Shown here: piece after piece, positions 1 to 45,246 of the stretch | How positions within the stretch are numbered: position 1 is the first letter of the stretch | Layout of the letters: the number at the start of each line of letters is the position of its first letter | Source: an uncultured Clostridium sp. | GTDB taxonomy: Bacteria; Bacillota; Clostridia; TANB77; CAG-508 | Direction of reading: 5' to 3' | Assembly (NCBI GenBank): GCA_947165355.1 | Contig: CAMUZZ010000007.1 | Location: forward strand, 1 to 45,246 | Length of the DNA: 45,246 nt | Notes under the pieces: generated by a model | The model's database searches: none | What the model saw: only the letters and a program-made list of their open reading frames with translations | What the model was told of the DNA's origin: nothing | Made by a program: the position numbers and the translations under genes

Positions 1-1205
1 TCTACATCTTCGTCTTCTAAATCTAGGTCGTCATCTTCTACATCTTCGTCTTCTAGATTTATTTCTTCATCTTTTGAATCTTCATCTTCTAAATCTAAAT
101 CGTCATCTTCAATATCGAATTCGTCCTCTTCAGGCTCTTCGTCTTCAACATCGAATTCAATTAAGTCTAGGTTTTCCCCATCATTATTATTGTTCTCAAC
201 TTCATGTTCTTTACTTGAACTAATTACTTCATCATTATCTATATTAATGTCTTCAAGATCAAATTCATCGAACTCAAATTGATCATCAGATGAATCTTCT
301 ATGTCAGCTTTGTTCTTTTTAGAAACTGCATTTTTTATACTATTTGAATCAACAACAACAGCCGTTTCCATTTTACGAGGTCTTCCTCTTCTTTTTGGAA
401 CCGAACTTTCTTCTACATCAATTTTTTCTTTACGAGGTCTTCCTCTCTTTTTACCTTCTGTATCACTATCTTTACTATCGGATTCACTTTTAGGATTAAG
501 AAATTCGTTATATTTAGAGCTTCCTTTTTTAAGAATTTTTTTGGTAGCTGGATCTAACGATTTTACAATTATTTCTACGCTTTGTCTATCTAATTTTGAA
601 TATAAATTATTGAATCTTTTAATGCATTTATCCTCATCTAAATCAGTTCTGTTTAGATATCTAATATTTCTGAATAAATCTAACATTGAATCAACACTAG
701 AGCCTTCACTTTCAGCATTTTTTGATACAACACTTTTTACTTTGTTCTTAGCAGGTTTGTTCTTTTTCTCAACAGGTTCACTTTGTTTTACAACAGCCTT
801 AGCTGATTTATCAGCGTTTTCTGGAAAAGCCAATTTTATTGTGTCATATAATTGCTTACCAATTCTTCCGCTATCAACATATGTTTTATATGCACCGGCT
901 TCTTTTATTTCACTTGCATTATCTTTATTTTCTGCAATAATAATTACTCGTGAATTGCCTGCTAATTTAACTATCTTCTTATATCTATTTAATACTGAAG
1001 CATTTTCTTTTGTTATACTTAATTTTTTATCTACATCCTCAGATAATATAACTACGTCATATTTATTCTTTTGTAGTTCCTCTGTTATTGCAGTAAAGTT
1101 CTTTGCCTCTTTATAAGAAAGTTTCTTACTATAATCTTGTTTTAATTTTTGCACCAACGTATCTATAGTATTGCCATTATCCCTTATTGCAAATAATACT
1201 TTCAT
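1..1205 (-). CDS. Unknown receiver-like protein with two AT-hooks and acidic tail (3' end outside window)
   Basis: I read 401 codons from an ATG at 1205, preceded by GGAGG, with no stop before the window edge, so the C-terminus is missing. The N-terminal ~120 residues start MKVLFAIRDNGN and carry a hydrophobic strand followed by an acidic turn (YDVVILSEDVDKK), which resembles a response-regulator-like alpha/beta fold. A helical region follows. Two AT-hook cores, GRPRK, lie at residues 255-259 and 274-278, each flanked by K/R; AT-hooks bind the minor groove of AT-rich DNA. From about residue 300 the chain is almost all D/E/L/V, with a 36-base DNA period at the left edge (bases 1-19 recur at 37-55). 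Both the N-terminal and middle regions match the next gene, so the two are tandem paralogues. It is probably last, or nearly so, in the operon starting at 2613. A DNA-binding or regulatory role is inference. Confidence 0.8.
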   Translation of the reverse strand, partial: MKVLFAIRDNGNTIDTLVQKLKQDYSKKLSYKEAKNFTAITEELQKNKYDVVILSEDVDKKLSITKENASVLNRYKKIVKLAGNSRVIIIAENKDNASEIKEAGAYKTYVDSGRIGKQLYDTIKLAFPENADKSAKAVVKQSEPVEKKNKPAKNKVKSVVSKNAESEGSSVDSMLDLFRNIRYLNRTDLDEDKCIKRFNNLYSKLDRQSVEIIVKSLDPATKKILKKGSSKYNEFLNPKSESDSKDSDTEGKKRGRPRKEKIDVEESSVPKRRGRPRKMETAVVVDSNSIKNAVSKKNKADIEDSSDDQFEFDEFDLEDINIDNDEVISSSKEHEVENNNNDGENLDLIEFDVEDEEPEEDEFDIEDDDLDLEDEDSKDEEINLEDEDVEDDDLDLEDEDV

Positions 1206-1236
1206 TTGTAATACCTCCATTAAATCCTATATTTTA

Positions 1237-2109
1237 TTAATTCTTCCCACTGATTTTCTTGAATATACCTTTTTTCTTATCTTGCCCTGGGATTATAACA
1301 CTTGAACTTGTTCCTGCCTTTTTATCTGTTAAATCAACAGACTGCAAAGTACTTCTAGTGTTCTCTTCTGCGGATTTTTTTACTCTCTCTTTTATTATTT
1401 TTACGTATTCTTTTGAATTGTTTTCTAGTTTAATTCTTACCGTAAGTGGTAAGCTACTAACTATTGTTTTAATTTGTTCTTCTGAGTACTCTTTACTTAT
1501 TTTTGCAAATCCTTTTACGCATTTTTCTGTATTATTCTGATTTACATTAAAAAATCTAACTATGCTTAATAACTCTCTTTGATCTATTGTATCTGAAGAA
1601 GTTGACTTTGATTTATAACTTAATCCTTTTGGATTAATATTGTAAAGCATCTTAGCTTGTTTTTTATTTCTTGGATGTTCGATTAGTGAACACACATTTT
1701 GAATTGTTTTTTCTCTTCCAGCTAATATATTGTACATTCCTAATACAAATAATCTTGAGAATATTGGATCTCTTTCAGATCTTCTTTCGCTGCATATTAG
1801 AATAATTGGAATACCAGTTCCATCTTCTTTGTATGCTTCATCTGTTATATCATCCATTCTCTTGTATAATAACTCATCTTGAGCTTCATAGCTATCTTTT
1901 ATATTTTTTTCTAAATCTTCGCTTATTACAATTAAATCATATGGATTTGTATCTCTTGTTTCTCTAACTTCGTTTACAATTGCGTCATAGTAAAACGCTC
2001 TTTTACATGTGATAATTTTTTTGTATTCTTTTTGATACTCATTCATAATAACATCTACAATATCATCTTTGCTATTCTCGCTACTACTAACTGCAAAAAG
2101 TACTCTCAT
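1237..2109 (-). CDS. Unknown receiver-like protein, paralogue of its downstream neighbour
   Basis: 290 residues from an ATG with AAGGAG about 7 bases upstream. The N-terminus MRVLFAVSSSENSK and the segment YDLIVISEDLEKNI align with MKVLFAIRDNGN and YDVVILSEDVDKKL of the next gene. A second shared block around residues 180-245 (VRFFNVNQNNTEKCVKGF) also aligns, so homology covers two domains. The central part (IPIILICSERRSERDP, then MYNILAGREKTIQNV) has the alternating strand/helix rhythm of a CheY-like or Rossmann-type fold, but the canonical phospho-acceptor arrangement is not clear. The C-terminus is lysine-rich (QDKKKGIFKKISGKN) and lacks AT-hooks. It lies 21 bases after the two-helix membrane protein gene and 31 bases before its paralogue, so the three are probably co-transcribed. 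I do not recognise a named family. Confidence 0.75.
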   Translation of the reverse strand: MRVLFAVSSSENSKDDIVDVIMNEYQKEYKKIITCKRAFYYDAIVNEVRETRDTNPYDLIVISEDLEKNIKDSYEAQDELLYKRMDDITDEAYKEDGTGIPIILICSERRSERDPIFSRLFVLGMYNILAGREKTIQNVCSLIEHPRNKKQAKMLYNINPKGLSYKSKSTSSDTIDQRELLSIVRFFNVNQNNTEKCVKGFAKISKEYSEEQIKTIVSSLPLTVRIKLENNSKEYVKIIKERVKKSAEENTRSTLQSVDLTDKKAGTSSSVIIPGQDKKKGIFKKISGKN

Positions 2110-2130
2110 ATTTTTCTCCTTATCCCCTTA

Positions 2131-2613
2131 TTAATCTGTAGATTTAACAACAATTGCAAATACTAAAGGTAAAATTTGACAAATAATCATTATTGTTATA
2201 ACGGCAATCATTGTATTAAATCCTTTATCCCTTATATCCAATCTTTTCATTCCAATTACGTATTCGTAAATTCCACAAATTGCAATTCCTACTAAACCAA
2301 TTGGAATACTATAAACTTGAATTAAATGTAGTATGTACGCAGCAACCCCATATGTATCTGAACCATACTTTGCCTTATAGCTTTCTATGTCCTTAAGTTG
2401 ATCTTCTTTTATATTTATTAGTGTTTCTGCTGTGCTTGCTTTTTTTGAAGAAGTATTATCTTGGCTATTTGTTTCTTGCTGACCTGTTATTTGTTGATTT
2501 GTTGTCTTATTTGTTTCAGTTGTATTTACTTCTGTAGCATGAACTGTAACTGTATTTAATACTAGCACAATTAAAAAAAACGCTACTGCTAATTTTCTTT
2601 TAATTTTGTACAT
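2131..2613 (-). CDS. Secreted or membrane protein with two C-terminal helices; VirB2/TrbC-like architecture (tentative)
   Basis: 160 residues. A clear signal peptide (MYKIKRKLAVAFFLIVLVLN, then TVTVHA) is followed by a T/N/Q-rich linker to about residue 60. Two hydrophobic helices then occur near residues 85-115 (IPIGLVGIAICGIYEYVIG) and 130-156 (IAVITIMIICQILPLVFAIV), separated by a short charged loop. Signal peptide, linker and two helices is the layout of VirB2/TrbC pilin subunits of type IV secretion systems, but small two-helix proteins of other kinds look the same and I see no diagnostic motif. It is the first gene after a good promoter at 2661-2689 and leads the operon with the two receiver-like paralogues. 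The rest of the operon lies left of the window and would settle whether this is a conjugation locus. Confidence 0.6.
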   Translation of the reverse strand: MYKIKRKLAVAFFLIVLVLNTVTVHATEVNTTETNKTTNQQITGQQETNSQDNTSSKKASTAETLINIKEDQLKDIESYKAKYGSDTYGVAAYILHLIQVYSIPIGLVGIAICGIYEYVIGMKRLDIRDKGFNTMIAVITIMIICQILPLVFAIVVKSTD

Positions 2614-2660
2614 TTTCTTCTCCTTTCAATTTTGTATTTCACATAATTTATACTTATTAT

Positions 2661-2689
2661 ATAATACACTACAATGTATAAAATATCAA
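2661..2689 (-). promoter_or_regulatory. Promoter of the 2613 operon
   Basis: On the minus strand TTGATA (2684-2689) and TATTAT (2661-2666) are separated by 17 bases, about 50 bases before the ATG at 2613 and downstream of the spo0A terminator. Confidence 0.65.
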
Positions 2690-2721
2690 GAAAATATTTA
2701 TATTTTATATAAATAAAAAAA

Positions 2722-2745
2722 CAAATGTATATTTAAATACATTTG
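2722..2745 (-). terminator. Intrinsic terminator after spo0A
   Basis: A perfect 9-bp stem (CAAATGTAT / ATACATTTG) with a 6-base loop, followed on the minus strand by seven T. It begins about ten bases after the spo0A stop. Confidence 0.85.
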
Positions 2746-2754
2746 CTTTTTTTA

Positions 2755-3573
2755 CTAAGCTGTTTTTAGTTCTAATCTGAGCTTATCTGCAATCATTGCT
2801 ATAAACTCTGAATTTGTTGGTTTACCCTTTGTAGCAGACACTGTGTAACCAAATATACTTTCAACCACAGTTTGCTCTCCTCTGCCCCATGCTACTTCAA
2901 TTGCATGTCTTATTGCACGTTCCACCCTTGATGGTGTTGTATGATATTTTCTTGCAATATCTGGGTATAACTGTTTCGTAATTTGATTGATTATATCTAT
3001 ATCATTTACTACCATCATTATAGCTTCTCTTAAATATTGATATCCTTTTATGTGCGCAGGAACTCCAATTTCATGAATTACATTAGTTACTAAAGCTTCT
3101 AAGCTATCTTCGCTTTTTCTTTCGCTTGGAGCTATTTCTATGTATGATTGTTTTATCTCTCTATTGGTGTATAAAGTGTTTATATGAGTTGGTTGAAAAA
3201 ATTTTAAATCCTTAATTCTCTTTATTAGCAGATCTATTTCAAATGGTTTAACTATATAGTATTGAGCTCCTAAATTTATTGCCTTTTGCGTAATTTTATC
3301 TTGTCCTACAGCAGAAAGCATTATGCACATAGGTACTCTTGATAAATTTCCCTCCGCTATTTTTTCTAATACCCCTATGCCATCTAATCTTGGCATTATA
3401 ACATCTAACAGTACGACATCTGGTTCATATACTTTTATCATATCAAAAGCCTCTATTCCGTCTCTTGCACTTCCTATTAACTCTAAATCTTCTTCAGCCT
3501 TTATGCATTCAGCTAAAGTTGCAGAAAAATCTCCATTGTCATCTGCAATTAATACTGTTATTTTTTTACTCAC
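2755..3573 (-). CDS. spo0A: Sporulation master regulator Spo0A
   Basis: Phosphorelay response regulator that switches cells to sporulation and stationary-phase programmes. Counting from a GTG start the receiver domain has the acidic pair D11-D12 (IADDN), phospho-acceptor D57 ([13 protein letters not shown]) and the VKPF lysine. After a linker, the Spo0A-specific DNA-binding domain carries the nearly invariant [18 protein letters not shown] helix. I chose GTG at 3573 (272 residues) because AGGAGG sits seven bases before it; the upstream ATG at 3601 would add ten non-conserved residues and has no ribosome-binding site. It is monocistronic between its promoter (3609-3637) and terminator (2722-2745). 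Three 0A-box matches lie 50-90 bases upstream of the -35, suggesting autoregulation. spoIVB, often adjacent in other Clostridia and Bacilli, is not here. Confidence 0.97.
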
Positions 3574-3608
3574 CCTAAAACCTCCTATTATTTTCTTTTG
3601 CATTTTGA

Positions 3609-3637
3609 ATTATACTGTCTTTTTTGGCAGTTTGCAA
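3609..3637 (-). promoter_or_regulatory. Vegetative-type promoter of spo0A
   Basis: TTGCAA (3632-3637), a 17-base spacer, then TATAAT (3609-3614) on the minus strand. The spacer carries an imperfect palindrome (ACTGCC-AAAAAA-GACAGT partly overlaps it). Start of transcription is expected near 3602. Confidence 0.75.
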
Positions 3638-3682
3638 TAGAATACATGGCTCTTTTTAAGGTTTCGTACGCCTTTAATCTAC

Positions 3683-4324
3683 CTAATTCGACATTTCACA
3701 TATAGTTTTTTGTCGAACTATGTCGAATGAAATAATATTGTATTCATTTTCTTTTTCTATATTGTTTTTTAAGCATTCAAATTCTTCTTTGCAGAGCTCT
3801 ATAGTACAATCCACAACATCAGAATATGAGCTTTCTGTTATATTAATTCCCTTAGCCTTACAATAATACTTAAACTTCTCAAAACTAGAATATGTTACTT
3901 TAAGCTTTATTTCATAACCAGATTTAATATTAGCAAGCATGGCACTCTGAATTGAAGCCTTTAGAGCATCCGAATAAGCTCTAACCAGACCTCCCGTCCC
4001 TAGTAAAATTCCTCCGAAATATCTTGTAACCACAACTACAACATTACATAAATTTGTTTTGGCCAATATATCTAGCATTGGTGCACCTGCAGTACCACTA
4101 GGTTCACCATCATCACTAAATCTTTCTGTAACCATATCCTTATCTAGAATTCTATACGCATAGCAATTATGCTTTGCATCAAAATATTTCTTTTTAACCT
4201 GTTTTATTTTTTCTTCGGCTTCTTCCACAGATTCCACATAAAAAACATTTGATATAAATCTTGATTTTTTTTCTACAATCTCTGCTTTAACATTTTTTTC
4301 TAAAATTGTTTTGTATTCACTCAT
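3683..4324 (-). CDS. YigZ/IMPACT-family protein
   Basis: 213 residues with the two-domain layout of the YigZ family. The N-terminal UPF0029/IMPACT domain shows KSRFISNVFYV, KHNCYAYR, the signature DDGEPSGTAGAPML and the TRYFGGILLGTGGLVRAYSD block; a smaller C-terminal ferredoxin-like domain follows. Family members bind nucleic acid or are linked to translation stress (eukaryotic IMPACT inhibits GCN2), but the bacterial function is not established. The ATG at 4324 is preceded nine bases upstream by GGAG; a GTG five codons earlier is open but overlaps this site. It lies 27 bases after the flavoprotein gene and probably shares its transcript. The last 15 codons contain the 0A boxes upstream of spo0A, so this stretch is under double constraint. 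Confidence 0.88.
   Translation of the reverse strand: MSEYKTILEKNVKAEIVEKKSRFISNVFYVESVEEAEEKIKQVKKKYFDAKHNCYAYRILDKDMVTERFSDDGEPSGTAGAPMLDILAKTNLCNVVVVVTRYFGGILLGTGGLVRAYSDALKASIQSAMLANIKSGYEIKLKVTYSSFEKFKYYCKAKGINITESSYSDVVDCTIELCKEEFECLKNNIEKENEYNIISFDIVRQKTICEMSN
3687..3727. promoter_or_regulatory. Three 0A-box (Spo0A binding) matches upstream of spo0A
   Basis: TGTCGAA occurs at 3711-3717 and 3721-3727 as direct repeats one helical turn apart, and TTCGACA (its inverse) at 3687-3693. All three match the Spo0A recognition heptamer TGTCGAA exactly. They lie inside the last codons of the YigZ-family gene and 50-90 bases upstream of the spo0A -35 box. Confidence 0.6.
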
Positions 4325-4351
4325 CTTTACACGCTCCACTTTTATTGGTTT

Positions 4352-5656
4352 TTAAGCATCTAAACCTGCTGTTACTCCCGTAGAATATGCAATTTGTAAA
4401 TTAAACCCACCTGTGTAGGCGTCCACATCTATAATCTCACCTGCAAAAAATAAATTTTTTGTTAGCTTAGATTCCATCGTTTTAGGATTAATTTCCTTAA
4501 CATTAATTCCACCTGATGTAATTATAGCTTCCTCAATTGGACGAAATCCAGAAAGAGTAACAGAAAATTCTTTAAGTTCTGAAATAAGCTTCATTCTCTC
4601 TTTCTTTGATATCTCATTTAATCTTTTATCCGGATTTATTTCAGACAAATTAACAATTGGACTAATTAACTTTTGAGGCAATAATTTATTTAAACTATTT
4701 TTAAACATTTTATTTTTATCTTCCTCAAAATCACGCAAAATTCTTGCATCCAACTTTTCGTTATCTAAAGCTGGCTTAAAATCAATTCTTAAAATAATCT
4801 TTCCTTCACTTAGTAATCTATCCACATCTTTGTATCTAATTAAGTGTGCTGATCCACTAAGTACTGTTGGTCCAGAAACTCCAAAGTGAGTAAACAACAT
4901 CTCTCCAAAATCTTCATATATTGCCTTGTTTTTTTCTATATCAATAATCTTAATTTTCACATTTTTTAAACTTAAACCTTGAAGTTCTTTGCACAAAGCT
5001 CTTGAATTTCTATAACTTCCTATATGAATTTTTTCTGCATCGTTATTTTCGTTTGCAGTTATAGGTATAAGTGATGGTTTAATATCTTTAATAGTATGAC
5101 CTAATTTACTAGCCATTTTATATCCGTCACCTGTTGAGCCTGTTGTTGGATAACTTTTTCCACCAGTTGCTAGTATTACTTTATCAGCAGTAATTACGCA
5201 TTCTTTTTCCCCTTGACGATATCTAACTCCCGTAGCAATACCATCAGCAGCAACTATTTCCGTTGCTCTCGAATTATAATAAATTTTTACATTTTGTTTT
5301 TTAAGCTCACTAACTAAAGCATTCAAAACATCCTTAGAGCTATCACTTACAGGAAAAATTCTGTCTCCTCTTTCTTTTTTTACTTGCACTCCATGTGAAT
5401 TTAATAAATTTATTATATCTTCATTTGAAAAATTTTGAAAAGCACTGTATAAAAAGTTTCCATTACCCGGTATATTTTGTATGAACTCTGAAATATCTAA
5501 ACTACTAGTTATATTGCATCTTCCCTTGCCAGTTATTAATAATTTTTTTCCCAAGCTTTCCATTTTTTCTAGAATAACAACATCATTACCACATTTACTA
5601 GCTGAAATTGCAGCCAAAATACCAGCAGGACCTCCGCCGATAATAACAACTTTCAT
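4352..5656 (-). CDS. NAD(P)/FAD-dependent oxidoreductase, HI0933/BaiN-like family
   Basis: 434 residues. The N-terminal dinucleotide-binding motif is VVIIGGGPAGILAAISASK with the acidic strand end VVILEKM, followed by the family block KKLLITGKGRCNIT. ILATGGKSYPTTGSTGDGYKMA is the second FAD contact, and the C-terminus has the typical GGINVKEINPKTMESKL and FFAGEIIDVDAYTGGFNLQIAYSTG motifs. This family covers YhiN/YtfP/HI0933 proteins of uncertain substrate and includes the bile-acid enzyme BaiN; family membership alone does not support bile-acid activity here. The ATG at 5656 has AGGAG seven bases upstream; an in-frame TTG six codons earlier overlaps that site and was not used. It lies 21 bases after the PLP enzyme gene, in one minus-strand operon. 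Confidence 0.9.
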   Translation of the reverse strand: MKVVIIGGGPAGILAAISASKCGNDVVILEKMESLGKKLLITGKGRCNITSSLDISEFIQNIPGNGNFLYSAFQNFSNEDIINLLNSHGVQVKKERGDRIFPVSDSSKDVLNALVSELKKQNVKIYYNSRATEIVAADGIATGVRYRQGEKECVITADKVILATGGKSYPTTGSTGDGYKMASKLGHTIKDIKPSLIPITANENNDAEKIHIGSYRNSRALCKELQGLSLKNVKIKIIDIEKNKAIYEDFGEMLFTHFGVSGPTVLSGSAHLIRYKDVDRLLSEGKIILRIDFKPALDNEKLDARILRDFEEDKNKMFKNSLNKLLPQKLISPIVNLSEINPDKRLNEISKKERMKLISELKEFSVTLSGFRPIEEAIITSGGINVKEINPKTMESKLTKNLFFAGEIIDVDAYTGGFNLQIAYSTGVTAGLDA

Positions 5657-5677
5657 ATTCTCTCTCCTACACAATTA

Positions 5678-6922
5678 CTAAATTATATTAGATATAGCCC
5701 TCATAACACCTAGTTTTCCAAATTCGTATGTTAAACCACCTTGTTGAAAAGCAATATATGGAGCTCTAATTGGTGCATCACAAGATAGCTCTATTGAAGA
5801 GCCTTGTGTAAAAGCTCCTGCTGCCATTATTACTTTATCTGTGTAACCTGGCATATCCCATGGCTCTGGAATTGATTTAGATTCAACAGGTGATCCCATT
5901 TGAATACCTTGGCAGTATTTTATTAATTTTTCGCTATTTCCAAATTCAATAGTTTGAACTATATCTGATCTTTTCTCGTTATATTTTGGTACAGGATTAT
6001 ATCCTAATTTTTCCATCATTCTGCTTGTAAATATTGCTGTTTTTAAACTACTAGCAACTACAGAAGGAGCCATAAATAAACCTTGTAATATCAATTTATT
6101 CATTCCAAGTGAAGGTCCAACTTCCTTACCTAAACCAGGAGCAGTAAGTCTTTCTGCAGCCAATTCAACTAGATCTTTTCTTCCAGCAATATACGCTCCA
6201 TTAGGTGTAATTCCTCCACCTAAATTTTTAATTAAAGATCCAACCATTACGTCAGCTCCAACTTCAACAGGCTCTTTAGAATCTACAAATTCACCATAGC
6301 AGTTATCAACCATTATTATTACGTTTTTGTTAACTTCTCTTATTCTTTTTATAACCGCTTCTATTTGTTCTATTGTTAAGCTCTTACGTGTTGAATATCC
6401 TCTAGAACGTTGTATTTCAATTAACTTAATATCATTTTTAGATACTCTATTTACAATTGCGTCATAATCAAAATCATCATTCACTAAATCTATTTGTTCA
6501 TAATTAACACCAAAAGCTTTTAAAGAACTGTTATTTTCAACTATACCAATTACTTCGTCTAAAGTATCATAAGGTTTTCCACAAATACTAAGCATTGTAT
6601 CACCTGGTCTTAAAAATGCAAACAGAGCGACAGTTAGAGCATGAGTACCAGATATAAATTGCCCCCTAACTAAACTATCTTCGGCACCTAAAACCTCTGC
6701 ATATATTTTTTCAATAACATCTCTTCCAATATCTCCGTATCCGTATCCTGTTGTACTTCCAAAGTGCATATCTGATAAATTATTATTACTAAATGCACTT
6801 AGCACTTTTAAAGTATTTCTTTCACAATTTTCCTCAATCTGATTAAAGTATGGTTCAATGTCTTTATAAATCTCATTCGATAAATTAACAACCTCTTCCT
6901 TAATTCCGTATTTACTATACAT
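5678..6922 (-). CDS. PLP-dependent methionine gamma-lyase / aluminium-resistance family protein
   Basis: 414 residues, full length for the family (Pfam Met_gamma_lyase, B. subtilis YnbB type). It has a fold-type I PLP layout: cofactor-contacting GQFISGTHALTVALFAFLRPGD, the aspartate of VIIMVDNCYGEF and the probable Schiff-base lysine in VGSLIKNLGGGITPNGAYIAG. The family-specific CDAPIRAPYIAFQQGGLTYEFGK sits near the C-terminus. Members are annotated as methionine gamma-lyase-like or aluminium resistance, and the physiological substrate is unsettled. GGGGAG precedes the ATG by about six bases. It follows the WG-repeat gene by 26 bases and precedes the flavoprotein gene by 21 bases, consistent with a run of co-transcribed minus-strand genes ending at the YigZ gene. 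Confidence 0.9.
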   Translation of the reverse strand: MYSKYGIKEEVVNLSNEIYKDIEPYFNQIEENCERNTLKVLSAFSNNNLSDMHFGSTTGYGYGDIGRDVIEKIYAEVLGAEDSLVRGQFISGTHALTVALFAFLRPGDTMLSICGKPYDTLDEVIGIVENNSSLKAFGVNYEQIDLVNDDFDYDAIVNRVSKNDIKLIEIQRSRGYSTRKSLTIEQIEAVIKRIREVNKNVIIMVDNCYGEFVDSKEPVEVGADVMVGSLIKNLGGGITPNGAYIAGRKDLVELAAERLTAPGLGKEVGPSLGMNKLILQGLFMAPSVVASSLKTAIFTSRMMEKLGYNPVPKYNEKRSDIVQTIEFGNSEKLIKYCQGIQMGSPVESKSIPEPWDMPGYTDKVIMAAGAFTQGSSIELSCDAPIRAPYIAFQQGGLTYEFGKLGVMRAISNII

Positions 6923-6948
6923 TTTACTCCCCTTTTCTATTAAAAAAT

Positions 6949-8664
6949 CTATTTAAAATAATATGGAATTCCATATCCTAAATTAACTTTATAATACTCC
7001 CCTGCAAAACTTGGATTTCCAGTAACTGTTATAGTATAGCTTGGGCTAACAACAATCTTTCCTTGTTCATCTATTACTCCCCATAAATCATCTTTCTTTA
7101 CTCCTGCAAATCCAAATTGATTAAATTCAGTAACTATATCATATACTGGCTCTACTACAATGTTTCCGTCCTTATCTTTAAATCCCCATTTATCATTATC
7201 AGAAAAGGCAATTAAACTGTTATTCTTGTATATATCTTCATTACTTATTTCTTTTCCATTCTTATCAAAATATTTAATATCACTTTTTGACTGAACTTTT
7301 AAGTAATCTTCTTCAACGAATAAATTTAAATCTTCGCCTCGTATTATTTCTTCTAAATTTTCATTTAGCAATACACTATTACCTTCATCGTCAATTAATT
7401 GTACAATGTTAAAATCTCCAACCTTTTGAACAATATTGTATTTAAAATCAACTAGCACTTTTCCACTTTCGTCTATTATTCCGTTTTTGTAATCTATTGA
7501 AGCATATAAATAGTCTTTAAACAAATACTGCATATATGAATAATTGTTGCTAATCACATCGCTTCCTTTCAACAATTTGTATTCATACCCAGGCGTTATA
7601 ACAATTTTGTATTTTCCATTATTAACATCTTGCTTACTTATATAATCTTTGTTATCTTCTTTTTTTCCTTCCAAGCTATATATGTCGTAGTCTTTTCCCT
7701 TTTGTGCTCTAATACACTCTCCAGCAAAAAAGATATTTTCGTAATTTGCATGAACAAGTTCATTTCCATTTAAAGTATAAACACCTTGTTTAGAATTTCT
7801 TTGTACTACCAATAAATTACTGCTAGCATTATATGTAATGTCTTCATACACGTTATCAATTATTTTTTTATTGTTCTCGAATAAACCAGCTCTTCCATCC
7901 TTAAACGCAACAAGGTATATTTTATTGTAATCTTTATTCTCAATTATTCTGTATATTTCGTTGTATTCATTTTTTAGAACTTGCTTTCCTCTATAATTTA
8001 TATATCCATATCTCATGCCCTTGCTTGTTTTGTTCCCAACAATATATCCAGCTAAGTCATATTTTGAGTCTTCATTATAAAATGCATCACATAATATTTC
8101 ATCATAATTTTCTTTAAGAACAGTAGCACCATTTATATTTATAATTCCATATTTTCCGTCTTTTTTAACTAACAATAGTCCTTCTTTATACTCAAAGCTC
8201 TCTATTGAATCGTAAATAGGTTTAGTAATTTTTTTACCATTAAAGTCTATTAACCCATATTTATCATTCGATTTATAACGTAAAACACTCTTCTCGTAAT
8301 AACCGTTATTGTCAATTCCGTTTAAACGTATTGCATCAACAGCAAAATACTGATATAGCAATCTTTTTTTAGATTCATTATACACTTCTATGTTGTAGCT
8401 CTTCGTTTCAACATCATAATTATTTTTACATATGAATACTGCTTTAGAAGGATTTGGAATTTCAACTATATCATACTTAGGATCTATTATAATGTTTCCT
8501 TTATTATCTATTACTCCATATCTTTCGTTTTGCATTAATAAAAGGTATTTTTCTTCACCAATTTGTTCAATTGTATAATTGTATTTTTTTGCGTTATTAA
8601 TAAAAAACACAATTCCAATTATTAAACTGATGATAAAAATAATACCCAAAATTTTTTTCTTCAT
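6949..8664 (-). CDS. Membrane-anchored WG-repeat protein
   Basis: 571 residues. A single N-terminal hydrophobic segment (residues 4-23, ILGIIFIISLIIGIVFFINN) should anchor it with the bulk outside the membrane. The rest is a series of WG-type repeats of roughly 40-60 residues with the pattern (Y/W)G(V/I)I(D/N)..G..(I/V)..P.Y: RYGVIDNKGNIIIDPKYD near 48, KYGLIDFNGKKITKPIYD, KYGIININGATVLKENYD, and near the end KWGFKDKDGNIVVEPVYD and LWGVIDEQGKIVVSPSY. WG repeats are beta-rich modules of unknown binding function, common in gut Clostridia and Bacteroidetes. The start has GAGGG about nine bases upstream. It stands after the terminator of the kinase operon and may head the transcript of the PLP and flavin enzymes. 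Confidence 0.85.
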   Translation of the reverse strand: MKKKILGIIFIISLIIGIVFFINNAKKYNYTIEQIGEEKYLLLMQNERYGVIDNKGNIIIDPKYDIVEIPNPSKAVFICKNNYDVETKSYNIEVYNESKKRLLYQYFAVDAIRLNGIDNNGYYEKSVLRYKSNDKYGLIDFNGKKITKPIYDSIESFEYKEGLLLVKKDGKYGIININGATVLKENYDEILCDAFYNEDSKYDLAGYIVGNKTSKGMRYGYINYRGKQVLKNEYNEIYRIIENKDYNKIYLVAFKDGRAGLFENNKKIIDNVYEDITYNASSNLLVVQRNSKQGVYTLNGNELVHANYENIFFAGECIRAQKGKDYDIYSLEGKKEDNKDYISKQDVNNGKYKIVITPGYEYKLLKGSDVISNNYSYMQYLFKDYLYASIDYKNGIIDESGKVLVDFKYNIVQKVGDFNIVQLIDDEGNSVLLNENLEEIIRGEDLNLFVEEDYLKVQSKSDIKYFDKNGKEISNEDIYKNNSLIAFSDNDKWGFKDKDGNIVVEPVYDIVTEFNQFGFAGVKKDDLWGVIDEQGKIVVSPSYTITVTGNPSFAGEYYKVNLGYGIPYYFK

Positions 8665-8774
8665 ATGTTCTAGCCCTCTTTTACTCTACGAATTTTATAC
8701 TGAAATTATATCTTCAAAGCCTCAATCTGTCAAGGTCTTATGTCTTGTGCAAATGCATTTTTATATAAAAAATA

Positions 8775-8799
8775 GAGACTATAATTAACTCATAGTCTC
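8775..8799 (-). terminator. Terminator after the two-component operon
   Basis: An 8-bp perfect stem (GAGACTAT / ATAGTCTC) with a 9-base loop, followed on the minus strand by TATTTTTT. It lies about 60 bases after the histidine kinase stop. The remainder of 8665-8862 shows nothing else I can support apart from the likely promoter zone of the WG gene. Confidence 0.8.
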
Positions 8800-8862
8800 C
8801 AAAAAATATTCTTTTTTAAGTATACACTATATTGTGCTTAAATTATATCTATACAGTCTTTG

Positions 8863-10377
8863 TTATTCTGCTCTATTAAGTTCAAAATAAAACTCAACGC
8901 CATTTTCTTTATTCTGTACACCAAAATCGTTGTTATAATTGTTCATTACGGCCTTTACCAAAGAAAGACCTATTCCAGTTCCACCGTTTTCTCTATTTCT
9001 TGATGTATCTAATTTTGAAAATCTTCCCCAAACTATTTTCATTTCATCTTCTGAAAAATTTTTACCAGTATTAAATACGGCAACTCTTACCTTATCTTTA
9101 CTTGAATTATCTTTATCCATGCATACTTCAATTTTTCTAACGCCATCAATTTCTTGTGAGTATTTAATTGCATTGGTAATATAGTTGGTAACAACTTGCT
9201 CAATATAAAAATCATCAGCATAAACCCATATTGGATTTTCATTCTTTTGTATTACTTCTATGTTTTGCTCTTTTATCATTACGTCACATTTTCTTATCAC
9301 TTCATTTACAAGAGCTACTATATCAAACTTAGAATTGTTAAATTCTCTTTTACCGTATTCAAGTTTCATAAGCTCAAGCAATTGTTTTACAAGCTTATCC
9401 ATTTTATTAGCTTCATCTAAAATTACTTCAGCGTAATACTTTCTTGATTCCTCGTCATCATTTACATTTTCAACCAAGCCTTCAGCATACCCTTGAATAA
9501 GAGCTATTGGAGTTTTTAGTTCGTGCGAAACATCTGAAATAAACTGAGTTCTCATTTCATCTATTTTAGACTTTTCTTTAATGTCTCTTTCTAGTTCATC
9601 ATTGTTTTCTCTAAGCTCATTAATTGTATATTCAAGTTTTTCAGACATTATATTAATACTGTTTCCAAGCTCATCAAATTCATCATTAGAATCACTAGGT
9701 GAATATTTTTTTGAAAAATCCAAATTGGCCATTTTCTTGGCAATATTATTTAGCTCTAAAATAGGATTTGAAAATCTTTTTGTTACAATAGAAACAATAA
9801 TTGCAGCAACTAAAACTGCTATACCTCCTACAACTATAAGCACATTGTTACTAATTTTCAAACTTTCTTTTATTGTAGACATAGATGTACGAATATATAA
9901 CTCCTGACCATTATCTAGCTTGGCCATCAAAACAATATAATTTCTGTTACTTATAGTATCCTTTGCCAATCTTATTATTACATTTTTAGCAGTATATAGT
10001 GTTCTTCCAACTTTTTCGCTTTCATTATGTTCAATTATGCTTTTTAAATCTTTCATCGATTGCATTTCATTATTATTGTTAATAATTGTATTTTTCGTTT
10101 CAGTATCCAGTACTAAAATATCCATGTTATTAGATATTGCTTTATTCTTTATAAAGATTTCAATTTCTTCGGTAGGTTCACCTTTTTGAAATTTATAATT
10201 TATATCATCGTATAATGACTTTGCAACTTCCTTTTTACTGTATATGTAAAACGCCTCTAGAGCAAGATCATTTATTATAATTAGAAATAAAATTGTAACT
10301 ACTATAACAAGGCATAGCGATGCAAATAGCTTAACTCTAATTGAATTGTTTTTATTACTTAGTATCTTCAACTTCAA
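8863..10377 (-). CDS. Sensor histidine kinase
   Basis: 504 residues. Transmembrane helix 1 is near residues 15-37, an extracytoplasmic sensor region of about 140 residues follows, and helix 2 is near 178-198 (VLIVVGGIAVLVAAIIVSIV). Then come a HAMP domain (NPILELNNIAKKMANLDFSKK), a coiled coil, the HisKA phospho-acceptor block FISDVSHELKTPIALIQGYAE, and the HATPase with N box NYITNAIKYS and G box GGTGIGLSLVKAVMNNY. The layout matches VicK/ResE/PhoR-type kinases. The start is a TTG at 10377 that overlaps the response regulator by 23 bases, with AGGAT inside the upstream gene, so the pair is translationally linked. It is the last gene of the surface-protein/SipW operon and is followed by a terminator. 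The signal sensed cannot be read from the sequence. Confidence 0.93.
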   Translation of the reverse strand: MKLKILSNKNNSIRVKLFASLCLVIVVTILFLIIINDLALEAFYIYSKKEVAKSLYDDINYKFQKGEPTEEIEIFIKNKAISNNMDILVLDTETKNTIINNNNEMQSMKDLKSIIEHNESEKVGRTLYTAKNVIIRLAKDTISNRNYIVLMAKLDNGQELYIRTSMSTIKESLKISNNVLIVVGGIAVLVAAIIVSIVTKRFSNPILELNNIAKKMANLDFSKKYSPSDSNDEFDELGNSINIMSEKLEYTINELRENNDELERDIKEKSKIDEMRTQFISDVSHELKTPIALIQGYAEGLVENVNDDEESRKYYAEVILDEANKMDKLVKQLLELMKLEYGKREFNNSKFDIVALVNEVIRKCDVMIKEQNIEVIQKNENPIWVYADDFYIEQVVTNYITNAIKYSQEIDGVRKIEVCMDKDNSSKDKVRVAVFNTGKNFSEDEMKIVWGRFSKLDTSRNRENGGTGIGLSLVKAVMNNYNNDFGVQNKENGVEFYFELNRAE

Positions 10378-11041
10378 ATTTATATCCTACTCCTCTCATG
10401 GTATGAATATATCTTCCTTTTCTGCCAAGTTTATGTCTTATTTTCTTTATGTGACTGTCTATTGTTCTTGAATCTCCATAATAATCATAATTCCAAACAT
10501 TGTTCAGTATTTTATCTCTTGAAAGTGCAATTCCGTTATTGTCTACAAGATACTTAAGTAACTCATATTCTCTTAAACTTAAATCTATTTTTTTAGAATC
10601 AACCTCAACAGTTCTTCCGTCTGCATTTATAACAATTCCACCATAATCTGCAATATTTTTTTCTGATTTTACAGATCTTTTTAAAATGGCATCAACACGA
10701 GCAACCAATATTTTAGGACTGAATGGTTTTGTAATATACTCATCAACACCAAGTTCAAATCCAAATAATTCATCTTGTTCTTCTCCTCTAGCAGTAAGCA
10801 TTACTATTGGAACAGAAGAAACTTGTCGTATTTGTCTTAAAACAGACCATCCGTCTAACTTTGGCATCATAACATCTAGCAAAATTAAGTCCATTTTATT
10901 TTCATGTTCCTCAAATATTTTAAGTGCTTCTTCTCCATCAGCAGCTTCAAATATTTCGTACCCTTTAACTTTTAGAAAATCTTTTATTAATTTTCTCATT
11001 CTAGATTCGTCATCCACCACAAGTATTTTTACATCCGACAT
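10355..11041 (-). CDS. OmpR/PhoB-family response regulator
   Basis: 228 residues from an ATG at 11041 with GGAGGT ten bases upstream; an in-frame TTG 30 bases earlier lacks a site. The receiver domain has the acidic pocket VVDDESRMRK, phospho-acceptor in LILLDVMMPKLDG, the T of VMLTARG and the K of ITKPFSP. The C-terminal winged helix shows LSLREYELLKYLVDN, NVWNYDYYGDSRTIDSHIKKIRHKLG and IHTMRGVGYKFE, typical of OmpR-type DNA binders. It follows the SipW-type peptidase by 30 bases and overlaps its partner kinase. Being co-transcribed with the surface protein suggests that it regulates that operon, which is inference. Confidence 0.95.
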   Translation of the reverse strand: MSDVKILVVDDESRMRKLIKDFLKVKGYEIFEAADGEEALKIFEEHENKMDLILLDVMMPKLDGWSVLRQIRQVSSVPIVMLTARGEEQDELFGFELGVDEYITKPFSPKILVARVDAILKRSVKSEKNIADYGGIVINADGRTVEVDSKKIDLSLREYELLKYLVDNNGIALSRDKILNNVWNYDYYGDSRTIDSHIKKIRHKLGRKGRYIHTMRGVGYKFEVEDTK

Positions 11042-11071
11042 AAAAAAATATACCTCCAGATTTTTTATCAA

Positions 11072-11641
11072 TTATGCATTTTTATTATTTTGATTTTCTC
11101 TCTTCTGATCTTCTATTTTTTCATTAGTTTTGTCTTCATTTTTTTGTTTTTCTTTCTTTTCTTTTTTCGAATCGTCTCCGAACAAAAGTCCAAATATAAA
11201 CAATATTATTATTCCAATGCCACAAACAATTTTTCCTTTTGTTGTTTGAATTTTGCTTATAATATAACCTACTTTAGGAATTGAATACACAGTTTTTCCT
11301 AAGTACTCTCTTGACGAAACAAGGTTTGTATCGTTTTGATCATTTGCATCACCTTTTGTAACAAAACCTTTGTCTGTTACCTCAACAACTCTATGTGTGG
11401 CCCTTGATTTTGATCCAGTTGAGAATGCTATAATATCATCAGCTTTAATTTCATTGTATTTAACATTTTTATCAACAAAACATACACTTCCAGTCATAAT
11501 AGCTGGCTCCATAGAACCAGATTTAACTACAAATGGCTCTATTCCTATAAAAAATAGTACTATTATTGTAATACCTAAAAGTATAATCAAAGTTATTAAA
11601 ATATTAATAATAATTTTTAAAATTTTTGAAAAAATATTCAT
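11072..11641 (-). CDS. sipW: SipW-type (ER/archaeal-type) signal peptidase I
   Basis: 189 residues. The first transmembrane helix (about residues 10-36) is followed directly by the catalytic serine motif VVKSGSMEPAIMTG. The second catalytic block is RATHRVVEV, with His in place of the usual bacterial Lys, which marks the Ser-His ER/SipW class rather than the Ser-Lys class. GFVTKGDANDQND is the conserved aspartate region. A second helix (VCGIGIIILFIFGLLFG) and a highly charged K/E/N cytoplasmic tail end the protein. The ATG at 11641 has AGGTGG eight bases upstream; the GTG at 11653 overlaps that site. SipW enzymes process biofilm matrix proteins such as TasA and are encoded next to their substrates; here the upstream neighbour, 36 bases away, has a matching signal region. 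Confidence 0.9.
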   Translation of the reverse strand: MNIFSKILKIIINILITLIILLGITIIVLFFIGIEPFVVKSGSMEPAIMTGSVCFVDKNVKYNEIKADDIIAFSTGSKSRATHRVVEVTDKGFVTKGDANDQNDTNLVSSREYLGKTVYSIPKVGYIISKIQTTKGKIVCGIGIIILFIFGLLFGDDSKKEKKEKQKNEDKTNEKIEDQKRENQNNKNA

Positions 11642-11677
11642 TACATATACCACCTTTTTACATTTCTTTTGTATTTT

Positions 11678-12796
11678 TTATTCTTCATCTTTTCTTTTTT
11701 CTCTATATATTAATAACATAACAATTACTAAACACACTGAAGATGAAATAAAAGTACACATTGCTGTATCAAACTTAGTATCTCCAGTTTTTGGTCCTTT
11801 TCCAGGCTCAATTTCATCTTCTGAAAGGAATTCCCAATTAATATTACATCCAACCGCAGCATATTCATTCTTTAATTCTGCTGGAATTTTAATTATAAAC
11901 GTTAAATCTTTTTCTTCTCCTGGATTAAATTTTCCTAAAGATAAAAATGCAACATCTAACAAAGTTCCTTCAAATATAGTGTTTCCGCTCTCATCTTTTA
12001 TTTGAAAACTTATTAATTTTAATAACTCTTCTGCTTTTTGAGACGCTTTTCCTTCGCTAATTTTTAGAAAATACTCTGTTTTATTCTTCTTTAAATTCTT
12101 AATTTTAACAGTCTCTTCAAGGGTATCACCTGGCATAGTATTGTCTAGCTCACTAAACAAATCGGTTTCAAGATCAAGACTATTTTTACTATACACAACA
12201 TTTACGTTGCTTAAAAAATTATCAGAAACATAACTTGACGATTTTATACACTTTTGTATTTCTTCATTTTTCCATGGATTTTCACTTGAAAAATCTGGTT
12301 CAAAATTTTTAGCTTGAATAGCCTCCGCATAAATTGATACAAGAATAGTTTTATCGCTACCAACTTCTATATTATCAGGTATTTTTAGATTTTTGAATAT
12401 ATCTACTTTTTTTCCTTTTCCTAAAGCAGATTTATAATAATAAAAATCTCCTTGTTTGTACCATCCTGGTAATAAATCATCAACTTTGCAAAGCTCTTGA
12501 TTTTCATCATCATCTTCAATAAGAACTTTTGCCCTTACATAACAGTCATCGCCTAAGTTTTTAATTCTTGGAATATATGAAATTTTTTCACCTGGCATAA
12601 CTTTTCTGTTTTGATCATTATATATATCCTCTGTGTTCTGAGAATCTTTACTATAAATGTCTAATTCAATATTTACAATACCTGTAGAAAATGAAGACGC
12701 AATTATTTCTTCAGTTGATAATGCATAAATACCAGAAATATTCATTACTATTACAAGCATAATTGCTATGGCAATTAGCAACTTTTTTCTAAGCAT
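11678..12796 (-). CDS. Predicted SipW substrate, surface protein with C-terminal sorting-like signal
   Basis: 372 residues. The N-terminus is a signal peptide (KKLLIAIAIMLVIVMNISGI) with YALSTEEIIASSFSTGIVNIEL after it, resembling the TasA/camelysin pattern in which an F.TG.V.I strand follows the SipW cleavage site. Two beta-rich, acidic domains follow, each opening with a similar phrase (MPGEKISYIPRIKNLGDDC near 67 and MPGDTLEETVKIKNLKKNK near 225). The C-terminus has GPKTGD, then a hydrophobic helix (FISSSVCLVIVMLLIY) and REKRKDEE, the three-part layout of a sortase signal, but with G where LPXTG has L. AAGGAGG lies seven bases before the ATG. It is first in the operon with sipW and the two-component pair. 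Cell-wall anchoring is plausible but depends on a sortase accepting GPKTG. Confidence 0.78.
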   Translation of the reverse strand: MLRKKLLIAIAIMLVIVMNISGIYALSTEEIIASSFSTGIVNIELDIYSKDSQNTEDIYNDQNRKVMPGEKISYIPRIKNLGDDCYVRAKVLIEDDDENQELCKVDDLLPGWYKQGDFYYYKSALGKGKKVDIFKNLKIPDNIEVGSDKTILVSIYAEAIQAKNFEPDFSSENPWKNEEIQKCIKSSSYVSDNFLSNVNVVYSKNSLDLETDLFSELDNTMPGDTLEETVKIKNLKKNKTEYFLKISEGKASQKAEELLKLISFQIKDESGNTIFEGTLLDVAFLSLGKFNPGEEKDLTFIIKIPAELKNEYAAVGCNINWEFLSEDEIEPGKGPKTGDTKFDTAMCTFISSSVCLVIVMLLIYREKRKDEE

Positions 12797-12838
12797 TAAA
12801 AAGCCTCCTTCTTTTGTTTTAAATAATCATTTTCTCAT

Positions 12839-12867
12839 AATATATCACACCGTAATTTTATATTCAA
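12839..12867 (-). promoter_or_regulatory. Promoter of the surface-protein/sipW/two-component operon
   Basis: TTGAAT (12862-12867), a 17-base spacer and TATATT (12839-12844) on the minus strand, about 45 bases before the ATG at 12796. Confidence 0.65.
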
Positions 12868-12898
12868 TAAAATAAAAAAAAAAGCATTGAATAATTTT

Positions 12899-12950
12899 AA
12901 AATGAACCCTCATTATTAAGCTTATTTGCCTAATAGCGAGAGTTCATTTT
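12899..12950 (-). terminator. Terminator after groEL
   Basis: A long interrupted hairpin: AAAATGAAC at the base pairs with GTTCATTTT, and further pairing continues through CTATTA / TAATAA-type arms. It lies 26 bases past the groEL stop. The T/A-rich flanks on both sides could let it act in either direction. Confidence 0.7.
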
Positions 12951-12975
12951 TACTATCTAATGTCTTTTAAAATTT

Positions 12976-14951
<1,976 letters not shown>

Positions 14952-14981
14952 TTATTCTCAGTAATATGTTATATTACCAAA

Positions 14982-15020
14982 AAATTATTAGCAGTCTTTT
15001 ATATAGACTGCTAATAATTT
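14982..15020. promoter_or_regulatory. CIRCE-type HrcA operator of groESL, variant sequence
   Basis: A perfect 15-base inverted repeat with a 9-base spacer (14982-14996 and 15006-15020). The core 14988-15014 reads TTAGCAGTC-N9-GACTGCTAA, against the CIRCE consensus TTAGCACTC-N9-GAGTGCTAA. The only difference is one base per arm, changed symmetrically so that dyad symmetry is kept. It begins at the -10 of the groES promoter, where HrcA repressor sites are expected. Because T residues follow on the minus strand, it could also fold as an RNA hairpin. Confidence 0.85.
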
Positions 15021-15044
15021 ATACCTATATTACTTAAAAGTCAA
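15018..15044 (-). promoter_or_regulatory. groESL promoter
   Basis: TTGACT (15039-15044) and TATAAA (15018-15023) on the minus strand. The spacer is 15 bases by that reading, or 17 if TAAATT is taken as the -10. The -10 abuts the CIRCE-like operator. Confidence 0.6.
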
Positions 15045-15101
15045 TAGTATTTTTTTATTTCTTTATGTTTGCTTTTACTCATACCTTATAAAAAGCAAAG
15101 A

Positions 15102-15130
15102 GGTGACACAATCTTTTAAACTGTGTCACC
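15102..15130 (-). terminator. Terminator after the small cupin gene
   Basis: A 9-bp perfect stem, GGTGACACA / TGTGTCACC, with an 11-base loop, followed on the minus strand by TCTTTGCTTTTT. It starts 13 bases after the stop of the gene at 15144. Confidence 0.8.
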
Positions 15131-15143
15131 AAAATAAGTACTT

Positions 15144-15473
15144 TTACCACCATTTAACTGATTTTACAACCAACCAACTGTCTGTGGAAGTATTTTCAAG
15201 GAAATGTCCTCTACCCATTCGGCACTCCTCAGAAATAATTTCTCCACTCTCGTTCTTATGATCCAAAACAATGTATGCTTCGTTGTCTTTGTCATGGATA
15301 TGATAACCAATCCTTGACAAAGGAGCAATAAGTAAGGTGGCTTCTTTTCTTCCCTCGATATCGAGCTGCGGAATAATTAGAACCCGACCAAACTCAACTT
15401 TTTTTGGATCAAGATCTGTGGCCTCGTGAAACTTGTTAATTTCGTGCGGCTTTCTGGTACCTGCTTCCTTCAT
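15144..15473 (-). CDS. Small cupin-like protein, probably acquired
   Basis: 109 residues from an ATG at 15473 with AGGAGG six bases upstream. An in-frame extension to 15578 exists but covers the promoter and leader, so I do not use it. The core matches cupin motif 1 (GYHIHDKDNEAYIVL, i.e. HxHx4E) and motif 2 (MGRGHFLENTS, i.e. GxGHx3N), so a metal-binding small beta-barrel is likely; the substrate is unknown. The DNA is visibly richer in G+C than its neighbours (24 of 60 bases in 15181-15240 by hand count). The gene has its own promoter and terminator and sits alone between groESL and pyrG. It resembles in style the small genes at 22560, 35716 and 36147. Confidence 0.7.
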   Translation of the reverse strand: MKEAGTRKPHEINKFHEATDLDPKKVEFGRVLIIPQLDIEGRKEATLLIAPLSRIGYHIHDKDNEAYIVLDHKNESGEIISEECRMGRGHFLENTSTDSWLVVKSVKWW

Positions 15474-15566
15474 TAATGTCCTCCTAAAATTAGACAAAAC
15501 ATTTTCGACCCTTGAGCATAAGGCCTCTCGGATTATTACATTTGGCGCTCTACCAAACTGCCGCTT

Positions 15567-15595
15567 ATTATACCACATATAAAAAATAAAATCCA
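15567..15595 (-). promoter_or_regulatory. Promoter of the small cupin gene, extended -10
   Basis: On the minus strand TGG precedes TATAAT (15567-15572), giving an extended -10; a weak TGGATT (15590-15595) stands 17 bases upstream. About 90 bases of relatively G+C-rich leader separate it from the ATG at 15473. Confidence 0.6.
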
Positions 15596-15604
15596 GTTTT
15601 ATGT

Positions 15605-17324
<1,720 letters not shown>

Positions 17325-17334
17325 TATGATAAGA

Positions 17335-17363
17335 ATTTTAGCACACAATTTTTTTTAAAGCAA
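17335..17363 (-). promoter_or_regulatory. Promoter of pyrG
   Basis: TTGCTT (17358-17363), 17 bases, TAAAAT (17335-17340), with TGC immediately before the -10 (extended -10) on the minus strand. It lies wholly in the short gap between the upstream stop codon and the leader hairpin; predicted start about 17327-17328. Confidence 0.65.
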
Positions 17364-17370
17364 GTATTTT

Positions 17371-18036
17371 TTATATTTTTTCTACGATATCTCCTTGCTT
17401 TTTGTAAATACTGTTTTCCTTTATAACACCTCTTACAGATGAAAGAGGATAAATGTTTGTTTTTCTTCCAACTACACTTCCTGGATTTAGAACAGAACCA
17501 CATCCAACTTCTACATTATCTCCAACCATACAACCAAATTTTTTCAAACCTGTTTCTATGCTCTCGTTTCCATTTTTAACAACAACTAAGGTTTCATCTG
17601 ATTTCACGTTTGAGGTAATAGATCCTGCTCCCATATGAGCTTTGTATCCTAAAATGGAATCCCCTACATAATTGTAATGTGGAGCTTTAGCATTGTTAAA
17701 AAATATTGAATTCTTTACTTCTGTCGAATTTCCTACAACTGTATTCTCTCCAATAATAGCTGAGCCTCTTATAAATGCACAATGTCTTATTTCTGCATTT
17801 TTACCAATAATTGCTGGTCCTCCAATAAAAGCTGTTGGAGCAACTGTAGCAGACTTTGCAATCCACACATTCTCCCCAACTTTGTTATATTCGTCCAAAT
17901 TTAAGCTTTCTCCCAATTTAACTATAAATTCTTTTATTTTTGGTAATACTTCCCAAGGATATTCGCATCCTCTAAATATCTCCTTAGCAATCGTTTCATC
18001 TAAATTGTATAAATTTTCTATTTTACATTCTTCCAT
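17371..18036 (-). CDS. Left-handed beta-helix protein (GlmU C-domain-like hexapeptide repeat)
   Basis: 221 residues. A short helical N-terminus (residues 1-50) precedes hexapeptide repeats with the (I/V/L)-G-x4 rhythm: VWIAKSATVAPTAFIGGPAIIGKNAEIRHCAF, SAIIGENTVVGNSTEVKNSIF, then GDNVEVGCGSVLNPGSVVGRKTNIYP. The segment APHYNYVGDSILGYKAHMGAGS is like the acetyl-CoA site of GlmU-type acetyltransferases. There is no nucleotidyltransferase domain, so it is not a complete GlmU; a sugar or nucleotide-sugar acyltransferase is the best guess. GGAGG lies seven bases before the ATG. It has its own promoter at 18060-18088 and is followed directly by the pyrG promoter and hairpin. Confidence 0.8.
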   Translation of the reverse strand: MEECKIENLYNLDETIAKEIFRGCEYPWEVLPKIKEFIVKLGESLNLDEYNKVGENVWIAKSATVAPTAFIGGPAIIGKNAEIRHCAFIRGSAIIGENTVVGNSTEVKNSIFFNNAKAPHYNYVGDSILGYKAHMGAGSITSNVKSDETLVVVKNGNESIETGLKKFGCMVGDNVEVGCGSVLNPGSVVGRKTNIYPLSSVRGVIKENSIYKKQGDIVEKI

Positions 18037-18059
18037 ATTTTTTCCTCCATTACGTTCAT

Positions 18060-18088
18060 AGTTTATTACATAGCATTCATAAAGTCAA
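18060..18088 (-). promoter_or_regulatory. Promoter of the beta-helix protein gene
   Basis: TTGACT (18083-18088), 17-base spacer, TAAACT (18060-18065), minus strand. It abuts the structured element beginning at 18101. Confidence 0.6.
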
Positions 18089-18100
18089 ACGAATTTTGAA

Positions 18101-18323
18101 GACGCTTCAAAATATCTTAATCATTACGCAGATATGTAAAAAGTATATACATAAAAATAGCGAACCTTACTGGTCGCATTTGTTATTAGAGTTGCATCTT
18201 TATTTTAGGTAAATGATTTAAGAAATGTTACGGTTATTTACACATGCTCCCAAACTGCGCGGTTCTTTATTTTTATGTATATACTTTTTACTTTGCAATT
18301 AATTTGAAATATTTTGAAGTGTC
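18101..18323. ncRNA. Structured intergenic element, copy 1 (candidate novel RNA)
   Basis: In the 364-base gap between divergent genes. Outer arms 18101-18115 and 18309-18323 pair over 15 bp with one G.U if read on the plus strand. An internal loop follows, then a perfect 24-bp stem (18136-18159 with 18268-18291), a 2x2 loop, GAACC/GGTTC (18162-18166 with 18261-18265), a conserved asymmetric loop and GCAT/ATGC (18176-18179 with 18244-18247). The apical part is about 60 AT-rich bases. The blocks 18161-18179 and 18242-18270 are identical in copy 2 at 25634-25849, while the arm sequences differ and remain self-complementary. I do not recognise a known RNA family. The single wobble weakly favours plus-strand transcription. 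Confidence 0.7.
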
Positions 18324-18336
18324 CGAAAAATTCTTA

Positions 18337-18365
18337 TTTACAAATGGCTCTTATTAATATAAAAT
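18337..18365 (+). promoter_or_regulatory. Promoter of tsaE-tsaB-rimI
   Basis: TTTACA (18337-18342), 17-base spacer, TAAAAT (18360-18365), about 35 bases before the ATG at 18401. It starts 13 bases after the structured element ends. Confidence 0.65.
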
Positions 18366-18400
18366 ACAGATAGAATATTTAATATAAAAAGGGTGAAAAT

Positions 18401-18850
18401 ATGTATACTTTTGTTTCAAAATCAGAAGATGAAACCATAGAATTTGCAAAAAGTTTAGCTAGTAAGCTTTCTGCAGGAGATATTGTTGTACTAACTGGTG
18501 AATTAGGTGCTGGAAAAACAAAATTTGTAGAAGGATTTTTAACACACTTCGGTCTACAAAACGAAATATCAAGTCCTACTTTCACAATTGTTAATGAATA
18601 TATATCTGAAAATAATACAAATATATATCATTTCGATGTATATAGATTAGCAGATGTAGATGAATTCTATGCTATGGGTGGCGAAGAATATTTTGAAAAA
18701 GGAATATGTTTAATTGAATGGGGTGAAATTATAAAAGAAGCCCTACCTTCAAGCTATTTACATATTACAATAGACAAAGATGAAACAAACGAAAATAACA
18801 GAATAATAAAAATTGATTCTGTCGGAAATAAATATAATGGATTATTCTAA
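18401..18850 (+). CDS. tsaE: tRNA threonylcarbamoyladenosine biosynthesis ATPase TsaE
   Basis: 149 residues. The small P-loop ATPase that works with TsaB and TsaD to make t6A37 on tRNAs reading ANN codons. It has Walker A GELGAGKTKFVEGF, the family block ISSPTFTIVNEY, the strand IYHFDVYRL and GICLIEWGE near the C-terminus. A GGGTG site lies six to seven bases before the ATG. First gene of the plus-strand operon; tsaB starts 21 bases after the stop. tsaD, often close by, is not in this window. Confidence 0.95.
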   Translation: MYTFVSKSEDETIEFAKSLASKLSAGDIVVLTGELGAGKTKFVEGFLTHFGLQNEISSPTFTIVNEYISENNTNIYHFDVYRLADVDEFYAMGGEEYFEKGICLIEWGEIIKEALPSSYLHITIDKDETNENNRIIKIDSVGNKYNGLF

Positions 18851-18871
18851 AAAGAGAGGATGAACTTTAGA

Positions 18872-19564
18872 ATGAAAATCTTAGCAGTAGATACATCTTC
18901 TAAAATATGTACTGTTTCTATTTTAGAAGATAATAATGTAATACTTGAAAAACATACAGATGATGAAAAAACTCATTCACAAAATCTAATGCCTTTAATC
19001 GATGAAGTTTTTAAAGAAACAAATTTATCATTAGACGACATAGACTTACTTGCATGTTCACAAGGACCTGGATCATTTACCGGTATTAGAATTGGTTTAG
19101 CTACAATAAAAGCCTTCGCAGACAGCAAAAATATTCCAACTGTTGGTGTTACTTCATTAGAAAGCTTAGCATACAACATACAATCTACAGGACTAATAGT
19201 ATCGTTAATTGACGCAAAAAACGAAAATGTGTATTACTCTATGTTTTGCAACAATGGAACCGAATATTCACAAATTGGAGATTATAAAGCAGATTCAATA
19301 CACAAAATATTAGATGAATTATTAATATACGATGATAAACTACTTTTTGTTGGTGATGCATCAAAAATATATCATGATGAAATACAAAAATACATTACAA
19401 ATTGTGAATTTGCAAATGATGATCAAAATGTTCAAACAAGCATTAGCGTTGGCAAATCTGCATATGCCAAATACCAAAAAGGACAATATGGAGATTCCAA
19501 TTCCCTACTTCCAATTTATTTAAAAAAATCACAAGCTGAAAGAGCCTTAGATGGTGAAAAATAA
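18872..19564 (+). CDS. tsaB: tRNA threonylcarbamoyladenosine biosynthesis protein TsaB
   Basis: 230 residues from the ATG at 18872 (MKILAVDTSSKICTVSIL). The ATG four codons earlier is too close to the AGAGGA site, whereas 18872 is spaced about ten bases. It is an ASKHA-fold pseudo-enzyme that scaffolds TsaD. HSQNLMPLIDEVFKE, the signature ACSQGPGSFTGIRIGLATIKAFA and GVTSLESLAYN are as in the family, and IVSLIDAKNENVYYSMF is the second-lobe strand. Central gene of tsaE-tsaB-rimI, 38 bases before rimI. Confidence 0.95.
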   Translation: MKILAVDTSSKICTVSILEDNNVILEKHTDDEKTHSQNLMPLIDEVFKETNLSLDDIDLLACSQGPGSFTGIRIGLATIKAFADSKNIPTVGVTSLESLAYNIQSTGLIVSLIDAKNENVYYSMFCNNGTEYSQIGDYKADSIHKILDELLIYDDKLLFVGDASKIYHDEIQKYITNCEFANDDQNVQTSISVGKSAYAKYQKGQYGDSNSLLPIYLKKSQAERALDGEK

Positions 19565-19602
19565 AAACGGTATATTAAATTTAAAATAAATGGAGAAACT
19601 AT

Positions 19603-20043
19603 ATGGGTGATATTAAAATATCTATAATGACAAAAGATGATTTATTAACACTAAAAGATTGCTTAGCATCCAACTTTAATGAATTTTGGACATTTAATGT
19701 ACTCGAGCAAGAGTTTTATGGTGAAAACAAAATTTATATTACAGCTAAACAAGACGATAAAATTGTAGGATTTGCTGGACTTCTAACCATAATTGACGAA
19801 GCAAATGTTATGAATATTGTAGTAGATAAATCACATAAAAGACAAGGAATTGGCACGTTACTTCTAGAAGAATTAATACGAATATCAAAACAAAAAAATA
19901 TGAAATCTATTACTCTTGAAGTAAACGAAAACAACATCCCAGCAATAAAACTATACGAAAAATTTAATTTTGAAAAAGTCGGAATAAGAAAAAAATACTA
20001 CAATAATACAGACTCAGCTATACTTATGACTTTATATATATAA
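19603..20043 (+). CDS. rimI: Ribosomal protein S18 alanine N-acetyltransferase RimI
   Basis: 146 residues, a single GNAT domain. The acetyl-CoA pyrophosphate loop is KRQGIGTLLLEELIRIS (RxxGxG/A type), followed by ITLEVNENNIPAIKLYEKFNFEKVGIRKKYY, which contains the typical LEVRxxN..A..LYxKxGF pattern and the Y.N of RimI. The position after tsaB supports RimI over other GNATs, although some Gram-positive RimI-like proteins modify other targets. TGGAGAAA lies before the ATG. The Lon-like protease follows 19 bases after its stop. Confidence 0.88.
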   Translation: MGDIKISIMTKDDLLTLKDCLASNFNEFWTFNVLEQEFYGENKIYITAKQDDKIVGFAGLLTIIDEANVMNIVVDKSHKRQGIGTLLLEELIRISKQKNMKSITLEVNENNIPAIKLYEKFNFEKVGIRKKYYNNTDSAILMTLYI

Positions 20044-20062
20044 TTTATTTAAGGAGGAACAA

Positions 20063-22444
20063 ATGAAAAATAAAAATGAATTAAGCTACAAAAGTTTAAA
20101 AACAAAATGCGATCCATCTGTTTTTAGTTTTGAAACAACTGATGAATTAACTGGTATTGAGACAGGAATCGGCCAAGACCGCGGAATTAAAGCACTAGAA
20201 TTTGGATTAAACGTAGATATTAAAGGCTATAACCTATACCTAGAAGGTCCTAGCGGGGTTGGAAAAACAATGTATACAAAACACTACTTAGATAAAATAT
20301 CTAAAAAGAAAAAAACTCCTTGTGATTGGTGCTACATCTATAATTTTAATAATCCAAATGAACCAGTAGCTCTACCCCTACATGCAGGACAAGGTAAAGA
20401 ATTTAAAGAGCAAATGGATTCATTCATTAAAGATATAAAGAAAGATTTAAAAAGTACTTTCGATAACGATGATTTTGAAAAAGAAAAAGCTTTAATTACG
20501 CAAACCTACGAAGCTCAAAGAGATGCTTTAATGGATAAATTAAATAAAAAATCAGCTAAGTATGGATTCCAGGTAAAATCATCTCAAAATGGTATTTATA
20601 TGATGCCTATTATAAATGGTAAAGCCATTGAACAAGATGAATTTGAGAAACTTGATGATGAAGTAAAACAAAACTTTGAAGATAACTCTAGTATAGTTCA
20701 AGAACAAATTCTTCAAGTTATAAGTGAAATTAAAACAATAGAGCGTGAAACTCAAAAGAAACTATCAGAATGGCAATCTAATGTTGCTTTGTTAACAATT
20801 AATGCACATATAAACTATATAAAATCGAAATTTAAAAGAAATAAAAAAATTAACACTTTCTTGGAAAGCATTAAACAAGATATATTAAAAAACATCGACA
20901 CATTTCTAGTTGAAACACCAGAAAATCAACCAGTTCAACCAGGTCCAAGACCTGAACAACCTAAGCCATGGCAGAATTATAGAGTTAATTTATTTATAGA
21001 TAATAGCGAGCAAAACGGTGCTCCAGTTATTATGGATTCAGATTACTCATATCATAACATTTTCGGAAAATTGGAATACGAAAACTACTATGGATCTTTA
21101 AAAACCGATTACACAATGTTAAAACCAGGATTATTACATCAAGCCAATGGCGGTTACATTGTTTTCCAAGCTCATGACTTACTAGAAAATGCTATTTGTT
21201 ATGAAACCTTAAAAAAGGCACTACGTCAAAAACAATTGTTGCTTGAAAATACAGCTGATCCTCGTTCTCCAATGGTTATGGTTTCTTTAAAACCCGAACC
21301 AATTCCTCTAGATTTAAAAGTAATACTTATTGGAAATGAAGAAATATATCAAACACTAATGGCAATGGACAAAGACTTTGGAAAACTATTTAAAATTAAA
21401 GTTGAATTCGAAGATTCATCAGAAAATACTGTTGAAAACATGAACAAATTAGCACAATTTATTCACGGATTATGCACCCAACAAGAGCTTCCACCTCTTG
21501 ATGCATCCGCTGTTGCTAAAATTATAGAATACTCTTCTAGACTTGCTGATAACCAAGAAAAACTATCTACCAGATTTAATGACCTAGCTCAAGTAATTGG
21601 TGAAGCAGCTACATGGGCAACTATGAATAAAGAAAGAATTGTTACTTCAAAATACGTTGACATGGCTTTGGAAGAACGAGTAAATAGAATAAAAAAATAT
21701 GATACTATGTACATGGAAATGATAAAAGAAAATACATTATTAATAGACACATCAGGAAGTAAAGTTGGTCAAATTAATGGATTAACCGTAATGAACATTG
21801 GTGATTACACATTTGGAAAACCGGTAAAAATAACAGCAAATACTTTTACTGGCAAAACAGGAATAATAAACATAGAGCGTGAAGTAGATTTATCTGGATC
21901 TACACATTCTAAAGGTGTTTACATTCTTAGTGGATATTTGGGAGAAAAATTTGCCCAAGACATCCCAATGAATCTAACAGCAAGTATATGTTTTGAACAA
22001 TTATACAATGGCGTAGATGGTGATAGTGCTTCAAGTACAGAACTATATGCAATTCTTTCAAGCTTATCTGGAATTCCAATTAACCAATCATTTGCAGTAA
22101 CTGGATCAGTTAATCAAAAAGGCGAAATTCAACCTATTGGTGGAGTTAATGAAAAAATTGAAGGTTACTACCAAATATGCAAAATGCGCGGTTTAGATGG
22201 TAGCCATTCTGTAATTATTCCAGTACAAAACACAAAAAATTTAAACCTAAATCAAGAAGTTGTAGATGCAGTTAAAGCAGGAAAATTCCATGTTTACGCA
22301 ATTAGTACAATAGATGAAGGAATTGAACTATTAACCGGAGTACCAGCTGGAAAACGTGATTCAAACGGTAAATTCCCAGCAGGAACAATAAACTACCTAG
22401 CTTACGAAAAATTAAAAAAATTTGCAGAAATAAAAACAAAATAG
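20063..22444 (+). CDS. ATP-dependent Lon-family protease, LonC-like
   Basis: 793 residues. The N-terminal AAA module has Walker A LEGPSGVGKTMYTKHYL (residues 67-83) and is split by a long helical insertion of about 200 charged residues (100-300). A second half of the AAA region carries GGYIVFQAHDLLENA and VILIGNEEIY, with sensor/arginine-finger helices up to ~560. The C-terminal Lon protease domain has the catalytic dyad Ser655 (DGDSASSTEL) and Lys698 (GGVNEKIEGYY), 43 residues apart as in classical Lon. The lack of a Lon N-domain and the split AAA match the AAA_32/LonC group common in Clostridia. AAGGAGG lies six bases before the ATG. It lies 19 bases after rimI, probably co-transcribed, and ends at a bidirectional terminator. 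Confidence 0.92.
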   Translation: MKNKNELSYKSLKTKCDPSVFSFETTDELTGIETGIGQDRGIKALEFGLNVDIKGYNLYLEGPSGVGKTMYTKHYLDKISKKKKTPCDWCYIYNFNNPNEPVALPLHAGQGKEFKEQMDSFIKDIKKDLKSTFDNDDFEKEKALITQTYEAQRDALMDKLNKKSAKYGFQVKSSQNGIYMMPIINGKAIEQDEFEKLDDEVKQNFEDNSSIVQEQILQVISEIKTIERETQKKLSEWQSNVALLTINAHINYIKSKFKRNKKINTFLESIKQDILKNIDTFLVETPENQPVQPGPRPEQPKPWQNYRVNLFIDNSEQNGAPVIMDSDYSYHNIFGKLEYENYYGSLKTDYTMLKPGLLHQANGGYIVFQAHDLLENAICYETLKKALRQKQLLLENTADPRSPMVMVSLKPEPIPLDLKVILIGNEEIYQTLMAMDKDFGKLFKIKVEFEDSSENTVENMNKLAQFIHGLCTQQELPPLDASAVAKIIEYSSRLADNQEKLSTRFNDLAQVIGEAATWATMNKERIVTSKYVDMALEERVNRIKKYDTMYMEMIKENTLLIDTSGSKVGQINGLTVMNIGDYTFGKPVKITANTFTGKTGIINIEREVDLSGSTHSKGVYILSGYLGEKFAQDIPMNLTASICFEQLYNGVDGDSASSTELYAILSSLSGIPINQSFAVTGSVNQKGEIQPIGGVNEKIEGYYQICKMRGLDGSHSVIIPVQNTKNLNLNQEVVDAVKAGKFHVYAISTIDEGIELLTGVPAGKRDSNGKFPAGTINYLAYEKLKKFAEIKTK

Positions 22445-22514
22445 AACTTTAATTTTGTGGCGGAGCAAATTATTCAAGTTTACAATAATTATTTTTATAA
22501 TATCATATTATAGA

Positions 22515-22546
22515 AAAAGCCCACTAGGAAATCCTAGCGGGCTTTT
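22515..22546. terminator. Bidirectional terminator between convergent genes
   Basis: The stem AAAAGCCC/GGGCTTTT plus CTAGG/CCTAG has one A-C mismatch and a 4-base loop, with T-rich sequence on both sides. It serves the protease gene (plus) and the small gene ending at 22560 (minus). Confidence 0.9.
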
Positions 22547-22559
22547 ATTTTGCCTAAAC

Positions 22560-22892
22560 TTATTTTTTCGTTTCATTCAATCCCATTGAAACCTCAATTT
22601 CATGGGTAATTGTACTCAGAATCAGTTTGTCGGAATTTTTCAATTCGTTTGCCTTACCTCCTTCATTATAGTAATACGGCTCCATGCTACGGATTACAAA
22701 CGTAATTCTCTCGCACAACATCCCGGATACCTCACAAGGATACGTTTCCAAAATGTTTTTTATGTTCCTTAAGAAGAGAATGGCTTTCGACTTCCGATTC
22801 GTGTTTCTAAGCGCACCAATCAATCTTGCAATGCTCCATTTGGCATTTTTTACGCAATTCTTTGCGCAATCGGTGCAATTTGCATTTTTCAT
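22560..22892 (-). CDS. Small cysteine-containing protein of unknown function
   Basis: 110 residues from the ATG at 22892 with AGGAGG five bases upstream; a longer in-frame start at 22910 overlaps this site. The N-terminus MKNANCTDCAKNCVKNAKW has three cysteines (CxxCx3C), which could bind metal or form disulphides. The middle is basic and helical (ALRNTNRKSKAILFLRNIKNIL), followed by another cysteine pair in YPCEVSGMLCERI. I do not recognise a family. It is flanked by its own terminator and a palindrome-rich promoter zone (22922-22969), stands between lon and rimO, and uses more G+C-rich codons than they do, like the small genes at 15144, 35716 and 36147. Confidence 0.65.
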   Translation of the reverse strand: MKNANCTDCAKNCVKNAKWSIARLIGALRNTNRKSKAILFLRNIKNILETYPCEVSGMLCERITFVIRSMEPYYYNEGGKANELKNSDKLILSTITHEIEVSMGLNETKK

Positions 22893-22921
22893 GATAACCT
22901 CCTTAGGCATTAGGCGGAACC

Positions 22922-22969
22922 ATTACATAATGTAATAGTCTCTTACATGTATAATCTCGTTCGAGAACG
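22922..22969. promoter_or_regulatory. Palindromic operator candidates and weak promoter of the 22892 gene
   Basis: ATTACAT-A-ATGTAAT (22922-22936) and CGTTC-GA-GAACG (22958-22969) are perfect palindromes. A TATACA-type -10 (22948-22953, minus strand) lies between them, so the second palindrome would sit in the promoter spacer and the first in the leader. No good -35 is visible. Confidence 0.4.
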
Positions 22970-22972
22970 AAA

Positions 22973-24307
22973 TTACATTACTATTATATCAGAATTATGT
23001 AAATTGTCAATAACGCCTATTAAATCATAGTCTTGTGCCTTTACAATTCTAACTGTTACAAACTGTCCTTCTAAATTTTCTTGTTCACAATTTACAAACA
23101 CAATTCCATCAATATCTGGCACATCCATATAACTTCTTCCTATATAATATTTACCATCAAAACTTCTTTCTTCAATTAAAACCTTAAGTACTTTTCCAAT
23201 ATGTTTTTTGGCATTTTCCTCTGAAATTTTTTGTTGTAATTTCATTATTTTATTGTATCTAGCTTTTTTAGTCATTGGATGAATATGACCCTTTATTTTT
23301 TCTGCAGGTGTTCCCTCTTCTTTCGAATACGAAAAAGCTCCCATTCTGTCGAACTTTACTTCTTCTACAAAGTTATATAACTTTTTAAAATCTTCCTCTG
23401 TTTCAGTTGGAAAACCAACCATTACAGTTGTTCTTATTATCGCCTCAGGAATTTCGGTTCTTATTTTTTTAATCAATCTCTTGATATCATCAGATTTAAC
23501 TTTTCTTGCCATTTTTCTTAAAATAGAATCCGAGTAATGTTGAATAGGAATATCAAAATATTTACATATCTTATCATTATTCTTTACAACACTTATTAGC
23601 TCATCAGAAACAGATTCCGGATATGAATATAAAAATCTAATCCATTCAATTCCATCTATCTTACATAGTTCTTCAAGAAGCTCAGCAAGTCTTTCTTTTC
23701 CATATAAATCTATTCCATACTTTGTAGTGTCTTGGGCAATAAGAATTATTTCTTTTATACCTTCACTTGCAAGCATTTTGGCTTCTTCAAGTATGTCTTC
23801 AATTTTTCTGCTTACATATCTACCTCTTATATAAGGAATTGCGCAATACGTACAGTTATTGTTACATCCCTCAGCAATTCTTATATACGCGTAATTGCTA
23901 CCAGTTGTAACCACCCTGTCTAGAAAATCTAAATTTTCATTCACCTCTACATTAGACTTTCCAATTAAGCTCTCTATTTGATTCCAAAAACTATCATATT
24001 CACTGAATTTTATAAACAAATCAACTTCAGGTAATGACTTAATTAGCTCATTTTTATATCTTTCTGCTAAGCATCCCATTACAATTAAATACTTACATTT
24101 ATCTTTCTTGTATTCAGCCATTTCTAAAATAGTATTAATTGCTTCTTCCTTTGCAGGCTCTATAAAACCACATGTGTTTACTACTATTATTTCGGCACTA
24201 GCAGGATCATTTACAATATTAAAATTGTTTCTTTTAAATAATCCAATTACCATTTCAGTATCTAATAAATTCTTGCTGCATCCCAAAGATACAAAACCTA
24301 CATTCAT
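22973..24307 (-). CDS. rimO: Ribosomal protein S12 methylthiotransferase RimO
   Basis: 444 residues. A radical-SAM enzyme that methylthiolates the conserved aspartate of ribosomal protein S12; the target loop [10 protein letters not shown] is present in rpsL of this window. The N-terminal UPF0004 domain has cysteines in SLGCSKNLLDTE, NTCGFIEPAK and VMGCLAERY for one Fe-S cluster. The radical-SAM triad is EGCNNNCTYCAIPYIRG (CxxxCxxC). The C-terminal TRAM domain starts near IGKVLKVLIEERSFDGKYYIGRSYMDVPDIDG; the DVPDIDG phrase is typical of RimO rather than MiaB. AAAGGAAAT lies before the ATG. It follows rng by 45 bases and probably shares its promoter. Confidence 0.96.
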   Translation of the reverse strand: MNVGFVSLGCSKNLLDTEMVIGLFKRNNFNIVNDPASAEIIVVNTCGFIEPAKEEAINTILEMAEYKKDKCKYLIVMGCLAERYKNELIKSLPEVDLFIKFSEYDSFWNQIESLIGKSNVEVNENLDFLDRVVTTGSNYAYIRIAEGCNNNCTYCAIPYIRGRYVSRKIEDILEEAKMLASEGIKEIILIAQDTTKYGIDLYGKERLAELLEELCKIDGIEWIRFLYSYPESVSDELISVVKNNDKICKYFDIPIQHYSDSILRKMARKVKSDDIKRLIKKIRTEIPEAIIRTTVMVGFPTETEEDFKKLYNFVEEVKFDRMGAFSYSKEEGTPAEKIKGHIHPMTKKARYNKIMKLQQKISEENAKKHIGKVLKVLIEERSFDGKYYIGRSYMDVPDIDGIVFVNCEQENLEGQFVTVRIVKAQDYDLIGVIDNLHNSDIIVM

Positions 24308-24352
24308 AATATATTTCCTTTCTAAATTTTTTATTTATTAGCCATCAAACAG

Positions 24353-25531
24353 CTAGTTACTACATAAATGCTTTCTTGTCATCTCAAGCAAATGTAAAGG
24401 GGTAAAGCCAATAACTTGTGTTTTTGCTCTATCTTTTTTTAGTTCCTTTTCCATCAAATGAACTATTTTTTCTTCGTTTTCCTTTTCTTCCATATCTATG
24501 TAGTCTATAATTACTATTCCACCTATATCTCTTGCTCTTAATTGCCTTGCAATTTCTACAGTTGCTTCTTCATTTACTTTAAATACGGTATTTTCAAGGC
24601 TTTCTTTTCCTGTATATTTTCCTGTATTTACATCAATTGCAGTTAATGCTTCGGTTTTGTCTATTGTAATAAAACCACCACAATTAAGCCATATTTTTCT
24701 ATTTCTTAATTTTTCCAATTGATGATCAATATCCTCACTTAAAATATTATCTTTTTTATCTAGGATAAGATCTTTACTATAATCGCTGTAATCACTTTTA
24801 ATAAAATCATAAACCTCTTTACTATTTACAGTTATTCTTTCACAACTGTCAATTAAACCTAGTAAAACTTTATTCATAATTCCACCAGCTTCATATAGTT
24901 TTTCAGGAAAATTATTATTTTCAATATTCTTTTTTGCATTTTCATTTATAACATCATTTATTTCTTGAACATATTTTATGTCCTTAATTAAAACTTCTTC
25001 ATTTTGATTTTCAGATGCCGTTCTAATTATCATTCCAGTATTATTGTTTAAATTGCTTTGTACTATTTTTTTCAATCTTTCAATCTCATCTTTTTTTTCT
25101 ATCTTGCTAGAAACTGTTATAAAATCTGAATTTGGTATTGCTGCAACATACTTTCCAGCAATATTTATATCTGTTGATATTCTAGCTCCTTTAGTATCAC
25201 TTTTATCTTTCTTTACTTGAACAATTATTGGATCGCCAACTTTTATATATTTCCTGATGTCAGCCTTACTTAACTTCTCATTTTTATTTCCAGTAACATT
25301 ACTTGCTTTAGGTAACACATCTTTAATGTGCAAAAAAGCATTACGCTCCTCTCCTATATCCACAAAAGCAGCTTGCATTCCAACTAATACGTCAACCACT
25401 TTTCCCAAATATATATTACCTTCCAAAGATCTACTGTTATCAAATTCTTGATATTGCTCTACAATTTTTCCATCATCAAGTACTAAAATATCTTTCTTTT
25501 GATTATTATAGTTTATGATAATCTCTTTCAT
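24353..25531 (-). CDS. rng: Ribonuclease G/E family endoribonuclease, short form
   Basis: 392 residues from the ATG at 25531 (GGAGG 5-6 bases upstream). The S1 domain insertion is EGNIYLGKVVDVLVGMQAAFVDIGEERNAFLHIKDV, and the 5'-sensor/RNase H-like region follows. The DNase I-like catalytic domain has the two metal aspartates in ALTAIDVNTGKYTG and GGIVIIDYIDM. The protein stops directly after EMTRKHLCSN, where longer relatives continue TRKR and into the CPxC zinc-link and small domain. Dimer/tetramer assembly would therefore have to differ from E. coli. No frameshifted continuation is visible in the 45 bases before rimO. The promoter at 25587-25615 drives rng-rimO. Confidence 0.9.
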   Translation of the reverse strand: MKEIIINYNNQKKDILVLDDGKIVEQYQEFDNSRSLEGNIYLGKVVDVLVGMQAAFVDIGEERNAFLHIKDVLPKASNVTGNKNEKLSKADIRKYIKVGDPIIVQVKKDKSDTKGARISTDINIAGKYVAAIPNSDFITVSSKIEKKDEIERLKKIVQSNLNNNTGMIIRTASENQNEEVLIKDIKYVQEINDVINENAKKNIENNNFPEKLYEAGGIMNKVLLGLIDSCERITVNSKEVYDFIKSDYSDYSKDLILDKKDNILSEDIDHQLEKLRNRKIWLNCGGFITIDKTEALTAIDVNTGKYTGKESLENTVFKVNEEATVEIARQLRARDIGGIVIIDYIDMEEKENEEKIVHLMEKELKKDRAKTQVIGFTPLHLLEMTRKHLCSN

Positions 25532-25586
25532 TTTTCCTCCAATATTATTCACATAAAATTCTCTTTCTTAAGTAAAATACTCGTAA

Positions 25587-25615
25587 ATTATAGCATATCT
25601 TTTGATTTTATTCAA
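25587..25615 (-). promoter_or_regulatory. Promoter of rng-rimO
   Basis: TTGAAT (25610-25615), 17 bases, TATAAT (25587-25592), with TGC before the -10 (extended -10), minus strand. It begins 18 bases from the structured element copy 2. Confidence 0.8.
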
Positions 25616-25633
25616 TATCTACATAATGTCTAA

Positions 25634-25849
25634 AAGATTTTGATATTATATACCTTTTTAAACTACAGAATAAAAAACATATATATATAATATCGAACCT
25701 TACTGGTCGCATGTATTATTAAAGTACCAAACAAATTATATCTATATTATTTAAGATACTTTACGTTTAATTTATACATGCTCCCAAACTGCGCGGTTCT
25801 TTATTATATATATATGTTTTCTGCTTTCAGTGAACTATATCAAAATCTT
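25634..25849. ncRNA. Structured intergenic element, copy 2 (candidate novel RNA)
   Basis: Fills most of the 342-base gap between pth and rng. Outer arms 25634-25646 and 25837-25849 pair perfectly over 13 bp. After an internal loop, a perfect 19-bp stem (25674-25692 with 25802-25820) leads through a 2x2 loop to GAACC/GGTTC (25695-25699 with 25795-25799) and GCAT/ATGC (25709-25712 with 25778-25781). Blocks 25694-25712 and 25776-25804 are identical to copy 1, while the stems have different sequences that are again self-complementary. The 63-base apical region shares only patches (ATTTAAGA, TTACG) with copy 1. No reading frame of note lies inside it. Confidence 0.7.
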
Positions 25850-25894
25850 ACAATATTTTTAAACTTTAGCCAAAAAAGTATATATAAAATTTTT

Positions 25895-26452
25895 TTAGTT
25901 ATACGTATTCATCGCAATATCAATTCCATCTTTAATAATTGATGAAACTGCTTTTGCGGCTTCTTTAATTCCTTTTCGAAGCTCTTCATACTCTTCATCT
26001 GTAGTATTACCTATAACATAGTTTATTAAATCACCCTTGAATTCAGGTGTTCCAATACCAACTCTTACTCTAGCAAAATCTTCTGAGTTTAATCTTTGAA
26101 CTACAGATTTCATTCCATTATGAGTTCCTGGTCCACCTTTTTTTCTAATTCTAACTTTACCAGGCTCTGTGTCTATGTCATCGTATATTACAATGATATC
26201 ATCTAATGAAAGTTTGTAAAAATTAACAAATTGTATAACTGAATCTCCACTTAAATTCATATATGTTTGTGGCTTAAGTAAAACCACTTTTTCTCCTTCT
26301 ATTTCTCCGCAACCATATAATCCATCAAATTTTTCTCTTGAAATTGCTATCTTATATTTATCAGCAAGTTCGTTTAAAACATCAACACCCATATTGTGTC
26401 TTGTTCGTGCATATTCAGCTTCTGGATTTCCTAGTCCCACTATAAGATACAT
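25895..26452 (-). CDS. pth: Peptidyl-tRNA hydrolase
   Basis: 185 residues, normal length. It frees tRNA from peptidyl-tRNA that has dropped off ribosomes. The N-terminus YLIVGLGNPEAEYARTRHNMGVDVLN carries the catalytic His and first Asn; LLKPQTYMNLSGDSV, IIVIYDDIDTEPGKVRIRKKGGPGTHNGMKSV and FARVRVGIGTPEFKGDLINYVIG are the remaining conserved blocks. GGGAGG precedes the ATG by six bases. It lies 47 bases downstream of alr on the same strand and is followed by structured element copy 2. Confidence 0.97.
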   Translation of the reverse strand: MYLIVGLGNPEAEYARTRHNMGVDVLNELADKYKIAISREKFDGLYGCGEIEGEKVVLLKPQTYMNLSGDSVIQFVNFYKLSLDDIIVIYDDIDTEPGKVRIRKKGGPGTHNGMKSVVQRLNSEDFARVRVGIGTPEFKGDLINYVIGNTTDEEYEELRKGIKEAAKAVSSIIKDGIDIAMNTYN

Positions 26453-26499
26453 ATAATACCTCCCTGCGTGTAATATTCATATATTATGAGCATTAATAA

Positions 26500-27582
26500 T
26501 TACATAAATTTTCTTGGAACTCTTGGTCCTATAGTACTCATTATTTCATAATTAATTGTATTGCATTTTTCAGCTAATTGTTCCAATGTTATGTTTTCGT
26601 TATCCCATATAATAACTTCATCGCCAACTTCTACATCTTCAATATCAGTAACATCGGCCATAAAGCTATCCATACAAACCTTTCCAATAATTGGAACTTT
26701 TTTTCCTCTAATAAGAACTTCCCAACCATTAGAAAAATCACGTCTAAATCCATCGGCATAACCAATTGGAATTGTTGCAACTTTTGTTTCTTTTGTTGTT
26801 ATATAACTTCTGCTATAACCAATGCTCGTTCCTTCTTTAACAGTTTTTAAGAAAGTAACTCTTGCTTTAAGTTTAGCTATTGGTTTTATATCTATTTTCT
26901 GCAATGTATCATCAGCAGCAGGATATCCATATATAATAATACCTGGTCTTACTAAATTAAAATGTGATTCAGGATAATTTAGTATTGCATTTGAAGCAGC
27001 AGAATGAATGTATTTTATCTCACCAAGAATTTCTTTTGCAGTGCTTACTGCGGCTTTAAAAGATTCTAACTGCTTATGTGTATATTCATCATCAATATCA
27101 GCAGAAGAAAAATGCGTATAAATTCCTTCAACCTTAACATTTGAGGCTAAACTATTTAAATATTTATCGATTTTATACGGATGCACGCCAGTTCTTCCCA
27201 TTCCAGTTCCAATTTCTACGTGAACCTTTATGTCTTTTCCCGTGTTTCCAAGCTTTTCAGCAAAAGAGTATGAACTAATTCCAACAACAATATTATATTT
27301 AATAATTTTTTCAATTTCATCTTCATAAGGTTGATTTAAAACGAATATTTCTTTTTCATATCCTAAATTTCTTAAATAAACCCCTTCATCAACAGTTGCA
27401 ACAGCAACGATATCAAAATCATTTATTACATCTAGTCTTTGATTTATATATGTTCCATAGCCACTTGCCTTTATAACAGGCATTATATTAACATTATCTC
27501 CAACTAATTCCTTAATTTGTGAAATATTATATTTAAAATTATTTAAGTCTATTTCTAACCATGCAGGTCTTGTAATATCCAT
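26500..27582 (-). CDS. alr: Alanine racemase
   Basis: 360 residues. A PLP enzyme making D-alanine for peptidoglycan. The N-terminal TIM barrel starts RPAWLEIDLNNFKYNISQIK, with the Schiff-base lysine in MPVIKASGYGTY. VHVEIGTGMGRTGVHPY and the HSAASNAILNYPESHFNLVRPGIIIYGY stretch are family signatures. The C-terminal beta domain has the tyrosine-bearing GTSIGYSRSYIT, then IGYADGFRRDFSNG and the VCMDSFMADVTDIEDVEVGDEV block. AAGGAAG lies about nine bases before the ATG. It stands between truB and pth on the minus strand, with a 96-base gap before it that contains a weak CACTAAT/ATTAGTG stem (27634-27676). Confidence 0.95.
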   Translation of the reverse strand: MDITRPAWLEIDLNNFKYNISQIKELVGDNVNIMPVIKASGYGTYINQRLDVINDFDIVAVATVDEGVYLRNLGYEKEIFVLNQPYEDEIEKIIKYNIVVGISSYSFAEKLGNTGKDIKVHVEIGTGMGRTGVHPYKIDKYLNSLASNVKVEGIYTHFSSADIDDEYTHKQLESFKAAVSTAKEILGEIKYIHSAASNAILNYPESHFNLVRPGIIIYGYPAADDTLQKIDIKPIAKLKARVTFLKTVKEGTSIGYSRSYITTKETKVATIPIGYADGFRRDFSNGWEVLIRGKKVPIIGKVCMDSFMADVTDIEDVEVGDEVIIWDNENITLEQLAEKCNTINYEIMSTIGPRVPRKFM

Positions 27583-27678
27583 AAATTTACACTTCCTTTG
27601 AAAAAATTTTACTATTTAAAGGTATCAAACTTTCACTAATCTTTCAATACTATATGCAAAAATAATTTCATTAGTGCT

Positions 27679-28560
27679 TTATAATATTACATCCCTTTTT
27701 AATTGACTGTTACTACACACTCCGCTTCCAATTAATTCATTTTCAAAATATATACGATATAATCCATCTGGCACGCTAACCATAAGTTTAACACCATTTA
27801 AAAATCTGTTAAATTCTTCTTGGCTTTGTATAGTATATTTTGGATTATTATTTAAAACTTCTTCAAGACCAATAATATTTTCTTTAAGCCATTGCTCATT
27901 ATCTTTGTTGTTTTCAATATCCTCAATAGAAACAGCAGATTCTATATTAAACAAACCTACTCTTACTCTATTTAGCTCTTTCATATACCCTACTGTACCA
28001 ATTTTTGCAGCAATGTCCTCACATAAAGTTCTTATATATGTTCCTTTAGAGCATTCTACTTCAAAAATAATTTCACGTTTATTTTCATCCAAATTTACTA
28101 ACTTTATTTTATATATTTCAATTGTTCTTTTTGGAATATCAACAACTTTTCCACTTCTAGCATATTCATAAAGTTTCTTTCCATTTACTTTAATTGCAGA
28201 ATACACTGGTGGAATTTGAGTTTGTTTTCCTACAAAAGTCTTTAAAACTTTTTCTACTGCTTCATTCTTAAGAGCTGCCATATCTACATTTTTTGTTTCT
28301 ATTATATCCCCTTCAGAATCCGCAGTAGATGTTTTTTCTCCAAGTTTTATTGTTGCAACATACTTCTTATCATGATTTATTAAATACTTTGAAAATTTAG
28401 TACCTACTCCTAACAAAAGAGGCAAAACACCGGTAGCATTCGGATCTAATGTACCAGTGTGTCCTACCTTTGTATTTAATTTTTTCTTAACGATATTTAC
28501 AATGTCATTAGAAGTATATTGCTTAGGTTTATTAACAATAATAATTCCGTCCAAAAGCAT
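27679..28560 (-). CDS. truB: tRNA pseudouridine(55) synthase TruB
   Basis: 293 residues. It makes psi55 in the T-loop of tRNAs. Catalytic Asp in KVGHTGTLDPNATGVLPLLLG; other blocks are KYVATIKLGEKTSTADSEGDII, PPVYSAIKVNGKKLYEYARSG and CSKGTYIRTLCEDIAAKIG. The start is uncertain: AGGAG ends only two bases before the ATG at 28560, while the in-frame TTG two codons later (28554) is spaced eight bases and gives MDGIIIVNKPK, closer to the usual family start. It follows nrnA by 11 bases, as part of the nusA-infB operon. ribF, which often follows truB, is absent here. Confidence 0.96.
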   Translation of the reverse strand: MLLDGIIIVNKPKQYTSNDIVNIVKKKLNTKVGHTGTLDPNATGVLPLLLGVGTKFSKYLINHDKKYVATIKLGEKTSTADSEGDIIETKNVDMAALKNEAVEKVLKTFVGKQTQIPPVYSAIKVNGKKLYEYARSGKVVDIPKRTIEIYKIKLVNLDENKREIIFEVECSKGTYIRTLCEDIAAKIGTVGYMKELNRVRVGLFNIESAVSIEDIENNKDNEQWLKENIIGLEEVLNNNPKYTIQSQEEFNRFLNGVKLMVSVPDGLYRIYFENELIGSGVCSNSQLKRDVIL

Positions 28561-28571
28561 ATCTCCTTTTA

Positions 28572-29528
28572 CTATAATGATCTTCTAACTTCTCTTAATA
28601 TCTTTTCCTTTATTGATTCTATACTTTCACTAGTTGGGAAAGCTGCAGATTTTACATGACCTCCACCACCAAAAAGTAAAGCTATTTCAGCAACATTAAC
28701 TTTGTTGTTTGATCTTAAAGAAACTTTATATTTTCCATGTCTATTGGCTCTTACAAATATCGAAACTTCAACACCTTCAATATCTCTACCAATATCAACA
28801 ATTCCTTCATGATCTCCAGGAACGCTATTAACCTTGTCTAAATCTTCCTCTGTAACATATGTAAATGCAATTTTACCATCATCTAAAAACTCTAATCTAT
28901 CATTTGCAATTCTTGTTAATTCAAATGCAGATCTAGTTTTAACTTGTAAAACCTTTCTGTATGTATCAGAAACATTAACACCTTTTCTTAAAAGTGCCGC
29001 AACAAATTCAAATGTTTCAGCTGTAACTCCTTTGTATTTAAAACCTCCAGTATCAGTTATAATACCAGTTAGTAAGCACGTACCAATTTCTTTGTTAATG
29101 TCTATATTAAAATAGTTTAATAAAACAATCATAACCTCGGCACATGCAGGGGCGTCTGGATTAACAAAGTTATAATCTCCATACATTGTATTTGTTCCAT
29201 GGTGATCTATAACAATAGTACTCTTTGCATTTTCAAAATATTTTTTCCAACCATTTAACATTTCTAGTGCAGCACAATCAATAGCAATTGCTAAATCATA
29301 GTTTTCAACATCAGATTCTGTCTTTATATCTTCAGCTCCAGGCAAGAAACTGAATGTTTTTGGAAGTTCTGGAATAATTAAATCAACATTTTCTTTTCCT
29401 TGCATCTTTAAAGCATTATACAAAGCTAAGCTGGTTCCTATAGCATCTCCATCTGGGTTTTCGTGTGCTAGAATAACTATCGAGTTTGCATTATTTACAT
29501 TTTCTAATATTTTATCTAGGGTATTCAT
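28572..29528 (-). CDS. nrnA: DHH/DHHA1 oligoribonuclease / pAp phosphatase NrnA
   Basis: 318 residues. Degrades nano-RNA and dephosphorylates 3'-phosphoadenosine 5'-phosphate. Metal-binding motifs are AHENPDGDAIGTSLAL, the aspartate in LAIAIDCAALEML and the DHH signature IVIDHHGTNT, followed by TGIITDTGGFKY. The C-terminal DHHA1 domain has SLRSNNKVNVAEIALLFGGGGHVKSAA, which binds the substrate. It sits between rbfA and truB as in many Firmicutes. A weak AAGGTA lies upstream of the ATG, and the gap to rbfA is 39 bases. Confidence 0.93.
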   Translation of the reverse strand: MNTLDKILENVNNANSIVILAHENPDGDAIGTSLALYNALKMQGKENVDLIIPELPKTFSFLPGAEDIKTESDVENYDLAIAIDCAALEMLNGWKKYFENAKSTIVIDHHGTNTMYGDYNFVNPDAPACAEVMIVLLNYFNIDINKEIGTCLLTGIITDTGGFKYKGVTAETFEFVAALLRKGVNVSDTYRKVLQVKTRSAFELTRIANDRLEFLDDGKIAFTYVTEEDLDKVNSVPGDHEGIVDIGRDIEGVEVSIFVRANRHGKYKVSLRSNNKVNVAEIALLFGGGGHVKSAAFPTSESIESIKEKILREVRRSL

Positions 29529-29567
29529 ATTTTTCTACCTTACCTTTCATTAGCTCGAATTATAAAA

Positions 29568-29921
29568 TTATTTTTTATCATTTAGCTCTTTAAGTATATT
29601 ATCTATTCTCATTCCATATTCCATAGAATCATCAAGCTCAAAAACTAGTTCAGGAGTAATTCTTAAATTTATTGTTTTGGCAATTTGACTTCTAATAAAA
29701 CCACTTGACTCTTTAAGTCCTTGCATTGTTTTATCTATATCCTTTGAATTAAGTACGCTTACATATATTTTAGCATATTTAAAATCTGGTGTAATTTTTG
29801 CCCTAGTAACACTTAATAATCCTGTAACATTTGGATTTTTTAATTCAAATGTTAGAATATGGCTTATTTCTTTTTTAAGCTCTTCATTTATTCGGTTTAA
29901 CCTAGTCTCATTCTTTGCCAT
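29568..29921 (-). CDS. rbfA: 30S ribosome-binding factor RbfA
   Basis: 117 residues. A KH-fold assembly factor for the 30S subunit and 16S rRNA 5' end. MAKNETRLNRINEELKKEISHIL starts helix 1; LLSVTRAKITPDFKYAKIYVSVL is the central strand pair and LRITPELVFELDDSMEYGMRIDNIL the C-terminal signature. Start behind AAAGGACATAGG. It lies 22 bases downstream of infB, in the nusA operon. Confidence 0.95.
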   Translation of the reverse strand: MAKNETRLNRINEELKKEISHILTFELKNPNVTGLLSVTRAKITPDFKYAKIYVSVLNSKDIDKTMQGLKESSGFIRSQIAKTINLRITPELVFELDDSMEYGMRIDNILKELNDKK

Positions 29922-29943
29922 AAAACCTATGTCCTTTCAAAAA

Positions 29944-32900
29944 TTATCTTTTAACTTCTTCCATTACAAAGAATTCAATTATATCATCTTCTTTTAGATC
30001 ATTGTAATCTTCAATTTGACATCCACATTCATAACCCTTTGTAACTTCTTTAACATCATCTTTAAATCTCTTTAAAGATATTAGCTTGCCTTCGTGAATA
30101 ACAACACCTTCACGAATAACTCTAACCCCTGCATTTCTTTCAATTTTACCATCAGTTACGAAACATCCAGCAATTGTTCCAACATTAGAAACTTTGAAAG
30201 TTTGTCTAACTTGAGCATTACCAATAACTTTCTCCTCGTATACTGGATCAAGCATTCCTTTCATAGCAGCTTCAACATCTTCTAAAGCTTTGTAAATAAT
30301 AGAGTATTGCTTAATTTCAACGCCTTCTTTTTCAGCCACTTCCTTAGCAGTACCTACTGGACGAACGTTAAACGCAATAATTATAGCATTTGCAGCTTTT
30401 GCAAGTTGAACATCAGATTCATTAACTGCACCAGCAACTGAGTGTATAACCTTAACTTTAACTTCATCATTAGATAGTTTTTCTAATGATTGTTTAATAG
30501 CTTCTGCAGATCCTTGAACATCAGCCTTAACAATTAAGTTCAATTGTTTTAAGTCTTCATCCGCCATTTTTTCAAATAAATTATTTAATGTAACTACATT
30601 GCCGTTGTTTAGTGATTTTTCTCTTTCTTTTAATTTTCTCTTCTCAATTAAATGTTTTGCCATTTTTTCATTTTTAACTTCATAGAAAGTATCACCAGCT
30701 TCAGGTAAATCTGTAAGTCCCATTATTTCAACAGGTGTTGATGGACCAGCTTCTTTTACGCTTTGTCCTTTATCATTTCTCATAGCTCTTATTCTACCAA
30801 TAGATGTTCCAACAACTATTGTATCTCCAACATCTAATGTACCACGTTGAACAAGTATTGATGCGATTGGACCTCTTGCTTTATCTAGTCTAGCTTCAAT
30901 TACAGTTCCCTTTGATTGCTTATCTGGGTTAGCCTTAAGCTCTTTCATATCAGCAACTAATAGAACCATTTCAAGTAATCCATTGATGTTAGTTCCTTGT
31001 TTTGCAGAAATAGGAACAAATATTGTGTCTCCACCCCACTCCTCAGGAACTAATTCGTATTGCATTAAATCTTGTTTAATTCTGTCTATGTTAGCAGTTG
31101 GTAAATCAATCTTGTTAACTGCAACAATTATTGGAATATTTGCTGCTTTAGCATGATTTATAGCTTCAACTGTTTGAGGCATTACACCATCATCTGCAGC
31201 AACAACAAGTATTGCTATATCCGTTATTTGAGCACCTCTTGCTCTCATGCTTGTAAATGCTTCGTGTCCTGGTGTATCTAGGAATGTTATTTCTCTACCA
31301 TTTACATTAACTTTGTATGCACCAATATGTTGTGTAATTCCACCAGCTTCACCTTCAATAACGTTAGTTTTTCTAACAGCATCAAGTAAAGATGTTTTAC
31401 CATGATCAACGTGTCCCATAACAACAACAACTGGTGGTCTTGGTTTTAAATCTTCTTCTCTATCTTCAGATTCATCAAATAGAACATCTTCCTCATTAAC
31501 AACAACTTTTTTAGTTGCAGTTACACCAAATTCGCTTGCAACCAAATATGCTGTATCAAAATCTAAATCGTTATTTATTGTGGCCATAATACCAAGTCCC
31601 ATTAACTTAGTTATTACTTCGCCACTAGTTTTCTTTAATTCAACCGCTAAATCTTTAACTGTTATATTTTCTGGAATAGTTATTTCAGTTAATTGGAATA
31701 TTTTTTGTTTTGATTTTTCTTCTTTATTTACTTTCTTTTTGTTTTTATTTCTTCTGTCATTAGATAAATCGTAATAATCAAGCATACCACCTTCTTGATC
31801 ATTAAACATATTTGACAATTTATCTACTTGTTTTAAATCTTTTAATTTACCATCATTAAATTCAGAGAATCTGTCTTGTTTCTTGTTTTTAGTATTTTTC
31901 TTATTGTTAGCAGCTTTTGCTTCCTCAAATTTGCTTTGTTTAGCTTTATCAATAGACTTGCTACTGTAGTCTCTTTGAGATTCTTTCTCAACTATTTCAG
32001 TAGCCATAATGTTTTTAATATTTTTATCTAGGCCTTTTTCATCAAGTGGTCTATTGTCATTTCTGTTGTTGCCATATTTGTTATATCCACCATTTTGTTG
32101 TTTATTGAATCTATTATTTGAGTAGTTATCACCATTTCTGTCGTTACGATTGTTAAAACGTCTTTCACCGTTATCATTACCGTTTCCATTATTATATTTA
32201 TTAAATGGTCTAGTATTGTCTCCGCCACGTCTATTATCGTTTCCGTATCTGTTTTCGTTATTGAATTTATTATCGTTTCCAAATCTGTTATTTGAATTGT
32301 TACGTTTTTCGTAATAATTATCGGTTCTAACTGTTTCTTTCTTAACTGCTACGCCCATATTTTTATTCTCAGTATTCTCCTTTATATTCTGATTAACATC
32401 CTTGTTACTATTTGCATTTTCTTGCTCTATTTTTTGTTTTTCAAGCTCTTTTTTCTGCTCTTCTTGTTTCTTAAGCTCTTCCTGTTTTTTAAGCTCTTCT
32501 TGCTTTTTCTTTTCTTCTTCTTCTTTTTTCTTATCTTTAATACCAAATAATTCACTAACAGTCATTGGCTTTTGTTGCTTATTTCTGTACACAATGTTGT
32601 AATTTTTATTGTTATTTCTTTCAACAAAACCTATGTTAGATTTATCACTTTTTTTCTTTTCTTCTTGCTCTGGTTTGTTTTCTTCTGCAACAATAACCTC
32701 TCTTCTTATAATAACAGGACTACTTGCTTCTTTTTTCTTGTCCTTTACTTTTTTGTCTAATTTTTCGGCATCCTTCTTTTTATCATCTTTTTTGTTTAAA
32801 GCATCTTTAATTGCTTTTGCCTGGCTATCGTCTATAGAGCTTAAATGGCTCTTAACATCAATTCCTAATTCTGTTGCCTTTTCGATTATATCTTTACTAG

Positions 32901-32946
32901 ACAAATTCAATTCTTTTGCAATTTCATGAACTTTTACCTTAGCCAA
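29944..32946 (-). CDS. infB: Translation initiation factor IF-2
   Basis: 1000 residues. GTPase that brings fMet-tRNA to the 30S subunit. Residues 1-50 are an IF2N domain ([24 protein letters not shown]). About 50-200 is a lysine/glutamate-rich linker. About 215-302 is a low-complexity stretch of N, G, R and D with [18 protein letters not shown]-like repeats. A second IF2N domain ([23 protein letters not shown]) comes near 420. The G domain begins near 505 with [19 protein letters not shown], then [16 protein letters not shown] and NKIDLP; domains II-IV follow to FFVMEEVKR. The start is TTG at 32946 with GGGGGTG upstream. The order ylxR-infB-rbfA is typical; the L7Ae-type gene often between ylxR and infB is missing. 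Confidence 0.97.
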
Positions 32947-32967
32947 TAAATTTCACCCCCATAAATA

Positions 32968-33231
32968 TTAGTTATCTTTTTTTATCTCATTTTTTAATTC
33001 ATCATATATTTCATTAGATATTTGCATATCAAATGTTCTTTCTAGCTTTTTAGTTTTAATTGTTTTTTCTAGGCATTCTATATTATCGCAAATATAAGCC
33101 CCTCTTCCATTTGCTCTGCCCGTTTTATCAACAAAGATCTGTCCTTCTTTGTTTAAAACAATCCTTATTAACTCGTTTTTATTTTTTTGAGTATTGCACC
33201 CAATACAAGTTCTTTGTGGTATTTTCTTCAA
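32968..33231 (-). CDS. ylxR: YlxR-family RNA-binding protein
   Basis: 87 residues from a TTG at 33231, eight bases after AGGAA; the GTG at 33240 abuts that site and is less likely. Signature blocks are PQRTCIGCNTQKNKNELIRIV with its cysteine pair and VDKTGRANGRGAYICDNIECLEK. YlxR (RNPM/DUF448) proteins are basic, bind RNA and are reported to interact with RNase P; they are encoded between nusA and infB in most Firmicutes, as here. Gaps are 21 bases to infB and about 45 bases to nusA. Confidence 0.92.
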   Translation of the reverse strand: MKKIPQRTCIGCNTQKNKNELIRIVLNKEGQIFVDKTGRANGRGAYICDNIECLEKTIKTKKLERTFDMQISNEIYDELKNEIKKDN

Positions 33232-33275
33232 ATTAATCACTTCCTATTGTATTCAAACATTCAAATTATATTAAA

Positions 33276-34421
33276 CTATTCTTCTACTTCTGGCTCTTCT
33301 GAAACTTCAGGTTCTTCTTCATTGTTTTGATTAGCAATCATCTCTCTAAATTGAGATTCGCTCTTTATATCGATCTTCCAATTTGTAAGTTTTGCTGCTA
33401 ACCTAACATTTTGTCCAGATTTTCCAATTGCTAAAGATAATTGATCGTCAGGAACAATTACTTGTGCAAACTTCTCTTCTTCATTAATATCAACAGCTAA
33501 AACTTGAGCTGGTAATAATGCAGCAGAAATATAAATTGATGGATCTGGATTCCATTCGATAACGTCTATTTTTTCACCATTTAATTCGTTAATAATATTT
33601 TGAATACGTATTCCCTTTTGACCAACACATGATCCAACTGGATCTATGTTTTCATCTGGTGAATAAACTGCTACTTTGCTTCTACTTCCTGGATCTCTTG
33701 ATACACTTTTTATTTCAATTATTCCTTCGTATATTTCAGGAATTTCTAATTCAAATAGCTTTCTAACAAAATCGCCATTAGCTCTTGAAATAATAACTTG
33801 TGGAGCACCTTTTACTCCTCTTTCAACATCCATTACATATCCACGAATTTTATCGTTTACTTTGTATTTTTCTGTTGGGATTTGTTCTTTTAAAGGCATA
33901 ACACCTTCAAGCTTACCTAAATCTACAACAACTATTGAACCGTCTGCTTTTTGAACTATACCAGAAATTATTTCTCCTTTTCTTTCAGTAAATTCATCGA
34001 ATAAAACATTTCTAGATGCTTCTCTAATTTTTTGAATAATAACTTGTTTAGCAGTTTGAGCAGCAATTCTTCCAAAATCTCTTGGTATTATTTCAATTTG
34101 TGCAATATCTCCAATAGCAAGCTTTTTGCTTATTTTCTTTGCATCTTCTAAGTTTATTTGTAGTTTATCATCTTCTACAGATTCAACAACTTCCTTTTCA
34201 GCATATACATGTATTTCACCTGTTTCAGCATTCATTGTAACTTTTACATTTTCTGAATTTGAATCATAATTTCTTTTATAGGCTGTTACAAGAGCTGTTT
34301 CAATAGATTCAAGCATGTAATCCTTTTTTATTCCTTTTTCTTTCTCTAAATCTTCCATAGCTAGAATAAGTTCTTTGCTATCAATTAATTTGCTTTTGTT
34401 TTGTTTTGTCTCTTTTTTCAT
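33276..34421 (-). CDS. nusA: Transcription termination/antitermination factor NusA
   Basis: 381 residues. RNA-polymerase-associated factor that stimulates pausing and termination, and antitermination on rRNA. The N-terminal polymerase-binding domain starts LIDSKELILAMEDLEKEKGIKKDYMLESIE. The S1 domain follows (RKGEIISGIVQKADGSIVVVDLGKLEGVMP). KH1 has DPVGSCVGQKGIRIQNIINELNGEKIDVIEW and KH2 has SLAIGKSGQNVRLAAKLTNWKIDI. The C-terminus is a short acidic tail (EEEPEVSEEPEVEE), without the AR repeats of E. coli. It lies 15 bases after rimP. In Bacilli NusA can control its own leader. Confidence 0.97.
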   Translation of the reverse strand: MKKETKQNKSKLIDSKELILAMEDLEKEKGIKKDYMLESIETALVTAYKRNYDSNSENVKVTMNAETGEIHVYAEKEVVESVEDDKLQINLEDAKKISKKLAIGDIAQIEIIPRDFGRIAAQTAKQVIIQKIREASRNVLFDEFTERKGEIISGIVQKADGSIVVVDLGKLEGVMPLKEQIPTEKYKVNDKIRGYVMDVERGVKGAPQVIISRANGDFVRKLFELEIPEIYEGIIEIKSVSRDPGSRSKVAVYSPDENIDPVGSCVGQKGIRIQNIINELNGEKIDVIEWNPDPSIYISAALLPAQVLAVDINEEEKFAQVIVPDDQLSLAIGKSGQNVRLAAKLTNWKIDIKSESQFREMIANQNNEEEPEVSEEPEVEE

Positions 34422-34436
34422 TTTCCAAATTCCCCC

Positions 34437-34901
34437 TTAATTATTCCAATCATAGTATTTCTTTATTAATGATATATTTTTTCTTTCAATTTCAATATTC
34501 GCATCTTCTAACTCAAGATTTATAACTTCATCATTGAATGAAATAAGCTTTCCAATAAATTCTTTAACACTATCAACTGGTTTAAATAATTTAACTGTTA
34601 TTATATTTCCAATGTTCTCTTCTAGATGTCTTTCTTTTCTAATTATTTTTTCTACACCTGTTGATGAAACTTCAAGAAAATATTGCTCTTTTATATAATC
34701 TTCTTCATCTAAAACATCCGTAATGGCATTGTTTACAGTTTCACAATCGTTTAAATCAATATCACCATTTTCCTTTTCTATAAAGATTCTTAAAAAGTAA
34801 TCTTTACCTTCTTTTGCATATTGAACATCATATAGCTTGTATCCTATATCTTCGATAATAGGTTTGACTTTGTTTTCAATTTTTTCCTCTATATTAGCCA
34901 A
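34437..34901 (-). CDS. rimP: Ribosome maturation factor RimP
   Basis: 154 residues. Needed for 30S maturation around S12. The N-terminal alpha/beta domain has GYKLYDVQYAKEGKDYFLRIFIEKENGDIDLNDCETVNNAITDVLDEED and the signature YFLEVSSTGVEKIIRKERHLEENIG; a C-terminal SH3-like barrel follows. TTG start at 34901 with AAGGAGG nine bases upstream. First gene of rimP-nusA-ylxR-infB-rbfA-nrnA-truB, behind the promoter at 34975-35003 and a leader hairpin. Confidence 0.95.
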   Translation of the reverse strand: MANIEEKIENKVKPIIEDIGYKLYDVQYAKEGKDYFLRIFIEKENGDIDLNDCETVNNAITDVLDEEDYIKEQYFLEVSSTGVEKIIRKERHLEENIGNIITVKLFKPVDSVKEFIGKLISFNDEVINLELEDANIEIERKNISLIKKYYDWNN

Positions 34902-34927
34902 TTAAAAAGACCTCCTTATCACGATTA

Positions 34928-34952
34928 AAGAGTGGGATTTGTTCCCACTCTT
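34928..34952 (-). promoter_or_regulatory. rimP leader hairpin
   Basis: A perfect stem AGAGTGGGA / TCCCACTCT (9 bp, 10 with flanking A-T) and 5-base loop in the leader of rimP, followed by TTTAATCG. GAGTGGG/CCCACTC hairpins ahead of rimP recur in Firmicutes (the rimP-leader motif). The T run is short, so an attenuator role is uncertain. Confidence 0.6.
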
Positions 34953-34974
34953 CTGTAATTTCTTATGCTTTTAT

Positions 34975-35003
34975 ATTATACCTTATATTTACTAAATAAT
35001 CAA
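34975..35003 (-). promoter_or_regulatory. Promoter of the rimP-nusA-infB operon
   Basis: TTGATT (34998-35003), 17 bases, TATAAT (34975-34980), minus strand; start expected near 34968, giving a 65-base leader with the hairpin at 34928-34952. Confidence 0.85.
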
Positions 35004-35043
35004 GCATTTTTGCGATTTATTTATATTTAAATACTGTTATTGT

Positions 35044-35544
35044 TTACTCCCAAAAATAGTTACTTGTTTCTTGTAATCCATCAAACTTAACCTGTCTTAA
35101 TATCTCATAAGTTATAATTGCTACAGAATTTGATAAATTTAACGATCTTAAAGTATTTCTCATCGGGATTCTAATTGTATTTTCTATATACTTTTGAAGT
35201 AAATCTTCTGGTAATCCTTTTGTTTCTTTTCCGTATAAAATAAATACTTCATCAAATTTTGAATAATCCACATCCGAATAACAATGTGTGGCTTTAGTAC
35301 TTGCAAAAAACATGTTGTTTTTTTCTGGCGGATACTTTTCTAAAAATTTCTCCAATGAATAATGTTCTTCAACATCTAATTTATCCCAATAATCTAGCCC
35401 AGATCTTTTAAGTGTTTTATCATCAATTTGAAACCCTAGTGGATGTATTAAATGAAGTTTAGCCCCTGTAATAGCACAAGTTCTAGCAATATTTCCTGTG
35501 TTTTGTGGTATCTCTGGCTCACACATAACAATATTTATTTTCAT
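35044..35544 (-). CDS. trmL: tRNA (cytidine/uridine-34 2'-O)-methyltransferase TrmL
   Basis: 166 residues from the ATG at 35544 (AAGGAA eight bases upstream; open codons upstream overlap that site). A minimal SPOUT methyltransferase modifying the wobble base of tRNA-Leu. It has INIVMCEPEIPQNTGNIARTCAITGA at the start and HLIHPLGFQIDDKTLKRSGLDYWD. The knot region is FILYGKETKGLPEDLL and IRIPMRNTLRSLNLSNSVAIITYEILRQ. Length and motifs match YibK/CspR proteins. It sits alone just upstream of the nusA operon promoter, which lies 40 bases after its stop. Confidence 0.94.
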   Translation of the reverse strand: MKINIVMCEPEIPQNTGNIARTCAITGAKLHLIHPLGFQIDDKTLKRSGLDYWDKLDVEEHYSLEKFLEKYPPEKNNMFFASTKATHCYSDVDYSKFDEVFILYGKETKGLPEDLLQKYIENTIRIPMRNTLRSLNLSNSVAIITYEILRQVKFDGLQETSNYFWE

Positions 35545-35673
35545 ATTATCATTTCCTTTCATATCTACGCAAAGCATTTATACTATTAGATTTAAGGTGA
35601 TTTACTATAATAACTCTCGCTTAATGAACCTCGCTCTGCATATAACTTATTTTCGTTTTATAAAAAGGAAGAA

Positions 35674-35691
35674 GGCACTCATACGAATGCC
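35674..35691 (-). terminator. Terminator after the 78-residue gene
   Basis: GGCATTC-GTAT-GAGTGCC (minus strand; 7-bp stem with one G.T, 4-base loop), then TTCTTCCTTTTT. It lies about 25 bases after the stop at 35716. Confidence 0.7.
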
Positions 35692-35715
35692 CACTTCTGC
35701 GCCGCAAATTAAATG

Positions 35716-35952
35716 TTACAGAATATTTTTGATTTGTGTTTCGGTTTGAATTCTTCTTTGCTCTCCATTGGCGGTAAGAACAATCCACCATAACCAATTT
35801 TTGTCAATACCAAATGAGGTAATTTCATGGGTTATGCTCTGTCCTGGACCAATTCTATAAGGTCCTACGACGTAATACCGTCTTGCAGCTGCATCATACG
35901 AAATCTTAACAAACTGTCCGTTTGTTAACACAACCTTCAATATCTCTTTCAT
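35716..35952 (-). CDS. Small protein of unknown function, probably acquired
   Basis: 78 residues. MKEILKVVLTNGQFVKISYDAAARRYYVVGPYRIGPGQSI and so on: short alternating strands rich in aromatic residues (RRYYVVGPYRIG, KNWLWWIVLTANGEQRR) suggest a small all-beta domain, but I recognise no family. AGGAGG stands eight bases before the ATG. It has a strong promoter (36060-36088), a long leader and its own terminator. Base composition is higher in G+C than the housekeeping genes around it. It shares this style with its neighbour at 36147 and with the genes at 15144 and 22560; the minus-strand promoter region shares TATAATAAGC with that of 15144. Confidence 0.65.
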   Translation of the reverse strand: MKEILKVVLTNGQFVKISYDAAARRYYVVGPYRIGPGQSITHEITSFGIDKNWLWWIVLTANGEQRRIQTETQIKNIL

Positions 35953-36059
35953 TTTGTAGTCCTCCTACATGGTTAATTATTGGCAACACTTTACTTGCGT
36001 AATTCCAGTACATTCGTACCGCTGAACACAAATTACATTGCAAATTAAAGCATGAGCTT

Positions 36060-36088
36060 ATTATATCACCTACTGCATCATTTTACAA
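36060..36088 (-). promoter_or_regulatory. Promoter of the 78-residue gene
   Basis: TTGTAA (36083-36088), 17 bases, TATAAT (36060-36065), minus strand. The leader to the ATG at 35952 is about 100 bases. Confidence 0.8.
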
Positions 36089-36114
36089 TATAAATATGCT
36101 CTCAAAGTACAAAA

Positions 36115-36138
36115 AAGGGAATCCATTAGGATTCCCTT
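36115..36138 (-). terminator. Terminator after the 70-residue gene
   Basis: A perfect 10-bp stem AAGGGAATCC / GGATTCCCTT with a 4-base loop and a run of T on the minus strand (A run at 36111-36116). It starts nine bases after the stop at 36147. Confidence 0.92.
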
Positions 36139-36146
36139 CTTTATCG

Positions 36147-36359
36147 TCATCTTCTTATAATGTGACACCGCATGATTTTTTCACCACTAGTCTTACCTTC
36201 AGGGCAGTACGTAATATCATAAATATCACCCTGCACCTTCTCCTGATGTAACACAATGAGGTTACTTTGATTGAGACCCGGGCCACGGATGTACTGAACA
36301 TTGTTTTTCTCGTACATCTCATAGTAGCCTTCTCTTATCGGAATATCAATCCGTGCCAT
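36147..36359 (-). CDS. Small basic protein of unknown function, probably acquired
   Basis: 70 residues: MARIDIPIREGYYEMYEKNN followed by a strand-rich C-terminus ending CPEGKTSGEKIMRCHIIRR, with two cysteines. No family recognised. AGGAGG lies eight bases before the ATG. It is the most isolated gene of the window, in the divergent gap before mutS2, with a perfect terminator of its own and G+C-richer codons than mutS2 or trmL. In the region ahead of it (36402-36434) CCAAGG occurs twice, flanking a GTTC..GAAC inverted pair on the minus strand, a possible control site; no convincing promoter is visible. Confidence 0.62.
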   Translation of the reverse strand: MARIDIPIREGYYEMYEKNNVQYIRGPGLNQSNLIVLHQEKVQGDIYDITYCPEGKTSGEKIMRCHIIRR

Positions 36360-36573
36360 GGTGAGCGCCTCCTAAAGAAGAATTTAGCTAAGTAAGCTAC
36401 CTTGGTTCTTCAAAAATTGTTACGAACCTTGGATTTGTTTACGCTAGCTATGGCCGTATTCTATCAAATAATTAATTTGTTGTCTAGTACAAACATATGG
36501 ACTTTTATCATCTTTATTTTTTGCTTTATTTATGGTAAAATGTTTACTAAATATATTTTTAAGGAGATTAAAA

Positions 36574-38949
36574 TTGAAAAAATACTATAAAAAATTAGAA
36601 CTTGATAAAATAATTCAAATACTAGAAAAGTATTGTATTACAGAAATTGGAAAAACTTCTTTACAAGCACTTTCTCCATCATTTAATTCAAACGATGTAA
36701 AGCATTTGCTTTCTGAAACAACTCAAGCAATCAAATTAATACATAGCTATGGAAAGAGCCCAATTTCCGAAATAAAAGATTATACTGAAATATCAAAAAT
36801 GCTAGAAAGCAACATGTTTTTATCATGTAATAACTTATTAGCCGTTGCACATATTTTGAAAGTATCTAGAGAACTAAAGGAATATTTTTTAAACGCAGAA
36901 GATTCTTCTGTTTATTCTGATTTAGAACAATACTTTAATAATTTGTACACAAATCAATCAATTGAAGATAGAATTTTTAGATCTATCCTAGATGAAAATA
37001 CTGTTGCAGATGAAGCATCAGCAAAGCTACATTCTATTAGAAGAAAAAAACAAAGCTTAGAAGCATCTATTAAAGAATCTTTAAACAAAATGATTCATTC
37101 TTCATACTCAAAATACGTAATGGATACCTTGGTTACTATTAGAAATGATAGATACGTTATTCCAGTAAAAATTGAATATAAAGATAATGTTAAAGGTTTT
37201 GTTCATGATATTTCCTATAGTGGTTCAACAGTGTTTATTGAACCAATGTCAATTTTTGATATGAATAATGAAATTCAAGATTTACGAATTGAGGAAAACA
37301 TAGAAATAGAAAATATTTTAAAGGATATATCTAATTGTCTAATTCCAATAAATGAAAACATTTCAAGCTCAGTAACTTCAATTGGAACATTAGATTTAAT
37401 ATTTGCAAAAGCCACATACAGTATTGAACATAATAATACAGAACCTATAATAAATGAGGATAAAACAATTAATTTAAAAAATGCAAGACATCCTCTAATA
37501 GATGAAAACACCGTTGTTCCTGTATCTATTGAAATTGGAAGTAAATACCAATCTTTAATAATAACAGGACCAAATACTGGTGGTAAAACAGTTTGCTTAA
37601 AAACAACTGGCCTTCTATGTTTGATGGCATATTTAGGGTTATATATTCCAGCAAAGGACGGCAGTAGCATTTACGTTTTTGATAATATTTTTGCAGATAT
37701 AGGTGATGAACAAAGTATACAAGAATCATTAAGCACATTTTCTTCTCACATGATAAATATAATTGATATATACAACAGTGCAACCAATAAAAGTCTTATT
37801 TTAGTCGATGAGCTTGGATCTGGTACTGACCCGGTTGAAGGAGCAAATCTTGCAATCAGCATTTTAAAATACTTCCATGATATTGGAGCAATTACTCTTG
37901 CCACCACTCATTACCCTGAAATAAAAAATTATGCACTAGTTACTGATGGTTTTGAAAATGCCAGCTCTGAATTTGATGTTGAAAATTTAAAACCAACATA
38001 CAAATTATTAATTGGTATTCCAGGAAAAAGTAATGCTTTTGCTATAACTCAAAGACTTGGTATGCCAGACGAAATACTAAATAATGCTAAATCTATGATG
38101 AAATCTGATAACATTAGCATAGAAGAATTACTAAAAAACATATATGATGATAAATTAGAAATTGAAAAAGAAAAAGACAAAATACAGAAAAACTCATCAC
38201 AAATTGAAATGCTTCGAAAATCATTAGAAGAAAAAACAAATGCGCTAAATAATAAAGAATCTGAAATACTAGAAAAAGCCAGAATAAAAGCAAGAGAAAT
38301 GTTACTAGATACCAAACAAGAAGCAAGCTCAATTATTTCAGAACTTAATAATTTAAAAACATCATCTTCTAATGAGTCACTAAAGAATGCAAATCTGCTT
38401 AGAAACAAACTAAATAATCAAATAAAAGACTTATATAATAATGGTACAAATGAAACTGAAAACGTTGAATCAAGTTTTAATATTGATAACATAACGGTTG
38501 GTATGAACGTACATGTTAAAAGTTTTAACCAAACTGGAACCGTACTAAGCAAACCAAATAATTCTGGAGATTTGCTAATGCAAATTGGTAGCATAAAAGT
38601 AAATGTTAAATTAAATGATTTACAACCTTTAAACAAAAACGAAAAAATAACTAAATCAAGTAAATCTTCTGGAAAAATTATTCGCAATAATCTAAAAAGT
38701 AAAACTGCTGCTACAGAAATAAATGTAATAGGACAAACTGTTGATGAAGCTACATTCGTTATAGATAAATTCCTAGACGATGCAAGCCTTGCAGGATTAA
38801 AAACTGTTAGAATTGTTCACGGAAAAGGAACAGGAAAACTAAGAAAAGGAATTCATGAATATTTAAGCTCTCACCCACACGTATCTGGATTTAGACTTGG
38901 AACGTTTGGTGAGGGTGAAATGGGAGTTACTGTAGTAGAAATAAAATAG
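36574..38949 (+). CDS. mutS2: MutS2 family ATPase/endonuclease
   Basis: 791 residues from a TTG at 36574, seven bases after AAGGAG; the open frame upstream to 36532 has no site. MutS2 proteins act against recombination intermediates and, in B. subtilis, on collided ribosomes (RqcU). The N-terminal core/lever region carries IPVKIEYKDNVKGFVHDISYSGSTVFIEPM. The ATPase has Walker A IITGPNTGGKTVCLKTTGLL (near residue 331), Walker B LILVDELGSGTDPVEGANLAI and TTHYPEIKNYAL. A long coiled coil (520-600) and a KOW-like region follow. The C-terminal Smr domain has VDEATFVIDKFLDDA and RIVHGKGTGKLRKGIHEYL. Divergent from the 70-residue gene; convergent with tuf. Confidence 0.96.
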   Translation: MKKYYKKLELDKIIQILEKYCITEIGKTSLQALSPSFNSNDVKHLLSETTQAIKLIHSYGKSPISEIKDYTEISKMLESNMFLSCNNLLAVAHILKVSRELKEYFLNAEDSSVYSDLEQYFNNLYTNQSIEDRIFRSILDENTVADEASAKLHSIRRKKQSLEASIKESLNKMIHSSYSKYVMDTLVTIRNDRYVIPVKIEYKDNVKGFVHDISYSGSTVFIEPMSIFDMNNEIQDLRIEENIEIENILKDISNCLIPINENISSSVTSIGTLDLIFAKATYSIEHNNTEPIINEDKTINLKNARHPLIDENTVVPVSIEIGSKYQSLIITGPNTGGKTVCLKTTGLLCLMAYLGLYIPAKDGSSIYVFDNIFADIGDEQSIQESLSTFSSHMINIIDIYNSATNKSLILVDELGSGTDPVEGANLAISILKYFHDIGAITLATTHYPEIKNYALVTDGFENASSEFDVENLKPTYKLLIGIPGKSNAFAITQRLGMPDEILNNAKSMMKSDNISIEELLKNIYDDKLEIEKEKDKIQKNSSQIEMLRKSLEEKTNALNNKESEILEKARIKAREMLLDTKQEASSIISELNNLKTSSSNESLKNANLLRNKLNNQIKDLYNNGTNETENVESSFNIDNITVGMNVHVKSFNQTGTVLSKPNNSGDLLMQIGSIKVNVKLNDLQPLNKNEKITKSSKSSGKIIRNNLKSKTAATEINVIGQTVDEATFVIDKFLDDASLAGLKTVRIVHGKGTGKLRKGIHEYLSSHPHVSGFRLGTFGEGEMGVTVVEIK

Positions 38950-38960
38950 CAAAAAATCAA

Positions 38961-38989
38961 GTGGGCTAAGATTTAATATCTAAGCCCAC
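38961..38989. terminator. Hairpin between mutS2 and tuf
   Basis: A 12-base stem with one A-A mismatch (GTGGGCTAAGAT / ATCTAAGCCCAC) and a 5-base loop, 12 bases past the mutS2 stop. The plus side lacks a good T run; the minus side has TTTTTT five bases away, so it may back up tuf termination. Confidence 0.55.
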
Positions 38990-39032
38990 AATTTGCCTTA
39001 GCATAGAATATTGACCTATATAATTGGAAACA

Positions 39033-39064
39033 AAAAAAGTAGAGAATAAATTCTCTACTTTTTT
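39033..39064 (-). terminator. Terminator after tuf
   Basis: A perfect 14-bp stem (AAAAAAGTAGAGAA / TTCTCTACTTTTTT) with a 4-base loop, five bases after the tuf stop. Symmetric A/T tails allow action in both directions. Confidence 0.93.
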
Positions 39065-39069
39065 ATTAA

Positions 39070-40272
39070 TTATTTAATAACGTCAGCAACAACACCAGAA
39101 CCTACTGTTCTACCACCTTCACGGATAGCGAATCTTAGTCCTTTTTCAATAGCGATTGGTGTGATTAATTCGATTGTCATATCTACGTTATCACCTGGCA
39201 TACACATTTCTGTACCTTGTGGTAATTCGATAACACCTGTAACGTCTGTTGTTCTGAAATAGAATTGTGGTCTATAGTTTGTGAAGAATGGTGTATGTCT
39301 TCCACCTTCTTCTTTAGTTAGAACGTATACTTGTGCTGTGAATTTTGTATGTGGATGAATTGTTCCTGGTTTTGCTAAAACTTGTCCTCTTTCAACGTCT
39401 TCTCTTTGAATACCTCTTAAAAGAACACCGATGTTATCACCAGCTTCAGCTTGGTCTAATAATTTTCTGAACATTTCAACACCAGTAACAACTGTTTTTG
39501 TAGATTCGTTAGATAAACCAACGATTTCGATTTCATCTTGTAATTTAACTGTTCCTCTTTCAACTCTACCTGTAACAACTGTTCCTCTACCTGTAATTGT
39601 GAATACGTCTTCAATAGGCATTAGGAATGGTTGATCAACTGGTCTTTCTGGAGTTGGAATATAGCTATCAACAGCATCCATTAATTCTTTCATTGGAAGA
39701 TATACAGGATCGTTAGGATCTGTAGATGTGCTCTCTAATACTTTTAATGAAGATCCTTTAATAATTGGAATCTCGTCACCTGGGAAATCATAGCTTGATA
39801 ATAAGTCTCTAACTTCCATTTCAACTAATTCTAATAATTCTGGATCATCAACCATATCGCATTTATTTAAGTAAACAACGATATATTTAACACCAACTTG
39901 TCTAGCAAGTAGAATGTGCTCTCTTGTTTGAGGCATTGGTCCATCAGCTGCAGAAACAACTAATATAGCACCATCCATTTGAGCTGCACCTGTAATCATG
40001 TTCTTTACATAGTCAGCGTGTCCTGGACAGTCAACGTGAGCATAGTGACGCTTGTCTGTTTCATACTCAACGTGAGCTGTGTTAATTGTAATTCCTCTTG
40101 CTTGCTCTTCTGGAGCACCATCGATTTGATCGTATGCTTCATATTTAGCTTTTCCTAATAATGATAAATATTTTGTAATAGCAGCTGTTGTTGTTGTTTT
40201 ACCATGGTCAACGTGTCCGATTGTACCAATGTTAACGTGTGGTTTGGTTCTTTCAAATTTCTCCTTTGCCAT
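39070..40272 (-). CDS. tuf: Elongation factor Tu
   Basis: 400 residues. Delivers aminoacyl-tRNA to the ribosome. G1 is [19 protein letters not shown]; the effector region is [24 protein letters not shown]3 [27 protein letters not shown] and G4 NKCDMVDD. Domain II starts [31 protein letters not shown], and domain III ends [27 protein letters not shown] precedes the ATG. It is last in the rpsL-rpsG-fusA-tuf order but has its own promoter in the 127-base gap after fusA, allowing higher expression. Confidence 0.98.
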
Positions 40273-40296
40273 TTTAAAATTCCTCCTTTAAATTTT

Positions 40297-40314
40297 GTAC
40301 GTTTTGCTACGTAC
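40297..40314 (-). promoter_or_regulatory. Small hairpin in the tuf leader
   Basis: GTACGT-AGCAAA-ACGTAC on the minus strand, a perfect 6-bp stem, ending about 14 bases before the tuf ribosome-binding site. Role unknown. Confidence 0.4.
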
Positions 40315-40355
40315 CTATTTATTTTTTTTAAAATTAAAAACATTTTTATACCGCA

Positions 40356-40384
40356 ATTTTATACTATATATTGTAAAAATGCAA
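40356..40384 (-). promoter_or_regulatory. Promoter of tuf
   Basis: TTGCAT (40379-40384), 17 bases, TAAAAT (40356-40361) on the minus strand, just after the fusA stop, with an A/T-rich leader of about 75 bases. Confidence 0.65.
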
Positions 40385-40399
40385 GTATTTTCTTAAATA

Positions 40400-42481
40400 T
40401 TAGTCTTTTTTAGCTCTACTAGCAACGATTGTTTCTAGTACAGATTTTGGAACTTCTTCATAGTGAGAAGGTTCCATAGAGTATGTTCCTCTACCTTGTG
40501 TTTTAGAACGTAAGTCTGTTGCATATCCGAACATCTCTGAAAGTGGTATAAATGCTCTAATTTCTTGATTTCCGGCTTTTGCTTCCATTCCTTCCATTCT
40601 TCCACGTCTAGAGTTAATATCTCCAATAACGTCTCCCATGTACTCTTCTGGAACTGTTACTTCAACTCTCATTATAGGCTCTAATATAACTGATTTAGCT
40701 TGTTTACAACCTTCTTTGAAAGCCATAGAAGCAGCAATTTTGAATGCCATTTCTGAAGAGTCAACTTCATGGTATGATCCATCATATAAAGTAGCTTTGA
40801 AATCGATAACTGGATATCCAGCAAGTACACCGCTTTCTGCAGCTTCTCTAATTCCGTCTTCAACTGGTTTAATGTATTCTTTTGGTACAGCACCACCAAC
40901 GATTTTACTTTCGAATTTGATACCGCTACCTGGCTCTAATGGTTCCATTTCTAGCCATACATCACCGTATTGACCATGTCCACCAGATTGACGTACGAAT
41001 TTACCTTGAACCTTAACTGTATTTCTAATTGTTTCTTTGTAAGAAACTTGTGGTTTACCTACAGAACATTCAACTTTAAATTCTCTTTTTAATCTATCAA
41101 CGATGATATCTAGGTGAAGCTCACCCATACCAGCGATGATTGTTTGTCCTGTTTCTTGATCTGTATGAGTTTTGAATGTTGGATCTTCTTCAGCTAGTTT
41201 TGCTAAAGCAATACCCATTTTTTCGCTATTAGCTTTATCTTTTGGCTCAATAGCTATATCAATAACAGGCTCTGGGAAGTCCATAGACTCTAGAATAACA
41301 GGTGCATTTGGATCACATAATGTATCACCTGTAGATACTTCTTTTAATCCAACAGCTGCAGCTATATCTCCAGCATATACTTTGTCTAGGTCTTCTCTGT
41401 GGTTAGCATGCATTAATAGTAATCTTCCGATTCTATCTCTTTTACCTTTATTTGCATTTAATATTGTAGATCCTGAATCTAATGTTCCAGAATATACTCT
41501 TATGAAACATAATTTTCCAACAAATGGGTCTGTAGCAATTTTGAATGCTAAAGCAGCAAATGGTTCACTATCACTTGGTTTTCTATCTGTTTCATTTCCG
41601 TCTAAGTCAACACCCTTAATAGCAGGTATATCAACTGGTGATGGTAAATAATCAACAACAGCATCAAGTAATTCTTGAACACCTTTGTTTTTGTATGATG
41701 ATCCACATGTCATTGGAACTATAGTGTTTGCTATTGTTCCTTTTCTTAAACCTCTCTTGATTTCTTCAGCTGTAAGCTCTTCACCTTCAAGGTATTTCAT
41801 CATTAATTCGTCATCTTGTTCAGCAGCATTTTCAATCATGTTTGCTCTGAATTCATTAGCTTTTTCAACTAAATCAGCAGGAATATCTGTTTCTTCAATT
41901 TGAATACCCTTGTCATCTTTATGAATGAAAGCTCTCATTTTGATTAAGTCTACAATTCCTTGGAAGTTATCTTCTGCTCCAATTGGTAATTGGATTGGAA
42001 CTGGGTTTGATCCTAATCTTTCTTTTACTTGGTCGATACAACCGTAAAAATCAGCACCTGTAATATCCATTTTATTAACGTATATCATTCTTGGAACTTG
42101 ATATTTGTTTGCTTGTCTCCAAACTGTTTCAGATTGTGGTTGAACTCCACCTTTAGCAGCTAGTACTAAAATTGAACCATCAAGAACTTTTAAAGATCTT
42201 TCAACCTCAACTGTAAAGTCAACGTGACCAGGTGTGTCGATTATATTAATTCTATGACCTAACCAGTGGCATGTAGTAGCAGCAGAAGTAATTGTAATAC
42301 CTCTTTCTTGCTCTTGAACCATCCAGTCCATTGTAGCAGCACCCTCATGAACTTCTCCTATTTTATGAGTTTTACCTGTGTAAAATAGAATTCTTTCAGT
42401 TGTAGTTGTTTTACCTGCATCAATATGAGCCATAATTCCTATATTTCTTGTTTTCTCTAAAGGAAATTCTCTTCCAGCCAT
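40400..42481 (-). CDS. fusA: Elongation factor G
   Basis: 693 residues, full length. Translocase and ribosome-recycling GTPase. G1 is [37 protein letters not shown] is the switch I region and [20 protein letters not shown] switch II, with [12 protein letters not shown] as G4. Domain II starts near residue 290, domain III follows, and domain IV has [30 protein letters not shown]. Domain V ends [34 protein letters not shown] precedes the ATG. It lies 75 bases downstream of rpsG and should share the rpsL promoter. Confidence 0.98.
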
Positions 42482-42556
42482 ATTTTCCTCCTTATATTTC
42501 TTATTTTTTCGTACATATATGTGTAAAATTTACAAATTTTTGTGTAAAAATAAATT

Positions 42557-43027
42557 TTACCATTTGTAGTGTGCAAAAGCTTTGTTAGCTTCGGCCATTC
42601 TATGCATATCTTCTTTCTTCTTGAAAGCTCCACCGTTACCAGCTACTGCATCGATTATTTCACCAGCTAATTTTTCAGACATTGTTTTTTCATGTCTTGT
42701 TCTTGCATAAATTACAAGCCATCTTAAACCTAATGTTTGTCTTCTTTCTGGTCTAATTTCGATTGGTACTTGGTATGTAGCACCACCAATTCTTCTTGCT
42801 TTAACTTCAAGAACTGGCATTACATTGTTTAATGCAGCTTCGAAAACTTCTAATGCATCTTTTTGCTCTCTCTCTTTTATGATATCGAATGCATCATAAA
42901 CTATTTTTTGAGCAACAGTCTTTTTACCATCAAGCATAACATTGTTTATTAATTTCGTAACAACTTTGCTATTGTATACTGGATCTGGTAAAACTTCTCT
43001 TTTTGCTATATATCCTTTTCTTGGCAC
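42557..43027 (-). CDS. rpsG: 30S ribosomal protein S7
   Basis: 156 residues. Primary 16S rRNA-binding protein of the 30S head. GTG start (AAGGAGG upstream): [46 protein letters not shown], then the family motif [31 protein letters not shown] and the C-terminal [18 protein letters not shown]. The 185-base gap after rpsL holds two hairpins (43053-43121). In E. coli, S7 represses translation by binding the rpsL-rpsG gap, so control here is plausible though unproven. Confidence 0.97.
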
Positions 43028-43052
43028 TTTTTCTTCCCTCCTTATAAAATTT

Positions 43053-43121
43053 GATACTAATTTACCTAGTATCTTCGGTACTCTAAAAAGTTTAATACTA
43101 AAACTTCTTCTTAAACTTTTT
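43053..43121 (-). promoter_or_regulatory. Two hairpins in the rpsL-rpsG gap
   Basis: GATACTA/TAGTATC (43053-43073, 7 bp) and a perfect 11-bp stem AAAAAGTTTAA/TTAAACTTTTT (43085-43121), both just upstream of the rpsG ribosome-binding site. They could form a translational or termination control region. Confidence 0.5.
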
Positions 43122-43212
43122 CAGTTAAGTGCTATATAATCTATATCTAAATTTAAGTAACAATTTCTTAATCTTAGTAAGTTATACGCACTCTGCTATT
43201 TTCTAAATCGGT

Positions 43213-43626
43213 TTACTTTTTAGGTTTTTTAGCTCCGTATTTAGATCTAGCTTGCATTCTGTCTTTAACACCAGCTGTATCTAATGTTCCTCTGATGATA
43301 TGGTATCTAACACCTGGAAGGTCTTTTACCCTACCACCTCTTATTAAAACAACGCTGTGCTCTTGTAGGTTATGTCCTATACCTGGGATATAAGATGTTA
43401 CTTCATAACCATTTGAAAGTCTAACCCTTGCAACTTTTCTTAAAGCTGAGTTTGGTTTTTTAGGTGTTACTGTTTTAACAACTGTACAAACACCTCTTTT
43501 TTGTGGAGAACGTCTATCAGTCATTTTCTTTTTCATAGAGTTGTATCCATGTTGAAGAGCTGGAGCTGTAGATTTTGTCTCACCTGTTTTTCTTCCTTTT
43601 CTTACTAATTGATTAATTGTTGGCAC
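43213..43626 (-). CDS. rpsL: 30S ribosomal protein S12
   Basis: 137 residues. Decoding-centre protein. GTG start behind [31 protein letters not shown], then the streptomycin-site loop [22 protein letters not shown] with the wild-type Lys (KKPN) and the second loop [24 protein letters not shown]. The aspartate in VKDLPG is the residue methylthiolated by RimO, also encoded in this window at 22973. The C-terminus is [10 protein letters not shown]. First gene of the rpsL-rpsG-fusA unit, with an unusual leader hairpin immediately upstream. Confidence 0.98.
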
Positions 43627-43642
43627 TTAAATTTCACCTCCT

Positions 43643-43692
43643 AAAAAAAATTTAACCGTTAATACTCGCTAAATCGCGATACTAACGGTTAA
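43643..43692 (-). promoter_or_regulatory. 5'-terminal terminator-like hairpin in the rpsL leader
   Basis: A perfect 10-bp outer stem TTAACCGTTA / TAACGGTTAA (43652-43661 with 43683-43692), extended inward by TCGC/GCGA with a bulged G, then eight T on the minus strand (43643-43650). The hairpin begins at or within a few bases of the predicted start of transcription, and the T run ends two bases before the AGGAGG of rpsL. Confidence 0.7.
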
Positions 43693-43693
43693 C

Positions 43694-43722
43694 ATTATAT
43701 CATTATTATAACTACAAGTCAA
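43694..43722 (-). promoter_or_regulatory. Promoter of rpsL-rpsG-fusA
   Basis: TTGACT (43717-43722), 17 bases, TATAAT (43694-43699), minus strand: the closest match to consensus in the window. Predicted start about 43687-43690. Confidence 0.88.
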
Positions 43723-43743
43723 TGAAAATATTGTAATTTTGCA

Positions 43744-44049
43744 TTAATTCTTACTTGAATATGTTTCTAAGTTTTTCTTTACCATATCGGCAGTACAGAT
43801 TCCTGAAACAACATTAAATAAATCATCTAATAAGCTACTATCTGATACATGATTGAATACATCATCATGCATTCTGTATAAGAATGCAACTTCCAAATTT
43901 TCATTATCTTTATAAAATGCATCAACATCAATACCATACAAGTATGTTTGTCCTTTGTAATCAAATTGTTTTAATATGTAAAATTTTTTATTTTGATACT
44001 CTAGTGTTTTAGACTCAAAATTTACAATTAAATTTTCTCTCATTCCCAT
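43744..44049 (-). CDS. Small protein of unknown function
   Basis: 101 residues from an ATG nine bases after AGGAGG; a second ATG two codons later is also possible. The protein is acidic, with a run of beta-like strands in the middle (KKFYILKQFDYKGQTYLYGIDVD, then LEVAFLYRMHDDVFNHV) and a C-terminal helix (DLFNVVSGICTADMVKKNLE). The strand pattern is reminiscent of small YrzB/DUF1292-like proteins, but I would not assign it. No signal peptide or membrane segment. It ends 21 bases before the rpsL promoter and lies 33 bases after the alanine/asparagine-rich gene, with which it is probably co-transcribed. Confidence 0.65.
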   Translation of the reverse strand: MGMRENLIVNFESKTLEYQNKKFYILKQFDYKGQTYLYGIDVDAFYKDNENLEVAFLYRMHDDVFNHVSDSSLLDDLFNVVSGICTADMVKKNLETYSSKN

Positions 44050-44082
44050 CTTTAGTTACCTCCTATATTCAATCCAATTTTA

Positions 44083-45246
44083 CTATAGTGTTTGGTCAAA
44101 ATCGTTTCTTTGGTCTTTTGTCCATCTTCTTTCTTTTCTAGCCTTATTAGCTAAAGACTCAATTCCAAAGAAAGATCCTACTGCAGTCATAACTGGACCT
44201 AAGAAGTCTTTAACATGTCCTACAACATTAGCACTAACTTTTTGTCCTGGATTCATTTGATTTGCTTGATCAACTAAATCTGCTAATTGATCCATTAAAT
44301 CTGCCTCTTTATCTTTTCCAGCCTTAGCCATTCCCATTAAAATACCTTGATCTGTATGAGAAACACCAGATGCTGTTTTAAGTCCTTGCATAGACTTAGC
44401 TGTAGCATCTTCAGCTAATCCCGTAGCTCTCATGTCGTTTGCAAGTGAGCGAAGTTTTTGAGATACTGTCATATATGATGAATTTCTTCCGTTTAATGCA
44501 TTTAAATCGTTTGTTGCCATAGCATTTACATGTGCATCAGCAGTTACATAAGCAGAGTTTGTATGACTAATTATTCTATTACTATGTAAATTAGTTGCTT
44601 CTCCAGCATTAGCTCTTGCTGCAGCTTCTGCAGCAGAAACATGCCTTAAATCTGAGTCTGAGAATTGTACTGAATTTTGCATATTTTGAATTTGTTGTCC
44701 GTTTTGTGTGACTTGTGCATTATGTCCACTTGCTATATCTGTTGCACGACTTGCATTATGCTCTACAGCAGCAATATTTTTGTTCATTGTTTGTATTGTT
44801 CTGTAAACACCTGCTCCAACAGTAGCTATAGCTCCTGCAGTCTCTATTTTTCTGTCATGTTGATCACTTACAACTCTTGAAGTTGTTCCGTTAATACCAG
44901 CATTAAGTGTACTTACATGAACTCCAAATCTTGAATATGAAAAATCATTTAAAACGTCTTTTTTCTGCATATTAAACATTGCAGCATTTGCATATCTTTC
45001 ATTTGCAGCTTCAGTATTTCCACGTTCCTCTTCATATTTAGCAAAAGCTTCTTCTTCAACTCTTGCTCTATCTCTATCCGCGTATTCGTTTAGAGCCTTG
45101 CCATATACTTTACTTCCATGATTTCTTCTACCAAATAAGTTCATTAATTTTGAACCTTTTAGGTTACCTTGATAATCAGCGCTCTTTCTTTGAGTTCCTC
45201 TTTTAATTTCTTTTTGTATTTTTGTTATTTCGTCAATTCTGTTATC
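44083..45246 (-). CDS. Unknown Ala/Asn-rich, mainly helical protein (5' end outside window)
   Basis: At least 387 codons are open to the right edge. A Met at 45144 (MNLFGRRNHGSK) has only a weak AAAGG upstream. The same frame continues without a stop through SADYQGNLKGSKL and DNRIDEITKIQKEIKRGTQR to 45246, so the true start is probably beyond the window. The chain is rich in A, N, Q, H and S with heptad-like stretches (NIAAVEHNASRATDIASGHN; QKLRSLANDMRATGLAED). It has a mildly hydrophobic segment near the C-terminus (DFLGPVMTAVGSFFGIESL) and a basic end (NKARKERRWTKDQRND). Composition suggests a long coiled or structural protein, perhaps the soluble tail of a larger membrane or secretion-system protein. 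I recognise no family. Confidence 0.6.
   Translation of the reverse strand, partial: DNRIDEITKIQKEIKRGTQRKSADYQGNLKGSKLMNLFGRRNHGSKVYGKALNEYADRDRARVEEEAFAKYEEERGNTEAANERYANAAMFNMQKKDVLNDFSYSRFGVHVSTLNAGINGTTSRVVSDQHDRKIETAGAIATVGAGVYRTIQTMNKNIAAVEHNASRATDIASGHNAQVTQNGQQIQNMQNSVQFSDSDLRHVSAAEAAARANAGEATNLHSNRIISHTNSAYVTADAHVNAMATNDLNALNGRNSSYMTVSQKLRSLANDMRATGLAEDATAKSMQGLKTASGVSHTDQGILMGMAKAGKDKEADLMDQLADLVDQANQMNPGQKVSANVVGHVKDFLGPVMTAVGSFFGIESLANKARKERRWTKDQRNDFDQTL

Follow-up and report, generated by a model that had tools for sequence, protein, structure and literature searches.

In the attC sites of integrons it is the pairing rather than the sequence that is kept, mismatches stand at fixed places and the terminal structure varies, and in these respects they resemble the element described here. 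REPINs, and REP sequences with their RAYT transposases, are alike in being short, intergenic, dispersed, hairpin-forming and non-autonomous (PMC3116915; PMC2817692), and some copies of the element are nested in GGGACGG palindromes. Bacterial MITEs and other small palindromic repeats are multi-copy, non-coding, intergenic sequences with inverted-repeat arms and with sites that are empty in relatives (PMC2229807; PMC10969869), all of which applies to the element. REP palindromes are, in addition, known targets of insertion sequences (PMC1525189). Finally, template switching during replication generates multibase compensated changes and has been proposed to maintain the hairpins of RNA genes (PMC8794818); between the arms of an inverted repeat, it homogenizes the arms and inverts the spacer (PMC8604942). 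We believe, at somewhat better than an even chance, that the element is a MITE-like palindrome, mobile but non-autonomous, built around a hairpin core that is asymmetric and conserved.

The window analysed is a stretch of 45,246 nucleotides from an uncultured Clostridium sp. (GTDB Clostridia; TANB77; CAG-508), and it contains two copies. As the preliminary description had reported, block A (CGAACCTTACTGGTCGCAT) occurs exactly at 18161–18179 and 25694–25712, and block B (ACATGCTCCCAAACTGCGCGGTTCTTTAT) exactly at 18242–18270 and 25776–25804, all on the forward strand; shuffling gives an expectation of zero chance matches for either block. In copy 1, block A forms the 5′ side of an asymmetric core, with columns that are invariant over 26 copies, and block B forms the 3′ side. 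The interior between them (18180–18241, forward strand) is variable, its length ranging from 7 to 80 nt over the family, in which interior classes were compared. An inner left arm that is shared with other copies (18136–18166, forward strand, 31 nt; 86% identical to a copy on contig C13) runs into block A and is 94% complementary to the inner right arm (18261–18291, forward strand). Beyond these, the outer left arm (18091–18120, 30 nt) is 80% complementary to the outer right arm (18304–18333), and neither is found elsewhere in the genome. The nested inverted repeats that had been claimed for 18101–18323 are present, as they are in copy 2, but the paired region of copy 1 is wider, forming a palindrome of two inverted repeats at about 18091–18333, of which only about 18132–18304 aligns with the other copies in the genome. 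Copy 2 (25634–25849; 56 bits with covariance model R1) likewise has two arm pairs, the inner at 25674–25699 and 25795–25820 (26 nt, 92% complementary) and the outer at 25634–25646 and 25837–25849 (13 nt, 100% complementary). The arms of the two copies are unlike each other and still pair, with mismatched loops at corresponding positions, as had been noted.

The earlier suggestion that these are copies of a dispersed structured element was borne out when R1, a covariance model used with a cut-off of E ≤ 0.01, was run on the window genome, an 893-kb partial assembly that is 67% complete. It returned 25 matches, so the two window copies are two of about 25 in the same genome and are not due to chance. 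Allowing up to three mismatches, block B occurs 13 times in the 893 kb, and not once when read backwards; CTCCCAAACTGCGCG, which lies within block B, occurs 17 times. R1 also found matches in 9 more of 59 genomes of the GTDB family, including G052, of the same genus as the window genome, and G022, G031, G049 and G051, in which the core is altered. Of 385 genomes from the order, 13 contain the exact string CTCCCAAACTGCGCGTC; the shorter CTCCCAAACTGCGCG was absent from all of 390 other genomes sampled within the class Clostridia. Overall there are about 20 further carrier genomes; they are patchily distributed and mostly multi-copy, and those in the whole-genome sets all belong to one GTDB family. 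Scanning GTDB contigs added at least several further carriers; among the matches listed, those with both blocks and paired AT-rich arms are Firmicutes-type MAGs, many of them labelled Clostridia or Clostridium. Viral carriage was considered and rejected, viral contigs having no exact long block and nine looser matches that lacked paired AT-rich arms. Consistent with the earlier remark that no Rfam family was known to have these blocks, nothing exceeded the gathering threshold in the window or at 20 further loci; searching at E up to 10 gave only sub-threshold matches of E 2.8 or worse, none of them credible. The core strings had no occurrence that we could find in the open-access literature.

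The constant core comprises 25 letters, and the long arms are free in sequence yet complementary. The core reads UU(A/G)C-UGG-UC-G ... C-UC-CCA-AACUGCGC, which gives an asymmetric 4x8 internal loop, a 3-bp helix and a UC/UC 2x2 loop, bounded inward by a short stem with a variable loop and outward by the free-sequence arms. In an alignment of 26 copies, in which the interior loop was shortened, pairing covariation was 0.528, compared with 0.169 (sd 0.017) after shuffling, a control that removes relatedness effects only in part; not one shuffle out of 500 attained the observed value, and sliding the pairing by 1–3 columns gave at most 0.273. When one copy was taken from each of 21 genomes, Watson–Crick pairing of the arms in fixed register was 0.66, against 0.43 when shuffled. 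The two arm positions adjoining the core take four pair types in nearly all copies. Three copies in G031, which have the same centre, are each short of one base in the UGG strand and one in the CCC strand, jointly. RNAalifold, applied to the two largest interior classes, supported only the UGG/CCA helix and the short inner stem. We conclude that the core is a real folded motif, whose sequence is kept only in the loops and the 3-bp helix, and that the paired structure proposed in the preliminary description is real.

Before the R1 search we had gathered 64 distinct copies, and all of them lie outside predicted genes. Sixty have two neighbours: 40 are in co-directional gaps (19 sense and 21 antisense), 12 in convergent gaps and eight in divergent gaps. 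The preliminary description had fitted copy 1 exactly between two divergent promoters. Copy 1 does lie between divergent genes, but copy 2 is between co-directional ones, and the divergent arrangement is that of only the eight copies just mentioned. The counts argue against a role as UTR or terminator and against any strand-specific function tied to the neighbours. A regulatory or terminator-like intergenic element is accordingly very unlikely: although the copies are intergenic, and some of them (L028, L055) adjoin or sit in intrinsic terminators, convergent gaps are not preferred, neither strand is favoured, and relatives lack the element at the same genes. No gene family recurred beside the copies, where only scattered housekeeping-type genes were common to three or four loci, and no mobilizing protein was found in their neighbourhoods; across genomes, Y1 was the sole candidate compared.

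Complementary arms that differ in sequence had been taken as the mark of a functional RNA, and such a family, with copies transcribed as long hairpins whose core binds a protein and spread by an unrelated duplication process, would account for several of these observations: the covariation above both shuffled and slid controls, an invariant core flanked on both sides by freely varying helices, and the joint base loss in G031. Selection on an RNA strand should, in addition, tolerate G·U, which arises from A-U and G-C pairs, above A·C, the other-strand product of the same mutations. One outer pair near the core conforms to this (five G·U and no A·C). Overall, however, the excess is absent: isolated arm mismatches were G·T in 24 cases and A·C in 21, and with one copy per genome the figures were 13 for G·U and 18.5 for A·C. 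Changes on one side are also almost nil, since 152 paired-arm cells in the 26-copy alignment were altered on both sides and three on one side. Together with random strand relative to genes, the lack of an Rfam match, a patchy multi-copy distribution with empty sites, and flanks that differ among copies, so that a shared promoter is not evident, these findings make a functional RNA family unlikely, and the step from covariation to RNA function is unsupported. No specific evidence points to such a function, although the core may still have a role as RNA.

Paired changes with few one-sided ones are what is expected from template switching between inverted-repeat arms (PMC8794818; PMC8604942). The related arms of L055 and L143 differ at six paired positions, all of them compensated and none one-sided. 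The argument that a transposon would have kept its terminal repeats fails if inverted-repeat arms homogenize together in this way. An inverted centre was found at one orthologous site, where the copies in G240 and G091 have the same orientation, and that in G402 (L229/L190) has its centre inverted relative to the orthologous L231 and L232, and one arm altered; G402 is closer to G091 (95.6%) than to G240 (92.9%), yet its centre is inverted relative to both. We infer that template switching, and not RNA selection, probably keeps the arms complementary. The published cases share with ours the concerted arm changes, the scarcity of one-sided changes and the spacer inversion; they deal with RNA genes and with coding sequence in yeast, whereas our hairpin is itself repeated and dispersed, and its core is fixed. 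Pairing by itself cannot separate an RNA from a DNA origin. The element is a clear example from nature of strong covariation that does not in itself imply a functional RNA, because pairing can persist at the DNA level. This has consequences for ncRNA discovery pipelines, in which compensatory changes are taken to prove that an RNA is functional.

Empty sites were found in several relatives. In G286 the entire insert is missing from the site that is filled in G240, G091 and G402, and the L142 insert of G204 is absent from G426 and G456, whose flanks are about 94–95% identical to those of G204. Inserts L143, L154, L155 and L161 are absent from relatives at lower identity. Near-identical copies occur at unrelated loci: the three G031 copies with the same centre are so placed, as are three near-identical copies in G049, and a single MAG, RGIG9027, has four copies with near-identical centres and a sharp outer boundary, GTTAC...GTAAC. 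Two copies in G270 have that same boundary, and G049 also has sharp shared ends. Copies in the window genome, apart from those in the palindromes described next, each have outer arms of their own, which blurs the boundaries of the unit.

The palindrome GGGACGGTTCTGTTTGACA...TGTCAAACAGAACCGTCCC is found in the window genome in two states, empty (for example, L172, L174 and L176) and with the element at its centre (L171, L175, L177 and L178). This recalls the mid-palindrome insertion of sequences that target REP palindromes (PMC1525189), although the element has no transposase gene and several of its empty sites have no long palindrome. L028 and L086 also lie within GGGAC-type palindromes, that of L028 in an apparent intrinsic terminator (GTCCTCGCAG...CTGCGAGGACTTTT). 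In related genomes, GGGGACGG motifs flank Y1 transposase genes on both sides in inverted orientation (L342, L343, L345, L346 and L347). Because this is the layout described for REPs and RAYTs (PMC2817692), we read GGGACGG palindromes as REPINs (PMC3116915), and the GGGGACGG motifs appear to be the REPs that belong to this family's RAYT-type transposases.

It might then be supposed that the core is cargo, riding in GGGACGG REPINs that Y1 transposases (RAYT) move, as the GGGACGG motifs around Y1 genes and the GGGAC palindromes that enclose four window-genome copies and several elsewhere would suggest. We give this little probability. Most window-genome copies have other outer arms, several carriers have no detectable Y1 gene, and none of 30 Y1 loci examined had a copy of the core, whereas GGGACGG flanks the Y1 genes there. 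Y1 was present in 8 of 14 carriers and, where the exact core is absent, in 19 of 30 genomes, a rough comparison that includes incomplete genomes and some, such as G052, in which R1 later matched copies. As RAYT/Y1 does not co-occur with the element and its loci lack the core, it was rejected as the mobilizer. The element also differs from REPINs in that its core is not a short GC-rich REP doublet and has a long, asymmetric, conserved loop.

It is just as doubtful that the element is a folded-DNA recombination site like attC, on whose single-stranded hairpin a recombinase would act and in which the variable interior would be the terminal structure. Paired arms of free sequence, mismatched loops at fixed places and an interior of such variable length all agree with this, and so does a tandem array of three hairpins with a 91-bp period in G052. 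That array contains no genes, however, and the neighbourhood survey, with its lack of any recurring gene family, revealed no integrase or cassettes with the element. The element has, moreover, a long conserved asymmetric core, and the core sites of attC are far shorter. The array occupies 234–492 of L372 (contig C6); only its third hairpin has a full complementary right arm, and 5S rRNA-like sequence lies about 80–230 bases upstream.

Our preference for a mobile palindrome is based on the dispersed, multi-copy and patchy family, its empty orthologous sites and the near-identical centres at unrelated loci, on intergenic copies placed at random with respect to strand, on the filled and empty GGGACGG palindromes, and on the concerted arms, the inverted centre in G402, the lack of G·U bias and the joint base loss in the G031 core helix. 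Against it are the failure to find a mobilizing protein in the loci surveyed, a Y1 distribution that does not track the element, inconsistent target duplications, the blurred unit boundaries in the window genome, and the fact that free arms around an internal loop of conserved sequence would equally suit an RNA–protein site. If the element is mobile, an enzyme supplied in trans would recognize the core in its folded form, be it a hairpin of single-stranded DNA or a cruciform, and would move it, often into or along with other palindromes such as REPINs. Replication template switching, by copying one arm onto the other, would then be the main reason that the arms stay complementary, and may also flip the centre of the hairpin. 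The family is apparently an unrecorded, new kind of MITE-like mobile palindrome with an unusual constant centre, in a large and little-studied group of Clostridia, and a partner protein of the conserved core can be sought directly. The element differs from bacterial MITEs (PMC2229807; PMC10969869) in that its constant part is central and its arms do not appear to be terminal repeats of constant sequence. Our searches, beside the copies and, for Y1, across genomes, also turned up no transposase as a parent, and target duplications were not consistent.

Possible target duplications are AATAAA (6 bp, L142), TTCTAA (6 bp, L388) and GTTAAAAT (8 bp, L059); their lengths vary, and none was clear at several other loci examined. 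At the L142 site, the empty sequence is GATGATG-AATAAATCTAAG, and AATAAA stands on both sides when it is filled. Comparison of TTTTAGATTTATT with the native AATAAATCTAA at this single locus suggests that the outer arms were made at insertion by copying one flank. In the window genome, the copy-specific outer arms might derive from target palindromes, copied flanks or old captured palindromes. Purely palindromic targets were rejected as a general rule, since several empty sites have no long palindrome. A more particular mechanism, which we hold to be unlikely, is that a recombinase reads the shape of the folded single-stranded core, whatever the arms, and inserts it into the centres of other palindromes, and that every round of fold-back copying adds new flank to the two arms, leaving no conserved ends.

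At the site of the L142 element, G469 (L283) and G239 (L284) have another palindrome, ATGTCCCC...GGGGACAT, and the site is possibly a hot spot for palindrome insertion. Near 1500–1560 of L407 (G031, contig C16), a lone arm without a core lies upstream of a run of GTGGTA-type repeats. In the flanks of L083, L032, L062 and L386, immediately beyond the element, there is a direct repeat of its left or right arm, which looks like the product of slippage or of repeated insertion.

Follow-up and report, generated by a model that had tools for sequence, protein, structure and literature searches.

What is the long hairpin that separates pth from rng in an uncultured Clostridium species, and does it belong to that locus? 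The window analysed here, a stretch of 45,246 nucleotides, carries on its minus strand pth (aminoacyl-tRNA hydrolase, TIGR00447) at 25895–26452 and rng (RNase E/G family, TIGR00757) at 24353–25552, and between them, on the same strand, a palindromic element at 25634–25849. A first-pass annotation had taken this element for the second copy of a multi-copy family, and had proposed that it terminates or processes pth mRNA or is an independent small RNA.

Read inwards on the minus strand, the element has first an outer arm and next an inner arm of ~20 bp; a stem of 5 bp then leads to an internal loop and a variable apex. The outer arm AAGATTTTGATAT (25837–25849) matches 25634–25646 perfectly over 13 bp and the inner arm AAAACATATATATATAATA (25802–25820) pairs perfectly with 25674–25692 over 19 bp; the perfect arms described earlier are borne out at the positions given. 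The internal loop opposes GCGCAGUUUGGGAGC on one strand to GCGACCAGUAAGG on the other and is nearly invariant, lying below an apical part (25711–25779) that differs among copies in sequence and in length. Its first core strand is GCGCAGTTTGGGAGC (25780–25794), with GAACC alongside at 25795–25799, and this is joined to the second, GCGACCAGTAAGG (25698–25710), by the pairs UGG:CCA, GC:GU and GC:GC around tandem G.A. The minus-strand fold reaches -65.3 kcal/mol (z -8.73) and the plus-strand fold -50.8 kcal/mol (z -7.17), and none of 200 shuffles folds as well in either case; the predicted natural reading strand is the minus one, on which the core GC:GU pair forms. GCGCAGUUUGGGAGC resembles the D arm of a tRNA, and ARAGORN finds no tRNA there. 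Downstream of the element lies a promoter-like site for rng, TTGAAT-17-TATAAT (25587–25615, minus strand); the TG that would make its -10 box an extended one is present as annotated, the site as a whole being a consensus match only.

The guess of a multi-copy family holds, two copies being an understatement. Copy 1 (18091–18333, minus strand; covariance-model match 18131–18293) sits 7.5 kb from copy 2, between divergent genes. A 23-base core pattern retrieves 13 copies from the source genome (reversed control, 0), and a covariance model built from these 13 matches 24 distinct places, collapsed from 42 matches that include opposite-strand duplicates; at copy 2 the match spans 25665–25826. The genome searched comprises 893 kb and is 67% complete; there are at least 24 copies, some of them with a short apex, and across the family the element spans about 160–260 bp. 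A search of 114 genomes with the model also brings up 12 of the 15 congeners, together with seven genomes that belong to the same family but to other genera. Of 76 relatives' genomes, 16 contain the core 12-mer CGCGCAGYTTGG; none of the 16 belongs to another family of the order, and the reversed controls occur in none of the 76. No family in Rfam 15 matches above noise, and we take this to be a previously uncatalogued hairpin repeat, absent from Rfam as a family. A phage origin was rejected when the core pair was not found in viral contigs, and a plasmid origin when matches covered only 24% at E 0.01, as expected of AT-rich chance; two exact core hits in a contig search (Mycobacterium and Phycisphaerales) lack the partner strand and are likewise chance. 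Copies of the element break the assemblies of relatives: in G002, contig ends fall inside it dozens of times, as expected for a high-copy repeat.

The 13 source-genome copies allow the conserved parts to be defined. All 15 bases of core strand 1 are invariant among them, and core strand 2 has one or two variable bases. In their alignment 97.5% of cells pair and both partners have changed in 21 of 34 pairs, values reached by none of 500 shuffles; two-sided changes occupy 52 cells against about 9 for one-sided ones, and the signal is lost when the partner strand is slid. The inner arms are thus homologous and covarying among copies, including copies 1 and 2, where ~16 of 24 positions align, and the earlier statement that the arms of the two copies are unrelated fails for them. 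For the outer arms it stands by eye, with traces of a common ...CACTTCAAAA motif appearing genome-wide. Similarly, the conserved patches once described in the apex are real, but together they make up a single internal loop whose two strands are almost invariant.

Comparison with relatives separates the element from the locus. In 14 of 14 congeners examined pth adjoins rng without it; the gap measures roughly 19–90 nt in 13 of them, compared with 366 nt in the source genome, and G014 has a longer run of simple sequence there. Absence from the same locus in close relatives is one of the observations that the first-pass annotation had itself named as refuting its reading. A further empty locus is provided by the G008 copy L241: the orthologous gap of G013 and that of G002 have neither this copy nor its arms. 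Copies are intergenic in every gene arrangement and follow no orientation rule. Synteny of this kind suggests that the element at pth-rng is an insertion, not part of the locus. That it acts in cis to terminate or process pth mRNA is a proposal that draws on its position between pth and the apparent rng promoter, and is very improbable: because 14 congeners keep pth-rng without the element, it does not look like a control element of either gene, it has no T tract or predicted intrinsic terminator, and other copies lie between divergent genes. A riboswitch or other cis element was rejected on the same grounds of variable gene context and loci that lack the element in relatives.

The arms behave differently from the core, and differently from genome to genome. 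In G005, identity between copies is 86% in the apex and 90% in the first 25 nt of the arm. Between 25 and 80 nt from the core it is 0.49, 0.46 and 0.41, against 0.46, 0.49 and 0.40 for shuffled sequence, and pairing within copies is 96, 93 and 85%. Copies in G001 and G014 have arms in common further out. The layout in G011, judged by eye, is a GGGACGG-TTCTAAAAAT block, ~30 copy-specific pairing nucleotides, an TGTCGAAA block and then the core, and several relatives show conserved GAGTAG / CGGC ends on the outer side of variable arms. At L057 and L226 the palindrome takes in the last codons and the stop of the adjacent gene. One palindrome, L288 (G013 contig 31, 7400–7700), has element arms and no core, and is apparently a deletion derivative.

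Template switching in quasi-palindromes is an established process, and the pattern of changes in the arms is suggestive of something similar. Isolated arm mismatches comprise 55 G.U and 41 A.C, a mild lean only, and one-sided distinct mismatches among related copies comprise 34 and 20. Related copies also differ by 49 distinct compensated changes, of which 29 are transversions; since these 29 cannot pass via a wobble pair, copying at the DNA level is suspected. The scarcity of wobble pairs and the many transversion double changes suggest that the arms are written from each other at that level, and selection for pairing may contribute too. The orthologous pair L159/L170, with one uncompensated arm difference and none compensated, speaks against continuous correction.

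The reading we consider likely is that a palindromic element of the REPIN/MITE kind, dispersed through the genome and non-autonomous, inserted at pth-rng in this lineage and gave rise to copy 2. In such a scheme, the element would be recognised while folded as a single strand, through the nearly invariant bipartite core near the hairpin centre, the arms would need only to pair, arm sequence would be left to drift or be replaced as long as pairing is kept, one arm would be rewritten from the other at the DNA level, and an enzyme acting in trans would supply mobility. Mobility in trans, recognition of single-stranded DNA and arm-to-arm copying are steps that we infer. Could the structure instead be that of an RNA? 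A multi-copy structured small RNA, a rod-like molecule with the core as an internal loop that binds protein or is catalytic and with stems selected only for pairing, would account for the irregular, nearly invariant loop with tandem G.A, the variable stems and the strong covariation; the 34 to 20 lean towards G.U is in its favour, as is the finding that, for 15 of the 19 source-genome copies, core plus 25 nt is more stable when folded as the element strand. It is nonetheless unlikely, given that across 120 copies folding energy does not consistently single out either strand and the apex folds better as the opposite one, that wobble pairs favour neither strand consistently and their bias is weak, that loci show presence and absence, that arms of 60–95 bp are longer than an RNA fold would require, and that Rfam holds no relative.

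How, then, do mobile hairpins obtain arms that pair almost perfectly and yet show near-random identity between copies? One answer is that the element inserts into the loop of long perfect hairpins already present at gene ends, such as bidirectional terminators or REPs of the GGGAC type, so that the outer arms are target DNA; this concerns the origin of the arms within the mobile-hairpin reading and is not an exclusive alternative to it. REP palindromes of the source genome occur with and without the element, and one convergent gene pair has unrelated long palindromes in G011, G005 and G014, with the element in G011 only. On the other side, ~12 long palindromes in 240 kb of G005 have a conserved apex and only 2 at score ≥24 are plain, the flanking arms of the G008 copy L241 are common to L239–L241 and travel with the element, and the GAGTAG / CGGC ends of several relatives lie beyond the variable arms. 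Insertion into existing hairpins is possible but doubtful. A second answer, rather unlikely as it stands, is that the conserved centre lands and that sequence around it, local or random, is copied to give a perfect inverted repeat peculiar to that copy; fold-back synthesis or a dedicated enzyme would do the copying, and the mechanism would be common to several apex families. If true, a class of mobile hairpins in one bacterial family would renew its arms at or near each insertion. For the unique arms, the census of palindromes favours arms made with the insertion, while the L057 locus in relatives and the REP cases favour existing hairpins. Copying from elsewhere in the genome was rejected for L144, whose arm occurs in G005 twice only, as its own two arms, and nowhere in seven congeners. 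CRISPR-like spacers were rejected as well: a 20-mer and a 54-nt stretch of the L144 arm and a 21-mer from a sister family are absent from viral or phage collections.

Neither of two candidate mobilisers tracks the element. The Y1 transposase (PF01797) is missing from the element-carrying genomes G002, G013 and G014, and the reverse transcriptase (PF00078) from G001, G004, G008 and G013. No RAYT (PF01797) was found in the incomplete source genome, and the RAYT-like loci checked in other genomes are without the core. There is no autonomous copy among about 120 analysed, and copies fetched from 76 genomes yielded no ORF, no large apical insert and no parent or related autonomous transposon. No target duplication was identified; the outer arms differ between copies.

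The element has company. A census of 240 kb of G005 and 160 kb of G011 revealed at least four further families with a conserved apex inside copy-specific perfect arms, several of them with the same GTAGAGTAG / CGGC borders and none with an Rfam match at gathering score. Those of G005, at least four in that genome alone (L339 17218–17492, L340 2513–2714, L346 594–805, L350 11228–11445, L342 11247–11398, L343 11716–11869 and L344 11862–12050), have conserved apices of about 80–145 nt that are unrelated between families. In the sister family formed by L350 11228–11445 and L346 594–805, the apex strands CGACAAGCTAGTAAGAG and TTCGCAGTTGGGG look like those of the element's core in swapped order, as if the internal loop were circularly permuted.

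Other repeats and genes were met along the way. The outer GGGAC boxes resemble REPs, and in the source genome (L093, L095, L099 and L108) ~20 sites carry the REP-like GGGACGGTTCTGTTTGACACA, mostly as palindromic pairs, some empty and some with the element. At L332 of G007, near 1050–1093 and 1991–2018, one such box, GGGACACCTCCAAAAAA, flanks a RAYT-like gene; it also forms the outer arm of copies L050 and L203. Downstream of a gene for 188 amino acids, congeners (L291 and L293) carry unrelated long palindromes at one convergent gene pair, some spanning the stop codon; turnover of palindromes at gene ends appears to be rapid in the genus. In the window itself, 20063–22444 encodes a 793-aa Lon-related protein with an archaeal-type LonB match below the curated cut-off, adjoining tsaE, tsaB and rimI. 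Outside it, L038 1738–1936 matches a T-box leader with an E value of 9e-12, below the gathering score.

The element pulls apart strong covariation and RNA function, two signals that are normally read as one. Covariation with few wobble intermediates and many transversion pairs points to arm-to-arm copying of DNA, and is a warning for RNA discovery based on covariation.

Which known systems does the element resemble? It shares with 6S RNA a rod with internal loops, and differs in its tens of copies, its other core and the lack of any Rfam match; the earlier dismissal of 6S holds, with no match to the 6S covariance model at gathering score or at E 5. Bacterial MITEs (PMC5896051, PMC2229807) are likewise short, palindromic, non-autonomous and multi-copy, with no ORF, and insertion polymorphism is a further trait of this kind in the element. 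However, MITE copies have common terminal repeats, whereas the outer arms of the element often match only within a copy. GTAG-tagged REPs (PMC3733652) are mostly intergenic, and in several relatives the elements have GTAGAGTAG just beyond the hairpin foot; these REPs measure 20–40 bp, well below the span of the element, and the copies in the window lack the tag. REPINs, which are REP doublets that form hairpins and are associated with RAYT transposases (PMC3116915), are also dispersed intergenic non-coding hairpins in many copies, with conserved blocks and a variable spacer kept pairing by compensatory changes, and the element shares this arrangement, a hairpin of two inverted repeats whose spacer varies and still pairs. 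It departs from them in its longer arms (20–95 bp), wholly copy-specific in some genomes, and in that several element-rich genomes have no Y1 transposase. REPINs carry a conserved REP at both hairpin ends; end blocks of the element are seen only in some relatives and not in the source genome, and its most conserved block is the two-strand core near the apex.
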